From IMG/VR virus record IMGVR_UViG_3300031884_000939, positions 62,001 through 126,000 of that record: a stretch of DNA of 64,000 nucleotides. One strand, given 5' to 3'. Below, piece by piece: positions 1-64,000 of this stretch. Position 1 is the stretch's first letter; every line of letters starts with the position of its first letter. The notes below the pieces were generated by a model that saw only the letters and a program-made list of their open reading frames with translations, was not told the DNA's origin and made no database searches. A program made the position numbers and the translations under genes. This DNA comes from a virus.

Positions 1-79
1 TCTGTGCCGCTTGAGCAAACGCAGGATCTCCACAGTTAGCTAAGTCCGATAATGCTTGATTGATTTGATCCATATTCAT
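1..79 (-). CDS. Partial small phage protein (5' end only)
   Basis: The frame starts at the ATG at 79 and runs off the left edge of the window. The visible residues begin MNMDQINQALSDLANCGDPA. The stop codon of the upstream lipoprotein gene overlaps this ATG as TCAT on the plus strand (ATGA on the coding strand), the coupling seen throughout this phage, which supports the start. It is the last visible member of the lysis operon. There is too little sequence to assign a function. Confidence 0.6.
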   Translation of the reverse strand, partial: MNMDQINQALSDLANCGDPAFAQAAQ

Positions 80-477
80 CGAGGTCTACTCCCTATAACG
101 TGTTGAATTATTTCTGCTGTATTCTCAACATTAGACATTTTGAGTTTACAGAATAACGGCGACACTGGTGTGCTTTCTGTGTATCTAGTTGCTAACCCTT
201 GTGCTATTTCGTTTAATGACTTTGCGGCTTTATAGCCGTTGTCATTGTGTGGTAATTCTTGACTATACTTTTCATACAATTCTGTTTTATATGCTAATGC
301 TGTAGCATTGGATTGCGCTAGTAAAGGATTACTACATTGATTTTTATACATACTAGCATCTACACGAATTTCTGTAATTTGATGATATTCAATGTTATCA
401 AACTTAGTCATTAACACAGCATCTACTACTGTACAACTAACTAATACAGGTAATAATAGTGCTATAAGGCGTTTCAT
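76..477 (-). CDS. Small predicted lipoprotein in the lysis operon
   Basis: A 133-residue protein with a short charged N-terminus (MKR), a hydrophobic stretch and an LVSC lipobox, so it should be lipidated and anchored in an envelope membrane. The mature part has no motif I recognise and is mostly polar and helical. It overlaps its upstream neighbour by 4 bases and its downstream neighbour by 4 bases, so it is co-translated with the spanin and endolysin genes. A role in lysis or in the host envelope is inferred from position only. It could be a second outer-membrane spanin-like lipoprotein or a lysis regulator. Confidence 0.65.
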   Translation of the reverse strand: MKRLIALLLPVLVSCTVVDAVLMTKFDNIEYHQITEIRVDASMYKNQCSNPLLAQSNATALAYKTELYEKYSQELPHNDNGYKAAKSLNEIAQGLATRYTESTPVSPLFCKLKMSNVENTAEIIQHVIGSRPR

Positions 478-746
478 TTAGATTCACCGTAAATGTTTTT
501 GTTTGTGTTATACCATTGTATCCAAGTTTCAACTCGTTCCTTTAACAAATAGTATTGAGCAAAATTATCATTTGCGTTTTCAATCATATCTGTTAGTGTG
601 CGCTTGTCTTCTGGCAATGGAGTTAAATCTGGTGGCGGTGCTAACATTTCATCACTAGCAGTAGGCCACTTTAATGTAACTGGAACAGTATTATTAGCAC
701 AACCGGCAATAGTAACCACAAATAATAGTATTAATAATTTTTTCAT
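474..746 (-). CDS. Candidate outer-membrane spanin (Rz1-like lipoprotein)
   Basis: A 90-residue protein with a type II signal peptide ending in the lipobox IAGC, followed by a proline-rich segment (MLAPPPDLTPLPEDK) and a helical C-terminus. Small proline-rich lipoproteins directly downstream of a membrane-anchored coiled-coil gene and an endolysin are the usual outer-membrane spanin subunits, which link to the inner-membrane spanin and fuse the membranes in the last step of lysis. The gene overlaps the preceding membrane gene by 4 bases. The length is slightly above typical Rz1. The assignment rests on architecture and context, not on a recognised family. Confidence 0.6.
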   Translation of the reverse strand: MKKLLILLFVVTIAGCANNTVPVTLKWPTASDEMLAPPPDLTPLPEDKRTLTDMIENANDNFAQYYLLKERVETWIQWYNTNKNIYGESK

Positions 747-1222
747 TTTGTTGGCCCTACGGTAACAAATCCATTAGTAGCTTGATTTTTAACAGCGCGA
801 TTATAAGTATCAAAAGCTATATCATTTATAGTACATTCTTTGTTTATTACTACACGATTTTGTTCAGCTTGTTGTTTAACTCCATAAGTATGACCTTTAA
901 TTAAATTTTCATTAGCTTTAAGAGCTTGAGTAAGTTGTGCGTTGGCAGCATCACTTTTTTGTTCTAGTAATTGCATTTGCTGTTGTGCGTCTTTTAAATC
1001 TTGTTGATATATAGCTACTACACCAGAGCCACCATACATAAAAATACTAACCAACATTACTATACCACTAACTGGTTTAAGGAATATAGCATAAGGTTTA
1101 CATTCAGGAATATGTGTTAATATTCCAGATAAAAAATAAATTGCGGCGGCACCACCTGCGGCAGCTGGCCATACCCAGACTGGTATGTTACCTAACAAGT
1201 AGTGGACAGCAAAAGCATACAT
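743..1222 (-). CDS. Inner-membrane lysis protein with coiled coil (i-spanin or holin candidate)
   Basis: A 159-residue protein with two hydrophobic segments (about residues 14-33 and 46-70) followed by a glutamine- and alanine-rich helix of about 45 residues (QQDLKDAQQQMQLLEQKSD) and a short cysteine-containing tail. The topology fits an inner-membrane anchor with a periplasmic coiled coil, as in i-spanins of the Rz type, although two membrane segments are also compatible with a holin. Its stop overlaps the downstream candidate o-spanin start by 4 bases and its ATG abuts the endolysin stop. No separate holin is visible nearby, so this protein may supply that role. Confidence 0.55.
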   Translation of the reverse strand: MYAFAVHYLLGNIPVWVWPAAAGGAAAIYFLSGILTHIPECKPYAIFLKPVSGIVMLVSIFMYGGSGVVAIYQQDLKDAQQQMQLLEQKSDAANAQLTQALKANENLIKGHTYGVKQQAEQNRVVINKECTINDIAFDTYNRAVKNQATNGFVTVGPTK

Positions 1223-1833
1223 TATGAACTCAATATCTGATAAGCACGACTACAATGTTGTTCGCGTTCAGGAAGACCTAATTCGCCGCCATTGATTTTA
1301 ATACTTAACTCACGAATATTGCCAGCATCGGCATATTGATTAAGATTATTATTTTCCCAGAACCAGCAAGCTGATTGAATAGCGCCTTCGAATGTAGTAA
1401 GGAACGCAGGAACATCGTCGATATTCATTTGTAGACTGTCAGCAAATGCTTGATAGTTACTACGACCAGTAACTTGAATCAAACCGCGGCCACAAAACTT
1501 CCAACCATCGCCTGATGCTTCGTCGCCATTGCCCATACGACCAGCATAAGCACGATTAGCAATCTTTTCTGGATTGTGTGCGTATTGGTCAGCAATGTCT
1601 GGTGTAAAGTGACTAGGCCAAACACGACATAAGCTAGCCGCCTGATAATTTAAATTTTCATGTAATGCTGTATAGCCAGCAGACTCAACATAAGTTTCAC
1701 CTAAAAAGGCAGCTACCCGATTGATTGTTGTGATATCGTAATCAGGAAGAATTTTGTTTAATGCGTTACACCAGTGTTCAACATATTCGTTGCCTGGTAA
1801 TATTTGTGCTAATTGATCTTGTCTTATTTCCAT
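1222..1833 (-). CDS. Endolysin, glycoside hydrolase family 19 (chitinase-like muramidase)
   Basis: A 203-residue peptidoglycan hydrolase. The GH19 fold is clear: FLGETYVESAGY with the probable catalytic Glu50, then LHENLNYQA with Glu59, YAGRMGNGDEASGDGW and GRGLIQVTGRSNYQAF. Length and motif order match phage GH19 endolysins, which cleave the glycan strand. There is no signal peptide, so a holin-like protein must release it. The start is set by a late promoter box at 1859-1865 and a CGGAG ribosome site. It is the first gene of a lysis cassette that continues into spanin-like and lipoprotein genes. This is one of the most certain functional calls in the window. Confidence 0.95.
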   Translation of the reverse strand: MEIRQDQLAQILPGNEYVEHWCNALNKILPDYDITTINRVAAFLGETYVESAGYTALHENLNYQAASLCRVWPSHFTPDIADQYAHNPEKIANRAYAGRMGNGDEASGDGWKFCGRGLIQVTGRSNYQAFADSLQMNIDDVPAFLTTFEGAIQSACWFWENNNLNQYADAGNIRELSIKINGGELGLPEREQHCSRAYQILSS

Positions 1834-1858
1834 AGTAGATGTGCTCCGTGTCTACTAA

Positions 1859-1865
1859 TATTTAG
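1859..1865 (-). promoter_or_regulatory. T4-type late promoter box (CTAAATA) of the lysis cassette
   Basis: CTAAATAT on the coding strand, 25 bases upstream of the endolysin ATG. The same box recurs upstream of other late-type genes in the window and resembles the T4 gp55 late promoter TATAAATA. Confidence 0.7.
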
Positions 1866-1871
1866 TTAGAT

Positions 1872-2279
1872 TTAAGGTAAAATGTTGCTGGCTATTATAC
1901 TAGCCCAACGCTCAGCATCTTGTTCTGTTACACGATAATCGTATGTTTTAGGGCTTTTAAATAAGGCATTAGTATCAGCAAATCTGCCCTCTTTAATAGT
2001 ATCTACCCATATTGTAATCTCCGGGGCAAATATTTCACGCATTTCTAGTAATGGGCATACGAAATCAGCAATAGCATATTCTGATTCACTTGCGTCACAT
2101 AGTTCACGCATACGACGACTTTGACGAATTCTTCCTTCTTCGCTAAAGTCCCAATCGTTAAATTGTGCTCTAATTTCGTCAGCATTAAAATGCTGTGCGT
2201 TAATTTTTTCTACTAAGGATTTTGCTAAGGTAGTTTTTCCTGAGCCAGGAAGGCCCAGGATTAAAATACGATGTGCCAT
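1872..2279 (-). CDS. P-loop kinase, adenylylsulfate-kinase-like
   Basis: A 135-residue kinase with the Walker A motif GLPGSGKT at residues 9-16. It continues with HFNADEIRAQFNDWDFSEEG and RIRQSRRMRELCD, the layout of the APS kinase family (substrate Asp-Glu, then the FS-E-R region). The expected R/K-rich C-terminal half is shortened relative to CysC. In phages such enzymes may phosphorylate nucleotides, nucleic acid ends or small molecules rather than adenylylsulfate, so the substrate is open. It is the last gene of the minus-strand set starting at 3684, just before the late promoter of the endolysin. Confidence 0.75.
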   Translation of the reverse strand: MAHRILILGLPGSGKTTLAKSLVEKINAQHFNADEIRAQFNDWDFSEEGRIRQSRRMRELCDASESEYAIADFVCPLLEMREIFAPEITIWVDTIKEGRFADTNALFKSPKTYDYRVTEQDAERWASIIASNILP

Positions 2280-2284
2280 TATTA

Positions 2285-2353
2285 TTATAATCTTTCAATA
2301 GTTACATAACTACCGTACGGCGTTGTGTTTGTGGTAAGCATCCAGGTGCTCAT
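2285..2353 (-). CDS. Possible 22-residue microprotein
   Basis: A short frame with ATG at 2353 preceded by AGGA at a spacing of about 8 bases, ending at 2285 just before the kinase start. It encodes MSTWMLTTNTTPYGSYVTIE plus two residues. The ribosome site and tight packing between neighbours are the only support. It may be the remains of a longer gene, because the adjacent region also holds a frame-shifted reading frame. Confidence 0.3.
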   Translation of the reverse strand: MSTWMLTTNTTPYGSYVTIERL

Positions 2354-2369
2354 TTAGCTTGTCCTGTTT

Positions 2370-2543
2370 TTATTCTTCTTTGACCCAACGGCAAGTTGTT
2401 TCGTCAAATGTGTAGCCATCGCCCGGTGTAGGTGCTATGAATGCGTCACGACCTGAGTCATATGTAAATCCAACGCCGGCTCTATCACTGCTACAGGCTC
2501 TTGTACAACTTTCTCGGCTCCTGTACCATGTTGTTCTATTGTG
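2370..2543 (-). pseudogene. -1 frame extension with a phage protein C-terminal signature
   Basis: This frame has no start codon. It reads AGVGFTYDSGRDAFIAP and then GDGYTFDETTCRWVKEE before a stop at 2370. Segments of the form G-x-T-Y-D-x-x-R-D-A-F-I-P-P ... L-x-E-x-T-C-x-W are a recurring C-terminal feature of small T4-like phage proteins. It overlaps the 2435-2578 frame for more than 100 bases, so a single -1 shift would join them. No canonical slippery heptamer is visible in the overlap. Confidence 0.5.
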
Positions 2544-2578
2544 TCAGCTAATGCTCTTAATATTTCTTCAAATCTCAT
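2435..2578 (-). CDS. Short hypothetical protein, probably the front part of a frame-shifted gene
   Basis: A 47-residue frame starting MRFEEILRALADTIEQ at 2578 and closing at 2435. I prefer this start to one further upstream because the upstream gene ends at 2580. The frame is helical and alanine- and glutamate-rich. The -1 frame overlapping it stays open from 2543 to 2370 and encodes a sequence typical of the C-terminus of T4-like phage proteins. The product may therefore be a fusion made by frameshifting, or the gene may be broken. Confidence 0.45.
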   Translation of the reverse strand: MRFEEILRALADTIEQHGTGAEKVVQEPVAVIEPALDLHMTQVVTHS

Positions 2579-2579
2579 T

Positions 2580-3137
2580 TTATAATATCCCCGCGGCGGC
2601 TTGTAGAGCTTTGATAGATTCATCTTGCTCGTAATATGCTTTTGTAGGCAACCCAGCTGCCACTCGCATTTCGTTTAATCCTTCATCGTGTGTTTCACGA
2701 TATGCTTTTGGCGATAGTGGAACTATGCGCTCAAATTCTTCTTGAGTGTAAGGATATTCCTTACCTTCATAAACCATTGTCCAATCTTTTGGCTCAAATT
2801 CTGTTAAGGTAGACAAATCATCTAATAACTGTTGTACATGGGAACCTGCTGTACTGCGTCTACGAATTTCAACATATACTAAGTAACGATTTGGTTTAAT
2901 TTCGCCTGGACTACGGTCAGCATCAATAATAAAATCATAACCTTTTTCGAACCAATTCATTAAATCTTTCGAAGCATTAGGGTCGCGAACAAAGAAAGAG
3001 ATAACAATAATGTCATCATCCTCGCCCATCTTGCTAGTAAACTCGTCAATATGAATAACTGGCTTTAATAAGCCTTCCATGTCTTTATATTCTAAAGTTT
3101 CAAATATAAAATTAGAGTTGAGGTTCTTGTTGTCCAT
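2580..3137 (-). CDS. Conserved-looking T4-like phage protein of unknown function
   Basis: A 185-residue soluble acidic protein with no signal peptide or membrane segment. The middle reads as alternating beta strands (IIVISFFVRDP, FIIDADRSPGEIKP, YLVYVEIRRRS) followed by a helical C-terminus ending in AGLPTKAYYEQDESIKAL. The gene overlaps its upstream neighbour by 26 bases and shares its late promoter, so the two probably act together in virion assembly or late metabolism. I do not recognise a family. Confidence 0.6.
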   Translation of the reverse strand: MDNKNLNSNFIFETLEYKDMEGLLKPVIHIDEFTSKMGEDDDIIVISFFVRDPNASKDLMNWFEKGYDFIIDADRSPGEIKPNRYLVYVEIRRRSTAGSHVQQLLDDLSTLTEFEPKDWTMVYEGKEYPYTQEEFERIVPLSPKAYRETHDEGLNEMRVAAGLPTKAYYEQDESIKALQAAAGIL

Positions 3138-3684
3138 TGTCTGTATAGTTAGGTTGTGTTTGTTCTTTGTCTAAATCTTTACTGTACGCATTGTCTAAGT
3201 CTTCCAAGTCCATTTCTTCCTCTTCCAACGCAATACTTCCAGTACGGATATCACTCATTAAATTCTTAGGCATAGTAATTTCTACTAGCCAAATCTTTTT
3301 CTCGATAATTCTAGCAATTTTAGTGCCAGGACGATAATCGGATGGATCCTCAATTTTAAGAGGAATCTTCATGTTAGTTTTTTTAAATTTTACTTCACAA
3401 TCAAAAGGAAGTAATCTGCGAGCCCCGCGTGGGTCTGGCATTAAATTCTCAGGCCACATAAAAATACAAGAAACTTTGTATTTGGAAATAGTAGGGCCTT
3501 GTACTAATTCACCAATTCCCCAGTTCTTAAATGCGTATAAATCCAAAGAATCCAACACACGCTCGTAGTCAAGTAAAGTTAATAAACTACCTTCACTAAG
3601 GTAGATATCTTTAATGTTGGCGGCGACCTGCCAATAGTCGGCATGATCTTTAAAGATTTCAGAGTCAAAAGGTTTATTTGCCAT
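3112..3684 (-). CDS. Late phage protein of unknown function
   Basis: A 190-residue protein starting MANKPFDSEIFKDHADYWQV, with a basic middle (CEVKFKKTNMKIPLKIED) and a very acidic C-terminal tail (EEEEMDLEDLD). It has a late promoter box ending only 7 bases before the ATG, so it is expressed late. It overlaps the next gene by 26 bases. The acidic tail could be a partner-binding region. There is no recognisable domain. Confidence 0.6.
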   Translation of the reverse strand: MANKPFDSEIFKDHADYWQVAANIKDIYLSEGSLLTLLDYERVLDSLDLYAFKNWGIGELVQGPTISKYKVSCIFMWPENLMPDPRGARRLLPFDCEVKFKKTNMKIPLKIEDPSDYRPGTKIARIIEKKIWLVEITMPKNLMSDIRTGSIALEEEEMDLEDLDNAYSKDLDKEQTQPNYTDNGQQEPQL

Positions 3685-3691
3685 AGTAATG

Positions 3692-3698
3692 TATTTAG
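3692..3698 (-). promoter_or_regulatory. Late promoter box CTAAATA
   Basis: CTAAATAC on the coding strand with the ATG of the 3684 gene 7 bases downstream. The transcript would have almost no leader. Confidence 0.6.
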
Positions 3699-3873
3699 TT
3701 AAATGGAAAGGTTAAGGTTATTTTGAAATTTAAGCGCAGAACAGCACTTTGGACTATTACTTATGCTTGAAATATAAGATATTAACACCCATAGAATATA
3801 AAAATCATGGGTCGTAAATACTCTTGACAGCAAGGTGCTGTCGGAAGTAACTCAACTACAAACGGAGTCTAAA

Positions 3874-4608
3874 TTGAGTAGACAAAGAGCAGCAAAATCT
3901 CAAAAACGTCAAATGACACATCAAGAAAATACGATAAGGTTCGATCAGGCAAAACCAGTAAAACAGCGCCCAATTGATATAGTTCCTAGAACTAGAAATC
4001 AAGAGCGTTTAGTGCTGGCTTTACAAAGTGACGAGCAACATATCGTTGTAACAGCAGGCCCTGCGGGCACAGGCAAGACATATCTTGCCGTCCTGGCGGC
4101 AATAAAAGCCTTTAGAGAAGGAGAAGTAGATCGCATAGTACTAACTAGACCAGCAGTTTCTGTTGAAAACGAAAATCACGGATTTTTACCGGGTGACTTA
4201 AATCAAAAAATGGACCCGTGGATTAAACCAATTACAGACATACTGAGAGAGTATTATCGTCCGCAAGACATTGCAGCGATGATCGAAGATCAGAAAATTG
4301 AAATTGCTCCGTTGTCGTTTATGCGTGGACGCACATTCAAAGACAGTTTTATTATTGCCGATGAAATGCAAAATGCCACGCCTAATCAAGTAAAAATGCT
4401 AATGACCCGTATTGGCGAAGGCAGTAAAATTGTAATCACGGGCGACGTAGAACAAGCCGATCGTAATCGCGGCAACAATGGTTTGATGGACCTTTGTTTA
4501 AGATTATCGAAAGGGGGTGTAAAGGGTATTGCTGTTTGCGATTTAGATTGTCGCGATATACAGCGGCACAAGATCATTGATAGTGTGCTAAACCTTTACG
4601 CTGATTGA
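3874..4608 (+). CDS. phoH: PhoH-like ATPase
   Basis: PhoH-family P-loop ATPase with Walker A GPAGTGKT, the PhoH segment RIVLTRPAVSVENENHGFLP, Walker B FIIADEMQNATP and the sensor-like VITGDVEQAD. PhoH proteins are common in T4-like phages of aquatic bacteria; roles in RNA metabolism or phosphate stress have been proposed. The frame stays open back to a GTG at 3835, but a TTG at 3874 has a GGAG ribosome site 6 bases upstream while the GTG has none, so I prefer the TTG. It is the only plus-strand gene of the first 30 kb, facing the HAD phosphatase with a 13-base overlap of ends. Confidence 0.93.
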   Translation: MSRQRAAKSQKRQMTHQENTIRFDQAKPVKQRPIDIVPRTRNQERLVLALQSDEQHIVVTAGPAGTGKTYLAVLAAIKAFREGEVDRIVLTRPAVSVENENHGFLPGDLNQKMDPWIKPITDILREYYRPQDIAAMIEDQKIEIAPLSFMRGRTFKDSFIIADEMQNATPNQVKMLMTRIGEGSKIVITGDVEQADRNRGNNGLMDLCLRLSKGGVKGIAVCDLDCRDIQRHKIIDSVLNLYAD

Positions 4609-5207
4609 CCAGTAATTAGCTCGTAAATGTGCTTCCAGTTCTTTACGAGCGTTACTCCAGGATGGTAGTGATGCATGTTGTGGCCGTGCTCTATTAGTAG
4701 GGAATTTAATCCATACTTGTATCCGGCCTCAGCATTCTCGATTTTGTCTTCAATCCAAACTAGGCCAGTGCCTTCATATTCTTCTAAGGCCTCATCTTTG
4801 TGTGCGCCAGTATCCAGACACACGATGCGTTCAAAAGTATGCTCACCAAACAATTTACTTAGATTCATCTCACGAAGTCTCTGAGCATTAGGATCTAGAC
4901 TTAGTGAAGTAATACAGTGGAATTTATAACCGTGTTCCTCGACTAAGCGTTTTACATAGTACATGGCATCGCGCTGGGCGGGAAGGAATCCAATGGCCGC
5001 ACTTTCATTAAAAATGCGTATCAGCTTGACTACTTGTTCACGAGGTATGCCATAACGGATAGACATATCGTAATTGAGCTTGCTACCTGGAACTTCTTCG
5101 AATCCGTGTTCTTGCATCCAGACATTAAAGGCCCATTCCCAATCTAACAAACAACCGTCAGCATCGGTTAGGATAAGTTTTTTTCTGTTTCTATATTTCG
5201 ATTTCAT
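4596..5207 (-). CDS. HAD-superfamily phosphatase
   Basis: A 203-residue hydrolase with all four HAD motifs: DADGCLLDW (nucleophile Asp), CITSLS (motif II Ser/Thr), the HKDEALEEY lysine region and WIEDKIENAEAG (acidic motif IV). The family dephosphorylates small phosphometabolites; a nucleotidase-like role in phage nucleotide recycling is plausible but not shown. It is the first and only gene behind a strong sigma70 promoter, with the ATG 6 bases after the -10, so the mRNA should be leaderless. Confidence 0.88.
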   Translation of the reverse strand: MKSKYRNRKKLILTDADGCLLDWEWAFNVWMQEHGFEEVPGSKLNYDMSIRYGIPREQVVKLIRIFNESAAIGFLPAQRDAMYYVKRLVEEHGYKFHCITSLSLDPNAQRLREMNLSKLFGEHTFERIVCLDTGAHKDEALEEYEGTGLVWIEDKIENAEAGYKYGLNSLLIEHGHNMHHYHPGVTLVKNWKHIYELITGQSA

Positions 5208-5213
5208 ATTACT

Positions 5214-5242
5214 ATTATAGTATAATATGAATTGTTTGTCAA
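5214..5242 (-). promoter_or_regulatory. Leaderless-type sigma70 promoter of the HAD gene
   Basis: On the coding strand: -35 TTGACA, 17-base spacer, -10 TATAAT, then AGTAAT and the ATG. The 6-base distance from -10 to ATG puts transcription start at or next to the start codon. Confidence 0.85.
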
Positions 5243-5258
5243 GTTAGTGCGTACTAAC

Positions 5259-5867
5259 TTAGACTTTGTGAGTCCCATTATACATAGGGTGATCAAACTC
5301 GGCTGACGAAATAGTGCTAAAAATATGAATTGGAAGTACTATAAGTTCAGAATCATTAGTTTTGAAATGATGGGGAGTCATTTTTCCAAGCAAAATAACA
5401 TCACCACAATTTAATTGGTACTCTTGTTGAGAATCAGCTGTACCAACAATAGATATACCTTGTCCCTGTACAACATAAACTACTCTTGGCGTAGCATGAA
5501 TGTGATGAGCTTGTTCAGATGTATAAGGGGGAATACATAACATTTGGAATGTTGGGTCGCCTGGCCGAACTGGATTAATTAATTGTTTTGTGCTACATCC
5601 GTTGATGTAAGGTAAATCAGTTCCGCGATTAAATGTACTAGTTCTTGTTTCTGGTGTATAGCCAAAAATTTCCACACACATTTTTGTAGATAATAATGTT
5701 GTACCGTCACCTGTTTTTGATACAGCGGTATCATTGTCCAAATACCAGTAACTCGATAGTTGATTAGTTAAAATAGTTTGCTCACCGATATACACTTTAT
5801 ATTGATATAAATCGCTACTCACTGATTCGTATGTAGATGGTGTGTTTGAATTAAGTATTTGGAACAT
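5259..5867 (-). CDS. Cupin-domain protein
   Basis: About 202 residues from the ATG at 5867, which I chose because a longer frame would run far into the upstream gene. The C-terminal half is a cupin barrel: PPYTSEQAHHIHATPRVVYV holds the metal-binding H-x-H cluster, and the second motif is GDVILLGKMTPHHFKTND. The N-terminal half is novel and beta-rich. It could bind a metal and a small ligand such as a sugar or carboxylate. It is the last gene of the 10.2-5.3 kb operon with the clamp loader. Substrate unknown. Confidence 0.7.
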   Translation of the reverse strand: MFQILNSNTPSTYESVSSDLYQYKVYIGEQTILTNQLSSYWYLDNDTAVSKTGDGTTLLSTKMCVEIFGYTPETRTSTFNRGTDLPYINGCSTKQLINPVRPGDPTFQMLCIPPYTSEQAHHIHATPRVVYVVQGQGISIVGTADSQQEYQLNCGDVILLGKMTPHHFKTNDSELIVLPIHIFSTISSAEFDHPMYNGTHKV

Positions 5868-6138
5868 TTTTGCTTTCAGTAGGTAATGCGTGGCCATTTT
5901 CTTGTAACAATCTTTCCATAATAGCAGGATAAAATGGATAATAGTAGCCAACTATACGCTCCCAATCTTTTGGAATAGTGCTATCACGCAACGATGCTTT
6001 AAGTACTTTGCATTCTTTAAAGTCCAAAATAACACTAGCAGTTTGCCAATCTTTAGTACGAACCCTAGTAGTTACAGTCATACCTTCGTCAATTTTACCG
6101 TTGGCTTGGTAAAAATAAGTTAACATTAAATATCTCAT
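5851..6138 (-). CDS. Small conserved T4-like protein beside the clamp loader
   Basis: A 95-residue protein starting MRYLMLTYFYQANGKIDE at 6138. The upstream clamp-loader stop overlaps this ATG as ATGA. From memory, proteins opening with this M-R-Y-L-M-L-T-Y segment lie beside genes 44/62 in T4-like phages of aquatic bacteria. Function is unknown; no T4 gp62 small clamp-loader subunit is otherwise recognisable here, so a replication-accessory role is possible. Confidence 0.7.
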   Translation of the reverse strand: MRYLMLTYFYQANGKIDEGMTVTTRVRTKDWQTASVILDFKECKVLKASLRDSTIPKDWERIVGYYYPFYPAIMERLLQENGHALPTESKNVPNT

Positions 6139-7055
6139 AGTTGGCACAATTCAGTTAATGTAGCGGACAAGTTAATTTCTTGGTCAGCTACCATAGGAAC
6201 ATTTACAAGCCCATTGCGAATAATAATAATTGCTTGATCCTGTTTGTGTGTATCAGTACTCCATAAGTCTAAGTTATCATACATCCAGCGGAACATACTG
6301 TCCATATCTTCAGTACTTGCTTGACTACAAATAATCTTACGGGCTTCGTTAGTCTTGCCAGCTTTAAATAATGCTACAGCGTCTAGCTTCCAATCTTTAA
6401 CTGACTGATCATTGTCGCCTGGTTTAACTAAAGTGCCGGTCATGCTATTGGGTTGTACTAAATTTAAACATTTGCGCAAGTCTGGGTAAGTGGCACGCAC
6501 ATAAGAATCTAGTGTGTCTAAATCAAATTCAACTTCCTCAGTCACTAATACAGTTGCTACACGAGCAGTAAACTCTGTAATATCTGTTTTTTCAATATGA
6601 AAGCCTTGGCAACGACTATGAATCGCTGGCATAATTTTATTAGGATAGTTACAAGTTAAAATAAAACGCACAGATTCTGCGTAGTCTTCCATTAAGTTAC
6701 GAAGTGCTGGTTGAACAGAGTTAATGTTCATATAATCAGCTTCGTCAATCAATACTACTTTAAATTTGCCAAATGGCATAGTACTACAAAAGCCAATTAG
6801 CTTATCAATCCACTCAACTTTTCTGGCATCTTTAGAACCGTTAGCTGACATTACATCATATTCATCTACACCTAGCTCGTTAATTAATAACTTAGCTAAT
6901 GTAGTCTTGCCTGTGCCAGGGCTACCGCTTAATAATAAATGCGGAATACTGCCTTGTTTAATCCAAGTTGTAACTTGTTGTTTTTGACTTTCGTCGGTAA
7001 ACACATACCCTTCAGTAGTGTTGGGCCTAAATTTTTCTGTCCAAAGAGCCTGCAT
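6135..7055 (-). CDS. 44: Sliding-clamp loader subunit, T4 gp44 / RFC small-subunit type
   Basis: A 306-residue AAA+ ATPase. It shows Walker A GSPGTGKT (residues 44-51), Walker B VVLIDEADYM (100-109) and the SRC trans-acting motif HSRCQGF (146-152), followed by a helical collar. The N-terminal LWTEKFRPNT is the RFC-box start typical of gp44. The protein should form the ATPase core that loads the gp45-like clamp for replication and late transcription. It lies in an operon with a chaperone-like and a DnaE-fragment gene. The clamp and polymerase must be encoded elsewhere. Confidence 0.95.
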   Translation of the reverse strand: MQALWTEKFRPNTTEGYVFTDESQKQQVTTWIKQGSIPHLLLSGSPGTGKTTLAKLLINELGVDEYDVMSANGSKDARKVEWIDKLIGFCSTMPFGKFKVVLIDEADYMNINSVQPALRNLMEDYAESVRFILTCNYPNKIMPAIHSRCQGFHIEKTDITEFTARVATVLVTEEVEFDLDTLDSYVRATYPDLRKCLNLVQPNSMTGTLVKPGDNDQSVKDWKLDAVALFKAGKTNEARKIICSQASTEDMDSMFRWMYDNLDLWSTDTHKQDQAIIIIRNGLVNVPMVADQEINLSATLTELCQL

Positions 7056-7323
7056 CTATTTCTTCCTTATCCAATATTAATTTTACATCATATCCTGCTA
7101 ATTTTACAGCCGCCAAAGTTGTTTCATCTGTGCCTTTAATGTTTTCTTTATCGTACTTAGATACTAGTCTTTCTTCATTATACACATTTAAAGGGTCGTC
7201 GTCAACTGGTTTGGCTGGTTGTGTTTTGCCAAAGATTGAATCCCAATTATTTTGAACTGTTTCGTTTGATACTAGATTCGGCCTGCGGCCATAGCCTTTG
7301 CCACCGTCTCCGGATAATGCCAT
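7027..7323 (-). CDS. Small phage protein with N-terminal GDGGKGYGRRP segment
   Basis: A 98-residue protein. The flexible, glycine-rich start and NNWDSIFGK segment match a short conserved phage pattern (glycine-rich tag then W-D-x-I-F-G-K) whose function is not known to me. The C-terminal half is charged and probably helical. It overlaps gene 44 by 29 bases, so the two are translated together. It may be a structural or replication accessory peptide. Confidence 0.55.
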   Translation of the reverse strand: MALSGDGGKGYGRRPNLVSNETVQNNWDSIFGKTQPAKPVDDDPLNVYNEERLVSKYDKENIKGTDETTLAAVKLAGYDVKLILDKEEIDAGSLDRKI

Positions 7324-7535
7324 TATACCAACTCTTCAGCAATACCTAATAATTCAGCAAACACCAATAGGTATCCAGCTGACTGAATGTAAGGATTCAT
7401 TTCTAACCAACCACCACCAGCAAGTGCTAGTCCAGCTATAATTCGTAATGCGCTTTTAGCTAAACTAATTCTTAAATGTTTGGCGGCATTTGGATGTTTT
7501 TCTATTTGTGTTGCGTTAGGTCTAGTTAATCCCAT
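7323..7535 (-). CDS. Small membrane protein
   Basis: A 70-residue protein with a basic N-terminal third (KHLRISLAKSALR) and one or two hydrophobic helices (IIAGLALAGGGWLE and AGYLLVFAELLGIAEEL). It probably sits in the inner membrane. Single-base overlap with the downstream gene start. No function can be assigned. Confidence 0.5.
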   Translation of the reverse strand: MGLTRPNATQIEKHPNAAKHLRISLAKSALRIIAGLALAGGGWLEMNPYIQSAGYLLVFAELLGIAEELV

Positions 7536-7536
7536 A

Positions 7537-7722
7537 TTATTTTCCTTTAAAAAAATGAAGTATATTATAAAATCTAGTTTTATAATGGGTGAACAGGGGT
7601 TTTAATATTGCTGGATGGTACGGACAGCGTCCTTGCCGATAATCACACTCAGGAGTGTATTCGTGTCCGCAAGTTGAACAATCTATCTTTTTAGTAGTTG
7701 AATTAATCTTTCTTGATCCCAT
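7537..7722 (-). CDS. Small cysteine-cluster protein (possible zinc binder)
   Basis: A 61-residue protein with CSTCGHEYTPECDYRQGRCP, a C-x2-C-x7-C-x6-C cluster plus histidine that could bind a metal ion, and a basic aromatic tail. It overlaps the upstream gene by 40 bases in another frame. Function unknown. A metal site is inferred from spacing only. Confidence 0.5.
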   Translation of the reverse strand: MGSRKINSTTKKIDCSTCGHEYTPECDYRQGRCPYHPAILKPLFTHYKTRFYNILHFFKGK

Positions 7723-7904
7723 ATTTCTTCTCCAGCAAATTTTGGTAATGAAACAAACGCATCATCTAAATATCGTTTGAGCATATATAAATCTCTTTTA
7801 CAATTCATTTGAGTAAATCCATCATTCATTGGAGAACTGATTTCACTAATCGATTCTCTTATTGCTTGATAAGCTGGATTTAAGTTGGGCTGTTTAAAAC
7901 CCAT
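7683..7904 (-). CDS. Small hypothetical protein
   Basis: A 73-residue soluble, helical protein starting MGFKQPNLNPAYQAIRES. Its ATG overlaps the stop of the gp31-like gene by one base, and its 3' end overlaps the cysteine-cluster gene by 40 bases. No domain recognised. Confidence 0.5.
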   Translation of the reverse strand: MGFKQPNLNPAYQAIRESISEISSPMNDGFTQMNCKRDLYMLKRYLDDAFVSLPKFAGEEIWDQERLIQLLKR

Positions 7905-8299
7905 TAGCTTGGCATTTCTTGTTTTTCAATATGTACAGCAGTTGAAATACCTTCCAATGTTGGGCACTCAACATCGTCGGATACAAGTAGTATATCCTTA
8001 GGATCAATCTTACGAACAGTTTGTTCGCCGTTTTCATCTTCTATTTCTAAACCGCGAGTCCAACGACCGTGTGCTACAAGAATCCACTGTCCTACTTTGA
8101 CTGTAGTTTGTTTTGGTCCTACCGCATATACCTTACCCCAGCGTGGACGAATGCCATGGCCCTTACCATTGTCGTTTGGAATCCAAATACCACCTTGAGT
8201 AATACGCACATCAAAAGCCATGTCATGTACAATCACATGATCTTTCACAGCTTTAAACTGTTCTCTTTTTATTTTATGCGGTTCAAACTGATGTTTCAT
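7904..8299 (-). CDS. gp31/GroES-like co-chaperonin
   Basis: A 131-residue protein with a GroES-type beta barrel: VKDHVIVHDMAFDVRITQGG resembles the barrel entry followed by the mobile loop, then GKVYAVGPKQTTVKVGQWIL and a late strand IDPKDILLVSDD. T4 gp31 replaces host GroES so that GroEL can fold the large capsid protein. The loop is longer than in GroES. A second, clearly GroES-type gene lies at 59738-60025, so the two may serve different clients. This call rests on strand pattern and phage context. Confidence 0.65.
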   Translation of the reverse strand: MKHQFEPHKIKREQFKAVKDHVIVHDMAFDVRITQGGIWIPNDNGKGHGIRPRWGKVYAVGPKQTTVKVGQWILVAHGRWTRGLEIEDENGEQTVRKIDPKDILLVSDDVECPTLEGISTAVHIEKQEMPS

Positions 8300-8773
8300 T
8301 TAAATCTTTCTTACAGGTTTATCTTGTTGTTGTTGACGAGCTGTTTTTTCTAACTCTTGCTTAACTGTTTTAGCACGAGCGATAGCTCCTGCCAACCCAC
8401 CTTGATCGTCTGTTGTGGTTTCTGTAATACTTGCTGGTGTCGAATCTGCTACCGGCAATGGATCAGCTTGTGGGGCTATAGGAGCTGATGCTACAACTGG
8501 CTGGCCTGTTGCCATAGCTGGCGCTTGTACTGGAGCTTCTGTTGAATGTTGATGGTTAGTTTGTACTGGGCCATCTGATACATTAGTTTGGCGCTGAATG
8601 CGTCTTTGTAATTGTTGATTTCTAGAATCGATAATATTACCTTGAGCATCGATTCTGTCGCCGCGAGCATTTACGCCCATATTGCCAACAGCTCTAACAT
8701 TTTCATTTTGTAAACGCATAGATCCAATGTCTACTTGTTTGCCTCTCGCTGTTTTATATACTTTAGTTGTCAT
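8300..8773 (-). CDS. Conserved T4-like phage protein with VYKTARGK start
   Basis: A 157-residue protein starting MTTKVYKTARGKQVDIGSM, followed by NENVRAVGNMGVNARGDRID, a basic, conserved-looking N-terminal domain seen in T4-like phages of aquatic bacteria. The middle is a long proline/alanine/threonine linker and the C-terminus a short charged helix. This layout suits a virion or head-associated protein, but no function is established. AGGAG precedes the ATG. Confidence 0.65.
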   Translation of the reverse strand: MTTKVYKTARGKQVDIGSMRLQNENVRAVGNMGVNARGDRIDAQGNIIDSRNQQLQRRIQRQTNVSDGPVQTNHQHSTEAPVQAPAMATGQPVVASAPIAPQADPLPVADSTPASITETTTDDQGGLAGAIARAKTVKQELEKTARQQQQDKPVRKI

Positions 8774-8799
8774 AATATTCTCCTGAATTCTTACTGTAT

Positions 8800-9318
8800 T
8801 TAACGCAAAAATTCGCCGATGTTTAATTTATAGTGCATAGAATCTATTTTATGTACTCCCATTTTATATAATATAAAACTGGATACTGAACTTCCACGCC
8901 CTACACCCCAAATTACACGATTTTCTTTCATAATATCCACGAGGTACTTTAAAAATTTGAGCAAATCAAATAAATTACGCTCTTGATATAATAATAGTTC
9001 TTCCCCGCATCGTTGTAATTCGGCTTCATTGTTACATAAATCTAGGATATACTGAGCTATATCCATATCTTTATATGCTTGTGGCACGTGCCAATTTTGT
9101 TGTTTTTCGTAATCCCATGCTGGGACAGTTTTATTGCCTTCGATAGTCCAAGGTAAAAAAGTATTTGGAAATCTTTCAACGAATTTAATTATCTTTTCAA
9201 TATCAACTGTATTATCTACAATCATACCTTTGAATGAATCTAGTTTACGGCCTTGCATTAACAGATCAACTACATCTGTTTCATTAAAAATCATTTCGCC
9301 GTAATTATTCTGTTTCAT
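8800..9318 (-). CDS. DnaE (DNA polymerase III alpha) palm-like fragment
   Basis: A 172-residue protein. Its C-terminal 50 residues match the start of the DnaE palm: a helix LKFLKYLVDIMKEN, then VIWGVGRGSSVSSFILYKMG (the P-G-R-G-S-A-A-G-S nucleotide-binding segment) and HKIDSMHYKL. It stops exactly before the position where DnaE carries its catalytic D-I-D motif, so it cannot be an active polymerase. The N-terminal 120 residues are unlike the PHP domain. It may bind nucleic acid or nucleotides. It overlaps its upstream neighbour by 14 bases. Confidence 0.65.
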   Translation of the reverse strand: MKQNNYGEMIFNETDVVDLLMQGRKLDSFKGMIVDNTVDIEKIIKFVERFPNTFLPWTIEGNKTVPAWDYEKQQNWHVPQAYKDMDIAQYILDLCNNEAELQRCGEELLLYQERNLFDLLKFLKYLVDIMKENRVIWGVGRGSSVSSFILYKMGVHKIDSMHYKLNIGEFLR

Positions 9319-9934
9319 CTAATCTTTTAAAATCAGCATAAACTACTGTGTTACCATATTCATCGTCTTCTTCTGGCTTTTCAGTTATATCTTCTATATC
9401 TGGCCATTGTAAGTCTAAATCACGCCAAACACTTCCTTGATGTATTGTAACAACTTTATCAACATCAATCAAGTCTCCTTCGCAATGTACTAAATCAGCA
9501 GAGTCCCACCAAGTAGGAGATTCCAAACTGTCGATGTTTTCATTATCGCCATGTATATAAATTACACCATCGCCAATTACACTACTAATTTCAACTTCGC
9601 CTAGTACAATACGGTCTTCCATAATAGCTGATAACTTTTGGAATAACATTATTCCCACTAATTGATCTACTGGATCGCCCGGAAATGTAACAACACGCAA
9701 GCCAGCATCCGCATACTTTTTACATTGTTCTTCGTGCTCGGCACTAATAAACATTGAGCTATCTAGTATATTATACACGAAATACTTAATACGGTCAAAT
9801 GCTACATTATTAGCAGCACCGTCTGGTGTATTAGTCATCATGTATAACTTGGCCACATAGTTGTTCATTTGCATTTGACCATTATAATAAATGCCGGCGG
9901 TAAAATTAAGGGGGTATTGTATTCTTACGTTCAT
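9305..9934 (-). CDS. Hypothetical phage protein
   Basis: A 209-residue soluble acidic protein starting MNVRIQYPLNFTAGIYYNGQ. It has alternating strand/helix segments, for example AFDRIKYFVYNILDSSMFIS and GLRVVTFPGDPVDQLVGIML, and a very acidic C-terminus. The ATG overlaps the stop of the upstream gene by 4 bases. I do not recognise the family. The position among replication genes suggests early expression. Confidence 0.6.
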   Translation of the reverse strand: MNVRIQYPLNFTAGIYYNGQMQMNNYVAKLYMMTNTPDGAANNVAFDRIKYFVYNILDSSMFISAEHEEQCKKYADAGLRVVTFPGDPVDQLVGIMLFQKLSAIMEDRIVLGEVEISSVIGDGVIYIHGDNENIDSLESPTWWDSADLVHCEGDLIDVDKVVTIHQGSVWRDLDLQWPDIEDITEKPEEDDEYGNTVVYADFKRLDETE

Positions 9935-10155
9935 GAGATGTCAATCATTCCATCAAAGTCTGTGCCTGATTGTGCGGCCTTCATTTTACTTTGATATTTG
10001 TTTTGATAAGTTTCTAGTGCCATACGAATTTGGTTACACAAATCGTGATTCCCTAAACGATAAGCAATACTAAGTTTTTTGTTTAATTCGGCAATCTTAC
10101 CAGAGAGTTCGTCAGTAGTAAGATTATCAATACTAGGTAATAGTGGATGTTCCAT
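9931..10155 (-). CDS. Small helical T4-like protein, operon leader
   Basis: A 74-residue helical protein (LTTDELSGKIAELNKKLSIA, then NQIRMALETYQNKYQSKMKA) ending in DFDGMIDIS, similar in layout to a small coiled-coil protein that precedes replication genes in T4-like cyanophage genomes. It is the first gene of the operon reaching 5259 and starts 6 bases after a sigma70 -10 box, so it should be read from a leaderless mRNA. Confidence 0.65.
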   Translation of the reverse strand: MEHPLLPSIDNLTTDELSGKIAELNKKLSIAYRLGNHDLCNQIRMALETYQNKYQSKMKAAQSGTDFDGMIDIS

Positions 10156-10161
10156 ATACTA

Positions 10162-10190
10162 ATTGTATAGGAAAAATATGGTTATGTCAA
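10162..10190 (-). promoter_or_regulatory. Leaderless-type sigma70 promoter of the replication operon
   Basis: -35 TTGACA, 17-base spacer, -10 TACAAT, then 6 bases to the ATG at 10155. It appears to drive about 5 kb of genes including the clamp loader. Confidence 0.75.
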
Positions 10191-10197
10191 TAGCTTT

Positions 10198-11097
10198 TTA
10201 GCTAAATGAAACGCCGTTGTTACCAATACAATACCAACTGCCATTGCCAAATTGTAATGTACAAGCTGAGCCTGTAGAACTTAATGTAACATTACCAGTA
10301 TTGCCTAAATTCCATCCAGCACTAGTAACAGCTACAACCATAGAGCCTGCCGCTACATTGGCTGCCACTAAAGTTTTAATTTGTCCAGAAACTCCATTTG
10401 GAAGTGTAGCTGTTTCAGCTGAACCTGTAGTAATATAACTTGTAGTTACTGCTAAATTAGATACCGCACTAGCTGCTAATGATTCACTGGAATTATTAAA
10501 TGGCTGTAATTCTTGATTAGTTTGATTAATCGAAATAGTAGCACCGTTAGATGATGTACTAAATGTAAATGAGTATACACCAGATGCCGCAAAAGTTATT
10601 ACATTGGTACTAGGATTTAATCCTTGAATACCAGTAGTGTTAACACTAACTGCTGTAGGTAATGTTACAGTATGTGCCGCACTAGCTACAGTAATTTGAA
10701 CTGTAACAACACCTTGTTGTCCTGCTATAGGCCAATTACTAAATCCTAAACTTACTGATCCACTAGTAGTAAAAGATTGGAAATGTCCTGCGGAGTAATC
10801 AATAGTAACTACATTTGATACTGGGACTAACCCAGAAACTGCTACAAATGCAAAGTCAGATACAAGAGCATTAGTTAATGGGGAATTCAACATATTGTTT
10901 TGAACAGAAAGATTTGCTCCGCCTGTTAACTGAGAATTTACAATGGATTTATTTTGTAAATCGGTAATTTCTTGTGCCGCATAGTTAAAATTCGTAGAAG
11001 TATTCGTGAAGTTATCACGAAAACCTTGCGAGTTGTTATCTTGACCGGCTACTGGGTAAGCGCCGTTAATGTTATTTGGGTTAATCTGACTTGTCAT
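10198..11097 (-). CDS. Tail fibre/virion protein with FRDNF N-terminal segment
   Basis: A 299-residue protein. The start INPNNINGAYPVAGQDNNSQ, then GFRDNFTNTSTNFNYAAQEI, is a recurrent N-terminal module of structural proteins in T4-like aquatic phages and probably attaches the protein to the particle or starts trimerisation. The rest is threonine-, serine- and valine-rich beta structure, as in fibre shafts and tips. A late promoter box lies 24 bases upstream of the ATG with an AAGGA ribosome site. Last gene of tail locus 1. Confidence 0.75.
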   Translation of the reverse strand: MTSQINPNNINGAYPVAGQDNNSQGFRDNFTNTSTNFNYAAQEITDLQNKSIVNSQLTGGANLSVQNNMLNSPLTNALVSDFAFVAVSGLVPVSNVVTIDYSAGHFQSFTTSGSVSLGFSNWPIAGQQGVVTVQITVASAAHTVTLPTAVSVNTTGIQGLNPSTNVITFAASGVYSFTFSTSSNGATISINQTNQELQPFNNSSESLAASAVSNLAVTTSYITTGSAETATLPNGVSGQIKTLVAANVAAGSMVVAVTSAGWNLGNTGNVTLSSTGSACTLQFGNGSWYCIGNNGVSFS

Positions 11098-11121
11098 TCT
11101 TAGTATCCTTGAATATGCTAT

Positions 11122-11128
11122 TATTTAG
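11122..11128 (-). promoter_or_regulatory. Late promoter box CTAAATA
   Basis: AGCTAAATAATA on the coding strand, upstream of AAGGA and the ATG at 11097. Confidence 0.75.
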
Positions 11129-11150
11129 CTAATTTGATAACTGTTTAAAA

Positions 11151-12815
11151 TTAGTAATTAAAACTTGCTCTAGGGTAAGTTTGTCCCGTTACGGGCCTTG
11201 GACCTACTACATACCCTGGAAAAACAGGGCCTTGAGTTGATTGGCTAAACAACGCGGCAATAGCTGTTCCAATTGGGCTACCTAATCCAGTACATGCATC
11301 CCAGCCAGGAGTTGCGCTATATCCAGTAGATAAATTAGATGCGTTATCGCCTACAGTTATATCGTTAAATGCTTGGTGATTATTATAAAATAATGTATTC
11401 AATAATCCACCTTGTCTTCCGTAAAGTTGTATTAATCTAGCAATCATGCCAGCATATAATGGACAACAAGCACTGGTTCCACCATACTGACTAAATGTAT
11501 TGCCAGTGCCCCAATAAAATTGATATCCTGTATTTGGATCAGAATTGCCGGCAACATCAGGTACTCCGCGTACTGTTAAAGGAGATACTGTTCCAGCCGG
11601 ATATAATTTTGTTGTTAACCCCACTTGAAACGCTGGCTTGGCGTTATAAACACTTTTGCCACCGCCCGAAGGAGTCCAAGTTACTTCGCTAGTAATTGTA
11701 GTTCCGCTTATTTGAAGTGTTGTTCCGCCGCAACCTAATACATAAGGACTGGACGCTGGAAATAGTACTTCGGGAGACGAACTTGCCCAAGTTGAACCTT
11801 CGTCACCTGATGCTACACATACTGGGATACCAATAACTACTGCTTGAGCTAGTACTGCATTCATAGAAGCTATAGAGCCCGAAGACCAATAAGTTGTTTC
11901 GCCTGCGCCCCAACTTATAGTAAGAACACAAGGGTTATTAACAGTATCGTGTATTGCTGTATTAATTGGGTCGTACCAATCAGGTCCTGGTACAGGACTA
12001 CTATCACCGCCACCATATCCAAAATACATGGCTATTGTAGCATTTGGAGCTACTCCTGCGGCTACATATATATCTAACATAACTTCAGGAGAACCATTTG
12101 TGTCAGCTGGATCATTGGTGCCGCCATCAACTAATATATCTATCATAGTTGGGTTTGGTAATCCTATTCGAGAAAATGTTGAAGTTAAATTTTGTGGTGT
12201 ATAGCCTCCGCCGTATTCTATAATTCCAATACACACTCCAGTACCAGTGGCCGCTGGAAATTTATAAGCGTTTGCTACTTGTATAGGTGTTAATGCTGAA
12301 ATTGCAGCTGGTATTGCTTGATCTGGGGTTACAGGAACTGCCAAAGGACGCATTAATGTAAAATTGTTTAATCCTATTATATATTCTATAACATTTTCTA
12401 ACTGAGTTGGGATAGTTATAGACCCATTATATCCCATATAAGTTCTATCAGGTAATGTTATTAACAATAGTGTTATTCCAAATGCGGCATTAACTTGTTC
12501 AGCGGTTCCTGTTAATTTTACAGTAGCCCCCGGAGCATGACTATCAGTTATTGTTAACCCTGTTGCATTAGCAAAATCAGTAATAAGAGCTAAATCAGAA
12601 TCTGATGCGCTAAATTGATTTGAAAAATCATCGTAAGATAATATTTTACTACGTCCAGCTAATATACTATCGGCATAATCCGTAACAGATTGTGGTCTTC
12701 TGACCATTATACTAAATTTAATTTGTTGAGTGGTGTCTACTGGGGTTGTAGAAACTACAGACGCAGGTGTAGTTACGGTACTTCCTGCTAAAGTAACTAC
12801 AGGAGTTAACTCCAT
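11151..12815 (-). CDS. Sedolisin-family (S53) serine-carboxyl peptidase, kumamolisin-like
   Basis: A 554-residue protein with two parts. Residues about 30-155 are a pro-kumamolisin-type activation domain (FSIMVRRPQS ... VIEYIIGLNNF). Residues about 175-520 are the peptidase: Glu244 and Asp248 in SPEVMLDIY, Asp338 in VASGDEGST, and the nucleophile Ser448 in GGTSACCPLYAG, with the calcium site around FNDITVGDN and GWDACTGLGSP. All expected catalytic residues are present. There is no signal peptide, which is unusual for this secreted family. It sits between tail-fibre genes, so it is probably a virion or assembly protease that degrades surface protein or matures fibres. Confidence 0.9.
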   Translation of the reverse strand: MELTPVVTLAGSTVTTPASVVSTTPVDTTQQIKFSIMVRRPQSVTDYADSILAGRSKILSYDDFSNQFSASDSDLALITDFANATGLTITDSHAPGATVKLTGTAEQVNAAFGITLLLITLPDRTYMGYNGSITIPTQLENVIEYIIGLNNFTLMRPLAVPVTPDQAIPAAISALTPIQVANAYKFPAATGTGVCIGIIEYGGGYTPQNLTSTFSRIGLPNPTMIDILVDGGTNDPADTNGSPEVMLDIYVAAGVAPNATIAMYFGYGGGDSSPVPGPDWYDPINTAIHDTVNNPCVLTISWGAGETTYWSSGSIASMNAVLAQAVVIGIPVCVASGDEGSTWASSSPEVLFPASSPYVLGCGGTTLQISGTTITSEVTWTPSGGGKSVYNAKPAFQVGLTTKLYPAGTVSPLTVRGVPDVAGNSDPNTGYQFYWGTGNTFSQYGGTSACCPLYAGMIARLIQLYGRQGGLLNTLFYNNHQAFNDITVGDNASNLSTGYSATPGWDACTGLGSPIGTAIAALFSQSTQGPVFPGYVVGPRPVTGQTYPRASFNY

Positions 12816-12816
12816 A

Positions 12817-14523
12817 TTATCCTTCCATTTTTAACAAGGTTAATGTTACAGACAATGCTGTAGTTGTATTACCATTGTTAACTACTTTCATAGGAATTGC
12901 TACTGTTGGAACTGTTTCATTGTTAAAACCTATTACTGCTGGCGTAAAGTTTACTGTGCCAGCGGCATTACCAATTGCTTCGGCTACTACGCCTGATCCC
13001 GGTGTTGGATCTGTATTAATTGTTCGTGTATAATCAGACACAGCAGCTGCATTTGATGTGTATAATGTAACCCAACTTGCATTGTTAGATGTTATACTAT
13101 AAAGAGCGTACCCTTTATATCCAGTTGCTACAATATTGGCTGCCGCATTAGATGCTAAACTACCTGTAGTAATTGTTACATTAACACGAGAGTTGGTGGT
13201 AGCAACACCTGTTAATTGACTGCCGTTACCATAAAAATAAGTAGCGTTAACATTGCCAGCTGTAACATTACCTGGCAACGACATACCTGATGTAAAGAAT
13301 GTTGCTGATGTTGTACCATTAACTGTTACGGAAATATTATTACTTGGTGTAGGAATATTGATACTACTAGCCCCGGATACAATGTTTGACGATGATGTAG
13401 TGATGCCAGTTAACTGACTACCGTTACCAATAAAATAGTTACCTATGATATTGCCAGAAGCAGCTACAGTATTCAAGTCCAACATACTGCCCGAATAAGT
13501 TGGCAAGAACGCGGCTACTTGGGCATTACCATAGCCACTGCCAGTATTACTATAAGTTAATTCGCCACTAGTAGTATTATAATAAACTGTACTAGTAATA
13601 TTGGAATCATCATTACGCACTGGCTTAACATAAAATCCAGCTAAAGGAGCATCTAATGGTGCCCGGGCGCCATTGAGAGCAATTGAGTTATCAGCTGAAT
13701 TTGGATATCCAGCATACGCACCAATTGCTATTGCGTTGGATCCTTGATTAATGTTTCCTGCTAATGCTCCTATAGCAATAGCTTGATTACCTTGTACATT
13801 AGCACCTGCGCCTAAACCAATAGCAATAGCTTGATTGCCTTGATTGTATTGTCCTGATCCTTGCCCAATAGCTACTGCTTGGATACCTTGATTAAGATTA
13901 CCTGCCGCACGACCATAAGCAATCGCATTAGCACCTTGGTTAGTATATCCTGCTATTTTACCTACAGCAATCGCACCATCACCTTGGCCGTTAGAGCCAG
14001 CGCCAGATCCTATAGCGATTGAGTTATAACCTTGACTGCTGTTGCCGGCAAAATAACCAATAGCTACAGCGTTACCACTTTGAGTAAATTGTCCAGCGGC
14101 GTGTCCAATTGCTACTGAATCACTAGCTTGGCCAGTAAATCCTGCTACACGACCAATACCAACAGCGTATGTTCCTTGTGTATTAGATCCAGCAAAGGAT
14201 CCTATAGCTATGCCATTGGCACTTTGATTTATGCCACCTGCTGTATTACCTATAGCAATAGTATCTATATTTGCTGATTGTCCAGAGTTGCCAGCATTAT
14301 TGCCTAAACTAATACTAGTACTAGTTTGATACAAATAGTTGGTAGTTAATGTAGATGCTACATTTAAATTAGTTAAAGTACCAACAGTTGTAATGTTTGG
14401 CTGTACGGCTTGAGTTACAGTACCAGCCGTATTGGCATAATTAGGAACAGCCGCAAAATTAGCGTCAAGTTCTGCTAAAGGTATTGTGCCAGTTTGATTG
14501 GCAAAGGTATATGGTACAGTCAT
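12817..14523 (-). CDS. Tail-fibre adhesin with YadA-head-like repeats
   Basis: A 568-residue protein. The N-terminus (YTFANQTGTIPLAELDANFA) is a phage structural-type start. Residues about 70-280 are tandem repeats of the type AIAIGxxAGxxxQG, the left-handed beta-roll of trimeric adhesin heads. A conserved exit segment follows (PLDAPLAGFYVKPVRND, then VYYNTTSGELTY), then GNGSQLTGI fibre repeats and a C-terminal beta domain. It should form a trimeric receptor-binding fibre. The locus-2 protein at 38782 shares the repeats and exit segment. The ATG is 1 base after the stop of the 14526 gene region with a short ribosome site. Confidence 0.85.
   Translation of the reverse strand: MTVPYTFANQTGTIPLAELDANFAAVPNYANTAGTVTQAVQPNITTVGTLTNLNVASTLTTNYLYQTSTSISLGNNAGNSGQSANIDTIAIGNTAGGINQSANGIAIGSFAGSNTQGTYAVGIGRVAGFTGQASDSVAIGHAAGQFTQSGNAVAIGYFAGNSSQGYNSIAIGSGAGSNGQGDGAIAVGKIAGYTNQGANAIAYGRAAGNLNQGIQAVAIGQGSGQYNQGNQAIAIGLGAGANVQGNQAIAIGALAGNINQGSNAIAIGAYAGYPNSADNSIALNGARAPLDAPLAGFYVKPVRNDDSNITSTVYYNTTSGELTYSNTGSGYGNAQVAAFLPTYSGSMLDLNTVAASGNIIGNYFIGNGSQLTGITTSSSNIVSGASSINIPTPSNNISVTVNGTTSATFFTSGMSLPGNVTAGNVNATYFYGNGSQLTGVATTNSRVNVTITTGSLASNAAANIVATGYKGYALYSITSNNASWVTLYTSNAAAVSDYTRTINTDPTPGSGVVAEAIGNAAGTVNFTPAVIGFNNETVPTVAIPMKVVNNGNTTTALSVTLTLLKMEG
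13690..14320 (-). repeat. YadA-head-like tandem repeats within the fibre gene
   Basis: Roughly 15 imperfect repeats of 14-16 codons encoding A-I-A-I-G-x-x-A-G-x-x-x-Q-G. At DNA level the units differ by synonymous and conservative changes, so this is a protein-structural repeat rather than recent slippage. Confidence 0.8.
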
Positions 14524-14525
14524 TT

Positions 14526-17222
14526 TTATCCTAGAATATTTCGTTTGGGGAACAATAGATATTTATTGTATGCATCGGTATTAGTGTATATGTCAGCAGG
14601 TGCGTTAAATGTAAGGCTTCCGCCGTCAAATTGCGTATCAAAGGTTGTAGTTCCACCGTTGGACCAGTAAACAGTAGTGCCACTGTTATTTTTCCAGCCA
14701 ACAGCTACATTGGTATTATTAACCCATGATGTAGTAGCCGGGACAGTAGCATCTAATCCAGGAACTACAAGTACATTCCAAAAAGCACCGGTTCCAGAGC
14801 CAGTAAGCGTAGTTCCAGAAATTGAAGTATAGTAATTATTAAACGCAAATAAATCTCCAGTACCATAATAGAATACATTTACGATTCCGCCATAACTGTT
14901 TACAGTATCGACAACAATTAATATATCATTCAATGGACTGGTGCCACCGACTTGTGTGCCAGATATTTTAATGTGGTCGCCGCCATAAATGATAGTTCCA
15001 TGAGCATCTCGCTCAACACCACGATACCCAATGCCAGATGACGCAACCGATATATCATAATGATAGTTAATATCAAATGTAGTTGATGTTGGCGGACTTG
15101 GTATCCAGCTTTGAGCATCGGCATCCCAGTTAACTGTTAATGCGCTATCTAATTCATAACGGTCTGCTTCAAAGTCAACTTGATTTAATTGTGTGCCAAA
15201 TTGAGTTTCGATGTTATATTGTATCTGCCCGCTTGCTCCTGGAATCGTATAAGCAATTACCCAAGCAGGTGTGAATCCTAATACTTGTCCGTTAGCTTGT
15301 TTTGACTGCATCCACAACGGTAAAATATTACTTTCTTGGCCTACTACATCAATAACTTGATTACGCATATCTTCCAATGCGTTAGGATATACCACATCAA
15401 CAGTTGGATCAGTAAGTCCATATGGCCATACTACTTCTTTGCTTACACTTACACCTTCATTGTTAACTAAGTTATCTATAATTTCAGAATACACTACTTC
15501 ATATATTACTTGTCCTGTAATAGGATCAACAGCTTGTGCTGTTTTAATTTCACCTAGTGTTAAATTTTTCCAATAGTGATTAAGTTGTAGTGCTTCAACA
15601 TAAGTATCTAAACTAACCGCATCTAAACCATACGCATGATAATATGTTACATTATGGCTTAATCCAAAATTAGGATCATCAGAACGATACAATAATGACG
15701 GAGTAAAGATATTATTATTCTCAAGTAAGTTAGAAATTAATGCTCTATCATTAACTGGAGGCATACATTGGATGTATAAATTTTCATACGGTTTATTGTA
15801 TGTGCGAAGTACATCAATTGTAAATGTTTTATAAACACTAACATAACCATTTATACTATATGCGTTAACCGTAAATGTACAAGTAAGGTCAAAGGTTGTA
15901 GTATTATTATCAAAAGTTGTATTGCCATCGTCAAGAGCAAAAGTATTAAAACTTACACGCCCAACAATATGTCCTGAAGGCAGTAAAGATAATCCTTGTG
16001 GTAATCTTGAATCAGTCCCTGTCGCTAATCTATATTGTAATGGTAATCCAGCTGTGGTAGTCGCCGCAACATAAAAAGTGCTAGTCGAACCGTTACTAAT
16101 GCTTCCTAAGAAGGCAGGAGTTAACCAAGTAACATTAGTTGATATAGGGCCACTAATAGTTAAACTATATTGATAGAATATACTTACAATATCAGGAGAT
16201 GAAACATTATAAACAGCGACACTAAAATTATAAGTTTGTTCAGTTAATCCAAGATTTGGCAAGTATCCAGACAGCCACCCTGTTTCATTATCAAGATATA
16301 GTCCTGGTGGCAAGAAATTGCCTAAGTAACCAATTTGATCTCCTGTAACATTCTTGCCTATAAATTGATAAGCAAAGAAGGTACTGTTAGGTGCTGTACC
16401 AATACTGCCTTGTGGATTTAATAGTACAGGAGCATTAATATTAGATATCGATGCTGTTAAATCAGTATTATCTGCTGTAATAAGTGTAGTGGATGCGTTA
16501 AAGTCTGAAGTACTCCATACAAACATACTAAAAGATCTTACAGCCGAAGTACGGCCGTCTGTTACTTGTAAACTAAATTCATAATTAGTACTTTGCGACT
16601 CTACCCCAAAGTCGAACGGATAAGTTGAAAAGCCTACACCCTTAGCACTATATCCAGGCGCAGCAGAATAAGTTGGATTGAGTTCAAAAAATCCTGATAG
16701 TAATCCAGTTGGACTTAATGTAATGCCAGGAGGTAATGTTCCAGCATATAAAGTAACTGCTGGCGGAATTCCTGTAGTATTGTCGTCTGTATATTCAAGT
16801 TGAAATCCAGGTTCTAATAATTCTCCAACAAAGAATTGTCCAATCTCTCCAGCAGGAGTAATCCAACTTGGAAGATTTTGTCCAGCTACAGTAAGCGTAA
16901 ATGTTCTATCAGCTAATCGGTTGATTACTGTAATACCGCCAATTGTTTTTGTAGTATAAGCGCGAATAGCAAATTTGCTAGTAACATTAACTCCGGCTAC
17001 TATTGCGTCATCTGCTATAGTTACAACATTAGTAGGTACACCTTGAATGATGCCATCTTTTGTACATTCTATTCCAGAAGGTAAACTTCCTGCTATAGCT
17101 TGAAAAAAGACTGGATCGCCACCAGGTTCTTCTACCTGTAGTGGTACTTGGTAAAATGTGCCTTCTGGTACCGTGCCTAAGCTACCGAGCGGGGTAATCC
17201 AAATAGGTTGTACTGACGACAT
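14526..17222 (-). CDS. Large virion protein with putative Ig-like domains
   Basis: An 898-residue protein made of repeated beta-sandwich modules. Each contains a P-x-W-I/L-T-P start, a G-x-L-P-x-G-I/L turn and a G-x-x-S/Q-G-x-P/F end (for example LPSGIECTKDGIIQGVP, LPPGITLSPTGLLSGF, LPPGLYLDNETGWLSGYLP and LPQGLSLLPSGHIVGR). This is the putative-Ig (He_PIG) pattern common in phage adhesins. At least four modules occupy residues 1-480. The rest is a longer domain with a C-terminal beta region. Likely a fibre, collar or baseplate-associated protein. Late expression with the neighbouring fibre genes. Confidence 0.75.
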   Translation of the reverse strand: MSSVQPIWITPLGSLGTVPEGTFYQVPLQVEEPGGDPVFFQAIAGSLPSGIECTKDGIIQGVPTNVVTIADDAIVAGVNVTSKFAIRAYTTKTIGGITVINRLADRTFTLTVAGQNLPSWITPAGEIGQFFVGELLEPGFQLEYTDDNTTGIPPAVTLYAGTLPPGITLSPTGLLSGFFELNPTYSAAPGYSAKGVGFSTYPFDFGVESQSTNYEFSLQVTDGRTSAVRSFSMFVWSTSDFNASTTLITADNTDLTASISNINAPVLLNPQGSIGTAPNSTFFAYQFIGKNVTGDQIGYLGNFLPPGLYLDNETGWLSGYLPNLGLTEQTYNFSVAVYNVSSPDIVSIFYQYSLTISGPISTNVTWLTPAFLGSISNGSTSTFYVAATTTAGLPLQYRLATGTDSRLPQGLSLLPSGHIVGRVSFNTFALDDGNTTFDNNTTTFDLTCTFTVNAYSINGYVSVYKTFTIDVLRTYNKPYENLYIQCMPPVNDRALISNLLENNNIFTPSLLYRSDDPNFGLSHNVTYYHAYGLDAVSLDTYVEALQLNHYWKNLTLGEIKTAQAVDPITGQVIYEVVYSEIIDNLVNNEGVSVSKEVVWPYGLTDPTVDVVYPNALEDMRNQVIDVVGQESNILPLWMQSKQANGQVLGFTPAWVIAYTIPGASGQIQYNIETQFGTQLNQVDFEADRYELDSALTVNWDADAQSWIPSPPTSTTFDINYHYDISVASSGIGYRGVERDAHGTIIYGGDHIKISGTQVGGTSPLNDILIVVDTVNSYGGIVNVFYYGTGDLFAFNNYYTSISGTTLTGSGTGAFWNVLVVPGLDATVPATTSWVNNTNVAVGWKNNSGTTVYWSNGGTTTFDTQFDGGSLTFNAPADIYTNTDAYNKYLLFPKRNILG

Positions 17223-17233
17223 AAGTTACTCCG

Positions 17234-18388
17234 TTATTGGTAAGCAGCTACAGTCCAGTTTACCCATCCTAATGAACCTGTTGCTGGATTTAATTGATAA
17301 GCCTGAACCTGTTGAGTTTGTGAATTGTAAACCATTTCGCCACCAGTCATGCCACTTAAACTAGCAATTTGACTAGTTGTGTAACTAGGCAATTTAAAGA
17401 AGCCGCCCGGGGCAATAAAGCTACCACTAACTGTATTACCACTTACACTTAAACTTGACAATGTACCAACACTAGTAATATTACCTTGTGCGTTTGTTGT
17501 TACTGTGCCAGATGTTAATGCAGTAGTAGCCAATGCCACTGGGCCAACTACGTTAGTACCAGTAAGAGCAGTAATTTGTGTTCCGTTACCAATCAAGTAA
17601 CTACCAGTAATAGCACCGATAGCACTTACTTGTCCGCCGACAAAAATATTTCCAATATTTAAATTACTACCATATACATTGCCAGTAGCACTTACTTGGC
17701 CGGTTGTTAATACATTACCAGCTGTGATATTCCCTGTGTTATCAAATATAAAACCAGTAACACTTAAACTGCCAGCAAAAATTTCGCCAGCAGCACTAAT
17801 TATTCCAGCACTTAAAACATTACCGCCGTAAATATTACCAGTTGCCGTTAATGATCCAGCACTATTAAGATTGCCGCCGCGGATATTACCAGTAGCACTT
17901 ACTACACCAGCTGTATAAAAGTTAGCGCCAGTAATATTTCCGTTGTCAATTTCAAAACCAGTTACACTTAAATTGCCCGCATATACTGTACCTGCGGAAC
18001 TAATTATTCCACTAGTTAATAAGTTACCAATAGTAGCATTACCAGATACACTAAGACTTGGTAATGTGCCAATAGAAGTAGCTACAATACCTGTTAATGC
18101 GGAGCCATTACCGTTAAGGTAAGCAGCAGTAATATTGCCAGCGACAATAACATTACCTGAAGTAGATACGCCGCCATCAATAATTGTTTGCGGTGTAGAT
18201 ATAGTACCACTAGCACTTAATGATGTTACTGCTAAGTTACCTAAAGTAGAAATACTATTATTGACAAAGTTAGATATGTTAGCCGCAGAAACTTGGTAAG
18301 TTGTCCCGCCCGCAACAACTGGGAATTCAGCTGAGCTAGATAGGTTACCTGGGTAAAGTGGTAATTGGCTAATTTTTATAGTTGACAT
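17234..18388 (-). CDS. Low-complexity tail-fibre protein with ATGNI/GGN repeats
   Basis: A 384-residue protein. After an N-terminal MSTIKISQLPLYPGNLSS segment it is built of beta-helix-like repeats (SATGNIYGGNVLSAG, SAAGEIFAGSLSVTG) ending in a conserved tip (YTTSQIASLSGMTGGEMVYN, then VNWTVAAYQ). A trimeric shaft is likely. The ribosome site is AAAGGATT. It lies 11 bases upstream of the Ig-like protein gene. Confidence 0.75.
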   Translation of the reverse strand: MSTIKISQLPLYPGNLSSSAEFPVVAGGTTYQVSAANISNFVNNSISTLGNLAVTSLSASGTISTPQTIIDGGVSTSGNVIVAGNITAAYLNGNGSALTGIVATSIGTLPSLSVSGNATIGNLLTSGIISSAGTVYAGNLSVTGFEIDNGNITGANFYTAGVVSATGNIRGGNLNSAGSLTATGNIYGGNVLSAGIISAAGEIFAGSLSVTGFIFDNTGNITAGNVLTTGQVSATGNVYGSNLNIGNIFVGGQVSAIGAITGSYLIGNGTQITALTGTNVVGPVALATTALTSGTVTTNAQGNITSVGTLSSLSVSGNTVSGSFIAPGGFFKLPSYTTSQIASLSGMTGGEMVYNSQTQQVQAYQLNPATGSLGWVNWTVAAYQ

Positions 18389-18405
18389 TTTTAAATAATC
18401 CTTTT

Positions 18406-18552
18406 TTAATTTTCTGTTGTGAGTTCAGCACCGGCTTCGGTGGTTATGATTGTTCCATCTTCAGCAGTGATCTCACTAACTGATTGAACAATGACTATTC
18501 CTAAAGAGATACCTTCTCCTATTGTAATTCCTGGGCCGAATGTTATAGTCAT
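18406..18552 (-). CDS. 48-residue tail-locus protein with IGxGI motif
   Basis: A short gene between two fibre genes (6 bases after the 18559 stop, 17 before the next ATG), encoding MTITFGPGITIGEGISLGIV and then a threonine- and glutamate-rich tail. The F-G-P-G-I-T-I-G-E-G-I-S-L-G stretch is the motif that opens three plus-strand tail-locus proteins at 42530, 43049 and 43913. Shared motif and packing argue for a real gene. It may be an assembly tag, a capping peptide or a plug. Confidence 0.65.
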   Translation of the reverse strand: MTITFGPGITIGEGISLGIVIVQSVSEITAEDGTIITTEAGAELTTEN

Positions 18553-18558
18553 AATCTA

Positions 18559-20292
18559 TTAATATCCTGCGGTAAGAGCACTTCTTGCCCAAGTATTTGG
18601 AGCAACACATACATAGATGTAATTGGTATCCCATGCCAACTGACCTACTACCCCAGGTGAACTAGAAGTAGGACTCGATGACGCTGTTAATTGTAAATTA
18701 CCAACAGTAACATTACCACTAGCCGATAATGATACTGTAGCAATTAAATTAGCACCAGCAATATCTCCGCCTGAGCCCGAAGTAGTAAGTGTGTTAGCTG
18801 TTACATTTCCACTTACTGTTAAAGTAGTTAGTGTACCAACGGATGTAATATTTGGTTGTGCGTTTGTCGTTACGGTATTGGCTGTAATTGCTGTGTTAGC
18901 AACAGGAACGGCGCCAGTAAGATTCCCTGCTGGAATGTTAGTTAAGTATAACGCATTACCTATAATGTTGCCGCCAATTATATTACCTTGTGCGCTAACT
19001 GTTCCTAATACAATAAATGTATTGGAATCTTTGTTGTATGTCATGCCGCCGGTAGCATCAGCGTTACCGTTAGTATTGAAAATAACTTGTGTATTGGCTC
19101 CTGGCACAACAAAGTTACCAGTAACATTACCTTGGAAAGTTCCAATGAATACACCATCGGTAACAATATTACCAGTAGCAGATACAACACCTTGAGCTAA
19201 AACATTGCCAGTAGTAGAAATTGCGCCTTGCGATAAAACATTACCAGTAGTAATAATATCAGTAGTAACATTACCGCTTGACAGTAATGCTGTTACATTA
19301 GCATTAGTATATGACGTTGGCAATCCACTTAATTGTGATCCATTGCCAATGATATAATTACCGTAGACATTGCCAGTAGCTGTTACAGTAATAGCACTAA
19401 TAACATTAGCGCCTGAAATATTTCCTGCGCCTACATTGCCTGTTGTTTGAATACCCACAGCAACAACTTGATTCGCTTCTACATTAGCTGCTCCATTACC
19501 TAATATGCCTCCATAAGTTGGCAAGAATGTTGCTACATTAGCATTAGTATAAGAAGATGGAATGCCAGTTAACTGACTACCATCACCCAAGTAAGTAGTT
19601 GCTGTTACTGTGCCATTGACCACAACATTATTAACTGCGCCACTACTTAAGAAAGATTGTACATTAGAATTACCATAGTTACCAGCGCCACCGCTAATAC
19701 CTGTTAAGTAATATCCATTACCAACAAAGTATCCGCTAGTACTTGTAATGTTGCCAGTAGCAATAATAGATGCTACATTTTGCATTGATCCAGAATAAGT
19801 TACAAGATACGAGCTTACATTAGAATTACCGTAGTTTCCAGCAAACGGTACGCCATTAGCATATTGGTAAGTGTTAGTTTTAACTATGCCAGCAGTTACA
19901 TTTCCAGGAACAGTTACGCCAGTAGAAGTAAATGTTGCCACATTAGCAACACCAGACACTCCAACAGTAACATTTGCGTTAGCCGAAGCAATGGATACAT
20001 TAGATGTACCATATCCAATAGCATTACCAGAGATATTATTAACTTGTGGGACTTTGCCCCAAATTATAGTACTGCCGTCATAAGTGCCAAAACAATAGTA
20101 AAAGAATGATGAGCTATAGGCATACATTCCAGCAACATCGCCAACTTTACCTACTAATGTAGCTGGCGGTTGTGGGTTTGGGAGAGCAAATAATTGTTCA
20201 AAATTGCTGTTTGTAGTAATAAACGCGGTGCGTATAGGATCGCCCATGCCATCATTTGGCGCTGATCCTACATTAATAATTTCCTGAGACAT
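18559..20292 (-). CDS. Tail-fibre protein with NDGxGDPxRTAF N-terminus
   Basis: A 577-residue protein. Its start (INVGSAPNDGMGDPIRTAF, then NSNFEQLF) is nearly the same as that of the plus-strand fibre protein at 36665 (NDGTGDPLRTAF ... NNNFTQVF), a module likely to mediate attachment. The shaft consists of repeats such as TATGNVYGNYIIGNGSQLSG. Residues about 370-460 nearly match a block in the 38782 protein. It is the first gene of tail locus 1, with a late promoter box and GAGG ribosome site upstream. Confidence 0.85.
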   Translation of the reverse strand: MSQEIINVGSAPNDGMGDPIRTAFITTNSNFEQLFALPNPQPPATLVGKVGDVAGMYAYSSSFFYYCFGTYDGSTIIWGKVPQVNNISGNAIGYGTSNVSIASANANVTVGVSGVANVATFTSTGVTVPGNVTAGIVKTNTYQYANGVPFAGNYGNSNVSSYLVTYSGSMQNVASIIATGNITSTSGYFVGNGYYLTGISGGAGNYGNSNVQSFLSSGAVNNVVVNGTVTATTYLGDGSQLTGIPSSYTNANVATFLPTYGGILGNGAANVEANQVVAVGIQTTGNVGAGNISGANVISAITVTATGNVYGNYIIGNGSQLSGLPTSYTNANVTALLSSGNVTTDIITTGNVLSQGAISTTGNVLAQGVVSATGNIVTDGVFIGTFQGNVTGNFVVPGANTQVIFNTNGNADATGGMTYNKDSNTFIVLGTVSAQGNIIGGNIIGNALYLTNIPAGNLTGAVPVANTAITANTVTTNAQPNITSVGTLTTLTVSGNVTANTLTTSGSGGDIAGANLIATVSLSASGNVTVGNLQLTASSSPTSSSPGVVGQLAWDTNYIYVCVAPNTWARSALTAGY

Positions 20293-20314
20293 ACCATTCC
20301 TCTTTAGCTTTTAT

Positions 20315-20321
20315 TATTTAG
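20315..20321 (-). promoter_or_regulatory. Late promoter box CTAAATA of tail locus 1
   Basis: TTAGCTAAATAATA on the coding strand, 22 bases before the ATG at 20292. Probably the main start of the roughly 9-kb tail transcript. Confidence 0.75.
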
Positions 20322-20358
20322 CTAAAATGGTATCTATGTTATTTTGGGCGTTTTTAGT

Positions 20359-20685
20359 TTAATATGGGGAGAAACTACTACCGCAACCGCAGGTTGTTGA
20401 TGCCTGCATTCCAGTAATTGTAAAGGCAGAACCGTGTATATCTTCTTTATAATCTACAACGGCACCTTGTAAATAGGATCCAGACATAGAATCTACAAGT
20501 AAATGTACGCCATTAGATTCAAAATCCCAATCATCGTCGGCTTGGTCTTCGTCTAAAGTGAACCCTGTTTGAAACCCAGAACATCCGCCACCTTGTACGA
20601 ATACTCGTAATTTCAAATTAGGGTTATTTTCTTCTGCTAAAATATCTTTAATTTTAGCTGTAGCAGATTCGGTAATGGTAATCAT
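20359..20685 (-). CDS. A-type iron-sulfur carrier (IscA/ErpA/HesB family)
   Basis: A 108-residue protein from the ATG at 20685: [16 protein letters not shown], a single-domain A-type carrier. The three cluster-binding cysteines are in [14 protein letters not shown] and [10 protein letters not shown], at the positions used by IscA and ErpA to hold and transfer Fe-S clusters. The ATG overlaps the superoxide dismutase stop as ATGA, so the two are translationally coupled. A role in protecting or rebuilding host Fe-S proteins during infection is inferred. There is no other Isc or Suf gene here, so it must use the host system. Confidence 0.93.
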
Positions 20686-21233
20686 ATGCGTTCGGAACAA
20701 ACTTCCCAATTGATAATCTTCCAGAAGCTGTCGATATACTTTTCTTTGTCCCATTGGTATTGAAGGCTCCATGCATGTTCCCAAAAATCGACGAGAAGAC
20801 AGATATCAGTCCGCACTTGGTGATTAGGAATAGTCTTAATTGTACCCGATGTACTAAGATATACCCACCCTGAACCTTGAAGGGCCATGGCCACTTTTTT
20901 AAATTCTTCCTTAAAGTCTTCATATGTTTTAAAGTTAGTTTCAATAAGCTCCAATACAGCTCCCTTAGGACGATTAGCGCCTTTAGGTGCTTTTAACTGT
21001 GGGAAAAACTTATTATGTAAGAACGACCCAGCGCGGTTAAATTTAGGATCGCCTTCGCCAGCATTGTATTTTTTAGCATAGGCTTTGGCCAAGTGCTCAT
21101 AATGATAATCTATAGTTGCGGCACTCATAACAGGCTCTAAATCTTTAGGCTTGTATGGTAATGGTGTTGTTTCTAGTTTAGCTGGAACTGTGGTAGCTTC
21201 GACTAAATCGATTGTTTTGCGAATATCGTTCAT
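20682..21233 (-). CDS. sod: Fe/Mn-type superoxide dismutase
   Basis: A 183-residue SOD. The metal ligands are visible: His44 in the first helix ([13 protein letters not shown]), His73 in [10 protein letters not shown], and Asp149 and His153 in [12 protein letters not shown]. The GSGW turn is also kept. The usual second helix histidines (H-x-x-x-H-H) are partly replaced, and the C-terminal A-Y is A-W. The N-terminal 20 residues precede the P-L-P-Y start of the family, but no signal peptide is seen, so it is cytoplasmic. Metal preference cannot be read safely. A CTAAATA box overlaps the IF-1 stop just upstream. Confidence 0.93.
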
Positions 21234-21238
21234 GCTAA

Positions 21239-21245
21239 TATTTAG
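21239..21245 (-). promoter_or_regulatory. Possible late promoter box overlapping the IF-1 stop
   Basis: CTAAATAT includes the IF-1 stop codon and ends 5 bases before the dismutase ATG. It matches the late box but could be chance; if used, the dismutase and Fe-S carrier have late expression independent of IF-1. Confidence 0.4.
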
Positions 21246-21460
21246 CGTCTGCGTGTAATGCGCCCACGATTGAGATCGTAAGGGGAAAATTCTAATTCTA
21301 CCGTATCGCCTTCTAGAACTTTAATATTGTTCTGACGCATTCTACCGCTCAAACTGGCAAGTACTGGGTTTTCAAAGTTTTCTAATTTTACACGGTATTG
21401 GGTATTTCTTAACACTTCTGTAATAATACCCTCCATTTTTATAACATCATCTTTTGCCAA
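21242..21460 (-). CDS. infA: Translation initiation factor IF-1
   Basis: A 72-residue protein matching IF-1 over its whole length: the start MAKDDVIKMEG, then VKLENFENPVLASLSGRMRQ and SPYDLNRGRITRRR. This is the OB-fold factor that occupies the ribosomal A site with IF-2 and IF-3 during initiation. Standard bacterial length. The start is TTG, fixed by the family N-terminus. The gene lies between a conserved phage gene and the dismutase. Phage IF-1 could bias initiation toward phage mRNAs, including leaderless ones; that is inference. Confidence 0.95.
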   Translation of the reverse strand: MAKDDVIKMEGIITEVLRNTQYRVKLENFENPVLASLSGRMRQNNIKVLEGDTVELEFSPYDLNRGRITRRR

Positions 21461-21495
21461 TTTTTTAGTTTCTCTCCCTCGTATATTACTTATGA

Positions 21496-21891
21496 TTATC
21501 TACGCATAGAACTAATATCTTTAGCTTCTTCGTCGCTAAAAATTGGCACTCCGTTGGACTTGTGCATAGTGCCAATACCTTTAACTTTAGTACCAGTATA
21601 AGTGTTATCTTTGACTTTAACACAAGGAACCCAACCTGTATCTTTGGATTCAATCTTTGGAGTTTCGCGGCCTGGCGGAGTTTTGGGCATGAAATCCGAC
21701 ATAGTTTTACGGGGAGAATTGTAAGGGCCTGTGCTAAACTTAGGAGCCATTTTATCAAACTCAACTAGCTTACGATCCCAATCAGCTTGTCGTGCTTGTG
21801 CTAGTTTCTTAGCTTCAGAACTTGCCCATTTGCGTTTAGTTTTTTGCTTGCCAGTTGTGGATAACCACGGTCCTTCTAAATGAAAGCTCAT
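21496..21891 (-). CDS. Conserved phage protein, MSFHLEGPWLSTTGK type
   Basis: A 131-residue basic, low-structure protein starting MSFHLEGPWLSTTGKQKTKR and ending IGTMHKSNGVPIFSDEEAKD, then ISSMRR. Both ends are conserved among many tailed phages, with variable middles. Function is not established to my knowledge; a head or tail-maturation role has no direct support. Its ATG overlaps the stop of the preceding 43-residue gene (ATGA). Confidence 0.7.
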   Translation of the reverse strand: MSFHLEGPWLSTTGKQKTKRKWASSEAKKLAQARQADWDRKLVEFDKMAPKFSTGPYNSPRKTMSDFMPKTPPGRETPKIESKDTGWVPCVKVKDNTYTGTKVKGIGTMHKSNGVPIFSDEEAKDISSMRR

Positions 21892-22019
21892 ACTTTATCT
21901 ATACCGTTTAAACTGTTAAAGGGAATTTTGTAAACAGAATACTTGAGTGCTTCGCCGAGAGTAGCAAAGTACTTGCTGTATGTAACATTAAGATGGGAGT
22001 AACTAATTTTATAACTCAT
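21888..22019 (-). CDS. 43-residue protein behind a leaderless promoter
   Basis: Starts MSYKISYSHLNVTYSKYFAT and ends in NSLNGIDKV. The stop overlaps the next gene's ATG by 4 bases. The start codon lies 6 bases after a TATAAT box, the leaderless arrangement seen at five other promoters. Packing and promoter support a translated gene. Function unknown. Confidence 0.65.
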   Translation of the reverse strand: MSYKISYSHLNVTYSKYFATLGEALKYSVYKIPFNSLNGIDKV

Positions 22020-22025
22020 ACTACT

Positions 22026-22054
22026 ATTATAGCGTAGTATGAGTTATTTGTCAA
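22026..22054 (-). promoter_or_regulatory. Leaderless-type sigma70 promoter
   Basis: -35 TTGACA, 17-base spacer, -10 TATAAT, then 6 bases to the ATG at 22019. Probably also serves 21891 and possibly IF-1. Confidence 0.85.
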
Positions 22055-22055
22055 C

Positions 22056-22727
22056 TTATTCGTAAAAGATATGATGCCCAGTTTTAGTAATATATCTCTT
22101 GGTGCTAGCCCATACTGGTCGTATTCCAGTAGAATGGAAGTACATAGCAGTACCATATTTGGTACGATATTCACTATATTCCCCGCGGGCAATACCTTCG
22201 GCGATTTGTTTACTTTCTACCCAACGCTCATCATCGGATTTAGGTTTCGAAACGTACCCAGCGCATACCCAGCTAAACTGACATACCGGAACTTGCTGTA
22301 CGACTTCTGTAGTTTTGGTAACAGTTTCTGGGCGACCAAAATAGCCAACATGGACTACTTCTGTCTTTTTAACTTCTCGAGTTTTGGTTACGACTGTACG
22401 AGCTTTTACTACTTCGCATACACTCTTACCAAATCGTGGATCTTGGGCACGATTAATTGTAACGATACCTACAGCAATTTTGCCTTCGGTTGGTTCGCTA
22501 CCCGACTCGTAAAATATGTTACGAGCTAAACACTCTACATCCTTGTCTGAAAGGAATGGTGTCGCAATTAAATTTACAGTACGCTCTACAAAATATGTAG
22601 CTTGGCCAACCATCTGTCCTGTAAATGTTGTATTGTCTGCTAAGACAACTACTTCTTGTTTTACTTCTGCTGCTTGTACTACAATACTGCTTACTACTAG
22701 TAATAACGATAATAAGATATTCTTCAT
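22056..22727 (-). CDS. Exported cell-wall hydrolase, SleB type
   Basis: A 223-residue protein from the ATG at 22727, chosen for its GAGGAG ribosome site. It has a signal peptide (MKNILLSLLLVVSSIVVQA). The hydrolase_2/SleB domain is clear: LSDKDVECLARNIFYESGSE with the catalytic Glu, GKIAVGIVTINRA, then CQFSWVC and FHSTGIRPVWA ... TGHHIFY. An insertion of about 40 residues rich in V, T and K (VVTKTREVKKTEVV) splits the domain between the two cysteine regions. As an exported amidase/transglycosylase-type enzyme it could remodel the wall during infection, distinct from the endolysin. Confidence 0.88.
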   Translation of the reverse strand: MKNILLSLLLVVSSIVVQAAEVKQEVVVLADNTTFTGQMVGQATYFVERTVNLIATPFLSDKDVECLARNIFYESGSEPTEGKIAVGIVTINRAQDPRFGKSVCEVVKARTVVTKTREVKKTEVVHVGYFGRPETVTKTTEVVQQVPVCQFSWVCAGYVSKPKSDDERWVESKQIAEGIARGEYSEYRTKYGTAMYFHSTGIRPVWASTKRYITKTGHHIFYE

Positions 22728-22748
22728 TTCGTTCTCCTCACGGCACAA

Positions 22749-23054
22749 CTGGGCCAGTTCAGCGGATGCTCAGGATGAGCGCATTGACAATGATGGAGAG
22801 TGTAGGTACGAGACCTCGGCCTTCTTTGGCATTTACTCTTTCGTATATTAAACAACTAATATACAATACCATATTGTCAACGAAAAGGATTTCCGAAGTC
22901 CTCTTTCGAATCGGATTCAAACTGACATCCGGTGCGTGACTTACATTTATATTCCGGACAAGCCCGTTCGGTGTTCGCTACTATATATACTTACTAAGTT
23001 TACTACAGAACAATAAAAAAAGCAATCATTTCGGTACCTTTTTGCCGTTAACTA
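22749..23054 (-). other. Intergenic region with an AT-rich promoter-like stretch and a start-less reading frame
   Basis: About 300 bases without a confident gene. On the minus strand a TATATA box lies 18 bases after TTGTTC near 22981-23010. Between 22990 and 22877 a frame without ATG, GTG or TTG reads ERACPEYKCKSRTGCQFESD and further before a stop, with three cysteines. I see no tRNA fold and no clear terminator. It may be a long leader for the wall-hydrolase gene or the remains of a small cysteine-containing gene. Confidence 0.4.
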
Positions 23055-23672
23055 CTAATATAATGGCTCCGGTGGAGGCATAGCTTTAAGTTTAGCCCAC
23101 ATCTCACCTTGTTCCTTTAATTTGGCTTCTAATGCGCGATACTTGTCGCCTAATTCTTTAAGTTCATCCCATTCCTTTTCCAATTCTGGATTTGGAACTA
23201 AGACATTTAATCTTTCTTCAAGTTTTTGTATGACATCAGTTAAACTACGACCATTAATTTTTATGTCAGCGTTATCGCCTTCGAGATTTAATTGACCAGT
23301 AGCATTGGTGTATAAAGAAGTATTAGTGGCGTTAGTTGCGCCAAAATTATATCCAGTTCCTGCTCCGGCAGAGATAGTATATGGGCCAGTGTTAGCTCCA
23401 GTTAAACTAGGAGAGATTGTGTATCCGCCGCCAATAACAGTATTACTATACAACGATCCAGATGCTGCTCCTGGATTAAGTGTAATGGTATCAGTTGTCG
23501 CACCGTTATTATAAGTTAAATCAAACGGATTATATGAACTTGAATATTCATAACCTGCTATTGTAACAGTATCTTCTGTTTCTGTTACCGGAGTCGGGTC
23601 ATTAATTTTTTTAAGTGCGTTACGAATTTCATCCAATTGTTCTTGAGCCAATTGCTCTTGCGTAAGGTCCAT
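23055..23672 (-). CDS. Phage protein with helical C-terminus, possible virion part
   Basis: A 205-residue protein in three parts: a helical start (EQLAQEQLDEIRNALKK), a glycine/threonine-rich beta middle (TLNPGAASGSLYSNTVIGGG) like a short fibre, and a C-terminal helical block (ADIKINGRSLTDVIQKLEER ... LKAMPPPEPLY). The block I-K-I-N-G-R-S-L-T-x-V-I-x-x-L-E is the sort of coiled coil that caps trimeric proteins. No enzymatic motif. Its ATG lies inside the end of the upstream gene, overlapping by 88 bases in another frame. Confidence 0.6.
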   Translation of the reverse strand: MDLTQEQLAQEQLDEIRNALKKINDPTPVTETEDTVTIAGYEYSSSYNPFDLTYNNGATTDTITLNPGAASGSLYSNTVIGGGYTISPSLTGANTGPYTISAGAGTGYNFGATNATNTSLYTNATGQLNLEGDNADIKINGRSLTDVIQKLEERLNVLVPNPELEKEWDELKELGDKYRALEAKLKEQGEMWAKLKAMPPPEPLY

Positions 23673-23803
23673 GTGCCATCCTTATTATCAATCCACTCTA
23701 GCGTGTCGCCGACCTTCCAGCCGGCTTCACGACAGAGCTCATCACCGAGATCCAGGATTAAGTCGCCTGTATCTGGATCTTCGATGATATTTCTTGTTGC
23801 CAT
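23585..23803 (-). CDS. AbrB/SpoVT-like small DNA-binding-fold protein
   Basis: A 72-residue protein. Residues 5-50 (DPDTGDLILDLGDELCREAG, WKVGDTLEWID, GTWTLRK) follow the swapped-hairpin AbrB/MazE pattern: a strand, a loop with the E-L-x-x-x-x-G-W-K-x-G-D-x-L core, and a closing strand. Similar small proteins are common in T4-like phages; some may act as regulators. The last 20 residues come from the stretch that overlaps the next gene and may be a passive extension. No partner toxin is seen. Confidence 0.65.
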   Translation of the reverse strand: MATRNIIEDPDTGDLILDLGDELCREAGWKVGDTLEWIDNKDGTWTLRKSNWLKNNWMKFVTHLKKLMTRLR

Positions 23804-23804
23804 A

Positions 23805-23993
23805 TTACTTAACAGACAATGCTTCTTTTTCTGCTGTAATTTCTTTACGACGCTCTTTGATGCCCTTAGACATTTCTTGTAATGCTTTACGTGCCCTGGC
23901 GGCAGATGCTTTAACGCCTTTAGTTGTAAACTTAGTGTTTTCTTCGATATATGTATTATAAGCCGCTACAATAGCGTCATGTTGTTGTGACAT
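23805..23993 (-). CDS. Small basic helical protein (histone-like)
   Basis: A 62-residue protein starting MSQQHDAIVAAYNTYIEENT, then FTTKGVKASAARARKALQEM and a K/R-rich helix. Net positive charge, alanine- and lysine-rich helices and phage context suggest nucleic-acid binding. The segment K-G-V-K-A-S-A-A-R-A-R-K-A-L recurs in T4-like phages as far as I recall. It lies one base upstream of the AbrB-like gene, so the two are co-expressed. Confidence 0.6.
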   Translation of the reverse strand: MSQQHDAIVAAYNTYIEENTKFTTKGVKASAARARKALQEMSKGIKERRKEITAEKEALSVK

Positions 23994-24034
23994 TTAATTT
24001 CCTTTATATTAATATTATGCTTTCGCATTACACT

Positions 24035-24063
24035 ATAATACGCATTAATGCGCTAATAGTCAA
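24035..24063 (-). promoter_or_regulatory. Sigma70-type promoter
   Basis: -35 TTGACT, 17-base spacer, -10 TATTAT, 42 bases upstream of the 23993 start. The spacer contains the palindrome GCGCATTAATGCG, a possible operator. Confidence 0.75.
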
Positions 24064-24072
24064 CCTTATTGA

Positions 24073-24750
24073 TTAAGTTGTTTTTTTCTTACAGCGATCC
24101 ATGTGCCATCTTTTCATGATACTAAGACCGCCAGTTTTATTACAATGAGGACAAGTTATTACTTCTTTAATTCCTGCCCTTATTCCTACTAACTCGCCCG
24201 ATGCTAACCGAGGATCGTCTACTGATACCTGCATAACATTGCCATTTTTATCTTTTACTGTAGTAGTTCCGGCTGTAGCATTAACTAACTCGCCAGTTTT
24301 AATTCTAATATCATCTACTGCTACTCTAAATTTATTGCCAGCTTTATCAACTACGGTTACCTTACCTTTAGTATGTGCTACTAACTCTCCGGATATAAAC
24401 CGAGGATCGTCAACGGCTACTCTAAATTTATTACCGGCTTTATCTATCACTGGAGTAGTGCCTTTATTGCGTCCTTTAGGACCAAACCCTCCGCCAGACT
24501 CAGGAATCCTATTAGCCCATTCTGCGCTCTCAACTATATTCCATTTCTCACTAAGTCGTCGCCCTTCATTATCAATTACCGATTTATCATCAGATTGACA
24601 TATTATTTCAGTAATATGATTCTTTCCGTGCTCTGCTAAATGTAGTTTCCAGTCAACCCCGGATCCTCGATATTTAAACGGATCCCGTTCTGTCTGTCCC
24701 AGATACTTTAATCCAGTAACCGAGTGAGTCTTAAGATAAAGATAGTGCAT
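24073..24750 (-). CDS. GIY-YIG homing endonuclease with three internal repeats and a zinc finger
   Basis: A 225-residue protein. The N-terminus is a phage GIY-YIG nuclease: MHYLYLKTHSVTGLKYLGQT, then FKYRGSGVDWKLHLAEHG, with the catalytic Arg and downstream acidic residues. Residues about 95-190 are three imperfect 32-residue repeats with core VDKAGNKFRVAVDDPR ... SGELV, probably DNA-reading modules. The C-terminus has CPHC ... KRWHMDRC, a zinc-finger-like cluster also found in the HNH enzyme at 31809. Such selfish nucleases spread between phages. The start lies 8 bases after a TATAAT box. Confidence 0.88.
   Translation of the reverse strand: MHYLYLKTHSVTGLKYLGQTERDPFKYRGSGVDWKLHLAEHGKNHITEIICQSDDKSVIDNEGRRLSEKWNIVESAEWANRIPESGGGFGPKGRNKGTTPVIDKAGNKFRVAVDDPRFISGELVAHTKGKVTVVDKAGNKFRVAVDDIRIKTGELVNATAGTTTVKDKNGNVMQVSVDDPRLASGELVGIRAGIKEVITCPHCNKTGGLSIMKRWHMDRCKKKTT
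24188..24483 (-). repeat. Three tandem coding repeats in the GIY-YIG gene
   Basis: Three units of about 96 bases (32 codons), each encoding V-x-D-K-x-G-N-x-x-x-V-x-V-D-D-x-R-x-x-x-G-E-L-V. Similar DNA sequence in the first two units suggests recent duplication. Confidence 0.8.
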
Positions 24751-24758
24751 ACTAGTTA

Positions 24759-24786
24759 ATTATACACGATTTACAATAATAGTCAA
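24759..24786 (-). promoter_or_regulatory. Sigma70-type promoter of the GIY-YIG gene
   Basis: -35 TTGACT, 16-base spacer, -10 TATAAT, then 8 bases to the ATG at 24750, so little or no leader. Confidence 0.75.
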
Positions 24787-24793
24787 ATTTTTA

Positions 24794-25036
24794 TTAGAAA
24801 TAAACGTGTCGTTTGGCATAACAGTCCCAAACTAATATATTGTCCCAACTATGTGTCCAAGTTACTATAAACAGACTAAGGGTATTGTGGTCAAAGATAT
24901 GTAATTTATTGTCATCTACTCTTGCTTGAATTGAACGGCTAGTAGTTGTCCATTTTTGTAAACGGTTTCGTGCTTCTGGATCTCTCATTATTACGGTATA
25001 CAGAGAGTCACCGTTTTTAAAAACTGGTAAGGTCAT
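24794..25036 (-). CDS. Small hypothetical protein, distant member of the KWG family
   Basis: An 80-residue protein. The C-terminal half (KLHIFDHNTLSLFIVTWTHS) has the layout of the KWG family: beta strand, acidic pair, aliphatic/aromatic helix, Trp. The Lys-Trp-Gly end itself is missing and extra residues follow. Its ATG overlaps the nucleotidyltransferase stop by 4 bases. Function unknown. Confidence 0.5.
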   Translation of the reverse strand: MTLPVFKNGDSLYTVIMRDPEARNRLQKWTTTSRSIQARVDDNKLHIFDHNTLSLFIVTWTHSWDNILVWDCYAKRHVYF

Positions 25037-25782
25037 TTACGTTCTATATCTTCTTCTTGACAGTCTTCACCATATTGTATTTCAACTATGCGACACGGAT
25101 TGTCTGACATATTAATTAATTGGTGCCAAGTATTTACTGGAATGTCAATTGTTTCGTGTGTGCTGAGTTTTACAATATTGTCATCACCTGCTACACGACC
25201 TTCGCCTTCTTCTACTACCCAATACTCGCTACGCTTAAAATGTCGTTGCATACTTAAACTCTTACCTGGATTGACTGTAAGCTCTTTAACCTTCATGCCC
25301 GGAGCTTCGTGTAGTACACGATAATGACCCCATTGGCGTTCTGTTTTAGGCGCTTTCCATTCTTGTAGTATCCAAGATGATGAATTCATTTTGTTTTCGC
25401 CACCAACTCCAAATACAAATTCTAGATTGCTATCGACTAAATCCATTTCAGGAATGTTGGTACTAGTTCTATCGCCACCGTTAGCAAATATAATCTTATC
25501 ATTTGGATAACTTTGTCGGGCCATTGTGATAGCGTGTTTAGCTGAGTTATCTGAATCATTGAAGTCAATAACATAATCAACTCCTACAATGTTTTGTACG
25601 ATAGCCGAGCGTTCCGAATAAGGCATAAATGCTCGTCCTTTTTTACGCATCAGCCAAGCATCTGAATTAACACCAACTACTAATATATCTCCCAGCTTTT
25701 TTGCGGCTTGAAGGTAAGCAATATGTCCAGAGTGTAGCGGATCAAAGCCGCCAGTTACTACAACAATTTTTAAAGGTTTCAT
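25033..25782 (-). CDS. Nucleotidyltransferase-cupin fusion (sugar-nucleotide type)
   Basis: A 249-residue two-domain enzyme. Residues 5-130 are a cytidylyltransferase-fold domain with GGFDPLHSGHIAYLQAAKKL (HxGH at 17-20) and VGVNSDAWL, closest in layout to the C-terminal part of HldE, which makes ADP-heptose. Residues about 145-245 are a cupin of the type found at the end of mannose-1-phosphate guanylyltransferases: WGHYRVLHEAPGMKVKELTV, then KSLSMQRHFKRSEYWVVEEG and IPVNTWHQL. The fusion suggests activation or isomerisation of a sugar phosphate, perhaps for DNA or surface glycosylation. Coupled to neighbours by short overlaps. Confidence 0.85.
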   Translation of the reverse strand: MKPLKIVVVTGGFDPLHSGHIAYLQAAKKLGDILVVGVNSDAWLMRKKGRAFMPYSERSAIVQNIVGVDYVIDFNDSDNSAKHAITMARQSYPNDKIIFANGGDRTSTNIPEMDLVDSNLEFVFGVGGENKMNSSSWILQEWKAPKTERQWGHYRVLHEAPGMKVKELTVNPGKSLSMQRHFKRSEYWVVEEGEGRVAGDDNIVKLSTHETIDIPVNTWHQLINMSDNPCRIVEIQYGEDCQEEDIERK

Positions 25783-26025
25783 TTAATGTAAAGTTTGGTT
25801 ACCGCTATCGGCTGATGTTAAATCAACCATTTGAGAAATGTATTTACTAAAATCATCTGTGAGCTCTATACGATCTTCATCACACTCTTGCGCTTCTTCA
25901 TCGCTAACACCAATTAAGCGCATCAAGGCACCCATATGAACTTCTTTGATGCCATGTTTATGTAGCACCATCATTAGTTCCATTATGATTAGCCTAACTT
26001 CTTGATCAATTTCAGCATCAGTCAT
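25783..26025 (-). CDS. Small acidic hypothetical protein
   Basis: An 80-residue protein, helical with many acidic residues (TDAEIDQEVRLIIMELMMVL, then SDEEAQECDEDRIELTDD). Its stop abuts the fusion-enzyme ATG, so the two are co-translated. No signal or domain recognised. Confidence 0.55.
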   Translation of the reverse strand: MTDAEIDQEVRLIIMELMMVLHKHGIKEVHMGALMRLIGVSDEEAQECDEDRIELTDDFSKYISQMVDLTSADSGNQTLH

Positions 26026-26062
26026 ACTTTTAATTATCCAAACTGAAATTATAGTTGTGAAA

Positions 26063-26080
26063 AAGCGGCCGAAGCCGCTT
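26063..26080 (-). terminator. Intrinsic terminator after the hydrolase gene
   Basis: On the minus strand AAGCGGC-TTCG-GCCGCTT followed by TTT. Seven-pair stem, stable UUCG loop and T-run, 17 bases after the stop of the 26097 gene. Confidence 0.85.
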
Positions 26081-26096
26081 ATAATACTAACTGTTA

Positions 26097-26852
26097 TTAA
26101 TTTTTTAAGTTTTTATCAAAGAATTCTTTAGTTTTAATAGCTGATTGAGTAGCCGCAAACTCATCCCAAGCTAACGCATGGCCGCCCCATTTAATTCTAT
26201 ATGCTACAGGTAAATCAAAGGAATGGTAAGCATCAGGGTAAGAATTAATGTCGTGCTTTGGATTATTATATTCTTTTAATGCTACGCATGGGCCCGGTAA
26301 TGTCCAATCATCTTTGGCGCCCACATGCATTTGTAATGGGACCAAAGGATTCTTTTCAAGTTCAGTTACACAATTACCATAATATGATATCATAGCATCT
26401 ACGGATCGTTTTGCTCGTTTAGTTGGGGCAAATGAATTGATAGCAGAGCCACCATGACTCCAACCAATTACACCAATTTTACCTTTGTGCCAAGGTTGTT
26501 GCTTAATCCATTGTGATACATATTCAATATCATATGTGCGTGACCATGCTGAATTTCTTACACCATTTACGCATTCGTGTGTGTAACCACGCTCTGTAAA
26601 ACTGTCTGGCAATACAACATTGTATCCGTAAGTTTGATAAAGCTGAGCCCAACCTATTTCATGTGGGTCAAGTCCAAAGCAGGTGTGTAAAGCAATAATA
26701 GTTGGTGCTGGGTGGTCTTGTTTTAATACCATTACACCAATATTGAAATCTTGTTTTAAGTAATCATCATGTACCAATACATGATCATCGAAAAAATATG
26801 CTTGTGCTGTTAAACAATAACCTAACATCAGTGTCATTAATAGTTTACGCAT
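26097..26852 (-). CDS. Exported dienelactone-hydrolase-like alpha/beta hydrolase
   Basis: A 251-residue protein with a signal peptide (MRKLLMTLMLGYCLTAQAYF). The alpha/beta hydrolase fold shows the nucleophile elbow GVIGWSHGGSA, the acid residue in VGAKDDWTLPGP and the His in DAYHSFDLP. A dienelactone hydrolase family feature is ALHTCFGLDPH, the oxyanion region. Export to the periplasm suggests action on envelope or external esters. It ends at a strong terminator, so it is probably a single-gene unit. Substrate unknown. Confidence 0.88.
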   Translation of the reverse strand: MRKLLMTLMLGYCLTAQAYFFDDHVLVHDDYLKQDFNIGVMVLKQDHPAPTIIALHTCFGLDPHEIGWAQLYQTYGYNVVLPDSFTERGYTHECVNGVRNSAWSRTYDIEYVSQWIKQQPWHKGKIGVIGWSHGGSAINSFAPTKRAKRSVDAMISYYGNCVTELEKNPLVPLQMHVGAKDDWTLPGPCVALKEYNNPKHDINSYPDAYHSFDLPVAYRIKWGGHALAWDEFAATQSAIKTKEFFDKNLKN

Positions 26853-26896
26853 TTTTGTTCCGTATATAAAAATAGTTGTCTGAAGTTAAATTAATG

Positions 26897-26928
26897 CTAA
26901 AGGACTTACGGCCAAAGCCTGCCTTTAG
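26897..26928 (-). terminator. Hairpin after the 26932 gene (weak terminator)
   Basis: CTAAAGG and CCTTTAG form a 7-pair stem around an 18-base loop, just beyond the stop codon of the 26932 gene. No strong T-run follows, so it may stabilise or process the RNA rather than terminate. Confidence 0.45.
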
Positions 26929-26931
26929 TTA

Positions 26932-27258
26932 TTAGGCTGTTACTTTTGGTGTAGCCTTGGCAGTAGCTTTTACGCTAGTTGCCTTAACTTTAACTTCGCC
27001 TTTTTTGGCTAGTTTAGTTTTTTCAGCTACTTTGCTTGCTACTGCGTAGCCAGCGTCACCTTGTGTGATGCCTTGCTCTTGAAGATACTGAAGTGCTTCA
27101 AGTTTTGTCATTGGCTTTGGGAGCTCAACGAGATTTACATCTGTGTGTCCAGCGCGATGTAACGCTTTAATACGGCTTACCAAATCATTGGCAAAACGAA
27201 CTTTAACCTCGCCTTGACGATTAGATGTACCTGCTACTGTGAATAAAGATTGTGTCAT
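26932..27258 (-). CDS. Small basic protein, paralogue of the 59017 gene
   Basis: A 108-residue protein. Residues 6-70 (VAGTSNRQGEVKVRFANDLV ... GHTDVNLVELPKPMTKLEAL) align with the protein at 59017 (YAGVSRLNGELKLRF ... GHTEVEMIKLTKPMDKDSAI). The last 30 residues are lysine-, alanine- and threonine-rich, like a histone tail. This points to nucleic-acid binding. Sigma70 promoter 64 bases upstream with a long leader lacking the usual box. Two copies in one phage suggest a family used in more than one regulatory setting. Confidence 0.65.
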   Translation of the reverse strand: MTQSLFTVAGTSNRQGEVKVRFANDLVSRIKALHRAGHTDVNLVELPKPMTKLEALQYLQEQGITQGDAGYAVASKVAEKTKLAKKGEVKVKATSVKATAKATPKVTA

Positions 27259-27321
27259 TTTGATGCCTTTCTAAGATGCCTGTTTAAGTTAATTTAAATT
27301 TACTACTTTACTACTGTTACT

Positions 27322-27350
27322 AGTATAGCTGATTTGATTATATTTGTCAA
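27322..27350 (-). promoter_or_regulatory. Sigma70-type promoter
   Basis: -35 TTGACA, 17-base spacer, -10 TATACT. The leader to the ATG at 27258 is about 60 bases and contains AGTAGTAAAG. Confidence 0.8.
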
Positions 27351-27378
27351 CTATATTAGTTCTTTTGGTTTACCAAAA

Positions 27379-27507
27379 TTACTTTGCTTGTTCTTGGATA
27401 ACCGTTTTGGTTTGATCAATACCTTTATCTACTACACGGGCAATACCACTTAGACCCACTGTAGAAATAGCGATACCAACAAATACTCCAACCAAAAACT
27501 TAGTCAT
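27379..27507 (-). CDS. 42-residue membrane-anchored protein
   Basis: Starts MTKFLVGVFVGIAISTVGLS, one membrane helix, then a short charged helix DKGIDQTKTVIQEQ. Similar tiny membrane proteins (K-F-L-x-G-x-x-V-G-I start, G-I-A-R, D-x-G-I/V-D) occur in T4-like aquatic phages, as far as I recall. The ATG lies 8 bases inside the upstream gene. Possible roles are superinfection or membrane modification. Confidence 0.65.
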   Translation of the reverse strand: MTKFLVGVFVGIAISTVGLSGIARVVDKGIDQTKTVIQEQAK

Positions 27508-27625
27508 TTTCCGCCTCCTCTTCCTGCTCTACAATATAGTTAATATCGAAACGCTTACACCAATCCGCATATTCGCGTTCGAACTGTTCTTGTTCTTTGG
27601 CTTCCAATTCAAATACCTGTTCCAT
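27500..27625 (-). CDS. 41-residue acidic protein
   Basis: Starts MEQVFELEAKEQEQFEREYA and ends in an acidic E-rich tail. The ATG shares a base with the upstream stop (TAATG) and the stop lies in the next gene, so the three are translationally coupled. The composition is highly charged and helical. Function unknown. Confidence 0.6.
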   Translation of the reverse strand: MEQVFELEAKEQEQFEREYADWCKRFDINYIVEQEEEAEND

Positions 27626-28029
27626 TATTTCACCTCGTATGGTTGATCCCACGCACCAATATTAATATCAATATAATATGCTGTGTCAAAGTAATCTGTC
27701 ATTGCGTCACTGCGGTCATAGTAGCCAGTACCTTTGTGATAACCTTCACCGCGGATTGGAGCTGTTTTGATAATTTGCTGAACTTGCTTTAAAAATGGTG
27801 CGTGTTCTTTGTAAAAACTATCAATATGGTAACCATTAATTTGTGCGTACTGACGTTTTTGATTGTACGCATCTTGATTAAAGATTGAACTAAAGTCTGT
27901 TGGACCTGATTTGATAGTTACCGATACAGCCATACCATCACGTTTACGAACACCAAACTTGAACTCAGGGAAAGTTTCTTTAAGTTCTTTACGAATCTGT
28001 GCTACATCTTTTGCGTTAATATAAGCCAT
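27625..28029 (-). CDS. LPD29-like domain protein
   Basis: A 134-residue protein starting MAYINAKDVAQIRKELKETF and containing VSVTIKSGPTDFSS and YFDTAYYIDINIGAWDQPYE. This matches the large-polyvalent-protein-associated LPD29 pattern, which occurs both as a free phage protein and inside mobile-element polyproteins. Biochemical function is unknown. First gene after a strong early promoter with the TATAGTAAAC box and AAGGAG. Confidence 0.7.
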   Translation of the reverse strand: MAYINAKDVAQIRKELKETFPEFKFGVRKRDGMAVSVTIKSGPTDFSSIFNQDAYNQKRQYAQINGYHIDSFYKEHAPFLKQVQQIIKTAPIRGEGYHKGTGYYDRSDAMTDYFDTAYYIDINIGAWDQPYEVK

Positions 28030-28059
28030 TTAAAACTCCTTTTTGTTTACTATAATGCA

Positions 28060-28088
28060 AGTATAGTGCCAAATGAATTAATCGTCAA
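28060..28088 (-). promoter_or_regulatory. Early sigma70 promoter with leader box
   Basis: -35 TTGACG, 17-base spacer, -10 TATACT, followed by TATAGTAAAC and AAGGAG before the ATG at 28029. Confidence 0.85.
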
Positions 28089-28093
28089 CCGAA

Positions 28094-28405
28094 TTACATA
28101 CTCCAGTAAGTTTCGCTAGCAGGGGATAAAAACAATGGGGTATTAGCCTTTTCCATGTACTTTTTACCAGTCATTATGTTGGTTCTTTCAACTAAATCGT
28201 TGTTTTCATACAACGAAACTTTGAGCTGTTTAAGGTTCATATCAATAGCGCAAAGACGAGCTGTACGGTTACCATTGTATTTTACATCAATCCACGGAAC
28301 TGTATTGCCTGCGGCATTTTCGCTAAGAACAATATTAGTAATTTCGCCATTCAATTTACCAGCTGCGCTTACCCAACTAATTTGATTTCCGATTGCTAAT
28401 TTCAT
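28094..28405 (-). CDS. Hypothetical protein with SH3-like beta start
   Basis: A 103-residue protein. The first 60 residues alternate short strands (GNQISWVSAAGKLNGEITNI, then PWIDVKYNGNRTARLCAIDM), a small beta-barrel pattern. The C-terminal part is polar (KKYMEKANTPLFLSPASETY). No known motif. Single-gene unit with its own early promoter and an AGGAG site. Confidence 0.6.
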   Translation of the reverse strand: MKLAIGNQISWVSAAGKLNGEITNIVLSENAAGNTVPWIDVKYNGNRTARLCAIDMNLKQLKVSLYENNDLVERTNIMTGKKYMEKANTPLFLSPASETYWSM

Positions 28406-28435
28406 TTGCTTCTCCTATTTGTTTACTATGTTAAT

Positions 28436-28464
28436 AGTATAACAAATTGGCAATTTCTCGTCAA
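28436..28464 (-). promoter_or_regulatory. Early sigma70 promoter with leader box
   Basis: -35 TTGACG, 17-base spacer, -10 TATACT, then CATAGTAAAC and AGGAG upstream of the ATG at 28405. Confidence 0.85.
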
Positions 28465-28485
28465 CCTTTTGGAAATCCCACAAAA

Positions 28486-28505
28486 AAGCCCCAATTAAGG
28501 GGCTT
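28486..28505 (-). terminator. Intrinsic terminator after rubredoxin
   Basis: On the minus strand AAGCCCC-TTAATT-GGGGCTT then TTTT. Nearly identical in stem and loop to the terminator at 63392-63415. Confidence 0.88.
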
Positions 28506-28530
28506 AAAAGTGTTGTATATACACAACGAA

Positions 28531-28662
28531 TTAGAGTGTAATTAGCTCGTAATCTGACTTACTTACACCACACTCCGGGCAACATACATCGTCTGGAAGT
28601 GCTTCCCAATCTGCTACTGATAACTCGTGTCCGCATACTACACATCGCATGATTTGATTCAT
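28531..28662 (-). CDS. Rubredoxin-like electron carrier
   Basis: A 43-residue protein with the two CxxC knuckles of rubredoxin: CVVCGHEL and CCPECGVSKSDYEL, separated by WEALPDDV. The C-P-x-C-G-V-x-K-x-D-Y-E end is diagnostic. The single iron centre would pass electrons to a partner. The start overlaps the rubrerythrin stop as TAATG, so the most likely partner is that peroxidase. Shorter than many rubredoxins (about 52 residues) because the N-terminal strand is trimmed. A strong terminator follows. Confidence 0.9.
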   Translation of the reverse strand: MNQIMRCVVCGHELSVADWEALPDDVCCPECGVSKSDYELITL

Positions 28663-29111
28663 TATAGTGTCTCCAATTTAGTTTGATATGCTTCGGCATG
28701 GCGTTTTTCAACTCCAGCCAATGCTTTAAAACGCTTTTCAGCTTTAGCCAATACTTCAGCAAATTGTTCAGCGTGTTCTTTTGATTCTTCGATTTGGTGC
28801 TGTGCTTCGATGGCAGCCTGTTGATTACCTTCCTCAACTGCTTCTTTAAGCATTGTTGGGTACATATAGGTAAACTCTTCGGTCTCGCCGTCGATAGCCT
28901 TTTGTAAACATTCTTTGGTAGTTGGCTTACCGATAAGCAATTCTAAATGGCCCCATGCGTGTAGCAATTCTTGGTCTGCCGTGTGTTCGAAATGCTTTGC
29001 TACTTCCTCATAGCCTTCGGCACGAGCAATCTTAGCAAAATAACGATACTTGATATGAGCTTGTGACTCGCCGGCCAATGCCGACTCAAGATTTTTAATA
29101 GTAATACTCAT
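28662..29111 (-). CDS. Rubrerythrin (diiron peroxidase), no rubredoxin domain
   Basis: A 149-residue four-helix diiron protein. Ligands are in ALAGESQAHIKYRYFA (Glu), HFEHTADQELLHAWGH (ExxH), EEFTYMYPTMLKEAVEEG and the final AEQFAEVL/KRHAEAYQ helix. Full rubrerythrins carry a C-terminal rubredoxin domain; here that domain is a separate downstream gene. The pair should reduce hydrogen peroxide in the cytoplasm. I chose ATG 29111 because AAGGAG lies 7 bases upstream. The promoter at 29137 is close to consensus. Confidence 0.92.
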   Translation of the reverse strand: MSITIKNLESALAGESQAHIKYRYFAKIARAEGYEEVAKHFEHTADQELLHAWGHLELLIGKPTTKECLQKAIDGETEEFTYMYPTMLKEAVEEGNQQAAIEAQHQIEESKEHAEQFAEVLAKAEKRFKALAGVEKRHAEAYQTKLETL

Positions 29112-29136
29112 TGACATCTCCTTATAGTAAAGTAAT

Positions 29137-29165
29137 ATTGTAATAGTATTTACTAATAAGATCAA
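29137..29165 (-). promoter_or_regulatory. Sigma70-type promoter of the rubrerythrin-rubredoxin operon
   Basis: -35 TTGATC, 17-base spacer, -10 TACAAT, 25 bases from the start codon. The leader lacks the exact TATAGTAAAC box. Confidence 0.7.
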
Positions 29166-29176
29166 GCGAAATTAGC

Positions 29177-29224
29177 GATTTTTTCAATAATAATTTTAAT
29201 AACGCTTATTGATTTTTTCAATAA
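29177..29224 (-). terminator. Direct repeats and weak hairpin after the oxygenase gene
   Basis: The 14-base sequence GATTTTTTCAATAA occurs at 29177-29190 and 29211-29224. The second copy extends to the hairpin TTATTGA-TTTTT-TCAATAA (29206-29224), just past the stop of the 29230 gene. A weak AT-rich terminator is possible. Confidence 0.4.
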
Positions 29225-29229
29225 CAAAA

Positions 29230-29886
29230 TTATAATAATGCCAAAACTTGTTCAGCAGTTAAATCTGGAAACTCTATACAAAATGTAAATCGGTCAACCG
29301 TATCTTTAATCTCATGTGCCGAATGAAACTCTAGTTGATTAAACAGATACCAAACGTCTTTCTCCATTACTAATCTATATACTTCTTCTAAGTGGTCTGG
29401 ATTAGCATATTTGAGGAAATCATATTCAGTAAAGTCTACAATTTTTTTATAGAATCTAGTTTCCATATCAGGTTCAGATAATACAACAAAGAAGCTAGAT
29501 TTTCTTAAATGGTCAGTATGTAATAATAGATAATCCCCATCTCCTGCGTGTTGTAAAGTTAACACTATGTTTTGATTCTTAATACTATTTGGCAATAAGT
29601 TAATAATTTCTTGTGTAGCTTCTTTACTGATGTCGTAGTGATTAAACTTACATCGCTTGCCATATAGTTCTTCGGATCGTCGTAACCTTTCGGCAAATTC
29701 TAAGGCTTGATCCTTTGTCATTATAGATTCAGGAATAGTTTGGCCCGATGGGTCTTTTTTAAACCACTCCCTTGCTTCTAAGTGATACGGCTCTCGGACT
29801 GTATAGCTTTTACTGTTAATAATTTCATTAACGATAGCTGTAACTTTGGATAAGTCAATGGGCGATTCTTTTAAGTAGAAACTCAT
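29230..29886 (-). CDS. Putative 2-oxoglutarate/Fe(II) oxygenase
   Basis: A 218-residue protein. The C-terminal half fits a double-stranded beta helix: NIVLTLQHAGDGDYLLLHTD holds a candidate H-x-D iron site, and NQLEFHSAHEIKD followed by VDRFTFCIEFPD supplies a distal His and the Arg that would bind 2-oxoglutarate. Such dioxygenases are frequent in T4-like aquatic phages. The N-terminal 90 residues are helical and unassigned. The iron triad is my reading of spacing, so the call is moderate. Last gene of the 30776-29230 operon. Confidence 0.6.
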   Translation of the reverse strand: MSFYLKESPIDLSKVTAIVNEIINSKSYTVREPYHLEAREWFKKDPSGQTIPESIMTKDQALEFAERLRRSEELYGKRCKFNHYDISKEATQEIINLLPNSIKNQNIVLTLQHAGDGDYLLLHTDHLRKSSFFVVLSEPDMETRFYKKIVDFTEYDFLKYANPDHLEEVYRLVMEKDVWYLFNQLEFHSAHEIKDTVDRFTFCIEFPDLTAEQVLALL

Positions 29887-30077
29887 CAGTGTACTGATTC
29901 GTCCTCGTAGCCAATGAATACATTACACCCTCGCTGTCGAGCTTCATCCAATGCTTGTTCAGTAGCAGCATCGCATACCAATTCGAACATTTCATCAATC
30001 TCATTCTGAGTTAAATGTTCTTCTCCGATAAGTCCTGCGAATACTGCTTCTGCTACCATTAATCTATCGTCTGTCAT
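29886..30077 (-). CDS. Small acidic hypothetical protein
   Basis: A 63-residue helical protein (LMVAEAVFAGLIGEEHLTQN, then FELVCDAATEQALDEARQRG) ending NVFIGYEDESVH. Both ends overlap neighbours by one base. No family recognised. Confidence 0.55.
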   Translation of the reverse strand: MTDDRLMVAEAVFAGLIGEEHLTQNEIDEMFELVCDAATEQALDEARQRGCNVFIGYEDESVH

Positions 30078-30241
30078 TATTTCTCCGTTGGAGTAAATCG
30101 TTCGTTAAATGCTTCTGTACGACAAGTAAATTCCTCGCCGAGATGATTAGTGTATTTGATCCAATCATCTTGATCTACTGTGTATCGTTCTTTAACATAA
30201 AAGATTCTTGAATCTTTATCCATATAAACTATTTGTACCAT
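30077..30241 (-). CDS. Small hypothetical protein
   Basis: A 54-residue protein from the ATG at 30241, chosen because it overlaps the upstream stop as TAATG. Reads MVQIVYMDKDSRIFYVKERY and ends in AFNERFTPTEK; a small beta-rich protein. Function unknown. Confidence 0.55.
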   Translation of the reverse strand: MVQIVYMDKDSRIFYVKERYTVDQDDWIKYTNHLGEEFTCRTEAFNERFTPTEK

Positions 30242-30591
30242 TATTGATTCCTTGCTAATCTTGCTTCGCGATGTGCGTTCCAACTTGCGTCTAAGTTGGC
30301 ATTTTGTCTAAACAATTTGTCGTATGCTCTGTCAGTGATACCATACAAATTGCCTTCTTGTTGTGATTCAAAAAAATTATAATCTATTGTCCATCTAGGA
30401 ATAATTGTAACCAATGCGTCTGCGTCATGTAATACCGGAAGTTGTTTCCACTGGAACATTAGTCGATCCACACAAGATTTCCAATATGTTTTAGACCATT
30501 CAGATTTTGCGCTGGCTAAACTTTTACGAGCCGCATCTAACCGTCCACCGAGCACTTCTGCTTCTTCACCTAAAAAACGATATGATTTCAT
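30241..30591 (-). CDS. Hypothetical early phage protein
   Basis: A 116-residue protein with an N-terminal helical pair (EVLGGRLDAARKSLASAKSE), tryptophan-rich middle and charged end. Coupled on both sides by one-base overlaps. No recognised motif. Confidence 0.55.
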   Translation of the reverse strand: MKSYRFLGEEAEVLGGRLDAARKSLASAKSEWSKTYWKSCVDRLMFQWKQLPVLHDADALVTIIPRWTIDYNFFESQQEGNLYGITDRAYDKLFRQNANLDASWNAHREARLARNQ

Positions 30592-30776
30592 TATACACTT
30601 TCCTTAATATGAAGTTCTTCTACTAAGTCATGCGCTAGATTTAATGCCATCATTGCGCCAAGATATACTAACCTTCGTTCGTTGTCATCGCCAGAGCAAT
30701 TTTCTGTCATAGACATAAGTTCTTCAAACGATTTTGGTGTAACAAATAGCCCCGAATGGGGAATGGGATTTAACAT
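30591..30776 (-). CDS. Small hypothetical protein, operon leader
   Basis: A 61-residue protein, first gene of a five-gene early operon (30776-29230). The segment LVYLGAMMALNLAHDLVEEL is a hydrophobic helix that is amphipathic rather than membrane-spanning. AGGAG precedes the ATG. Confidence 0.55.
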   Translation of the reverse strand: MLNPIPHSGLFVTPKSFEELMSMTENCSGDDNERRLVYLGAMMALNLAHDLVEELHIKESV

Positions 30777-30804
30777 TTAAACTCCTTTATCTAACTATAG
30801 AACT

Positions 30805-30833
30805 ATTATAGCAAAATTGGATTTAATTGTCAA
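30805..30833 (-). promoter_or_regulatory. Early sigma70 promoter overlapping an upstream stop codon
   Basis: -35 TTGACA, 17-base spacer, -10 TATAAT, then TATAGTTAGA and AAAGGAG before the ATG at 30776. The TGA of the 30830 gene lies inside the -35 hexamer. Confidence 0.85.
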
Positions 30834-31060
30834 CTCCACTTCATTAAGAAGGAAAGATAGTCTCTTTCGGAGTCAAAATAGAAGATATATTCACCATTTT
30901 TGGTATGAGTGCTTACTTCTATTAGTTGCCAGCGCCATTCGGCTACCAATTCATGTTTACACCAATCCAATATTTGTTCAATAATGCCAAAAGATTTAAT
31001 TATTCTGTGAGCATGATTATATTGCTCTTTTGAATGAATAAATTCACCTTGTATTATCAT
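30830..31060 (-). CDS. KWG-family small protein
   Basis: A 76-residue member of the paralogous family. The C-terminus reads NGEYIFYFDSERDYLSFLMK and then W-S. Upstream comes a helix with HELVAEWRWQLIEVST. The pattern is strand, F-x-x-E/D-x-D-x-x-x-F-L/M-L-K-W. The start overlaps the stop of the next family member by 4 bases. No biochemical function is known. Confidence 0.7.
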   Translation of the reverse strand: MIIQGEFIHSKEQYNHAHRIIKSFGIIEQILDWCKHELVAEWRWQLIEVSTHTKNGEYIFYFDSERDYLSFLMKWS

Positions 31061-31278
31061 GCGGTTACCTCACCAAACTTCAATTTGAATAGCAAAGCGT
31101 CGTGTTCTTCTTTGAATATCCAATCCATACAGTTACCGCCAATGTCAGTAATGTATCTACCACCAGGTAAACCAAATAATTCTACTGCTTTATAGCACAC
31201 TTCGTCCCATCTTAATATATTATCAAGATCATTTTGTAGTGTTACCCTAACACTGAATGTATATTCAGGATCACGCAA
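31057..31278 (-). CDS. KWG-family small protein, KFG variant
   Basis: A 73-residue protein. The end reads CMDWIFKEEHDALLFKLKFG plus EVTA: the family C-terminus with Phe for Trp and four extra residues. The middle FGLPGGRYITDIGG is a strand-loop. Coupled to both neighbours. Confidence 0.65.
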   Translation of the reverse strand: MRDPEYTFSVRVTLQNDLDNILRWDEVCYKAVELFGLPGGRYITDIGGNCMDWIFKEEHDALLFKLKFGEVTA

Positions 31279-31510
31279 TATAAGTTTTCCTTATGTAATC
31301 GTCTGATTGTTCAGGAGTCATTGTATAATATAATAAGTTATCTTTTATATTAAAACGATTACAAAAACTTTGTCCATAGCGCAATCCATGTAAGGCGTCC
31401 CAGATAAAATCTTTGACCCACAGTTCGTATTCATCTAAAGTAATTCTTAGACTAGTGTGTCGTTCGTCATGTAATTCGTGATGTGTAAAAACAGAATGTC
31501 CGCTAGTCAT
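31271..31510 (-). CDS. Small protein, divergent KWG-family member
   Basis: A 79-residue protein whose end (NIKDNLLYYTMTPEQSDDYI, then RKTYIA) keeps the strand and acidic-helix layout but not the Lys-Trp-Gly. The first part (YELWVKDFIWDALHGLRYGQ) resembles the helical front half of other members. Overlaps the next gene by 8 bases and starts in a TAATG overlap with a 13-residue micro-ORF. Confidence 0.55.
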   Translation of the reverse strand: MTSGHSVFTHHELHDERHTSLRITLDEYELWVKDFIWDALHGLRYGQSFCNRFNIKDNLLYYTMTPEQSDDYIRKTYIA

Positions 31511-31551
31511 TATTCTTTAACTTCTATGTTTGGTTTTTCTTTGTTAGTCAT
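31510..31551 (-). CDS. Possible 13-residue coupling peptide
   Basis: MTNKEKPNIEVKE between two genes. Its ATG overlaps the upstream stop as TAATG and its own TAA overlaps the next ATG as TAATG. This perfect double coupling suggests it is translated, perhaps to pass ribosomes to the next gene. Confidence 0.4.
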   Translation of the reverse strand: MTNKEKPNIEVKE

Positions 31552-31904
31552 TAGTTTTTCAGACTATCTATTATAAAATCACCAGCATCTCCAAACTCAT
31601 AGCCTTGATGCGGATACACAGCAATATTCCGTTCTCTACGATATATTGTAGTGAGCCAATGCCACTGTCCGTTGATCCGACGTGGTTTCCACGGACCTTG
31701 CGGTCCTTTAATAAATTTAATAAGTGTTAGACGAGATGATAAATAAGAATGCCGATCACGATACTGGACATATCTACCGGCTCTAACAGTTAATAAGGAA
31801 CTATCAGCATGATATTTATACCCAACAAATACACTAAATGGTATTTTGCCATTATCAATAATGCCAGGACTCGTACTAATACTGGTTATAACGAACAACA
31901 TCAT
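31551..31904 (-). CDS. Hypothetical protein, probably disturbed at its 5' end by the HNH gene
   Basis: A 117-residue frame. The C-terminal half (FIKGPQGPWKPRRINGQWHW, YRRERNIAVYPHQGYEFGDA) looks like a real conserved-type small phage protein. The first 35 residues come from DNA antisense to the start of the HNH endonuclease and look unnatural. The native start may have been lost when the endonuclease entered, so this may be a truncated or newly extended gene. It no longer has a visible promoter. Confidence 0.5.
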   Translation of the reverse strand: MMLFVITSISTSPGIIDNGKIPFSVFVGYKYHADSSLLTVRAGRYVQYRDRHSYLSSRLTLIKFIKGPQGPWKPRRINGQWHWLTTIYRRERNIAVYPHQGYEFGDAGDFIIDSLKN

Positions 31905-32480
31905 ATTACTCCTGAGTGCTTTTTCAAAAACAGAACTCGCAAAGGTCCAGCTGGACAGCTAGTCGGTAATCCTGAAGATCCATCCAACAAAGTAAAACTT
32001 ACAGCAAAAGAACACTTCATTTGTCATCACCTTCTAACTAAAATGCTTGCCGATACTCGCCCACGGGCACAAATGCTAAAAGCCCTAGAACGAATGACCG
32101 CAAGTAATAATAAACATCAACGCTACAAAATAACAGCCCGACTATTTCAACAAATTCGTATCGAAGCCGCTACAGCACATTCAACTCTAATCAAAGGCAA
32201 ACCGAGCCATTCAAAAGGTAAAAAATGCCCTAACATCTCAATGGCTAAAACAGGTAAATCTATTAAACAACCACCTAGAACCGAACAGCATCGTATCAAT
32301 CTTGGCAATAGCCTCAAAGGTAAACCTGCTTGGAACAAAGGTAAAACTTACACTAACAAACCATACAAACGATTAACCTGTCCTCATTGCGGATTAGAAG
32401 GTAGCATCGCTAATATTAAACGCTGGCATAACAATAACTGTAAATCAATCCCAATGGGCACGGAAGTACTTTCCAAATAG
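31809..32480 (+). CDS. HNH homing endonuclease with NUMOD3-like motifs and zinc finger
   Basis: A 223-residue protein on the strand opposite to all its neighbours. It opens KYTKWYFAIINNARTR and has the HNH core: EQHHITPECFF, then KVKLTAKEHFICHHLLTKM. Next come NUMOD3-type basic repeats (GKPSHSKGKK and LKGKPAWNKGKTY) for DNA binding, and a C-terminal CPHC ... KRWH ... C finger like that of the GIY-YIG enzyme at 24073. It is a mobile endonuclease gene inserted into a minus-strand operon. The 3' end overlaps the convergent gene by 36 bases. Confidence 0.9.
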   Translation: MIFIPNKYTKWYFAIINNARTRTNTGYNEQHHITPECFFKNRTRKGPAGQLVGNPEDPSNKVKLTAKEHFICHHLLTKMLADTRPRAQMLKALERMTASNNKHQRYKITARLFQQIRIEAATAHSTLIKGKPSHSKGKKCPNISMAKTGKSIKQPPRTEQHRINLGNSLKGKPAWNKGKTYTNKPYKRLTCPHCGLEGSIANIKRWHNNNCKSIPMGTEVLSK

Positions 32481-33116
32481 TCTAAATCCGTTATCCATCC
32501 GGGCTTGATGTGCTTTAAGTCCTTCCCAATCACATTTAGGACTTACGTAATTTTCGTCCCATGGCGCTGTGTCATTACAGCCACTATGATCCCAAAACTT
32601 ATCTTCGGAGTGTTCATCAACTAATTGTTCGAATGCCCATATTTCTTCGTTAAGCACCCAGTCCCAACGGTCATGTAGTGTTGTATCTTCATCGCCCATG
32701 TCTACAGCGTGTGCGTTAACCTCTACACCTTTTTTCTTACGACGCTGACCTTTTTTGTAGCCTTCAGATTGTAAGTGTACCGGTACATCTTCGTCGTCGA
32801 CATATGGACTACCATGCTTAGTATCACGTAACTGTTTGAGCATAGGTAGTATGACATCAGCTAATGTATGATCCATTGACCAAGTGTCCCAAAAGTCAAT
32901 CTTGATATAAGACCAGCGTGGGTGGACTGTGTCTAGGAACTTTTGCCATAGTTGGCAAATAGGATCTAATATCTTAACCCAAGTTCCATATACAGGTTTA
33001 TACGCTACATCGTGGTCATAAAAGACTCCATCGTCCTTTTCCCAAAAGCAAACTCGCTTGAGAATATGATACGGGCTTACCCAGTGATTACGATACTTAC
33101 TTGTCCAAATTTTCAT
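32445..33116 (-). CDS. Conserved T4-like protein, WSYIKID/WDTWSMDHTLAD type
   Basis: A 223-residue protein with the stretches PRWSYIKIDFWDTWSMDHTL, ADVILPMLKQLRDTKHGSPY, VDDEDVP and GFRLFGKYF. From memory this combination is widely conserved in T4-like phages, but the function is unknown to me. Tryptophan- and aspartate-rich, soluble. Last gene of the eight-gene operon from 36115. Confidence 0.75.
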   Translation of the reverse strand: MKIWTSKYRNHWVSPYHILKRVCFWEKDDGVFYDHDVAYKPVYGTWVKILDPICQLWQKFLDTVHPRWSYIKIDFWDTWSMDHTLADVILPMLKQLRDTKHGSPYVDDEDVPVHLQSEGYKKGQRRKKKGVEVNAHAVDMGDEDTTLHDRWDWVLNEEIWAFEQLVDEHSEDKFWDHSGCNDTAPWDENYVSPKCDWEGLKAHQARMDNGFRLFGKYFRAHWD

Positions 33117-33291
33117 TTTTGTATTCCTTGATATAATCTTTTAAAATTTGTTCAACCAACTGATTTAGTGTAATATCTTGTTCATGAGCATATAACATAA
33201 GCTGATACAACTCTTCGCGATCTAATCGTAGTTCAACAATTTCGCTACCATCTAACGGGTCATCTATACTTGTTAAATCAATATCTGTCAT
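33097..33291 (-). CDS. Small ribbon-helix-helix-like protein
   Basis: A 64-residue protein from the ATG at 33291. The segment IVELRLDREELYQLMLYAHE, then DITLNQLVEQILKDYI, is a strand followed by two helices with the length and register of Arc/MetJ-type DNA-binding proteins. It could regulate its operon. The end overlaps the next gene by 20 bases. Confidence 0.6.
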   Translation of the reverse strand: MTDIDLTSIDDPLDGSEIVELRLDREELYQLMLYAHEQDITLNQLVEQILKDYIKEYKNENLDK

Positions 33292-33473
33292 TACCAACTC
33301 CCGTCATCTATCCATAGTCTTACTGTTAAAAACAACCAACTAACGTACCAAGTACGTTCATTAGGTCCTGCCCATTCATCTGTAAACGCTCTGCCACCTT
33401 GTGGCATATAACGCCAGTGTAATGGATTAACTGTTATTATAACAGACATTCCCGAGTAAGTCAACCATTTCAT
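33291..33473 (-). CDS. Small Trp-rich protein
   Basis: A 60-residue protein ending WYVSWLFLTVRLWIDDGSW. The hydrophobic C-terminus could be a beta hairpin or a short membrane stretch. Overlaps both neighbours by 1-4 bases. Function unknown. Confidence 0.5.
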   Translation of the reverse strand: MKWLTYSGMSVIITVNPLHWRYMPQGGRAFTDEWAGPNERTWYVSWLFLTVRLWIDDGSW

Positions 33474-33892
33474 TTGTATTCCTTATCTAATTTGGTACTA
33501 GTTAATTCAGCTAGTACTTGGAACTTATCCCATGCTTCTTTAACTGCTGGGCGCTTGGCCAACTCGGTATCAGGTAACACGGTTTCTAGCCAAATCTCAG
33601 ATCTGCGTGTGCTGTGTGCGCCAAACTTACGAGGTTGGTGTAGCTTGCCGGAATCGTATAGTTCCATCGATATAGCTCTAAAAGCCAATTTGTGTTTATC
33701 GGTTGGGTAGTGTTGCCACTCCGGACTACTCCAACTTTGACGAGCATGATATCCTTGCCAAATGTCTTCCCACTCCTCATCGATATGTGGATCAAAATTA
33801 GTACGAGCAATAACAACCAATACATCGTCAATGTCCACAACCCCTTCGTAGAGATCAACTAAACATCGACTATAACTTAATCCTACTTTCAT
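33470..33892 (-). CDS. Conserved phage protein, KVGLSYSRCLVDL type
   Basis: A 140-residue protein starting MKVGLSYSRCLVDLYEGVVD and containing LVVIARTNFDP, KLHQPRKFGAH and WDKFQVLAELTSTKLDKEYK. The pattern appears conserved in T4-like phages. Soluble, no catalytic motif recognised. Co-translated with the phosphoesterase. Confidence 0.65.
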   Translation of the reverse strand: MKVGLSYSRCLVDLYEGVVDIDDVLVVIARTNFDPHIDEEWEDIWQGYHARQSWSSPEWQHYPTDKHKLAFRAISMELYDSGKLHQPRKFGAHSTRRSEIWLETVLPDTELAKRPAVKEAWDKFQVLAELTSTKLDKEYK

Positions 33893-34812
33893 TACACCTC
33901 CAAATATTGTAATTTAAACCAATCAGCACTTGCTTCATGGCCAACATAGCCTCGTGGGTTACATACTACTCTAGTATCGCCAATCCAATAGTTAAAATTA
34001 AAATGCGTGTGTCCATGTAGCCAATACTTAATCTGTGGCCTAGCTTCAATAAAATCATCCAAGTTACTACGAAAAGCAGCGTTTAGTAAGTTACCTTTAT
34101 ATACATCTGCTACGCTTAACTCAGACGGACAATGATGACCAACAACAATATAACTGCCGGGATCGCGTGTAACATGGTCAACATAGGCTAACATTTTCTT
34201 ATGGTCAACCACGCTATCTTCAGGAGTCCATCGAGCCGGCTCTTCTTTGCTCTTGTAGCCAATATTGATCATGGCACCTGTGGCATCTTTGCTATACTGC
34301 CCACCGTTACGACCATCATCGGTCCACAAAGGATTCTTTTCGTAGATAGGAACATTCCGCACAACCATTCTATTGCTGTTTAACACTTCGCGGAAATCAT
34401 TCATAGATCCTTGAGCATAATTCATAGCTAACGAATCCTCATTGTTCATGTCGGTCCATAGTGTACCACCAATAAATGTATGATCCATATGAGTCCAACA
34501 CTCTTTCTCAAGGATATGTAAATTACCATAGTCCAAATGATACTTAAGAATGTTTTCAGTATGGGCAACATCTCCCGAGTAGTGTTCGTGATTGCCCATG
34601 ATGTAAACTATATGGGGAAACTCTCGACAAACATTGTCAAAAAACTGCCTGTACTCTTTAGCCAAATGCTTTAAGTAAGTGGGCCTACCATCTGTGAAGT
34701 GTTTAGCTACACAGATGTCGCCAGCAAGAACTAATACATCTGCCTGTTCTTCATTCTTGAGTTCAATAGGTCCGAACTCTAAATGGATATCACTTGCTAG
34801 AGCTAATTTCAA
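33892..34812 (-). CDS. Calcineurin-like metallophosphoesterase
   Basis: A 306-residue enzyme with every metallophosphatase motif in order: SDIHLEF, LAGDICV, MGNHEHY, VVGHHCPS and LHGHTHFNFNY. These bind two metal ions and hydrolyse phosphoesters. The substrate cannot be told from sequence; cyclic nucleotides, nucleotides or nucleic acids are possible. No signal peptide, so cytoplasmic. Its start overlaps the membrane-protein gene by 23 bases. Confidence 0.92.
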   Translation of the reverse strand: MKLALASDIHLEFGPIELKNEEQADVLVLAGDICVAKHFTDGRPTYLKHLAKEYRQFFDNVCREFPHIVYIMGNHEHYSGDVAHTENILKYHLDYGNLHILEKECWTHMDHTFIGGTLWTDMNNEDSLAMNYAQGSMNDFREVLNSNRMVVRNVPIYEKNPLWTDDGRNGGQYSKDATGAMINIGYKSKEEPARWTPEDSVVDHKKMLAYVDHVTRDPGSYIVVGHHCPSELSVADVYKGNLLNAAFRSNLDDFIEARPQIKYWLHGHTHFNFNYWIGDTRVVCNPRGYVGHEASADWFKLQYLEV

Positions 34813-35146
34813 TTGTGACTTCCTTTAATTGTGTTTGTAGTTCTTTTACTAGGTCTTCGTCACCGCCTGCTAAGTAGGCTGTTTTATCCGGAAAGCGAGC
34901 TTTAATAGCATCGCGAAGTTCTGTTATTGTATTACCTTGACAAAGAAACTGTTTGTCTTCTTCACTATAACAATAGATTTGGCCGTTAACTCGTTCGACA
35001 GTAACCGGCATTAAAGTATCCGAGGCTTGCTTAATTTTAGAATCAATTTCTCCAATAACTTGGCGAACTACGCTTCTAATATAAACATATACAAATACAA
35101 ATGTTAATCCAATACCGATTACAATTCCTAAAATAATATCGCTCAT
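34790..35146 (-). CDS. Membrane-anchored small phage protein
   Basis: A 118-residue protein with an N-terminal membrane helix (IILGIVIGIGLTFVFVYVYI) followed by a soluble domain containing VERVNGQIYCYSEEDKQFLC and a helical end. The layout is typical of small host-membrane proteins of T4-like phages. Function unknown. Confidence 0.6.
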   Translation of the reverse strand: MSDIILGIVIGIGLTFVFVYVYIRSVVRQVIGEIDSKIKQASDTLMPVTVERVNGQIYCYSEEDKQFLCQGNTITELRDAIKARFPDKTAYLAGGDEDLVKELQTQLKEVTIEISSSK

Positions 35147-35661
35147 TTATCTAATCCTTTATCTTCTACACCTTGTTTATACCATTCAGTTAAGGGTTCT
35201 GGCTCTTCGTCATCTTCCCAACCCCATTCATCTTTAACTTTATCTTTGTAGTACTCTGGTTCATTGGAACTATCTGTACATTCATCATCGAAGTACTCGC
35301 CATCGTATATAGCTGTTCCTACAAATCCTACTCCAGGCTCAAAGTAATCTAGCTGAAATGTTACATTGGGTTGACTTCTTGCCCAAGTTTCAAACGCTTG
35401 AACTGGAGGAGCCCATGCCGTACTAAAACTAAAACTAATCGAATCACCTTCTTCGTCGTCTAGATAACATTCGTTGATATCCCACTTGGTGCCCCAATTT
35501 TCTACATTCCAGCTATACCAGTCTTGGTCGTTTTCAAACTTAGGTTGTGGGACCATCCAGTTCAATAATTCTCCATCATCGCTTTCTATAATCTTTTTGA
35601 TTTCATTAATTACTTCTGCTGGACCACTAATAGTTGCTCTGTTATCACACCAATTAGGCAT
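35143..35661 (-). CDS. MPNWCDN protein, YubB/DUF1281 ferredoxin-like family
   Basis: A 172-residue protein from ATG 35661, chosen for the family start MPNWCDNRATISGPAEVI and an AGGAG site. The first 120 residues follow the Api92/YubB-like pattern of plasmid and phage proteins: N-W-C-x-N, then WYSWNVENWGTKWD and ISFSFSTAWAPPVQAFETWA. The tail is acidic and Trp/Glu-rich. Function unknown, although the family is frequent on mobile elements. Confidence 0.8.
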   Translation of the reverse strand: MPNWCDNRATISGPAEVINEIKKIIESDDGELLNWMVPQPKFENDQDWYSWNVENWGTKWDINECYLDDEEGDSISFSFSTAWAPPVQAFETWARSQPNVTFQLDYFEPGVGFVGTAIYDGEYFDDECTDSSNEPEYYKDKVKDEWGWEDDEEPEPLTEWYKQGVEDKGLDK

Positions 35662-36115
35662 TCTTCTTCTCCTTGCGGTTTTCAAAATATTGTTCGTGTT
35701 GGACCCATTCATCATTAACTAGGAATCCCCAGTCTCTTCTTTGCTTACCAGGCATAAACAATGTCCAACAAGTCTTACCTGGCTTCAACTCAATTCTATG
35801 ATATGATTCTGCCGAACAAGTACGGAAGTGCCCTGGGCCACGCCATTTTTGTACTTCGCTAACCATTTCACCCATTTCATTAAAGTATGGGATCCATTCA
35901 TAATAGCCACCCCATAAAATTATTGTAGCATAGGGCCAAGGATGATCATGAACATCATCTGGATCGCCCTTTAGGAACTTGTGTAGGAATATATTAAATG
36001 GAAAGTGCTTACGATCCTTTAGGAACAAATAATATCGTTCCAAATAAGGTTCGTTATCTTGCCTGTCCAAAATAACACGGTATTTACCTAATCGTTCGAA
36101 TAGTTTTTTAAGCAT
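35654..36115 (-). CDS. Cupin-like protein, leaderless operon leader
   Basis: A 153-residue protein from the ATG at 36115. Cupin-type strands are DVHDHPWPYATIILWGGYYE (H-D-H metal site) and GHFRTCSAESYHRIEL, then PGKTCWTLFMPGKQRRDWGF. Similar cupins occur in T4-like phages, substrate unknown. It is the first gene of an operon of at least eight genes down to 32445. The ATG lies 6 bases after the -10, so translation should start on a leaderless mRNA. Confidence 0.75.
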   Translation of the reverse strand: MLKKLFERLGKYRVILDRQDNEPYLERYYLFLKDRKHFPFNIFLHKFLKGDPDDVHDHPWPYATIILWGGYYEWIPYFNEMGEMVSEVQKWRGPGHFRTCSAESYHRIELKPGKTCWTLFMPGKQRRDWGFLVNDEWVQHEQYFENRKEKKNA

Positions 36116-36121
36116 ACAATG

Positions 36122-36150
36122 ATTATACCTTAAAATCAATTACTTGTCAA
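36122..36150 (-). promoter_or_regulatory. Leaderless-type sigma70 promoter of the 36-32 kb operon
   Basis: -35 TTGACA, 17-base spacer, -10 TATAAT, then 6 bases to the ATG. The -35 follows directly on the T-run of the preceding terminator. Confidence 0.88.
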
Positions 36151-36152
36151 TG

Positions 36153-36179
36153 AAAAAGCCCCAGGGATTGGGGCTTTTT
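36153..36179 (-). terminator. Intrinsic terminator after the HTH gene
   Basis: On the minus strand AAAAAGCCCC-AATCCCT-GGGGCTTTTT. A 10-pair stem with T-run, directly abutting the next promoter. Confidence 0.9.
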
Positions 36180-36216
36180 GGTTTTAAATGCCGCCGAACG
36201 GGGCATTTAGGTGTGA

Positions 36217-36486
36217 TTACAAGCCTACAGCAAGAGCGCGGTAGCCAGCAGCGATCAACTCGCGTGATGGTTTGGTCAATGCGTATTCAGTTACTTGAAT
36301 GCCATTACCAGCCTTACGGTTGATAGTAGCTACAGCAAAACCATTGTGGCGAATGCGTGAAACTTCAGCGGCCAAGTTCTTGATGCCAAAACGCTTTTGT
36401 GCTACAGAAGCTGTAACAACTTCACCTGCTTGAAGAGCTGTTTGGAGTTTAAATGTTTTTGTATCGCGTGAATATTGATATTTCAT
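36217..36486 (-). CDS. Helix-turn-helix DNA-binding protein
   Basis: An 89-residue protein from ATG 36486, with AGGAT upstream. KTFKLQTALQAGEVVTASVA, then QKRFGIKNLAAEVSRIRHNG and VATINRKAGNGIQVTEYALT, is a winged-helix-type layout ending in PSRELIAAGYRALA. Similar small HTH proteins are seen in T4-like aquatic phages. It has its own promoter and a strong terminator, so it is an independently controlled regulator candidate. Targets unknown. Confidence 0.75.
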   Translation of the reverse strand: MKYQYSRDTKTFKLQTALQAGEVVTASVAQKRFGIKNLAAEVSRIRHNGFAVATINRKAGNGIQVTEYALTKPSRELIAAGYRALAVGL

Positions 36487-36546
36487 GTTTATTGTATCCT
36501 TTCTTAGTAGTAATAAACGGTAGTTGATTTTACACAACTTAGAACT

Positions 36547-36575
36547 AGTATACACTCACTAACTTAATAAAACAA
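36547..36575 (-). promoter_or_regulatory. Sigma70-type promoter of the HTH gene
   Basis: -35 TTGTTT, 17-base spacer, -10 TATACT. The leader is about 60 bases. Confidence 0.65.
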
Positions 36576-36632
36576 GTGAAACGGCGCACTAAATTGGTTA
36601 ATTCTGCCAAAAACCGCTATACAGCGTTTTAA

Positions 36633-36639
36633 CTAAATA
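36633..36639 (+). promoter_or_regulatory. Late promoter box CTAAATA of tail locus 2
   Basis: AACTAAATAATA, then AAGGATAAC and the ATG at 36665. Likely start of the plus-strand tail transcript. Confidence 0.75.
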
Positions 36640-36664
36640 ATAAAGCTAACCAAGGATAACATAG

Positions 36665-38761
36665 ATGTCCCAAATTATTATTAACACCGGAAATATTGCC
36701 AATGATGGCACTGGTGACCCGCTACGTACCGCATTTAATGATGTAAATAACAATTTTACACAGGTTTTTAGTGCCGGCCCGGTAGGTAGTAACATAGCAA
36801 TCGCTAACAATACTATCCAAACTACCAATACAAATGGTAATTTAATCCTTGCTACAAATGGTGTAGGAGTTGTTGTTCCGGCGGCTAATTTTGTTCCAGA
36901 TAGACCAAACACTCGTTCTATTGGTACTTCAGCAGACCGTTTTTCTACAGTTTACGCCCAATATCTTAATGCCAATTCAGGTACATTTAGTGGTAACATT
37001 TATGCTGGAAATATGCATTTTACTGGCAATGTTGTTACAGTTAACTACTCTACAGCAAATATTGGAAACCTTAATCTTACATTAGCGGCCAACGCTTCTA
37101 ATGCCGCATTAGCTAATGGCGCTGGTATTATAGTTGCTAATGCCAATGCTAACTTAATTTATAATTACAGTTCTAATTCTTGGGATAGCTCAATTGCTAT
37201 TACAGCCCCAACCTTTATTGGCGATGGCGCAAATTTAACCAATGTTGTTGCTAATGTTAATGCTATTAATTTATTAGGCAACACATTAAGTTCATCTGTT
37301 GTATATTCAAATTTAACTAGTTTTGGAAGTGTAACTAGTTTATCAGCTATAGGTGATATATCAACTACAGGTAATGTTTATGCTAACGCAATCGTTGGCA
37401 ATACTATCTTTGGTGCTCTTAATGGCGACGGTAGTAACATTACTAATATTACGGCTAATGCTATTGTAGGTAATGTTCCATTTGCTCTTAATGCTAACTC
37501 AGCTTATACAGCTAACTTAGCAGCACTAGCCACACAAGCTATCAATGCCGACACAGCATTGTTTGCCATTAATGCTAACTTAGCAGCATTTTCTAATGTA
37601 GCAACTTCAGCACAAACAGCTAACAGTTCTCATTACTCTATTCAATCAGACAATGCTAACTCTGCTGTTGTAGCAGGTATGGCTTATGAATTATCTCCTA
37701 GTGCTAATGTGTCCTTAACTGGAAACATTCAAGTTGGAGGCATTTTAACTAACGGTTATTACTATGCTAACGGTACACCATTTACTGGTGCTACTAGTAA
37801 TGTTTCTAATTTAGTTAATGGCAATGCTATTTTTAGTTTAACATCAGATGGCGTGTTAAATCTTCCAGTAGGGCATAGTTATTCATACAATGCTACCCTT
37901 ACTGGCTATGGCAGCAACACAGCCCAAATACATTTTAATTTAGTTTGCGATCAATCAGGCACACAAACTGAATGGCAAGCAGGAATTACCAATCCAGGTA
38001 ACGGATATTCTGTAGGCCAAACATTTACATACGATTCTACATTCATAGGAATACCTAACGCATCTGTTAGTATCGAAGTCGCAAGTGTAAACGGATCTGG
38101 CGGAGTTACTAATTTAGCATTTACACAACCTCCATTATATCCACCTAGCTTTTATCAATCAAATTCATTTATAGCGTTAGAAGCTAATACACAGCGTTGG
38201 ACTTTTGGATTAAATGGCAACTTAACATTGCCGGCCACTATAACTGGCTTGGCTACTGCTGTCACACTTAACGCTGGCCTCACAGTAGGCTACTCCACAG
38301 CGGCCAACGTGCCAACCATTGCTGACACAGGTACAGGCACAGGCCTAACTGTTGACATCATAGCCGATAGTGGCAACGCTGGTTCAATTACTAGTGTCAC
38401 CCTTAATCAGCGTGGCCAAGGCTATGCGCCGGGTGATCAGTTAACTATTAATCAGCCCAGCAGTACTGGCAACGGTGAGTTAACTGTTGTGGCAGTCGAG
38501 ACTGTCAATCCTAGCATTAACTATGCTAACGGTCAACCATATGGTGGTAGTGGTAACTTTACAGGTAATATTAATGCTGTTAATGTTACAGCTACCGGTA
38601 ATGTTAGTGCTGGCAATTTATATATTGGTAACACACTTTTTACAAGAACACTTTTAGTAGGAACATGGACTGCCCCAGTTACTGTGCCGCTAGCAAGTAA
38701 TAATAGTTTTAATGTTTTAACTGCTAATGGCAGTTCTAACATCGTGGTATATACAACTTAA
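36665..38761 (+). CDS. Tail-fibre protein with NDGTGDPLRTAF N-terminus
   Basis: A 698-residue protein. The start IIINTGNIANDGTGDPLRTA, then NNNFTQVF, is shared with the 18559 fibre protein. Residues about 60-330 form asparagine- and alanine-rich shaft repeats (TGNVYANAIVGNTIFGALNG). The second half has a beta domain with glycine-rich turns (GITNPGNGYSVGQTFTYDST and VTLNQRGQGYAPGDQLTINQ, two similar modules). A late promoter box precedes it. Likely receptor-binding or side-fibre protein. Asparagine-rich low complexity makes remote similarity weak. Confidence 0.85.
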   Translation: MSQIIINTGNIANDGTGDPLRTAFNDVNNNFTQVFSAGPVGSNIAIANNTIQTTNTNGNLILATNGVGVVVPAANFVPDRPNTRSIGTSADRFSTVYAQYLNANSGTFSGNIYAGNMHFTGNVVTVNYSTANIGNLNLTLAANASNAALANGAGIIVANANANLIYNYSSNSWDSSIAITAPTFIGDGANLTNVVANVNAINLLGNTLSSSVVYSNLTSFGSVTSLSAIGDISTTGNVYANAIVGNTIFGALNGDGSNITNITANAIVGNVPFALNANSAYTANLAALATQAINADTALFAINANLAAFSNVATSAQTANSSHYSIQSDNANSAVVAGMAYELSPSANVSLTGNIQVGGILTNGYYYANGTPFTGATSNVSNLVNGNAIFSLTSDGVLNLPVGHSYSYNATLTGYGSNTAQIHFNLVCDQSGTQTEWQAGITNPGNGYSVGQTFTYDSTFIGIPNASVSIEVASVNGSGGVTNLAFTQPPLYPPSFYQSNSFIALEANTQRWTFGLNGNLTLPATITGLATAVTLNAGLTVGYSTAANVPTIADTGTGTGLTVDIIADSGNAGSITSVTLNQRGQGYAPGDQLTINQPSSTGNGELTVVAVETVNPSINYANGQPYGGSGNFTGNINAVNVTATGNVSAGNLYIGNTLFTRTLLVGTWTAPVTVPLASNNSFNVLTANGSSNIVVYTT

Positions 38762-38781
38762 TTCACTAGGAAATAATAGCA

Positions 38782-41700
38782 ATGGCAAACCAAATCCCAT
38801 TAATCGTAAATGCTGGCGCAGGTCAGATACAACAATTAGCAACAGAGGATAATCTTTCTGTTACTGCTAATGTTGTTACAGGTAATATTTTAGCAGGTGG
38901 CTACTTTTACGCAAACGGACAACCGTTTAGTGGCGGCGGCAATGCTACTCCAGGCGGCAGCAACACACAAGTTCAGTTTAATCTTGATGGCGCATTTGCT
39001 GGCGACTCTAGCTTTACATATGATAGTGCTAATGCCGCTAATGGCTTAATACTACAATCATCATTTGTAGCCAACCCAGGCGCTAGTATTTTAGAAGTAC
39101 ACGGGTTAAGCGCATATATGGGCGAAGTAGCCGGAGGTGGTATTGAGGTTAATGCTGCTACTCACACAACTACTATTAGTACTCCTGCTACAAATATTAC
39201 CGGCGATGTATCTGCCGCAGGCAATATTACTGGCAATTTTATTATTGGAGATGGTTCTCAGTTAACTAATCTTCCGTCAAGTACTCCTACAAATATTCAA
39301 TATGGCACAACTACAGTGGCTATTGACGCTCCAAGTGGTAATGTTTATATTCAAGTAGATGACAATCCAATTTGGACATTTAATTCTGATGCCACACTTA
39401 CTGCTCCTGGCACAATAATTGCTCAAGAATTAAATGCTGGCGACTACACATATGGAACTTCTGGCGATGCGTTTTTCCATTCTAATATTAGTGGAACTAG
39501 TATAGGCGTTACTGGTGGTGGTGGCATTGCCGTTGATGGTGGCGGCATCAGTATTGGTGGCACAGGCGGAGCAAACATTTTTGGTATTGCTAATGCTAAC
39601 ATTATTATTGGTGGTCCTTATACACAATCCGTTAATGTATTAACTCCTATCAATGCTACTAATAGTATCACAGCTACAAATTTTTATGGTACTGATATTT
39701 CAGCTTCGGGTAATATTACTAGTGATGGCAAAGTTATTACAGTAGCTAGCAACTTATCAGATGGCGCAGTATCTGGTGCTGGATTAATTGCTGGAGCAAA
39801 TACTGCTACTATTCTTTATGACAATAGCGTGTTTGGTTGGACAGTAAATCAAGGTTGGCACCCAGCGGCTAATGCAACATATAACTTAGGTCGTCCAACT
39901 CGTTATTGGAATAATCTTTATTCAGTTAATGTTACAGCTGATAACATGGATATTGTCGACGGGCTTGCTAGTAATTCTATTACTTCTGGATCATTCTTAT
40001 TAGCTAATGCGGGCAATTCAACTACTAGTATAATTCAACAAAATCAAAATCCTCCATTAGGTTCAGAGGCATTTGGTATTGAGTTATTAACCACTGCTAA
40101 TGATAACCCTGGTGTTTACAGTAGTGTTTCTGCTGGGCCAGACTATGTTTCATTACAAAGTAGTAATGCTGGTAATGCTAATGTAACATTACAAGGTGGA
40201 TATGGTATTACACTTAATACAAGTAATGCTACAGGCGGTGGACAACAAACTTGGACCTTTACAGAAGGCGGTCAATTCCTTGCTGCCGGAGATGTTAGCA
40301 CAACAGGTAATGTATTAGCTCAAGGAGTAGTTTCTGCTACTGGCAATATTATTACTGACGGATACTTTGTTGGTAACTTTGCTGGTAACATTACAGGTAA
40401 TATTGTTGTTCCTGGTTCAAATACACAAGTATTGTTTAACACAAACGGTAATGTTGATGCTGTTGGTGGATTAACTTATAACAAAGATTCAAACACATTA
40501 ACAATTTTAGGTGTTGTAAGTGCTCAAGGCGATGTATTTGGAGCTACTATTAATGGCAATGGTGCTAACTTAACTAGCTTGTATAGTACTGTTGATGTCA
40601 TTGCTCTTGGTAGAAATGCTGGCGGCGGCTCTTATGCTAATTCCATATCAATTGGTGTTGGTTCAGGTGACCAAGGAGCAAACTCAGTAGCAGTTGGTCC
40701 TTACAGTGGCGCTAATGCTCAAGGCAGTTATAGTGTAGCAATTGGTCGTAGCGCAGCTTATTCAGCTCAAGGAAATATTGCTATTGCTATTGGTCGCGGC
40801 GCTGGATGGGGCAACCAAAGTGACGAAGCGATTTCGATTGGTTATGGAGCAGGTAATTCAACACAAGGGTACCAAGCTATTTCCATTGGTTCAAATGCGG
40901 GTGCTAATTCACAAACTGATAACGCTATATCAATTGGTTCAGCGGCTGGTTTTGAAACACAAGGCGAATTTTCAATTGGTATTGGACATATAGCAGGCGG
41001 ATATTTCCAAGGACCACAAGCTATTGCGATTGGTTTATCAGCAGGTAATACTACGCAAGGCGCAAATGCTATAGCGTTAGGATGGATAGCTGGTAATATT
41101 AACCAAGGCAGTGATGGCATTGCTATTGGTACTAACGCTGGTAACAGTAATCAAGGCGTTGGAGCTGTTGCTATCGGCCGCTGGGCAGGCAATGGTAATC
41201 AAGGTATTAACTCTGTAGCACTTGGCCGCAATGCTGGTAATGTTAGTCAAGGTATAGAAGCTGTAGCTGTTGGTCATAGTGCTGGTAATACTACACAAGG
41301 TAATGCGGCAGTAGCCGTTGGTTGGCAAGCAGGTTATATCAGTCAAGCTGATTATTCTGTAGCGATTGGCGCTTATGCTGGTAACCTTAACATGGGTGCT
41401 AACGCTGTAGCCATTGGATCCTTTGCTGGATATCCAAATTCAGCTAATAACTCTATTGCTATTAACGGCAATCCAACTCCATTAGATGCGCCTAACGCAG
41501 GCTTTTATGTAGCTCCAGTTCGCAATGACACAGGTAATGTAACTAATGTCGTTTATTACAATACTTTAACTAATGAAGTTACATATGGTCCAACAACCAT
41601 TGGTAGCTCAATTGTTAATGGTAATAGTAATGTTTCTATTAGTACTGCTGGTGGCAACATCGACCTCAATGTAAATGGAAATCCATTTGGTAGTTTAGGA

Positions 41701-42504
41701 TTTGGTGTTGCTTTAGGATACAATGCTGGCGGATCAGGAAATACAGCATTCCAAGAATCAGGCATTGCTATTGGTACGAGTGCTGGTAATACTAGCCAAG
41801 GCATACATAGTATTGCTATTGGTTGGAATACTGGTGAATATCTACAAGGTAATAGTGCCGTAGCTATTGGAGAAAACGCTGGTTACGCACAACAGGGCGA
41901 TTTTGCTATTGCCATTGGGGCAGTAGCTGGTCGTGCGTTACAAGGTGCTAATGCTATTGCTTTCGGTACTCGAGCTGGATTAGAAGGCCAAGGAGCTTAT
42001 GCTATTGCTATTGGTGCCGAGGCTGCTTCAAATAATCAACCTGTTAATAGTATTGCTATCGTAGCATCTGGTGTTGACCCAGTGCCAACTAACTCAGGAT
42101 TGTATATTGATCCAGTTCGCAATGACACAGGCAATGTAACTAACGCTGTTTACTATAATACAACAACTAAAGAAGTTACATATGGCCCAGCGGGTGGCGG
42201 ATCTAGTGTGGCCGAAGCGGCATTTACTATCCAATCATCTGACTTTAATGCGGTAGTTGGCAATAGATATGGAGTAGACACTACTAGTAATCCAGTAACA
42301 GCCACATTAACTGCGTTTCCTATAACAGGAACTGCTGTGTTCTTTGCTGATGCAGGCGGAGCATTTGCCACAAATAATTTAACAATTAACCCAGTAGGGC
42401 GAACCATTATGGGTTCAAGTGGCAACTATGTTGTTAATACTAACAATAATAGTTTTGGCTTGTTCTGGAATGGAACAACATGGCGCACATATAGTAATGT
42501 TTAA
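38782..42504 (+). CDS. Giant tail-fibre adhesin with two YadA-head-like repeat blocks
   Basis: A 1240-residue protein, the largest gene here. Order: N-terminal region (PLIVNAGAGQIQQLATEDNL), shaft with GNITGNFIIGDGSQLTNL modules, a block at about residues 515-600 shared with the 18559 fibre, a long run of AIGxxAGxxxQG repeats (about 610-895), the exit segment PLDAPNAGFYVAPVRND, a second repeat block (about 980-1090) with its own exit segment, and a C-terminal beta tip. It should form a trimeric beta-roll fibre. The double repeat-plus-exit layout points to internal duplication. Confidence 0.88.
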   Translation: MANQIPLIVNAGAGQIQQLATEDNLSVTANVVTGNILAGGYFYANGQPFSGGGNATPGGSNTQVQFNLDGAFAGDSSFTYDSANAANGLILQSSFVANPGASILEVHGLSAYMGEVAGGGIEVNAATHTTTISTPATNITGDVSAAGNITGNFIIGDGSQLTNLPSSTPTNIQYGTTTVAIDAPSGNVYIQVDDNPIWTFNSDATLTAPGTIIAQELNAGDYTYGTSGDAFFHSNISGTSIGVTGGGGIAVDGGGISIGGTGGANIFGIANANIIIGGPYTQSVNVLTPINATNSITATNFYGTDISASGNITSDGKVITVASNLSDGAVSGAGLIAGANTATILYDNSVFGWTVNQGWHPAANATYNLGRPTRYWNNLYSVNVTADNMDIVDGLASNSITSGSFLLANAGNSTTSIIQQNQNPPLGSEAFGIELLTTANDNPGVYSSVSAGPDYVSLQSSNAGNANVTLQGGYGITLNTSNATGGGQQTWTFTEGGQFLAAGDVSTTGNVLAQGVVSATGNIITDGYFVGNFAGNITGNIVVPGSNTQVLFNTNGNVDAVGGLTYNKDSNTLTILGVVSAQGDVFGATINGNGANLTSLYSTVDVIALGRNAGGGSYANSISIGVGSGDQGANSVAVGPYSGANAQGSYSVAIGRSAAYSAQGNIAIAIGRGAGWGNQSDEAISIGYGAGNSTQGYQAISIGSNAGANSQTDNAISIGSAAGFETQGEFSIGIGHIAGGYFQGPQAIAIGLSAGNTTQGANAIALGWIAGNINQGSDGIAIGTNAGNSNQGVGAVAIGRWAGNGNQGINSVALGRNAGNVSQGIEAVAVGHSAGNTTQGNAAVAVGWQAGYISQADYSVAIGAYAGNLNMGANAVAIGSFAGYPNSANNSIAINGNPTPLDAPNAGFYVAPVRNDTGNVTNVVYYNTLTNEVTYGPTTIGSSIVNGNSNVSISTAGGNIDLNVNGNPFGSLGFGVALGYNAGGSGNTAFQESGIAIGTSAGNTSQGIHSIAIGWNTGEYLQGNSAVAIGENAGYAQQGDFAIAIGAVAGRALQGANAIAFGTRAGLEGQGAYAIAIGAEAASNNQPVNSIAIVASGVDPVPTNSGLYIDPVRNDTGNVTNAVYYNTTTKEVTYGPAGGGSSVAEAAFTIQSSDFNAVVGNRYGVDTTSNPVTATLTAFPITGTAVFFADAGGAFATNNLTINPVGRTIMGSSGNYVVNTNNNSFGLFWNGTTWRTYSNV
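40600..41470 (+). repeat. Long YadA-head-like repeat array
   Basis: About 18 imperfect repeats of 14-16 codons encoding S/A-I-A/S-I-G-x-x-A-G-x-x-x-Q-G. Unit spacing varies slightly, as in trimeric adhesin heads. Confidence 0.8.
41705..42065 (+). repeat. Second YadA-head-like repeat block in the same gene
   Basis: About seven further units, followed by a second copy of the Y-V/I-x-P-V-R-N-D exit segment. Probably an internal duplication of the first block and exit. Confidence 0.75.
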
Positions 42505-42529
42505 TAAATATACAAAAGGAAATTAAATC

Positions 42530-42937
42530 ATGGTAGCACCATTACAAATCGGACCAGGAATTAACATAGGACCAGGAATTAACATAGGAGCAGGAGCAGC
42601 TCCTATTACAGGCGGAACAATCACTTATCTTGAAATGAATCCGCCAGTTATCCCAGGGAACCAATTAGAAGATACTACTGCTACAGTTAACGGATCAGTT
42701 GGCTTTACTATTAACGATCTTACTAAAACAGGAGTAGCAGTATCTAACCTTACACCATCTAATAATACATTCTTTAGTAATCAAGGCACGGGATATTTTG
42801 CTGCTTCATTTGGGCCAGGAAGTACTCATGCTACAGCTATAGTACAAATAGTAAATGTCAGTGGCGGCTTAGTATTCTACATTGACCATACCATAGGTTA
42901 TCCAGCAACATTTAACTATCCATTTGTGATAGCATAA
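42530..42937 (+). CDS. Tail-locus protein with IGPGINIGPG start
   Basis: A 135-residue protein. The opening MVAPLQIGPGINIGPGINIG is followed by a beta-sandwich domain of about 100 residues (TATVNGSVGFTINDLTKTGV and NQGTGYFAASFGPGSTHATA). The glycine-isoleucine motif is shared with the proteins at 18406, 43049 and 43913, suggesting a common attachment tag carrying exchangeable domains. AAGGAAAT is the ribosome site. Confidence 0.7.
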   Translation: MVAPLQIGPGINIGPGINIGAGAAPITGGTITYLEMNPPVIPGNQLEDTTATVNGSVGFTINDLTKTGVAVSNLTPSNNTFFSNQGTGYFAASFGPGSTHATAIVQIVNVSGGLVFYIDHTIGYPATFNYPFVIA

Positions 42938-42949
42938 GGAAAATAAATC

Positions 42950-43039
42950 ATGTATACAACAGCAAATCCAAAACCCGGCGACCCAGGCTTCTGGGAGTGG
43001 CATAGAACTAACAACCCACCAACATTTCCAAAACCTTAA
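42950..43039 (+). CDS. 29-residue proline-rich peptide of the tail operon
   Basis: Starts MYTTANPKPGDPGFWEWHRT and ends NNPPTFPKP. An AAGGAAA ribosome site lies 7 bases upstream and an AAGGAC site for the next gene follows the stop. Such spacing fits a translated tiny gene. A tail-plug or decoration role is speculation. Confidence 0.5.
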   Translation: MYTTANPKPGDPGFWEWHRTNNPPTFPKP

Positions 43040-43048
43040 GGACAAATT

Positions 43049-43684
43049 ATGTCACAACCATTTACAATAGGCGGCGGTATCGAAATAGGCGGTGGCATTA
43101 GTGTTGGGCAACCTTCAACTCCCCCAGGCCCTACGGTAACAGGAGTTAATCCTAATTTTGGATATGCCAACGGCAATACTTATGTTGAAGTGTATGGTAC
43201 TTTATTAGATACAGTTACATCGTGCTCAATTGGTGGTATTGTTCAAACTCAATTTGTATGTTTTGGTAATCCTACCTTGGCTTATATATTTCAAACAGAA
43301 CCAGGAGTTGCTGGCACTGGATTAAGTGTAGAAGTTACCAATCCAGATGGAACAAGTGTTCCAAATACATTGTGGACTTGCTTACCTGCAGTACCTTTCC
43401 CAACAGTTACTTCGATTAGCCCTAATAACGGACCTGCGGCCGGCGGAACACCAGTAACTATCACTGGATCAGGATTTACAGCAGGAGACGATTATAATAC
43501 CTATCCTCAGTTTGGGGATCTGCTTGGGTCATGCAGTTTAGCCAATGTTACTATAGATTCAACGACGCAGATATCCGGAATCACTAATCCATTTCCACCA
43601 GGTGTATATAATGTACTGGTTACGACTCCGGCTACTGGTCCAGCTAATCCAGCTACATTAACCAATGGTTGGACTTATACTTAA
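43049..43684 (+). CDS. Tail-locus protein with IGGGI tag and two IPT/TIG domains
   Basis: A 211-residue protein: tag (FTIGGGIEIGGGISVGQP), then two IPT/TIG immunoglobulin-like domains, the first starting PTVTGVNPNFGYANGNTYVE and the second PTVTSISPNNGPAAGGTPVT ... ITGSGFTAG. Each ends in a V-E-V-T-N-P-D-G or V-L-V-T-T-P segment. IPT domains occur in phage tail adhesins and bind surface sugars. A terminator follows about 150 bases downstream. Confidence 0.8.
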   Translation: MSQPFTIGGGIEIGGGISVGQPSTPPGPTVTGVNPNFGYANGNTYVEVYGTLLDTVTSCSIGGIVQTQFVCFGNPTLAYIFQTEPGVAGTGLSVEVTNPDGTSVPNTLWTCLPAVPFPTVTSISPNNGPAAGGTPVTITGSGFTAGDDYNTYPQFGDLLGSCSLANVTIDSTTQISGITNPFPPGVYNVLVTTPATGPANPATLTNGWTYT

Positions 43685-43750
43685 CATCCGCATTAATATG
43701 CCCGCTGGCACGGTTCCAACTGTAAAAAATCCTAGGCCATTAACTACCCA

Positions 43751-43862
43751 CTAAATAATATTAGCAACATACACTCGTGACTTAGTTGAGTATAAAATTA
43801 AGCTGGTGGGTCGGTAAACTCGGTAATAATAAAACCAAAAAGCACCTTACGGTGCTTTTTTG
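43751..43862 (+). ncRNA. Candidate late small RNA
   Basis: A CTAAATA late promoter box at 43751-43757 has no gene behind it. About 80 bases later comes the strong terminator at 43837-43861. Between them there is no frame with a ribosome site, but there are short inverted segments (ACTC ... GAGT, and GGT ... ACC). A transcript of about 90-105 bases from promoter to terminator is predicted. Confidence 0.5.
43837..43861 (+). terminator. Intrinsic terminator of tail locus 2
   Basis: AAAAAGCACC-TTAC-GGTGCTTTTT then T. A 10-pair stem with T-run. Confidence 0.92.
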
Positions 43863-43879
43863 TTGACTTTTAACTTTAG

Positions 43880-43886
43880 CTAAATA
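43880..43886 (+). promoter_or_regulatory. Late promoter box CTAAATA of the Hint protein gene
   Basis: AGCTAAATACATTA, then AAAGGATAAC and the ATG at 43913. Confidence 0.75.
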
Positions 43887-43912
43887 CATTATAAGTTTAA
43901 AGGATAACAATC

Positions 43913-44986
43913 ATGGTAGCACCATTACAAATTGGCGGTGGAATTAATATAGGCGGTGGAATTAGTGTTGGCCCAGCGGGCCCAGGACCTGCGACTATCC
44001 CAATCTTAGATATAACAGGACATACATTTGGCCAACCATTTGCTGACGTTACATTTGACATAACCAGTGATGGCGGCAGTCCTATAATTGAAGCCGGAGT
44101 CATCTGGGGATTGCCCGGGCAGACAACTTATGCTATCAGCGTAGATAGTTGTGTGACAACTAGCACTACTTCAGAAAGAAAAGCTGTACGAAGCGGCGAC
44201 GATTGTGGAAATCCAATACTTACTGGAATTACCGGATCACAAACAGTTGGCTTTAACGCTAGTGAATTTCTATATGAATCTATCAATGCAGTCGCTTATG
44301 CTATCAATTCAGTAGGTATATCATATAGTCCCACAGTACTAACTTGGGTTCCTACTATTTGTTTAGCTGAAGGAACATTGATCACATTAGCAGATGAAAG
44401 TACAAAACCCATTGAAAATATTCTAATGTCAGACGTGATTCGAGTTTGGGATTTTGATAAAGGTGTATTTGCTTCAGCCAAACCGTTATGGATCAAACAA
44501 AAAGAAACAACTATGCGGTATAACTTACTAACATTTAGTGATGGAACAACACTTAAAACTATTGAACAGCACAGAATTTTTAATAAGGAAGCTGGAGCAT
44601 TTACTTACCCAATGACTGATGATACTCCTATTGGCACTACAACTATTAATGTATTGGGCAATGAGATTACATTAGTTGATAAGTGTGTTATGATTGACAC
44701 AGTTAATTACTACAATGTAATTACAGAACACTACCTAAACTTATATGCTGACGGCATTTTAACCAGTATGCGTTATAACAACATCTATCCTATTGTTAAT
44801 ATGAAGTTTGTCAAAGACTCTCGTCAACTGCGTAAGCGTAACGAGTTTGTTGGTATAGACCAGCGTTGGATTGATGGGTTGCGATTAACAGAGCAAACAA
44901 TACCATTAGCAGCTATTAAACGATACACACAGCGACTAGAGTACACAGACGCTAATCAGCAGATAATAAAGGAAACAATATCATGA
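43913..44986 (+). CDS. Tail-locus protein with C-terminal Hint (hedgehog/intein) domain
   Basis: A 357-residue protein. Residues 1-24 are the IGGGINIGGGISVG tag. Residues about 30-145 are a fibronectin/Ig-like beta domain (FADVTFDITSDGGSPIIEAG). From Cys149 comes a Hint domain: ICLAEGTLITLADESTKPIE, then FSDGTTLKTIEQHRIFNKEA with the block-B T-x-x-H, and VNYYNVITEHYLNLYADGIL at the end. Hint domains cut themselves at the first Cys. No C-extein follows beyond about 70 residues. It could be self-processed during tail assembly. The stop overlaps a 12-codon frame (ATGA), which may be a vestige. Confidence 0.85.
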   Translation: MVAPLQIGGGINIGGGISVGPAGPGPATIPILDITGHTFGQPFADVTFDITSDGGSPIIEAGVIWGLPGQTTYAISVDSCVTTSTTSERKAVRSGDDCGNPILTGITGSQTVGFNASEFLYESINAVAYAINSVGISYSPTVLTWVPTICLAEGTLITLADESTKPIENILMSDVIRVWDFDKGVFASAKPLWIKQKETTMRYNLLTFSDGTTLKTIEQHRIFNKEAGAFTYPMTDDTPIGTTTINVLGNEITLVDKCVMIDTVNYYNVITEHYLNLYADGILTSMRYNNIYPIVNMKFVKDSRQLRKRNEFVGIDQRWIDGLRLTEQTIPLAAIKRYTQRLEYTDANQQIIKETIS

Positions 44987-44989
44987 CAG

Positions 44990-45325
44990 CTACTGCTCAA
45001 TATGACGACATTTGCCCCTAAATTTATATCCTGGACAAGAGCATTGACTTACACCGTTTACTTCAGTAATGGTATATTTTTCTCCCTTGCTTCCTAACAC
45101 AATTTTAACAAAGCCTTCTGGAATTACTTCCTTAGGAATAAAGTTCCAAGTATTATTGATCTCTTTAAATTTGCGACGACTAGCACTAAAGGGTAATGGG
45201 TTATTGAATTCTTTAATCTCGCCTGTACTCTTTTTTACATAAGCAAACATCTTATCTTTGCTGTCATTAACAAAGTAAACATGATTAGGCAAGTCCCAAT
45301 CGGTTACTTCCTTTATTGTTTTCAT
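44990..45325 (-). CDS. SWIM zinc-finger protein
   Basis: A 111-residue protein. The C-terminus KYTITEVNGVSQCSCPGYKF, then RGKCRHIE, is a SWIM-type C-x-C ... C-x-H zinc site. The N-terminal part (HVYFVNDSKDKMFAYVKKST) is a small beta domain. SWIM fingers bind DNA or proteins. Last gene of the early operon from 46710, facing the Hint gene 3 bases away without a terminator between. Confidence 0.8.
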   Translation of the reverse strand: MKTIKEVTDWDLPNHVYFVNDSKDKMFAYVKKSTGEIKEFNNPLPFSASRRKFKEINNTWNFIPKEVIPEGFVKIVLGSKGEKYTITEVNGVSQCSCPGYKFRGKCRHIEQ

Positions 45326-45666
45326 CCTGTTACTCTTTCGTTAGGTTTATAATCACGCACCATTTTAACTAAACGATCGCGATGTAGCGTAATACACTCC
45401 ACTACACGATCATAAGCGTCTGCTGAGTGCCCGCCAATATGCCAAGCATATTCAAACATTGGCGTATGATAACCCATCTTCCAATCATAAATTGAAGCAA
45501 TGGTGCCATCTTCAAACTTTAATGCCCATTCACAACTAGACTTATCCAAGTCAGCGTTAGGACCAACATCAGGGCGACCAAATATCTCTACAAGTTCAGA
45601 AAATGTAATTGGGAACTCACCCTTTGAACTAGTCATATTAACATTAGCTCGATTAGTAAATTTCAT
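45322..45666 (-). CDS. Conserved-type phage protein
   Basis: A 114-residue protein from ATG 45666. It contains ITFSELVEIFGRPDVGPNAD, SCEWALKFEDGTIASIYDWK and FEYAWHIGGHSADAYDRVVE. It reads as a small alpha/beta protein that is Trp-, Asp- and Gly-rich. The pattern seems common in aquatic phages; function unknown. Confidence 0.65.
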   Translation of the reverse strand: MKFTNRANVNMTSSKGEFPITFSELVEIFGRPDVGPNADLDKSSCEWALKFEDGTIASIYDWKMGYHTPMFEYAWHIGGHSADAYDRVVECITLHRDRLVKMVRDYKPNERVTG

Positions 45667-46057
45667 CTTCTTCTTCCTCTTCTTCAATATTCTCGTCACT
45701 AGTATCAATAACTACGCTACCAAATCTAATTACACCGCCTGCACTAAATGTACTAAAGTCTTGTAGAAATTCAATTACGCGACCACTACCCAAATTCTCA
45801 ATCTCTGACGGGGCGATATCTTTAACATTAATACAACCAATTAGGCCAGCATCTACTGGATACTTGTTACCTTGCTCGTCAACGTAAGTGCCATCACCAT
45901 ACTTGGTAGTAAATGTAGCAAAACGAGTACCATCTTTAAGATTAAACTCGCCGTCTAGTACATTGTTGTCACTACAAGTTAAACTACAAAACTCGTCCCA
46001 CCGATCGTTTAGGACATAACAAAGATCGCCAATATAGAATGTTCCAGCTTTCATCAT
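45653..46057 (-). CDS. Conserved GTFYIGDLCYVL protein
   Basis: A 134-residue protein with GTFYIGDLCYVLNDRWDEFC, TKYGDGTYVDEQGNKYPVDA and GLIGCINVKDI. This arrangement is found in phages and some bacteria, and may be a small beta-barrel binding domain. The end is very acidic (IEEEEEEDE). A tandem ATGATG gives two possible starts. Function not established. Confidence 0.7.
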   Translation of the reverse strand: MMKAGTFYIGDLCYVLNDRWDEFCSLTCSDNNVLDGEFNLKDGTRFATFTTKYGDGTYVDEQGNKYPVDAGLIGCINVKDIAPSEIENLGSGRVIEFLQDFSTFSAGGVIRFGSVVIDTSDENIEEEEEEDEIY

Positions 46058-46221
46058 TGCTTAATCTCCAAAATATCATCTATCGCAAAATTATCACCAT
46101 CATAAGGCTCGCCAATATTAGCCGTACCCGACATAACCATGTCGCGGGCTTGATCTTCTGACTCAGCTTCCACAGTAAACCGATAACAAACTGTTTCGCT
46201 ACAAAGAATTTCAAATTTCAT
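46054..46221 (-). CDS. Small DpnD/PcfM-like protein
   Basis: A 55-residue protein from ATG 46221: MKFEILCSETVCYRFTVEAE, SEDQARDMV, then FAIDDILEI. The strand-helix-strand layout with V-x-A-x-S-x-x-x-A resembles the DpnD/PcfM small-protein family seen on mobile elements. Coupled by overlaps. Assignment tentative. Confidence 0.55.
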   Translation of the reverse strand: MKFEILCSETVCYRFTVEAESEDQARDMVMSGTANIGEPYDGDNFAIDDILEIKQ

Positions 46222-46418
46222 ACTGTTACCATCTCCCAATTATAAATCCTGCGTTCCATTTCAGCGTTAATAACATCACGGATCAATGCTTCCACTGTAT
46301 CGACTGAATCACAACGATTAAATGTTTCAGCAAGGCCTTCTAATTCTTTAGTAGGCATTGCCTTAACCATTGCTTGATATTGTGCTTTAGTTGGGATTTT
46401 ATTGTAGGATGATTTCAT
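46218..46418 (-). CDS. Small helical protein
   Basis: A 66-residue protein from ATG 46418, which has AAGGAG upstream. Two or three helices (TKAQYQAMVKAMPTKELEGL, VDTVEALIRDVINAEMERRI). The end overlaps the next start by 4 bases. No family recognised. Confidence 0.55.
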   Translation of the reverse strand: MKSSYNKIPTKAQYQAMVKAMPTKELEGLAETFNRCDSVDTVEALIRDVINAEMERRIYNWEMVTV

Positions 46419-46428
46419 TAAGTTCTCC

Positions 46429-46710
46429 TTATTCAGACAAGTTAATAATACGAGCGTCATATTCCATGAAGCTCACTTGCATTGGGACGAACACTTCTTT
46501 AGTAACACGACCACCATAACCAAATGCTGTATATTCTTTATTGTCAAACACATCTTTAGTAACACGGATTTTGAAAGCCTTGTAACCTTGACTGTTGTCA
46601 ATAGCTAAAACTTTACCTTCTACGAAACAGTCACTACGACCAATCATTGGCTTAAAGTCATAAGCACGGATAGTTTGACCAACTTTAGCGATATTTTGGA
46701 ATTTCAACAT
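46429..46710 (-). CDS. Conserved T4-like protein, LKFQNIAKVGQTIRAYDF type
   Basis: A 93-residue beta-rich protein: MLKFQNIAKVGQTIRAYDFK, VEGKVLAIDNSQGYKAFKIR and VFVPMQVSFMEYD. The motif N-I-A-K-V-G-x-x-I-x-A-Y-D-F-K-P-M recurs in T4-like aquatic phages as a small OB- or SH3-like protein. Function unknown. First gene of a six-gene operon. Confidence 0.7.
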   Translation of the reverse strand: MLKFQNIAKVGQTIRAYDFKPMIGRSDCFVEGKVLAIDNSQGYKAFKIRVTKDVFDNKEYTAFGYGGRVTKEVFVPMQVSFMEYDARIINLSE

Positions 46711-46740
46711 TTAATGCTCCTTTTCATTTACTATACATGC

Positions 46741-46769
46741 AGTATAGCTGATTGGCAATTTCTCGTCAA
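46741..46769 (-). promoter_or_regulatory. Early sigma70 promoter with leader box
   Basis: -35 TTGACG, 17-base spacer, -10 TATACT, then TATAGTAAATG and AAGGAG before the ATG at 46710. Confidence 0.88.
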
Positions 46770-46823
46770 CCAAAATCTACTCGGAGCAGACCCATATAGA
46801 TAGGGCCTAGTTTCGTTGTTTTC

Positions 46824-47888
46824 TTACAACAAACCGTACTTTTTGAGGATTTCCAGGGATTTTATAGCTGAATTAGCCCAAGAGTACTTAGACCTTATGA
46901 TTTCACTGTTTTTAGCGGCTTGAACGCTAAGACTAGCATAATTGTCATATGCTTGTTTAATTGCTGTGGCTATGCTGTCTACACTACTGACTGCCCACTT
47001 ACCATAGTTACCATCGGGTGCTGGATAAAACTCTTGATATTCAGGACAAGCGATAGGTTCTAACTCATAAGGAACTAATACGCAAGATGATTTAATATCT
47101 TGTATAAACTCTGTTTGTCCCGAATGATATGTAGTAATTAATGGTAGCCCACAAGCCGCGGCTTCAATTAAAGGTAAGCCCCAACCTTCTGCCTTTGACG
47201 GAAATAAGAATACATCAGCTGACCTATACAAGTTAGATAAGTCTTCGATAGTTCTGTGTCCCCATATCAATTTAATATTGTTCGCACCTGTGCTTGCTAT
47301 CTTAGCATCTAGCTCTGCTTTCTTTGATTCAACATTACGGAAGAAGTCAGATTTGATTACTAACTCTACATTGGGATTATTACCAAATACACGAGCAAAA
47401 GCATCAATACTTTCTTCAACTGACTTACGCATTTCGTATTTGCCAATCAATAAGAATCTAAACTTATCGTGCGTAGGTTTGAAATAAGGATGAAAGGTAT
47501 TACCATCAACACCTTCAGGTACAACATCAATTTGAATAGGTTTTAATCCATTCTCTAAAGACATCTTGCGACCCCATTCAGTTGGCAGCCATAGTTGATG
47601 CTTTTTCATTATGTCTAACAACTTAGGTGGAATAACTGTAGATTCAAACACGCACCAATTAATATTATTGCCGTTGAAGTATTCATTTAGGTTAGCACAT
47701 ACAAAAGCAATATTGATATCGCCCTGTTTACTAGCCGATGCCGCAACTTTGATAGCTTCCTGATTTTGGAAGTCAACTAATTCAAGAACAGGCTTCATGC
47801 CTTTAATTTCAGCAATAGCTTTGGAGTAGTGATGGAAGTGTGTACCAATGCCGCTATCATTGGCTTGGCCTATAAGTCTAATCTTCAT
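46824..47888 (-). CDS. Glycosyltransferase, GT4 family (GT-B fold)
   Basis: A 354-residue enzyme. The C-terminal half has the GT4 donor-site pattern: IKLIWGHRTIEDLSNLYRSA, then DVFLFPSKAEGWGLPLIEAA and GLPLITTYHSGQ, with the E-x7-E-type acidic pair. The N-terminal half (RLIGQANDSGIGTHFHHYSK) is the acceptor domain, followed by VPEGVDGNTFHP. It transfers a sugar from a nucleotide donor to an unknown acceptor: phage DNA, virion protein or host surface. The nucleotidyltransferase-cupin at 25033 could supply a sugar nucleotide; that link is inference. Confidence 0.9.
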   Translation of the reverse strand: MKIRLIGQANDSGIGTHFHHYSKAIAEIKGMKPVLELVDFQNQEAIKVAASASKQGDINIAFVCANLNEYFNGNNINWCVFESTVIPPKLLDIMKKHQLWLPTEWGRKMSLENGLKPIQIDVVPEGVDGNTFHPYFKPTHDKFRFLLIGKYEMRKSVEESIDAFARVFGNNPNVELVIKSDFFRNVESKKAELDAKIASTGANNIKLIWGHRTIEDLSNLYRSADVFLFPSKAEGWGLPLIEAAACGLPLITTYHSGQTEFIQDIKSSCVLVPYELEPIACPEYQEFYPAPDGNYGKWAVSSVDSIATAIKQAYDNYASLSVQAAKNSEIIRSKYSWANSAIKSLEILKKYGLL

Positions 47889-47901
47889 TAAACTTAATTA
47901 G

Positions 47902-49029
47902 TTAAGATAATTGTTCCCAGGATAAAAACTGTGCGTTCTTCAGGGATTGGACACGGGCTGTTGGATTAGTTTCAAAGATACCATTAGCATAACGAACATG
48001 GATTTCTACTTGTGCGTTTTCTTCTGAGTCTTTCATACCAATCAATGCTATGAACTTCATTGTTGCGCCTTCCGGAGCGGCAAACACAACATCTTTAAGT
48101 GTTAAGTCAGCTACGTCATCGATGGATGGAACATAGTACACATGACTTGGGTTAACATAAAAGAAAGGACGCTTAACAAACTTAACTAGCTTGGCCGCTG
48201 TACCACCTTGTGATAAGTGTGCTTTCATAATGGCTGTAAACTTCTCGGCAATAGCTTCAACTAATGGCGCCATTAAACCTTTTTGGGTAGCATAATTAGC
48301 TACAAACCAATCACCAAATGCTCGTTGCCAATAAGCATTCTTTTCCATGTCAGCCATAATCTCTTGGCTAGTTCCTACTTTTTGATTCTTGCCGTTACAA
48401 GTAAACTTCTTAGTCTTAGGATCAAATACAACATAATATTTGGCTGTATCTTTGCCGCCAACAGGAACACCTGGATTCTTTTGTGCTAACTGTAACACTT
48501 GGGTGAACACACCTTTTTTCCAAGAAAGATATTCTGGACGAGCATAGCGTAAGAAAGCATCGCCGCCTACTTCTAAACCTAAGTCCTTAGGACTAGGATT
48601 GTTTAATGTAATACCAGACTTTTCTTTAATTGATACCCCGGATATAGTGCTACCAACGAACTCAATATCAGCACTTGTTTCTGGATTAATATTTGCTCCG
48701 CCTGCCCAATCAAACTGATCAACTACTTCACCCACTTCAACTAACTTATTAACTACGATAGGCTTAACAGTAGCTTGGGCATAATCATACCAACGCTTTA
48801 ACAGTTCAGGATTATATGCCGGTGCTAACAACTTTTTAATGTCATTATATGTATTTTGTGGATTGGCTAGCATACTAGGAGGAATACTGCGCTCAGGTTT
48901 GCTAGGATCAAACTTATCAACATTAGCACTACAAAAGCTCAATAACATTCCTATTTCGGAGTTATAACGAACAGCATCGGACTTGCCGCCTTCGTTTAAT
49001 TGTTCGTCTTGGAATTCAAATAATCTCAT
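47902..49029 (-). CDS. Late phage protein, possible PD-(D/E)XK nuclease fold
   Basis: A 375-residue protein starting MRLFEFQDEQLNEGGKSDAV. The segment NINPETSADIEFVGSTISGV, then SIKEKSG, has a candidate D-x-E ... (E)-x-K nuclease core in the right order, preceded by helices. Conserved-looking stretches include YYVVFDPKTKKFTCNGK and FFYVNPSHVYYVPS. A late promoter box lies 8 bases before the ATG. A nuclease role is a hypothesis; a virion function is equally possible. Confidence 0.5.
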   Translation of the reverse strand: MRLFEFQDEQLNEGGKSDAVRYNSEIGMLLSFCSANVDKFDPSKPERSIPPSMLANPQNTYNDIKKLLAPAYNPELLKRWYDYAQATVKPIVVNKLVEVGEVVDQFDWAGGANINPETSADIEFVGSTISGVSIKEKSGITLNNPSPKDLGLEVGGDAFLRYARPEYLSWKKGVFTQVLQLAQKNPGVPVGGKDTAKYYVVFDPKTKKFTCNGKNQKVGTSQEIMADMEKNAYWQRAFGDWFVANYATQKGLMAPLVEAIAEKFTAIMKAHLSQGGTAAKLVKFVKRPFFYVNPSHVYYVPSIDDVADLTLKDVVFAAPEGATMKFIALIGMKDSEENAQVEIHVRYANGIFETNPTARVQSLKNAQFLSWEQLS

Positions 49030-49036
49030 GGTTATA

Positions 49037-49043
49037 TATTTAG
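49037..49043 (-). promoter_or_regulatory. Late promoter box CTAAATA overlapping a stop codon
   Basis: The TAA inside CTAAATATA is the stop of the methyltransferase gene. The box ends 7 bases before the ATG at 49029. Confidence 0.6.
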
Positions 49044-49984
49044 CAATTCCAAATGTAAATCTTATCCTGTTTCTTTTTACCTTTTGCTTGCCCTAACTGC
49101 TGTAATAAATCCTCTTCCCCATGGCATGGAGTTAACCCATATTTGATAGCATCATCATACATTTTAGGGCTAATATTAAAGCATACAGTTCCGCCCTGCT
49201 TAATATTATCCACACATTTTTGCCACAAGGGAATAAAGAATCCTTCATAAAAGGCTTTATCGTTTTCCCAGGGCTTCATGTTCTTGTATAATTCCATATT
49301 AATATATGGCGGGCTAGTTAATACAAAATCATAATTAATTTTGGAGAAATCTACATCCAAGCAACTGTCCCAAATCATTTCTAATTTAGAGGGATTTTCC
49401 ATAGAAAATAAGCCATTACCAAAGCTGACTTTATTATCTAAAAAGTCTATCATGCCGTCGTATGCTGGCTTCATATCTATATTAGTATCAATGCCCACAT
49501 AGTCTATGCCTAAACTCCATGCGCCCAACATACGGCCGCCCCAACCTGCTGTGGGATCTAATACTGCTGTAGCATTATATTTCTTATACAAGTATTTGGC
49601 TGTTACGGATTTAAACATAACAATCGAACCAGTATTAATTCTATAACATTCAAATATATTATTAGCAGGGACCTTGCCGCCTCTATTTCTTTTGCGAGTT
49701 TGTTCAATTAAGAAAGCCTTTTTAACAGGATCGGCCCACATCTCATATAATGTTTCCCTGGGCTTGCCTGAACGCTCTCTAGTACAATATAATAAATTAG
49801 GAAATTGAAAGTGATAAAGGAAACGATTGCCAGCAAAGTTATTTTCGTTATTAATGCCGTCGTATTTGTTTAAATTAGCCAAATCTTTATTCAGCTCTAT
49901 ATCAGATATTTGTTTATGATTAACGATATCTTCTATAGTTACTAACTCTAAATGGTCATTAACAGTTCTTACTTTTTTATTCAT
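49040..49984 (-). CDS. DNA methyltransferase, TSPPY (N4-cytosine/N6-adenine) type
   Basis: A 314-residue enzyme. It contains the SAM-binding motif AVLDPTAGWGGRMLGAWSLG, the acidic YVGIDTN, and the catalytic VLTSPPYINMELYKNM, then GGTVCFNISPKMY. TSPPY is typical of beta-class amino-methyltransferases, which modify exocyclic amines. It probably protects phage DNA or marks regulatory sites. No restriction partner is present. Its stop overlaps the late promoter box of the next gene. Confidence 0.92.
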   Translation of the reverse strand: MNKKVRTVNDHLELVTIEDIVNHKQISDIELNKDLANLNKYDGINNENNFAGNRFLYHFQFPNLLYCTRERSGKPRETLYEMWADPVKKAFLIEQTRKRNRGGKVPANNIFECYRINTGSIVMFKSVTAKYLYKKYNATAVLDPTAGWGGRMLGAWSLGIDYVGIDTNIDMKPAYDGMIDFLDNKVSFGNGLFSMENPSKLEMIWDSCLDVDFSKINYDFVLTSPPYINMELYKNMKPWENDKAFYEGFFIPLWQKCVDNIKQGGTVCFNISPKMYDDAIKYGLTPCHGEEDLLQQLGQAKGKKKQDKIYIWNC

Positions 49985-50262
49985 TGCTTTTCAAACAACC
50001 ATAAATCTTCAAAATTGCCACCTTTCATCTTGGCCGCTTGGCGTCCTGTGGAAATGGCACTCCATTGTACTTTATAACGGCCTGTATTAGTTAAATGGCG
50101 ACTAACAACCTCCATCATATCTTCACTAATTGTAACATCTTCTTTGGTTTTAGTTGACCCGTCTACACTAATTGAATCAAAATTCAATCTAAGTTTAATT
50201 TCTTCATGGAGAGCTTGATTGCTCTCCATTAATCTGCCTTCATAGTATTCGTTGCTACCCAT
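49981..50262 (-). CDS. Hypothetical protein coupled to the methyltransferase
   Basis: A 93-residue protein: helical start (YEGRLMESNQALHEEIKLRL), a middle strand region and the end KMKGGNFEDLWLFEKQ. Overlaps the methyltransferase by 4 bases. It could help or regulate that enzyme. No recognised domain. Confidence 0.55.
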   Translation of the reverse strand: MGSNEYYEGRLMESNQALHEEIKLRLNFDSISVDGSTKTKEDVTISEDMMEVVSRHLTNTGRYKVQWSAISTGRQAAKMKGGNFEDLWLFEKQ

Positions 50263-50288
50263 ATGCTAATCCAATTAAGTAAAAGCAT

Positions 50289-50317
50289 AGTATAGCACTC
50301 AATTTAACTATTGTCAA
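50289..50317 (-). promoter_or_regulatory. Sigma70-type promoter of the methyltransferase operon
   Basis: -35 TTGACA, 17-base spacer, -10 TATACT, 26 bases to the start. The -35 overlaps the end of the 50314 gene. Confidence 0.85.
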
Positions 50318-50529
50318 ACATCTTCGCCTTTTAATATTCGCCATGCTTTGGGCTCTAATCGTACATACTGCCAAAACCATCGCTTAACTCGTTTGGAGTA
50401 GCGTAATCTAAAATATCGCTTTTCGGTTCTAAACATAAACCCAAAGCTATCCTTGTCGGATAATGGATAAAAGGTTAGTCCGTTGTTTAAGTATTCGCCT
50501 TCTTGGTGTCGAATATGTAAGTATCTCAT
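50314..50529 (-). CDS. Small basic aromatic protein
   Basis: A 71-residue protein from ATG 50529 (ATGA overlap with the KWG-family member upstream). Beta-rich and Arg/Tyr/Phe-rich: MFRTEKRYFRLRYSKRVKRW, FWQYVRLEP. No family recognised. It ends the KWG array. Confidence 0.55.
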   Translation of the reverse strand: MRYLHIRHQEGEYLNNGLTFYPLSDKDSFGFMFRTEKRYFRLRYSKRVKRWFWQYVRLEPKAWRILKGEDV

Positions 50530-50759
50530 GCCCACCTTAACATAAACATTAGATAGGCTTGTTCACTGTCAAACATAATTTCATCGTATCCACTACCAGA
50601 TCTGACAGATAACCCGTGTGTTTCTTTAAGCCATTGATCTCTTTCAATGCTGTTATTAAATAACCAATCCCCGCGAGTAGCTGTCACACAATTTCGCATT
50701 GGGGCAATAATGTTAGATAGTCGTACAGAATACATTGTTTTTACCAACTCTTGGCGCAT
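50526..50759 (-). CDS. KWG-family small protein, RWA variant
   Basis: A 77-residue paralogue. The end is YDEIMFDSEQAYLMFMLRWA. The middle holds RDQWLKETHGLSVRSGSGYD. The stop overlaps the next gene's ATG by 4 bases. Function unknown. Confidence 0.7.
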   Translation of the reverse strand: MRQELVKTMYSVRLSNIIAPMRNCVTATRGDWLFNNSIERDQWLKETHGLSVRSGSGYDEIMFDSEQAYLMFMLRWA

Positions 50760-50995
50760 AAGGCATAATGTACATATACCTTTTCTTCCATAAGAATAAT
50801 GTTGTTGCTAAAAACTGTCCCCCATCCATTCATGTTAGGATAATTTTCCTCTAGCCACTTTAATACATCGCAGTCGCCGTTAATGCGCCACAGTACTTGG
50901 TCTTCCCACTCTTTGGTTTCATTGTTCCATACTTTCTTTTTAGTAGCTCTGCGGCGCCATTGTTCTTCTTCTACATAATCAACCATAATATTCAC
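50741..50995 (-). CDS. Small protein in the KWG array, divergent end
   Basis: An 84-residue protein starting from GTG at 50995 (or ATG 9 bases later). Reads VDYVEEEQWRRRATKKKVWN, then DVLKWLEENYPNMNGWGTVF and ends KVYVHYALCAKSW. The last residues could be a degenerate version of the family motif. Function unknown. Confidence 0.55.
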   Translation of the reverse strand: MNIMVDYVEEEQWRRRATKKKVWNNETKEWEDQVLWRINGDCDVLKWLEENYPNMNGWGTVFSNNIILMEEKVYVHYALCAKSW

Positions 50996-50996
50996 A

Positions 50997-51236
50997 CTAA
51001 CTCCATTTTAATACAAACATTGTATAATTAGATTCAATCCTAAATGTAATATAAAAATAACTTTTATGATAATTTCTATTTAAACGGCCCCCGAATTCTA
51101 ATAATTTACTATTAACTAGTTTACCCCAGTCGTCCCTATTTAATAATATACTGTCCTTATAATCAGGAAATACATAATTCATAAAATTATCCCACCACAC
51201 GGGTTTTTCATTACGGCCTAATTCAATACAAATCAT
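50997..51236 (-). CDS. KWG-family small protein, KWS variant
   Basis: A 79-residue paralogue ending FYITFRIESNYTMFVLKWS. The first half (NEKPVWWDNFMNYVFPDYKD) is helical and aromatic. Between it and the end lies NRNYHKS, a turn seen in several members. Confidence 0.7.
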   Translation of the reverse strand: MICIELGRNEKPVWWDNFMNYVFPDYKDSILLNRDDWGKLVNSKLLEFGGRLNRNYHKSYFYITFRIESNYTMFVLKWS

Positions 51237-51248
51237 AATTAATATCCT

Positions 51249-51419
51249 TTATTTGGCGGCAGGCCTGCGTGGTTTACTATGATCCCTCCTTAATTCAATA
51301 AACAATCTATTGCGCCTATAATGAATTAAATCCATTATACTAGCAATTAAAAATGCCATAAAGATTAATCCCGTTAATATTGCAAGAATTAATATTAAAA
51401 TAATTAAAATTAACTCCAT
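51249..51419 (-). CDS. 56-residue membrane protein nested in the KWG array
   Basis: Starts MELILIILILILAILTGLIF, a strong membrane helix, then a basic tail (RRNRLFIELRRDHSKPRRPA). Its ATG lies inside the codons for Lys-Trp of the upstream family member (AAATGG), a 10-base overlap. Inner-membrane protein with cytoplasmic basic tail predicted. The overlap forces strong translational coupling. Confidence 0.7.
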   Translation of the reverse strand: MELILIILILILAILTGLIFMAFLIASIMDLIHYRRNRLFIELRRDHSKPRRPAAK

Positions 51420-51616
51420 TTTAATAAAAACATCATAGCGTCATGCTCTGTATTAAATTTAACCATAAAATCCCCGTCAATACCATTTTCAACGTCAATT
51501 ATATTAAATTGACTACAAAAATAATCGTGTTGAATTGGCATGGGTCGCCCAGTATCTGTTAATGAGCAAGCCGCACGATGAAATGCCCTAAAAGGAATTT
51601 GAATTTCTATCCCCAT
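51410..51616 (-). CDS. KWG-family small protein, KWS variant
   Basis: A 68-residue paralogue from the ATG at 51616, which is nested in the AAATGG codons of the preceding member. The end is GDFMVKFNTEHDAMMFLLKW and S. The front (MGIEIQIPFRAFHRAACSLT) is beta-rich. Confidence 0.75.
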   Translation of the reverse strand: MGIEIQIPFRAFHRAACSLTDTGRPMPIQHDYFCSQFNIIDVENGIDGDFMVKFNTEHDAMMFLLKWS

Positions 51617-51873
51617 TTTAATAAAAACCAAGAATAATCTTTTTCTTTACGAAAATATAATTGAACTCCCACAGCCGTATGGGCAAAATTACCTGTACTT
51701 TCATAATGTGGGCGCCAACACCAACGAGGGTTATTTTTACGAGTAAATCCCTGGGAGCCTAAATTCTTCTGTAGCCAAGCAAAAATATCATCAACATAAT
51801 TATCCTCGTCTTCAATTATATTAATAGCATAAGGCCAACGACGCTCTACTATTCTACGCTCGTGACTATTCAC
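51607..51873 (-). CDS. KWG-family small protein
   Basis: An 88-residue paralogue starting at GTG 51873. The front helix (DNYVDDIFAWLQKNLGSQGF) is followed by the turn, the strand VQLYFR and the end KEKDYSWFLLKWG. Its last codons host the next gene's start. Confidence 0.75.
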   Translation of the reverse strand: MNSHERRIVERRWPYAINIIEDEDNYVDDIFAWLQKNLGSQGFTRKNNPRWCWRPHYESTGNFAHTAVGVQLYFRKEKDYSWFLLKWG

Positions 51874-51874
51874 A

Positions 51875-52099
51875 TTAACCCCATTTTAACATAAACCAAG
51901 TATAATCTTCGTCATGGTCAAAGATATATGTTATATTGCCGGGACCGTGTGAACCGTCAGGATCAACACGGCATTTAAATGCTTCACGCCACCGTTGACC
52001 ATATTGGCGGGGAGTTTCCAATCGTGCTACAGGTAATGTTCTTTTGGCATTCCAATAAGCTCGATTAAAAGCATCATCTTTAATATTAACGCGAATCAT
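51875..52099 (-). CDS. KWG-family small protein
   Basis: A 74-residue paralogue ending ITYIFDHDEDYTWFMLKWG. The front contains AYWNAKRTLPVARLETPRQY and RWREAFKCRV. Close in the last 18 residues to the 51607 member (D-Y-x-W-F-x-L-K-W-G), suggesting local duplication. Confidence 0.75.
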   Translation of the reverse strand: MIRVNIKDDAFNRAYWNAKRTLPVARLETPRQYGQRWREAFKCRVDPDGSHGPGNITYIFDHDEDYTWFMLKWG

Positions 52100-52329
52100 A
52101 TATAAATTAATCCAAATAATGTGGCCATTCCAGGGTCTTTAAAACACATAGCAATATAAGCTATATTATTCTTTTTATATGTATAATGCTCATATTCAAT
52201 ATCTTCATGATAATTACGGCCAGCTAACCAAGCAGACATATACCAATATTGATGCTTGTGCATTTCAATATGTACTTGATGGGGATAATGTATAGCTATA
52301 TCTTTAACAATTAAATCGAAATTATTCAT
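52096..52329 (-). CDS. Small protein in the KWG array, motif degenerate
   Basis: A 77-residue protein. It has the strand and aromatic front (IHYPHQVHIEMHKHQYWYMS) and ends NIAYIAMCFKDPGMATLFGL plus IYI, the family position with the Lys-Trp-Gly replaced. Overlaps both neighbours. Confidence 0.6.
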   Translation of the reverse strand: MNNFDLIVKDIAIHYPHQVHIEMHKHQYWYMSAWLAGRNYHEDIEYEHYTYKKNNIAYIAMCFKDPGMATLFGLIYI

Positions 52330-52690
52330 TTAAATCCTTTTCGAATCTAGCACGAACTAATGGCTCATTGGGTTGATCCCGCCTACTGCGTACATATATC
52401 TGCCCCTCGGGATAATCCATGGTTAACTGCCAATTCAAATACTTTTTATTATACAAATCACGCTCTTTATATAACATAGCTGTGTATAAATCAGGTAATG
52501 TACTGAATTTAGGAGTAACAGCGTTAGGATTAATTAACGCATTAATTAAAATATCCTGTTGTATTCCTTTATAAGTTAATGGCTCGGAATCTACACGATC
52601 CCATAAACTATTGGGAATAGATTCACGAACAATATTAACTAAATCCTTTTCCCGCATAATAACAGTACGAACAATAGTTTTTATCCCCAT
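52322..52690 (-). CDS. Hypothetical protein inserted in the KWG array
   Basis: A 122-residue protein without the family motif: EKDLVNIVRESIPNSLWDRV, LLYTAM-like helix (LPDLYTAMLYKERDLYNKKY) and an Arg-rich end. Its ATG sits inside the AAATGG codons of the upstream member. Function unknown. Confidence 0.6.
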   Translation of the reverse strand: MGIKTIVRTVIMREKDLVNIVRESIPNSLWDRVDSEPLTYKGIQQDILINALINPNAVTPKFSTLPDLYTAMLYKERDLYNKKYLNWQLTMDYPEGQIYVRSRRDQPNEPLVRARFEKDLNE

Positions 52691-52902
52691 TTTAACTCCG
52701 CATATGATAGTAATGATTCATTAATAAAAGTAAAATCTACACTAGCTGGGATAATATCGTCGTTGGTAAAATAATCCCCACGGCTACCATTATAACGCCA
52801 AGTAAAATCCACGCCAGCCTTAAGCCCCATAGACTTTAATTCTTCCACATAAGACATAGCTTCCATGGCATTCTTAACTGGTATAGACACATAATTAGGC
52901 AT
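52681..52902 (-). CDS. KWG-family small protein, first of the array
   Basis: A 73-residue paralogue ending SVDFTFINESLLSYAELKWG. The front is VSIPVKNAMEAMSYVEELKS. The upstream 60 bases carry a GCGC-type hairpin that is repeated, inverted, at 58158. No clear sigma70 promoter is visible, so the array may be read from further upstream. Confidence 0.7.
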   Translation of the reverse strand: MPNYVSIPVKNAMEAMSYVEELKSMGLKAGVDFTWRYNGSRGDYFTNDDIIPASVDFTFINESLLSYAELKWG

Positions 52903-52914
52903 GGTTTTGCTATA

Positions 52915-52940
52915 GAACTAGAGAACAAGCGCGAAGCGCA
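52915..52940 (+). repeat. Inverted-repeat copy 1 (GAACTAGAGAACA ... GCGAAGCGCA)
   Basis: GAACTAGAGAACA followed by AGCGCGAAGCGCA. It recurs on the opposite strand at 58158-58185 with one CA insertion. Each copy includes the hairpin GCGC-GAA-GCGC. The pair encloses about 5.2 kb. Confidence 0.8.
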
Positions 52941-52955
52941 CGTGCACGATAGATA

Positions 52956-53228
52956 TTATTCAATAACAATCTCCCCACCGTATTTTAGTATATAAAAGGA
53001 TGCTAACTCCTCGGAATCAAACTCTACATAATGTAATTGATGTTGCTTAGGCCCACCAAACTTAATACGCCACCCCTCGCCCACAGCTAATACAGGATAA
53101 TCAGAGCCAGATATAATCGGCCCAACTAATTCAATTAATTCCTGCATAACCCTCTTAAGTTCACGCCTATACACACCATCGTCATATATCCCACTTAATC
53201 TATTAGTAATGGAAACGATGGTAGTCAT
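52956..53228 (-). CDS. KWG-family small protein, KYG variant
   Basis: A 90-residue paralogue. The end is HQLHYVEFDSEELASFYILK, Y-G-G and five more residues. The front helix is YRRELKRVMQELIELVGPII. It lies just inside the inverted repeat, separate from the main array. Confidence 0.7.
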   Translation of the reverse strand: MTTIVSITNRLSGIYDDGVYRRELKRVMQELIELVGPIISGSDYPVLAVGEGWRIKFGGPKQHQLHYVEFDSEELASFYILKYGGEIVIE

Positions 53229-53239
53229 TATATGCTAAG

Positions 53240-53383
53240 TTAATTATCTTCACGAGAGTACACAAACAAGCAGACTAATCCCACTCCTGCCCAGCCCCAA
53301 TGATTAATTACTAACACAGATCCTGTAATAAACAATAACAAATTAATCCACTGTGGACTATAACTTATTTCATAACGACTCAT
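53240..53383 (-). CDS. 47-residue membrane protein
   Basis: MSRYEISYSPQWINLLLFIT, then a second hydrophobic stretch HWGWAGVGLVCLFVY. Its ATG overlaps the upstream stop by 4 bases. Two short membrane helices likely. Function unknown. Confidence 0.6.
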   Translation of the reverse strand: MSRYEISYSPQWINLLLFITGSVLVINHWGWAGVGLVCLFVYSREDN

Positions 53384-53886
53384 TTTTGATTCACTCCATA
53401 GTTTTGATAGGAATTAGCTTGAGTAGCCGCATATCCTTGATTAGTATTCATATTAGCCGCATGATTAAATGCCTGTTGAGCTTGAGCATAGCTTTGAAGA
53501 TTCTGTACTCTTTTCATGATATCATCCTCGGGATCATAATCAGCTTCTTTCTTTTTAAGCGCATCCATAGTACGATTGAGCTCATTACAATATTTGTCAT
53601 ATTGAATACTGAGTATAACAGTAATAAACTCTATAACATAATAAACATACATGAATACAATAGACGCTAATATAACAACATCAGAATGTACACTAAACAC
53701 GATATTAATTCCTATGCCTATAAGTGTTAATAGTATGCCAGTGACAGCAAAGCGTCCTAGTGTGTATAGTACAAACAACCCTGTTTCATAGCGTAGTCCA
53801 TGCTTATACCATATAAAATGCGCTCTTGGGAATGAAATAATGTTATTACCAATTTTACGCAATAGCCATAACGCAAAGTTTTTCAT
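53380..53886 (-). CDS. Polytopic membrane protein with Asn/Gln-rich tail
   Basis: A 168-residue protein from ATG 53886. Two to three membrane helices (GLFVLYTLGRFAVTGILLTL, IGIGINIVF and DVVILASIVFMYVYYVIEFI) are followed by a charged helix (YCNELNRTMDALKKKEADYD) and a tail rich in Q, N and A (YAQAQQAFNHAANMN). It probably modifies the host inner membrane, for example in exclusion of other phages. Promoter with leader at 53915. Confidence 0.65.
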   Translation of the reverse strand: MKNFALWLLRKIGNNIISFPRAHFIWYKHGLRYETGLFVLYTLGRFAVTGILLTLIGIGINIVFSVHSDVVILASIVFMYVYYVIEFITVILSIQYDKYCNELNRTMDALKKKEADYDPEDDIMKRVQNLQSYAQAQQAFNHAANMNTNQGYAATQANSYQNYGVNQK

Positions 53887-53914
53887 AGTGTGTATCCTAG
53901 TTAATAATGCTATT

Positions 53915-53943
53915 ATTATAACATAATACGAATAAATGAACAA
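53915..53943 (-). promoter_or_regulatory. Sigma70-type promoter
   Basis: -35 TTGTTC, 17-base spacer, -10 TATAAT, 28 bases to the ATG with AGGAT upstream of it. Confidence 0.75.
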
Positions 53944-54341
53944 TCTTTTTGATATGGCTAGCTAACCATACGAGCCGGAACCGTTTAATATAGCTAGTGT
54001 AAAGGATAGTTAAGGGAATTATAGTAAATGGTACAGAAATAAAGGATACAAGGCCGAATATTTAGTGTGTGAAAAAAATGGTGATTTTACAGAATATAAG
54101 AAAAGATTCAATCTTTATGGTTAGTAAGACATAGTGAAGAAAGTGTCAAAACCTTCGGCCCTCGGGGCGAGCAATGGCGAAAACGGCCTATACATCGCCT
54201 ACTATCACCTTGATACCGTTTCCATATCCCTTATCCGCATAGTCTCCTACTGTATAACACCCTTTTCTACGGTTATCGCCAGGTTCTCGGCTATACTATA
54301 CACTACCCAACCTTAGTATAGCCTTGACCCCGAGCTAACAA
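53944..54341. other. Non-coding region with an orphan late box and a hairpin
   Basis: About 400 bases without a convincing gene. It holds a CTAAATA box on the minus strand (54059-54065) with no gene directly behind it, and a 10-pair inverted repeat at 54289-54323. A 60-codon plus-strand frame at 54134 has no ribosome site and I do not accept it. The region may produce leader or small RNAs. Confidence 0.5.
54289..54323 (-). terminator. Long hairpin downstream of the beta-lactamase-fold gene
   Basis: GGCTATACTA and TAGTATAGCC pair perfectly over 10 bases around a 15-base loop, 19 bases past the stop. No T-run, so it may be a processing or stabilising element. Confidence 0.55.
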
Positions 54342-55508
54342 CTACTTCTTAGGGGCTTGCTGTACGGTAACTGAACCTTGCACTGCAGCGTTTTGACTTT
54401 GTGTATCTTGACGCCAATTACCCCATGCTTGACCCAGCTTTTGATTAAAACTATCACTATGACGGTTTCTAAACAGTATTAACACTAGTTCATGATTAGG
54501 GTCTACCCACGCTTTTTGGCCATACATACCTAACCATACATATCCATTCTTAATGACAGGATGTGTCCATACTCCAGTGCCATAACCAAAGTATATGCCG
54601 GCTTCTTCAGGTTTCACTACAGTATGTGTAGCATTTAGCATATATTCCTGTAAACACTTTCCATTAGCGCCTTTAATAGTATCCAATCCATATTGTGCCA
54701 AGTGTGCCCAATCAGTTAATGTAGCGGATAATCCATAGGATGTATTAATACGATTATCCTTGTCCCTAAACCAATCCATGGGCTGTTCTGTGTGGCTTTT
54801 ATTAACTAGTTCACGCATATAGTATTCAGTACCTTTTAAGTGGTCCAATACTAATCCTAATGCGCTGGTATTCAAGTTATCATATGTATAATCATGGTCA
54901 TAACTTTTGAGGTTTTTGGGATTATTCATTAGGTCTGTTTGACTACTAAACTGTTTAGTTAATAGCCAAAAGTCCCCAGGGTTTTCACCGGTTCCTTGGC
55001 GGTCTGGGCCCGGGGCTCCTGATGTCATGGATAGTAATTGGGCTATAGTAGCACGGCCATACGCATTGTTTTTAAGCTCGGGCGCATATGATTCCGCGGT
55101 GTCATTTAGTGATTTAATATCGCCCCGACATAGTGCTTGACCCACTAATAAATTGGTTACGCCCTTGGCCAAACTCCATCCGAGGTATTGTGTGTTTATG
55201 TCCTTGTTACGCTCATATACTATAGTGCCGTGATCCAATAGTATCATGGATAAGTTATTGGGATCCTCTTCATACATCGTGTCCATACGAGCTTTAACTT
55301 GGGGGCTCAATTGCTCCTTGTCCCTAGCTAATGCCTCAGGTTTAGTGGGCTCAAATGTTATATGATTTAAGTCATGGCTAACACCGCCCTCCATCATATA
55401 GTATGTGGATACACCCTTACCGTCTGGGGTAAAGTTTAAATCTGAGCCCGGCACTAATGCTAGTGCATGGCCAGCATATAATAACAGTAATAATAGCCAT
55501 TTATTCAT
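54342..55508 (-). CDS. Exported serine hydrolase of the beta-lactamase/esterase fold
   Basis: A 388-residue protein from ATG 55508 with a signal peptide (MNKWLLLLLLYAGHALA). The penicillin-binding serine hydrolase motifs are present: S-x-x-K in YLGWSLAKGVTN and Y-x-N in YTYDNLNTSALG, with DHGTIVYER preceding. The layout is closest to class-C-like beta-lactamase/6-aminohexanoate-dimer-hydrolase type enzymes. In the periplasm it could act on peptidoglycan peptides or esters. The KTG-like motif is not obvious (WVWLGMYGQKAW may be its position). Confidence 0.85.
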   Translation of the reverse strand: MNKWLLLLLLYAGHALALVPGSDLNFTPDGKGVSTYYMMEGGVSHDLNHITFEPTKPEALARDKEQLSPQVKARMDTMYEEDPNNLSMILLDHGTIVYERNKDINTQYLGWSLAKGVTNLLVGQALCRGDIKSLNDTAESYAPELKNNAYGRATIAQLLSMTSGAPGPDRQGTGENPGDFWLLTKQFSSQTDLMNNPKNLKSYDHDYTYDNLNTSALGLVLDHLKGTEYYMRELVNKSHTEQPMDWFRDKDNRINTSYGLSATLTDWAHLAQYGLDTIKGANGKCLQEYMLNATHTVVKPEEAGIYFGYGTGVWTHPVIKNGYVWLGMYGQKAWVDPNHELVLILFRNRHSDSFNQKLGQAWGNWRQDTQSQNAAVQGSVTVQQAPKK

Positions 55509-55516
55509 ATTAATTC

Positions 55517-55750
55517 CTAGTAGTAACAAACATGGCTAGAACCATGCCTAGAATCCATAGGGCCAGGATAGTTAACAGCTAGACGAGTCTTATATAACTG
55601 TGTAGCCAAGTTAATCTGCTCATGAGTAAAGCCATAGTCATATATGCCGTTAGGTCCGTAGAAGTCCAGCATATAATTAGTAAAGTTATTAGTATAATCA
55701 AACCCTAGAGGAGTCATGCCATATAATGCTTCAACTTGTGGGGTCTTCAT
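55517..55750 (-). CDS. Small phage protein upstream of the hydrolase
   Basis: A 77-residue soluble protein rich in Tyr and Asn (YGMTPLGFDYTNNFTNYMLD, FTHEQINLATQLYKTRLAVN). It shares one base with the upstream gene. No recognised domain. Confidence 0.6.
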   Translation of the reverse strand: MKTPQVEALYGMTPLGFDYTNNFTNYMLDFYGPNGIYDYGFTHEQINLATQLYKTRLAVNYPGPMDSRHGSSHVCYY

Positions 55751-55923
55751 TATACTATCTCCTTGATGGGGAACTTCGCCTGTATGACATGGAATGCTAT
55801 CATGGTACGCTCACTGTATAGCCTACGGCCATGTTTAGCGATATCTCTAACAATATCCGGGGCGGTCCAGCCTATGAATGCCGCTTCTTTTTTAATCTGT
55901 TTAATGGCAGTTTCTAGCTTCAT
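55750..55923 (-). CDS. Small helical protein
   Basis: A 57-residue protein from ATG 55923: MKLETAIKQIKKEAAFIGWT, then RRLYSERTMIAFHVIQAKFP. Helical and basic. Coupled to both neighbours by 1-2 base gaps or overlaps. Function unknown. Confidence 0.6.
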   Translation of the reverse strand: MKLETAIKQIKKEAAFIGWTAPDIVRDIAKHGRRLYSERTMIAFHVIQAKFPIKEIV

Positions 55924-55924
55924 A

Positions 55925-56071
55925 TTAGTATATTTCCTTTGCATGTTTTCGTATAATGCGGCGGCCTAATGCGAGATTATCAGCCAATTTTAACGCTTGT
56001 TTTTTGCTAGGAGCAAACACTAGCTGCTCTATAGTTTCATCAATAGTAACCACTGTTAATCGATATGGCAT
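55925..56071 (-). CDS. 48-residue small protein
   Basis: MPYRLTVVTIDETIEQLVFA, then PSKKQALKLADNLALGRRII and a basic end. A strand-strand-helix unit. TAATG-type coupling with the upstream gene supports translation. Confidence 0.6.
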   Translation of the reverse strand: MPYRLTVVTIDETIEQLVFAPSKKQALKLADNLALGRRIIRKHAKEIY

Positions 56072-56193
56072 TATAGTGCCTCGTATAAGTGTGCGAATGC
56101 TTCCGGGCTAACATAGTCTTTAACATAGATATAGATATCTACAATGTCATAGCCTGTGAGCTTCATGCGTACAATCTCTGCGTTAACATCCAT
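56071..56193 (-). CDS. 40-residue small protein
   Basis: MDVNAEIVRMKLTGYDIVDI, then YIYVKDYVSPEAFAHLYEAL. Helical, no motif. Both ends overlap neighbours by one base (TAATG). Confidence 0.6.
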   Translation of the reverse strand: MDVNAEIVRMKLTGYDIVDIYIYVKDYVSPEAFAHLYEAL

Positions 56194-56357
56194 TATAGTT
56201 GCTCCTTGATAGTTGCGATTAGTGCGCGAATGCGCTGGTTGTCTGAACAGTCCTCACGGTTCTGATTAACACGAACTGACAAGAGTTCACGCAGGGCCTC
56301 TAGGGTTAGCTCTGCTTGCCTAGGGGTAATGTCTAACTTAACTCTCTGTGCTATCAT
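56193..56357 (-). CDS. 54-residue helical protein, operon leader
   Basis: MIAQRVKLDITPRQAELTLE, then ALRELLSVRVNQNREDCSDN and IRALIATIKEQL, two helices. It is the first gene behind three tandem promoters, with GCAGGAG as ribosome site. It leads an operon of five small genes and the exported hydrolase. Confidence 0.65.
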   Translation of the reverse strand: MIAQRVKLDITPRQAELTLEALRELLSVRVNQNREDCSDNQRIRALIATIKEQL

Positions 56358-56393
56358 TTATTAGTGCTCCTGCTTATTGTTTACTATATACAT

Positions 56394-56422
56394 AGTATAA
56401 CGCCAAGGGCATTGTATGTCAA
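56394..56422 (-). promoter_or_regulatory. Early sigma70 promoter with leader box (proximal of three)
   Basis: -35 TTGACA, 17-base spacer, -10 TATACT, then TATAGTAAAC and AGGAG before the ATG at 56357. Confidence 0.88.
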
Positions 56423-56479
56423 CCAAAAGGATTGATTATGGCATCTGCCTGGGCCCCAACACACGGTTAGCCTAACTAT

Positions 56480-56508
56480 ATTATAACATCTTATTAGAGC
56501 TTAGTCAA
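56480..56508 (-). promoter_or_regulatory. Sigma70-type promoter (middle of three)
   Basis: -35 TTGACT, 17-base spacer, -10 TATAAT. It reads toward the proximal promoter with no gene between. Confidence 0.8.
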
Positions 56509-56586
56509 CCCCCTGGGCCTTGCCATACTGTGGGGTAGGTTAGCCATAATATCATAGCTGTTTTTAGGGCCCAAAATAGGGTGTAT

Positions 56587-56615
56587 ATTATACAGGTTTT
56601 TAGGGCTTTTGTCAA
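56587..56615 (-). promoter_or_regulatory. Sigma70-type promoter (distal of three)
   Basis: -35 TTGACA, 17-base spacer, -10 TATAAT: a consensus match. Confidence 0.82.
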
Positions 56616-56876
56616 GTGGCCTAGGCTTGCCATTCAAGATTATTTTGAGCAACCATGGGGTGGGGGGTCTAAAAACTTCGGGTACCCCCGGTAGGTCTAT
56701 TAAGCTACAATACAAAGTGTAAAGTTGGAAAAGGCGCCAATTTTATTTCGTATTATTCTGCCCTAATATAAGCCCACCATACCCCCAGGTCTTAAAACTT
56801 CACCACCTTTATTTTTCCGGGGTTTTCAAAAATTTGCACAAAATTTTTTTTTATCTTCTGTGCATATAGACCTGGT

Positions 56877-56884
56877 TATAAATA
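56877..56884 (+). promoter_or_regulatory. T4-consensus late promoter box TATAAATA
   Basis: Exact T4 late consensus, 7 bases before the ATG at 56892, so the mRNA would be nearly leaderless. Confidence 0.7.
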
Positions 56885-56891
56885 TATCTCT

Positions 56892-57332
56892 ATGTTCTAT
56901 ATTATAACCTTTTTCGGCTGGACACTATATCTATACTGTTTACACCGTATAGCACACTCTGGATCAATACCCTTTTTACGGCGTGCTCACATGGCACATC
57001 ATGCTCAAATACGTATAAAGGGTACTACTCACTGGCATTATACTAACTTATTCTTATATACAGATACTTGGGCTGTAACTAGGGATATGTGGGTTACTGA
57101 GATTATTCCCACTATTATATTTGCTATAGTATTCAATGCTTACTGGTTATTGGGTTTATACTATATATGGGCTGCGTTTTTACAAGAACCATTAGAGCAT
57201 AATCCCAAATTAGGTATATTCCCATTTACTAGTGGAGTATGGCATTTAAAGCATCATAGTAATGTATATTGTAACTATGGATTATTCTTCCCTATATGGG
57301 ATAAGTTGTTTAATACTGAATCTAAGTTATAA
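56892..57332 (+). CDS. Fatty-acid-hydroxylase/sterol-desaturase-like membrane diiron protein
   Basis: A 146-residue membrane protein. The histidine boxes are LHRIAHSGS, RRAHMAHHAQIR and VWHLKHHSNVYCNYGLFFPI, followed by WDKLFNT, which is the fatty acid hydroxylase superfamily pattern. Three to four hydrophobic helices (TEIIPTIIFAIVFNAYWLLG) surround them. Shorter than cellular members. It probably adds a hydroxyl or double bond to host lipids during infection. It lies alone on the plus strand with a late-type promoter, unlike its early minus-strand neighbours. Confidence 0.85.
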   Translation: MFYIITFFGWTLYLYCLHRIAHSGSIPFLRRAHMAHHAQIRIKGTTHWHYTNLFLYTDTWAVTRDMWVTEIIPTIIFAIVFNAYWLLGLYYIWAAFLQEPLEHNPKLGIFPFTSGVWHLKHHSNVYCNYGLFFPIWDKLFNTESKL

Positions 57333-57364
57333 CTTATACGAGCTTTAGTATATACACTATCCAT

Positions 57365-57586
57365 TTAGTCATGTTCCATACCCACTATATCCAATATAGT
57401 AGCATACTCATATCCCAAGTTCTTATTACCCGTATGGCGCAGTCTTCTATATACATCCTGATTAACTAGTAGTTCATCATTAATGCTATACTGTGGTTCT
57501 AGTGTATAATAGGGTTCCCAATGGCCAGGAGTCACTACTAGGGTTACAACCTTTTTGGGTATGCTGGTTATTTTAGGTATTGCCAT
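57365..57586 (-). CDS. Small hypothetical protein
   Basis: A 73-residue protein: basic strand start (KITSIPKKVVTLVVTPGHWE) and a middle with YSINDELLVNQDVYRRLRHT. Overlaps the KWG-family gene upstream by 14 bases. No known domain. Confidence 0.55.
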   Translation of the reverse strand: MAIPKITSIPKKVVTLVVTPGHWEPYYTLEPQYSINDELLVNQDVYRRLRHTGNKNLGYEYATILDIVGMEHD

Positions 57587-57812
57587 ATTTCAATCTTATT
57601 AGTATTGCGTATTGTTCGTTATCCACTTCTAGACGCCATTCGGAATGTTGTCGTTTCCAATTACTAGCATCTTTAATATATTCATTGTATAAGCGCCATC
57701 CCACTCCACCTATACTATCATGTAAGTAATAGCGCCTAGGACTTATGTTACTGTGACAGTAATTAGCTATGTCCTCTTTGCGTATATGTTGGGGAATCTC
57801 AATCGTTGTCAT
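57573..57812 (-). CDS. KWG-family small protein, KYG variant
   Basis: A 79-residue paralogue ending WRLEVDNEQYAILIRLKYGN and T. The middle holds SIGGVGWRLYNEYIKDASNW. Overlaps neighbours on both sides. Confidence 0.65.
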   Translation of the reverse strand: MTTIEIPQHIRKEDIANYCHSNISPRRYYLHDSIGGVGWRLYNEYIKDASNWKRQHSEWRLEVDNEQYAILIRLKYGNT

Positions 57813-57951
57813 GTTGTTTAAGTTTATCCCACATACGCTGTTTATTCAGTTTACGCTTACGTATATAGTTGTCCACAGTACTAGCTATAATACCCATAGT
57901 AGCACCCAGTACAGCCGCTATTACTCCTATAATTAATTCACTAGTATTCAT
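57799..57951 (-). CDS. 50-residue membrane protein
   Basis: MNTSELIIGVIAAVLGATMG, a single membrane helix, then a basic helix (RKRKLNKQRMWDKLKQ). Its start overlaps the end of the 57941 gene and its end overlaps the next gene by 14 bases. Function unknown. Confidence 0.65.
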   Translation of the reverse strand: MNTSELIIGVIAAVLGATMGIIASTVDNYIRKRKLNKQRMWDKLKQHDND

Positions 57952-58144
57952 TATACGCCAACATAAAGGTCATTGCTAGTTGCTCACTAGTATAGTACAA
58001 GGTACGACCCCGCATTAGTAAGGGTATATCCAATCTTTCATGTATATCATATATGTCGCTGGCGTGTACTATATCCAATGTGAGTCTATATGGATACAAG
58101 GGTAATCCCGGTAATTGGTCAGATTGTAATCGTTCTAATATCAT
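57941..58144 (-). CDS. Small protein, divergent KWG-family end
   Basis: A 67-residue protein ending GRTLYYTSEQLAMTFMLAYN plus E-Y: the strand, acidic helix and F-M-L positions of the family without Lys-Trp-Gly. The front is LPLYPYRLTLDIVHASDIYD. It lies just inside inverted-repeat copy 2. Confidence 0.6.
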   Translation of the reverse strand: MILERLQSDQLPGLPLYPYRLTLDIVHASDIYDIHERLDIPLLMRGRTLYYTSEQLAMTFMLAYNEY

Positions 58145-58157
58145 GTGTCTACCGCGC

Positions 58158-58185
58158 TGCGCTTCGCGCTTGTGTTCTCTAGTTC
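58158..58185 (-). repeat. Inverted-repeat copy 2
   Basis: On the minus strand GAACTAGAGAACA-CA-AGCGCGAAGCGCA, matching copy 1 at 52915-52940 except for the extra CA. It lies just upstream of the 58144 start. Confidence 0.8.
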
Positions 58186-58190
58186 AATAG

Positions 58191-58469
58191 TCACGAATTC
58201 TTCAATAAATTCCATGTAATTGATTGGGGTAGTGTAGTGCCTAATTGTATAGTACGTTCGGGCATGATTAGTGTACTCCAAGCGCCTTTCTTTACTTCGC
58301 CCTCGCGGGTTTTATATGTATAGGTGTACAGTATTCTAATGCGGGCCCTACGTATACTACTAACTGTACCAATCTTAACTCCTTTTAAATATGAGGAGGT
58401 AAATGCTATGGGCTGTCCTAGTTCTATTAGTTGCCCCAAGCTGTCATAGTGTATATACTCTTTAACCAT
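58191..58469 (-). CDS. Hypothetical beta-rich protein
   Basis: A 92-residue protein: IHYDSLGQLIELGQPIAFTS, then LKGVKIGTVSSIRRARIRIL and the end PERTIQLGTTLPQS. It resembles a small SH3/KOW barrel. Coupled to the upstream membrane gene by TAATG. No function assigned. Confidence 0.6.
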   Translation of the reverse strand: MVKEYIHYDSLGQLIELGQPIAFTSSYLKGVKIGTVSSIRRARIRILYTYTYKTREGEVKKGAWSTLIMPERTIQLGTTLPQSITWNLLKNS

Positions 58470-58621
58470 TACTTGCCTTTAATTAGTACAGGAGTTTTAA
58501 TTAGTTTATCCAGGGGTTCATCTAATACTACTAAAATACCATACATAATGGCACCATATGCTATAAACAAAAATAGCAAACATAATACCATAATGACGTG
58601 TATCCTAGTGTTAGATTTCAT
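58469..58621 (-). CDS. 50-residue membrane protein behind a leaderless promoter
   Basis: MKSNTRIHVIMVLCLLFLFI, then AYGAIMYGILVVL, one long or two short membrane helices, and a basic end. The ATG is 6 bases after TATAAT. The stop overlaps the next ATG as TAATG. Confidence 0.7.
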   Translation of the reverse strand: MKSNTRIHVIMVLCLLFLFIAYGAIMYGILVVLDEPLDKLIKTPVLIKGK

Positions 58622-58627
58622 AATAAC

Positions 58628-58656
58628 ATTATACAAGATTTAGTATTACTTGTCAA
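58628..58656 (-). promoter_or_regulatory. Leaderless-type sigma70 promoter
   Basis: -35 TTGACA, 17-base spacer, -10 TATAAT, then GTTATT and the ATG. Confidence 0.88.
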
Positions 58657-58781
58657 ATACAACAGAACCCCTTTCGGGGCCATGTTGTCCTAGTATCTAG
58701 TCCACATCTAGGGTAGTGGATAGTAACCCCAAGTGACCAATTTGGGTGCCCACCAGACTTGGGCAATTTATAAGGAGCGGT

Positions 58782-59015
58782 CTAATCCAAATATACTGTA
58801 AATGCTACTGCGTGTCTCTTAAGTGTATGACGATTATCTGTACCAATTCTGGGTCCGCGATATCTAATCCTTGGTTTATATCCCAAACTCTTTAATTGGT
58901 TGCGTGTAATATCTAACTGACTAATAGGTACATGATATAGTTTACGCTCAACAATATTAGTATATAATTCAGCGTACCCAGCAATAAATGCCGCTACCGT
59001 AAGTTCGCTATTCAT
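58782..59015 (-). CDS. Small hypothetical protein
   Basis: A 77-residue protein from ATG 59015: MNSELTVAAFIAGYAELYTN, then ISQLDITRNQLKSLGYKPRI and RHAVAFTVYLD. Basic alpha/beta. It lies 1 base after the 59017 gene, so is co-expressed with it. No family recognised. Confidence 0.6.
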   Translation of the reverse strand: MNSELTVAAFIAGYAELYTNIVERKLYHVPISQLDITRNQLKSLGYKPRIRYRGPRIGTDNRHTLKRHAVAFTVYLD

Positions 59016-59016
59016 A

Positions 59017-59418
59017 TTACTCACCATCATAGCTTAAATGTTTATGCTTACGATTCCAAGCGTCACGCACCTTGCGAGCTTCTGCGGGAGTCATTATAGC
59101 ACTGACTTCAACCTTGGCGCCTTGTAGTTCTTGACTAAACTTAGTGGGCACCTTAACTACTACTGTATTTTTGCGTACAGTTGCGCCACGAGCTTTGCCT
59201 ACTAGTAAATTAGTAATTTCTGTACGACCGTTGTCAAAACCGCGTACTAGCAATTCTTTAATGGCACTATCCTTGTCCATGGGCTTGGTTAGTTTAATCA
59301 TTTCAACTTCTGTATGGCCCACTTTAACCAAGTGTAAAAAACGAGCATCACTAGTAGTAAAGCGCAATTTAAGCTCACCGTTTAATCTGCTAACACCTGC
59401 GTATGTAAATTGTTTCAT
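59017..59418 (-). CDS. Small basic protein, paralogue of the 26932 gene
   Basis: A 133-residue protein. The first 65 residues (YAGVSRLNGELKLRF ... VKVGHTEVEMIKLTKPMDKD) align with the protein at 26932-27258. The C-terminal half differs and is basic (GKARGATVRKNTVVVKVPTK ... KVRDAWNRKHKHL). The shared core is probably a nucleic-acid-binding unit with divergent tails. It has its own early promoter with the leader box. Confidence 0.65.
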   Translation of the reverse strand: MKQFTYAGVSRLNGELKLRFTTSDARFLHLVKVGHTEVEMIKLTKPMDKDSAIKELLVRGFDNGRTEITNLLVGKARGATVRKNTVVVKVPTKFSQELQGAKVEVSAIMTPAEARKVRDAWNRKHKHLSYDGE

Positions 59419-59448
59419 TTATTGCTCCTATTTGTTTACTATAGAACT

Positions 59449-59477
59449 AGTATAAGTTAAATTGAATTACGTGTCAA
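59449..59477 (-). promoter_or_regulatory. Early sigma70 promoter with leader box
   Basis: -35 TTGACA, 17-base spacer, -10 TATACT, then TATAGTAAAC and AGGAG before the ATG at 59418. Confidence 0.9.
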
Positions 59478-59478
59478 C

Positions 59479-59655
59479 CTAGCTGTTTACAGTACTGTAA
59501 GGGCTATAATCTACTTGGGCACCAATAGCATCTAGTTCTTCTAGAGCATCCATATGGGCATTCCAAACTCTTGCGAAATTTTCTGCTGAACCAAAGTTTT
59601 CTGTAATTAGTGCTCTGAACTCTGCGTCTAGTTCTTCTCTTGTTAATATTTTCAT
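59479..59655 (-). CDS. 58-residue acidic protein
   Basis: MKILTREELDAEFRALITEN, then FGSAENFARVWNAHMDALEE and DAIGAQVDY. Helical and acidic. Single gene with its own early promoter and AAAAAGGAG site; the stop is two bases past the next -35. Function unknown; the size and charge suit a small host-factor inhibitor, which is speculation. Confidence 0.65.
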   Translation of the reverse strand: MKILTREELDAEFRALITENFGSAENFARVWNAHMDALEELDAIGAQVDYSPYSTVNS

Positions 59656-59685
59656 TACTAACTCCTTTTTGTTTACTATAATGCT

Positions 59686-59714
59686 AGTATAGCAAAATTG
59701 GAATTAGTAGTCAA
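59686..59714 (-). promoter_or_regulatory. Early sigma70 promoter with leader box
   Basis: -35 TTGACT, 17-base spacer, -10 TATACT, then TATAGTAAAC and AAGGAG before the ATG at 59655. Confidence 0.9.
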
Positions 59715-59731
59715 CCGCCCCTAAACTACAA

Positions 59732-59751
59732 GTGTTGTTATTCTACAACAC
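59732..59751 (-). terminator. Hairpin overlapping the GroES stop codon
   Basis: GTGTTGT-AGAATA-ACAACAC on the minus strand, with the TAA in the loop, followed by TTGTAGTTT. Probably a weak terminator of the ClpP-GroES operon. Confidence 0.6.
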
Positions 59752-60025
59752 CTATGATTTCTTCTTCTTTAAGCACCAAATAGTCTTGTCCATCTACTTT
59801 AACTGGAGTACCTGCGCCCGGGCCAAACATAATAACATCGCCTACTTTAACGGATAATGGAATTAATACACCTTGGGCTGTGACACGACCTGGGCCCGCG
59901 GATATAATAGTTCCTTGATTATTCTTTTCAGCATTACTATCGGGAATAATAAGTCCTGAGCTAGTTTTAGTTTCTGGAGGAGCACGATGTATTAGTACAC
60001 GATCTGCTGTGGGATTAAATGCCAT
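59738..60025 (-). CDS. groES: GroES co-chaperonin
   Basis: A 95-residue protein matching Cpn10 throughout: FNPTADRVLIHRAPPETKTS, the mobile loop SSGLIIPDS, then GTIISAGPGRV, VKVGDVIMFGPGAGTPVKVD and YLVLKEEEIIGVVE. It caps GroEL during protein folding. Only the co-chaperonin is here, so the host or a distant phage gene must supply GroEL. It is separated from ClpP by one base. A gp31-like gene at 7904 makes two co-chaperonins in one phage. Confidence 0.95.
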   Translation of the reverse strand: MAFNPTADRVLIHRAPPETKTSSGLIIPDSNAEKNNQGTIISAGPGRVTAQGVLIPLSVKVGDVIMFGPGAGTPVKVDGQDYLVLKEEEIIGVVE

Positions 60026-60026
60026 G

Positions 60027-60650
60027 TTATACTCTCTTTTCTACAATTTTATCGGCTAGGCCATATTCGACTGCTTCTTGAGCAGATAGGAATGTATCAT
60101 GCTTCATAGCTTGATACAGTTCATCATAACTTTTGCCTGCGGTATTATGTTTAACATACAATTCGGTTAAGCGTTGGTTAATGCGCTTGGATTCTTCAAA
60201 AGTACGGCGAGCATCTTCAAACTCTAACTCTTGTACATGAACAGAACCCGAAGTACCAGGAGTACCTGAACTTACACGGTGAATCATAGTGCGTGACTCT
60301 GGCAATACTAATCGTTTACCTGGAGCGCCAGCTTGTGCTAAAAATGAACCCATTGAGCAAGCCTGACCTAATACAATAGTGGACACATCTGGTTTAATAA
60401 ACTGCATAGTGTCATAGATAGCTAATCCAGCGGTAACTAGTCCGCCTGGGCTGTTAATATAAAACAAGATATCACTGTCTGGATCTTCTGCTTCTAAAAA
60501 TAGCATTTGTGCTACAATTAAACTGGCTGTGTGTTCACTTACCGCTTGGTCCAACATTACAATACGATCTTTAAGTAATCGACTATAAATGTCGTAACTG
60601 CGTTCACCTTTTGCGGTCTGCTCAACCACCATTGGAATCAAACTTGGCAT
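60027..60650 (-). CDS. clpP: ClpP serine protease subunit
   Basis: A 207-residue ClpP with the full catalytic triad: Ser99 in GQACSMGSF, His124 in RTMIHR and Asp185 in [17 protein letters not shown]. The region [20 protein letters not shown] is the conserved handle and oxyanion strand. The substitution A-C-S-M-G for A-S-S-M-G keeps the nucleophile. It may replace or mix with host ClpP to alter proteolysis. No ClpX or ClpA is nearby, so it would use host unfoldases. ATAAAGGATT upstream is the ribosome site. Confidence 0.95.
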
Positions 60651-60678
60651 ACTAATCCTTTATGTTTATAATATTACT

Positions 60679-60707
60679 ATTATACTTTCAAGGACTGGCT
60701 GTGTCAA
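60679..60707 (-). promoter_or_regulatory. Sigma70-type promoter of the ClpP-GroES operon
   Basis: -35 TTGACA, 17-base spacer, -10 TATAAT, about 28 bases of leader with AAAGGAT. Confidence 0.88.
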
Positions 60708-60712
60708 GTCTT

Positions 60713-61438
60713 TTAATAAGTTAAATGGGTATTTGTTTTGAATGGCTTGCCAATTGCCGCATATTCTAATTGCTTAAGAACCTTTTGCTTCATTTGGCGA
60801 ACTTTGATATGGTCGTGATTGTAATCAAAACTCTTTAGAAATCTAGCAAAAGTAGACTTCCTAACACGGCGAGGAATTGTATCCATATAGTTACTAATTG
60901 CCGCAGGATTGTAACCAAATTTATCAATTAACTCGCAAGCAATATTAAACGAGTGGGCGCCCATTTCATCGCGATGTCCATAGTACTCTTGGTCAACCTT
61001 TTGCTTGCGTAGCTCTGCGGTGGATTCGTATCCTGGAATGTCTTTAAAGTTTCTGCTGCGATACTGTCGCATATGAATGATTTCATGTAGTATAGTATCA
61101 GCAAATATTGAACAAAGACGCTGCCAACGATATTCAGTTATCTTAACTTCTCTATCATGTGGATGGTAACTTAATACTACCTCGATAAAACGCTTCTTAC
61201 CACGCTTGTCCAGTACGCTGTCATAACTACCACCCATATAAGGAAATCCGCGATCCTGGGTCGGATCATACTGTTGCTTTTTAATACTAACTGGTAACTT
61301 GGATTTGATGTGCTTACTTAGAATACGGTGTAGGGAATTTAGGGGTAGTTTTTGACCAACAATATCTTTCCCAGCACCGTACAACATACTGTATAGATTA
61401 TTGCGATCCAGCAAACTCCAGTTAAAATCCTTACGCAT
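60713..61438 (-). CDS. HExxH metallopeptidase-like late protein
   Basis: A 241-residue protein. IFADTILHEIIHMRQYRSRN has the zinc-binding HExxH, followed about 40 residues on by GHRDEMGAHSFNIACEL, a likely third-ligand helix. N- and C-terminal regions are basic and helical. The late promoter box suggests a role in particle assembly or lysis. Wider family not recognised; SprT/M-type zincin-like. Confidence 0.7.
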   Translation of the reverse strand: MRKDFNWSLLDRNNLYSMLYGAGKDIVGQKLPLNSLHRILSKHIKSKLPVSIKKQQYDPTQDRGFPYMGGSYDSVLDKRGKKRFIEVVLSYHPHDREVKITEYRWQRLCSIFADTILHEIIHMRQYRSRNFKDIPGYESTAELRKQKVDQEYYGHRDEMGAHSFNIACELIDKFGYNPAAISNYMDTIPRRVRKSTFARFLKSFDYNHDHIKVRQMKQKVLKQLEYAAIGKPFKTNTHLTY

Positions 61439-61461
61439 TTGACTCCCCGATTGGACTTTAG

Positions 61462-61468
61462 TATTTAG
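61462..61468 (-). promoter_or_regulatory. Late promoter box CTAAATA
   Basis: AGCTAAATACTA on the coding strand, then GGGGAG and the ATG at 61438. Confidence 0.75.
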
Positions 61469-61490
61469 CTAAAATCCGGGGGAATTTAAG

Positions 61491-62594
61491 TTAGTTAGAA
61501 CACTGGGATTTTGGCACCAATTTCAGCTGAGTTTGTGAGGCTAAATTCATTTGCTCGGGTGTAGTTCTTAGCTGTATAGCTAACTCCCGGGAAAAGTTGC
61601 CATTTATGTTAATATCAGGAGATCCATAGTTTCTAATATTAACAAAGTACTTGCCATCTGTCCAGCCATTTTCCTGATGGTCCAACACAGGCCAATAGAA
61701 ACATTCCCTGTGCATAACTTGGTTTTGATTAGTAAGTACTGTAAGTTCGATAGCAGGGTTGGATAATATCATAGTATTGATTAAGGCATTGGCTCTTGCT
61801 ACATCACTGAATCCTAACTTACCTCCGTTACCTCCCATAAACCCACCTGTGGCTATTGCGATAACTGCGGCATTCTGATTACAGTTACCCCAGCATGATC
61901 CTGCTCGTGGATCTTGGGCCGTTGCCTTAAGAGCTTCCCACAATGAATTTAAGTAATCGCGATTCCAACTTAACTTAAATGGGATAACCAATGTGCCATT
62001 GCGATTGTTGTCAAACTTTAATTGTGCTGGTTGTAATTCAATATTCATACCACGACGATAAAAATCGTTTAGTACTATACCTACTAACCTATCGCCTTGA
62101 CTTCTTTCATACTGTAATGTGCTTAGTTGTGCCGCGGCCTTGGCGCCTTCTAAGTCCCCAGATACTTTACTTTCGTTTAATAGTCTGTTGGCAATGGCAC
62201 TCTTTTTAATCCAAACTTTCATCTTAGTTTGGTATCCGTTATTGGATGGTTCTTGATTTACTATTTCGTATCGGGTAACATAGCCACTAGCATAACTGAT
62301 AATTTCATCTCTAGTTAAATGACTATTGTTAACTTCGGTTTCAGATGCTATTACGGATCCCACTGCTTGCTCAACGGCTATACGAAATCCGTTTAGTCTA
62401 GATTCTTCTAGTGTAGCGCCTTCGCCAGCTACTTCGATATAATAAGTCTTTTCGCCTTCCCAGATGATCCACTGACCTAGCGATATAATAATACCTAATG
62501 GGTTAGGCATTAGCATGGCACCAGTAAAAGCAAACTGCGCTTGTGCTGAAGCAATTAAGCCAACACAAGCGAGTCCTGCTAAGATGCGACGCAT
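61491..62594 (-). CDS. Exported FlgT/LPP20-like protein
   Basis: A 367-residue protein with a signal peptide (MRRILAGLACVGLIASAQAQ). Residues 50-125 (YYIEVAGEGATLEESRLNGF, RIAVEQAVGSVIASETEVNN) match the N-terminal domain of FlgT/LPP20-type surface proteins, which bind envelope structures. The second half is beta-rich with two cysteines in GSCWGNCNQ. It overlaps the upstream lipoprotein gene region by 1 base spacing. Such proteins are very unusual in phages; it may alter the host envelope or motility. Confidence 0.7.
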   Translation of the reverse strand: MRRILAGLACVGLIASAQAQFAFTGAMLMPNPLGIIISLGQWIIWEGEKTYYIEVAGEGATLEESRLNGFRIAVEQAVGSVIASETEVNNSHLTRDEIISYASGYVTRYEIVNQEPSNNGYQTKMKVWIKKSAIANRLLNESKVSGDLEGAKAAAQLSTLQYERSQGDRLVGIVLNDFYRRGMNIELQPAQLKFDNNRNGTLVIPFKLSWNRDYLNSLWEALKATAQDPRAGSCWGNCNQNAAVIAIATGGFMGGNGGKLGFSDVARANALINTMILSNPAIELTVLTNQNQVMHRECFYWPVLDHQENGWTDGKYFVNIRNYGSPDININGNFSRELAIQLRTTPEQMNLASQTQLKLVPKSQCSN

Positions 62595-62595
62595 C

Positions 62596-63312
62596 TTACA
62601 TTGCCATCAGTTTGCCGATTTCAAGACGGGCGGCGTTGTTTTTCTTGTCCCAACGCATTACAACCTTAACTGCTTTACCATCGTCGATAACTGTGCCTTC
62701 TTTAAGATACAGTCCACTAAGGATACCGCGGTTGGAGTTAGTAATTGTAGTACTCAACTTAGAAGCAATTTTAAGAGCATTGTTTCTAATAGCCGCATTT
62801 TCTTTACTATCAGTGCCACCATTAGTAACGGCTGAATCATCATCAGAAGCAATTAAGTCATCGGCTGTACCAGTATTGCCTTGGGTAGTAGGTTTGTTAG
62901 TAGAAAACTTATTACTGTTATTATCCTGTGCGTGTTCCAAGTTTTCGGAAATCATAGTAACAGAAGTTTTAGAAGCAATCGTTTCTTTGTTAATAAAATC
63001 GTTTAATGATTTTTTAGCTTCTAGTTCTGCCGCACGAAACGCTTCGCGAGCTGAGTTATGTGACCCACCCCATGTAGGAGCATAGCCACTTACTTCTACT
63101 GCTTCGATCTGTCCACTTAGATTATAAATGATCTTAACACCATCTCGTTTAAAATCATTTACTGCTACTCGTTGATCCGAGATAGGCGCACTAGCATTAG
63201 AGCCTGGTTCAATACCTGCGCCACTACTTAAACTATTAGATGGAGCAGAACCACAACCTACTAATGTAGTTACTAAGCCAGCCATTGCCAAAATTAAAAT
63301 TCTTTGTTTCAT
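62596..63312 (-). CDS. LPP20-like lipoprotein
   Basis: A 238-residue protein from ATG 63312 with a lipobox (LVTTLVGCGSAP). A low-complexity linker is followed by VEVSGYAPTWGGSHNSAREA, then FRAAELEAKKSLNDFI, the LPP20 helix that follows the signature, and a C-terminal strand VVMRWDKKNNAARLEIG. It shares the helix pattern of its downstream partner, so the two may form a complex on the outer membrane. Its promoter has a TTGACT -35 with TATACT. Confidence 0.65.
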   Translation of the reverse strand: MKQRILILAMAGLVTTLVGCGSAPSNSLSSGAGIEPGSNASAPISDQRVAVNDFKRDGVKIIYNLSGQIEAVEVSGYAPTWGGSHNSAREAFRAAELEAKKSLNDFINKETIASKTSVTMISENLEHAQDNNSNKFSTNKPTTQGNTGTADDLIASDDDSAVTNGGTDSKENAAIRNNALKIASKLSTTITNSNRGILSGLYLKEGTVIDDGKAVKVVMRWDKKNNAARLEIGKLMAM

Positions 63313-63343
63313 AATTAACCTCAAGGTTTGTTATACTTTACAT

Positions 63344-63372
63344 AGTATAGCACCGTAGGGTATCAAAGTCAA
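63344..63372 (-). promoter_or_regulatory. Sigma70-type promoter of the lipoprotein operon
   Basis: -35 TTGACT, 17-base spacer, -10 TATACT, 31 bases to the ATG at 63312. Confidence 0.85.
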
Positions 63373-63391
63373 TTGATTTTGGAGCCAAAAT

Positions 63392-63415
63392 AAAAGCCCC
63401 AATTAAGGGGCTTTT
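63392..63415 (-). terminator. Intrinsic terminator after the phasin-like gene
   Basis: On the minus strand AAAAGCCCC-TTAATT-GGGGCTTTT followed by ATTTT. Same stem and loop as at 28486-28505. Confidence 0.9.
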
Positions 63416-63431
63416 GGTAAAGTAAAATTAA

Positions 63432-63683
63432 TTACTTAACAGCTTTAGTAAAAGACTTAACTGCGTCTTCAGCTTGTGTCTTAACGATAGCTGTGATTGA
63501 TTCGATTGCTGATAACTGAGCACGAACGAAATCACTAGCGTCAGAAGTAAAACTAACCAAAGTCTTACTGAGTTCAGCTGGTTGTACATAAGCCAAAATA
63601 GCTTGTGTGTTCTTTTCAGCTTGGTCAATGAACTTAGCTGGGTTCAATGCTTCTTTTAATGTATCAAAGTTAAATGTATTCAT
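63432..63683 (-). CDS. Phasin-like protein
   Basis: An 83-residue helical protein: NFDTLKEALNPAKFIDQAEK, then VSFTSDASDFVRAQLSAIES and TQAEDAVKSFTKAVK. It resembles phasin-family proteins that coat polyhydroxyalkanoate granules, with alanine-rich amphipathic helices and no cysteine. Roughly half the usual length. A phage phasin could manage host carbon stores during infection. AAGGAG precedes the ATG; both early and late promoter boxes lie upstream. Confidence 0.65.
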   Translation of the reverse strand: MNTFNFDTLKEALNPAKFIDQAEKNTQAILAYVQPAELSKTLVSFTSDASDFVRAQLSAIESITAIVKTQAEDAVKSFTKAVK

Positions 63684-63753
63684 GGTAAATCTCCTTAAAA
63701 TTAAGCGAGGTTTTTGTTAGCCCGAACCATTCGGCACTAACCTTTCTCACAAG

Positions 63754-63761
63754 TATTTATA
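63754..63761 (-). promoter_or_regulatory. Late promoter box TATAAATA of the phasin-like gene
   Basis: Exact TATAAATA on the coding strand, inside AATATAAATAC, about 70 bases before the ATG. Confidence 0.5.
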
Positions 63762-63788
63762 TTGCGACGCAATATATAATATATATCT

Positions 63789-63817
63789 ATTATATTGCGA
63801 CCGCACATTTTTTTCAA
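63789..63817 (-). promoter_or_regulatory. Sigma70-type promoter with CGCAATATA repeats
   Basis: -35 TTGAAA, 17-base spacer, -10 TATAAT. CGCAATATA occurs three times around it (two as the palindrome ATATTGCG-A-CGCAATAT at 63760-63776), a candidate operator. Confidence 0.75.
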
Positions 63818-63832
63818 GCCTATTTGGCTACT

Positions 63833-64000
63833 TTAATTACGGAGTTTTGCCAATCCCAAACCGCGGAATAATTGGATATATGCCCACCCTAAATCAAACT
63901 CAAACCATTTACGGCTTAGTTTTGGGTTAGCTGGATCTGCGTGGTGGTTATTGTGTAATTCTTCGCCACCGATTATAATACCCCATGGTGAAAAATTAGT
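63833..64000 (-). CDS. Acyl-lipid/acyl-CoA desaturase, C-terminal part
   Basis: The last 55 residues of a protein that starts beyond the window. FSPWGIIIGGEELHNNHHAD contains the third histidine box H-N-N-H-H, followed by PANPKLSRKWFEFDLGWAYI and QLFRGLGLAKLRN, the typical end of delta-9 fatty acid desaturases. It introduces a double bond in membrane acyl chains. With the hydroxylase-like gene at 56892 it makes two lipid-modifying enzymes in this phage. Confidence 0.92.
   Translation of the reverse strand, partial: TNFSPWGIIIGGEELHNNHHADPANPKLSRKWFEFDLGWAYIQLFRGLGLAKLRN

Follow-up and report, generated by a model that had tools for sequence, protein, structure and literature searches.

A large phage family of small proteins in which exchangeable fronts are joined to a conserved tail domain whose coding DNA probably doubles as the start signal of the next gene

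Translationally coupled ATGA operons, in which the start of one gene overlaps the stop of the preceding one and the ribosome-binding site lies inside that upstream gene, occur in bacteria and phages. The arrays of small genes described here resemble such operons in both respects but differ in that their signal sits in a conserved protein motif shared by hundreds of paralogues. A second point of comparison is the T4-like capsid protein gp23 (PF07068, PHROG 138): a minority of the variable N-terminal regions, or fronts, found in relatives of these genes are homologous to pieces of gp23, although each comprises only 30-60 residues joined to a non-gp23 domain. A review describes Gol as a 29-residue stretch of gp23, located in the first quarter of the protein and more conserved than the rest of it, and reports that it binds EF-Tu and sets off the Lit defence (PMC3014915); several defences sense capsid proteins (PMC11312562).

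The DNA that we analyzed, hereafter the window, is a stretch of 64,000 nucleotides that extends from base 62001 to base 126000 in a virus record of 158,513 bases. The profiles for gp23 and the large terminase found no match in this record, which may therefore represent only part of a larger phage genome; in the gp23 search the control genomes gave no match either, although the same profile did match other phage records. A sequence-only reading of the window had proposed a paralogous family of ten full members and five degenerate relatives, with variable fronts on a constant C-terminal tail, and every ORF that it named was confirmed in place on the minus strand. The family is real. A profile HMM trained exclusively on sequences from other phages recovered ten members in the record at E<1e-3, three of them outside the window and seven inside it (51607, 30830, 50526, 31057, 51875, 51410 and 50997, with E values from 1.5e-13 to 3.6e-5), while shuffling the record's ORFs 20 times gave nothing better than E=0.05. 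Searches with phmmer against the ORFs of other phages linked all ten full window members to relatives, 52956 being the weakest (Table 1). Agreement at the C-terminus is partly circular, because these relatives were initially fetched from IMG/VR via DNA patterns derived from the C-terminal motif; those patterns did not select for the upstream W-C...W part of the profile, for full-length matching or for co-clustering. The degenerate relatives fared less evenly: 31271 and 50741 have phmmer homologues in other phages, which themselves fail the family profile, and 24794, 52096 and 57941 did not rise above chance in searches against other phages. The 31271 companion ORF is conserved among other family-carrying phages.

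Table 1. Family members and companion ORFs in the window (window coordinates) and elsewhere in the record (record coordinates)
Position	Strand	Feature	Basis
30830..31060	minus	family member, 76 aa, ends LMKWS	profile E=4e-12; phmmer E=1e-20 to L013:10290-10526
31057..31278	minus	family member, 73 aa, ends LKFGEVTA, FGLPG subtype	profile E=1.5e-8; phmmer 3e-14
31271..31510	minus	companion ORF overlapping 31057, family membership only putative	phmmer 1.5e-16 to L013:5049-5300
50526..50759	minus	family member, 77 aa, ends MLRWA	profile E=5.5e-9; phmmer 1e-4
50741..50995	minus	diverged companion, 84 aa	phmmer 7e-8 to L108:18734-18991; profile 0.0015
50997..51236	minus	family member, 79 aa, ends VLKWS	profile E=3.6e-5; phmmer 1.5e-6
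51410..51619	minus	family member, ends LLKWS	profile E=3.6e-7; phmmer 1e-8; offsets -10
51607..51873	minus	family member, 88 aa, ends LLKWG, modelled	profile E=1.5e-13; phmmer 3e-5
51875..52099	minus	family member, 74 aa, ends MLKWG	profile E=1.5e-8; phmmer 4e-6
52681..52902	minus	family member, 73 aa, ends ELKWG, modelled	phmmer 6e-10; 37% identity to L037:6046-6261
52956..53228	minus	diverged member, 90 aa, ends LKYGGEIVIE	phmmer 0.004; profile 0.012; weakest of ten
57573..57812	minus	diverged member, 79 aa, ends LKYGNT, LHxSIGGxGW subtype	phmmer 8e-9
record 95-364		family member outside window	profile HMM
record 8312-8566		family member outside window	profile HMM
record about 128387-128614		family member outside window	profile HMM

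The window holds a small set out of a very large, almost exclusively phage family. From two motif scans, a tail-cassette scan, the relatives of two chimeras, and stretches spanning the full record of the window and that of a giant phage, we gathered at least 243 loci, at least 216 of which contain family ORFs, numbering at least 1,361 (at least 1,054 distinct). Members are mostly 60-160 residues long, about 60 of which form the constant domain, and variable fronts on a constant tail are seen across the family. The copy number, already called a heavy investment in the sequence-only reading, proved larger than stated: the densest array among the loci listed packs 30 family ORFs into one 11.6-kb stretch, giant-phage records have 5 to 42 profile matches each, and one 364-kb genome (G004) has 33, mainly in two arrays. 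Several of the IMG/VR contigs with the family measure 200-600 kb. In a prokaryote genome collection the tail cassette was found once, in a 6.4-kb MAG contig holding 14 family ORFs. Among cultured phages, none of three tblastn queries (the window set in concatenated form and two conserved members) found a match, and chimera queries matched only the core genes themselves and no family member. Pfam, PHROG and the PDB contain no family for the tail domain, and searches of the open library brought up no description of such mini-protein arrays.

Structure prediction points to one compact fold common to two independent subfamilies. The model of 51607 (alignment of 80 sequences) and that of 52681 (alignment of 11 sequences) both have a mean pLDDT of 85.5; built from separate alignments and compared by element order only, they display the same beta-alpha-beta-beta-alpha order, with one extra short strand in 52681, and in both the last helix ends at K-W. 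The single fold expected from the sequence-only reading is thus predicted for these two subfamilies. Judged from the list of elements, this alternating order is shared with small ferredoxin-like and PII-like domains, but the tail models have no sequence match to these and a PDB structure search returned nothing significant for either model (best E 0.9 and 0.2). Compared by structure, the 51607 model matches uncharacterized phage proteins in BFVD (from uncultured Caudovirales, BcepSauron and Atu_ph07) with Foldseek probabilities of 0.97-1.0, mostly at about equal length, although the best E is only about 1e-3 (probability 1.0). None of these proteins has an assigned function, and they are likely members of the same family.

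The DNA encoding the last residues appears to have a second role. In 386 of the 432 members that have a terminal W followed by one to eight residues and enough downstream sequence, the start codon of the next ORF lies no more than 3 nt beyond the stop, in the form of ATGA in 217 of the 386. Codon choice is strongly skewed: AGG encodes the arginine preceding W in 218 of 305 such members, versus 176 of the 2,245 arginines at other places in these genes, and the leucine of the tail motif is TTG in 237 of 361 cases versus about 23% elsewhere. In relatives, L-R-W-S-stop is typically encoded as TTGAGGTGGTCATGA, which may be read as simultaneously offering GAGGTG, a ribosome-binding site, and ATG, the next start; TTGAGGTGGTCATGA and AAATGGGGATAG are candidate coupling sequences upstream of the next gene. 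In the window phage, the AAA-TGG codons directly supply the next ATG, with overlaps of 51607 into 51410, of 51410 into the ORF at 51249-51419 and of 52681 into the one at 52322-52690. Translation of 51410 is likely to begin at the ATG that the K-W codons of 51607 contain; its listed TTG start (51631) is farther upstream. The stop of 50526 overlaps the ATGA start of the ORF at 50314-50535 (start offset -4). The final residue is mostly of the NNA-codon type (S, L, A, G, Q, E, T), which would be expected if the overlap requires an A before TGA, and the terminal G, S or A would at least partly reflect a nucleotide constraint. The sequence-only reading had supposed that the motif is kept for binding one common target. 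As it stands this is not supported: in most members the same nucleotides start the next gene, which explains at least the last residue and the choice of leucine and arginine codons. K/R-W is nevertheless kept in 39 of 46 members that have no coupled downstream gene, a figure to be read knowing that the profile itself selects for K/R-W, and there is therefore some protein constraint too. As the tail DNA would be the initiation region of the next gene, translation of an array probably proceeds as a coupled chain, and these patterns strongly support the view that the tail acts as a portable "domain plus translation-restart" cassette.

What the cassette carries could be recognized in relatives only. 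The fronts of window members match nothing known, none matches the gp23 profile (PF07068) and no captured piece was recognized in them; most fronts in the family as a whole likewise have no match among known families. Four tested fronts of relatives, however, pass the curated PF07068 cut-off of 24.4 bits (L036, 46.3; L137, 42.9; L046, 35.4; L142:3207, 30.1). They cover only positions 2-58 or 130-219 of the 376-position profile and, being fragments only, their proteins are not classed as capsid proteins. A first gp23 segment is found in 16 profile members, and three further ORFs with a similar front fall outside the family profile. Compared with the intact gp23 of G004, whose gene lies elsewhere in that genome (283387-284583), gp23 pieces from several phages show 41-55% identity, and G004 also carries such fragments. 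When ten intact gp23 sequences are aligned, the most conserved 29-residue regions are T4 100-128, 450-478 and 261-289. Segment 1 covers the first of these, a piece with YYAPY (T4 449) adjoins the second, and the third seems to be the one represented by segment 2. By its position, segment 1 may also overlap the EF-Tu-binding Gol region, since T4 100-128 fits the published description of Gol.

Other fronts display motifs of core enzymes. N-[LI]-C-x-E is present in 15 fronts versus 0.21 expected in shuffles, and in the two cases tested it aligns with the ribonucleotide reductase (RNR) active site of G004; the N-x-C-x-E motif of NrdA is there and the full barrel is absent, so that this too is a piece only. 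GRQ-x-GK occurs in seven fronts, with none expected in shuffles, and these fronts contain the Walker A region of a P-loop ATPase alone, the remaining ATPase domain being absent. The L138 and L142 records match a large-terminase profile at this motif with E about 1e-5, the PHROG_2 match in the L138 record (E about 1e-5) spanning about 40 positions, and a comparison with DnaB-type helicases gave E about 0.004; the source may have been either a large terminase or a DnaB-type helicase. A polymerase-B-like LNS-x-[YF]-G, assigned by eye in two fronts, is perhaps a piece of polymerase motif B. The RNR, P-loop and polymerase-like motifs are all far above shuffled expectation, the counts being of sequences rather than of independent events, and several fronts have two or three captured pieces in tandem (for example P-loop then RNR, or RNR then gp23). 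Since capture is recognizable only where the source is conserved, the apparent concentration on conserved motifs is biased. A thymidylate synthase match (E=0.009) and other single weak Pfam matches were judged to be chance. We rejected assembly artefacts, because related chimeras are found in several independent metagenome contigs, and we disfavor DNA-level sites such as homing-endonuclease targets, as synonymous sites vary freely while the protein is conserved, although such enzymes can tolerate wobble changes.

Two types of fronts are under purifying selection. Between related phages, dN/dS is 0.10-0.15 for gp23-type fronts where computable and 0.13-0.32 for RNR-type fronts, with many synonymous changes. 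Fronts and tails have also recombined, since L132 and L135 have a tail dS of 0 and a front dS of 0.57, and a similar mismatch is seen between L126 and L127. Segment 1 of gp23 is combined with three or more tail clusters, and the fronts found on the YKFSRAKWY-type tail are gp23, RNR plus gp23, P-loop plus RNR, or unrecognized.

We consider the best overall explanation, to which we give a probability of roughly 0.4, to be that these are coupled arrays of decoys or competitors built on a common scaffold by front swapping. Each protein would consist of a variable front and the constant domain, predicted to end in a helix with F-x-L-K/R-W-x-stop, its gene arranged head to tail with the next one and the DNA of its last residues probably doubling as the next initiation region. 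Fronts would swap between tails, and in some relatives they would be short pieces of gp23, RNR, a P-loop ATPase and possibly DNA polymerase, kept by purifying selection. The evidence for the domain, the coupling and the modular fronts is good, whereas the function is what we infer: most likely, protein surfaces are presented on the common scaffold as decoys or competitors, which may mimic phage core proteins or, with unrecognized fronts, meet other targets, and which may occupy host factors or sensors or interfere with rival phages. Fronts that preserve sensed regions on a stable scaffold would fit such a role. The sequence-only reading had suggested host takeover or evasion by adaptors or decoys; the core-protein fronts of relatives suit the decoy part, which stops short of proof, and no such front is recognized in the window. 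This last point and the detection bias call for caution. A Gol mimic could, moreover, trigger Lit rather than block it, and we know of no defence that reads the RNR active site. That giant phages use coupled arrays to display the most conserved motifs of capsid, RNR, P-loop ATPase and polymerase, as systematic and evolving protein decoys that would jam host sensors or chaperone factors recognizing those motifs, is a bolder version that we regard as doubtful.

A possible but less likely alternative is that the arrays encode diverse and specific host-takeover proteins, in which a common scaffold meets many unrelated partners, as for other accessory early phage proteins, with the core-protein pieces forming only a minor offshoot. 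The many fronts without a match, the number of profile matches per record and the unrecognized type of all window members agree with this, and nothing speaks directly against it, but it leaves the recurrence of core-protein motifs on several tails unexplained. It is unlikely that the family is instead a gene nursery, that is, a coupling cassette, either convenient or selfish, whose duplicated copies become fused to passing DNA, core genes included, through illegitimate recombination, leaving most fronts functionless. Such a process would suit the huge copy number and divergence, the recombination between fronts and tails and the predominance of unmatched fronts; junk fusion is nevertheless disfavored because the gp23- and RNR-type fronts tested show purifying selection, and conserved motifs are retained across different phages. 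That fragments of capsid, reductase or ATPase are dominant-negative inhibitors of co-infecting phages seems improbable: the pieces do derive from core phage proteins and are conserved, but the phage's own proteins share these motifs, so that self-inhibition would have to be avoided, and it is not obvious how an active-site loop on its own would inhibit. Finally, a C-terminal motif that is a nucleotide signal only, with the protein end as a by-product, would account for the AGG and TTG bias and the overlapping starts but is rejected as the whole story and very improbable, since uncoupled members keep K/R-W, the conserved F, E/D and upstream W lie outside the signal, and synonymous sites vary freely where the protein is conserved.

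In large uncultured phages the small proteins are encoded in operons of up to about 30 genes, and the databases searched contain no such family. More than a thousand sampled ORFs, almost all from uncultured and often giant phages, have thus been invisible to the protein-family libraries searched. They would represent an unusual dual use of coding DNA, in which a conserved protein end is also the start signal of the next gene, and a route to new proteins in which pieces of core viral genes are reused under selection, and they may provide concrete, testable decoy candidates against defences that sense conserved phage proteins.

The family array is densest, among the matches listed, in the IMG/VR locus L223 (IMGVR_UViG_3300044613_002694), where a single stretch of 11.6 kb holds 30 family ORFs and has the tail coupling cassette in at least 22 exact copies. 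This cassette is the DNA of the last tail residues, which probably doubles as the ribosome-binding site and start of the next gene. The prokaryote genome collection yielded only one match to this cassette, in L152 (DLXM01000070.1), a 6.4-kb contig assigned to a Bacteroidetes MAG. Since 14 family ORFs sit within these 6.4 kb, L152 is probably a phage contig that was binned into the MAG.

Many contigs also encode a long subfamily, its members 130-160 aa in length, whose front is conserved around "HGCKTWREYERRYD...YYHGYP" and for which a database search returned no match. Examples from the fetched loci are listed in the table, which also gives several genes of the window. Two window ORFs, each adjoining family or claimed family ORFs, have in common a zinc-ribbon-like C-terminal end; judged by eye, they are homing-endonuclease-like, and a Pfam search with them gave no match. 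As a separate observation, the large terminase of record G016 (locus L146) seems to carry an intein within its Walker A motif; in relatives of the family, this motif also occurs among the captured fronts.

Features in the window and long-subfamily examples
Feature	Position	Strand	Remark
GroES (Cpn10), ClpP, rubrerythrin	59738-60650 and 28662-29165		E=1.5e-29, 1e-64 and 1.6e-15, respectively; all phage-encoded
Nucleotidyltransferase	25033-25782		fused to cupin/mannose-6-phosphate isomerase-type domain
Beta-lactamase-fold protein	54342-55529		
Fatty acid hydroxylase	56892-57332		
Zinc-ribbon-like C-terminal end	24073-24750 (whole ORF)	-	CPHC...IxxWHxxxC type
Zinc-ribbon-like C-terminal end	31809-32480 (whole ORF)	+	CPHC...IxxWHxxxC type
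Long subfamily (examples; others similar)	L028:6136-6558, L075:12314-12724, L043:2419-2871		

As for annotated phage proteins, weak structural matches (E 0.5-0.9) were found in BFVD to A0A385EBZ8 of Caulobacter phage CcrBL9 and A0A0F6WCM5 of Sinorhizobium phage phiN3, both annotated as peptidyl-tRNA hydrolase, in which the tail domain is possibly fused to this enzyme.
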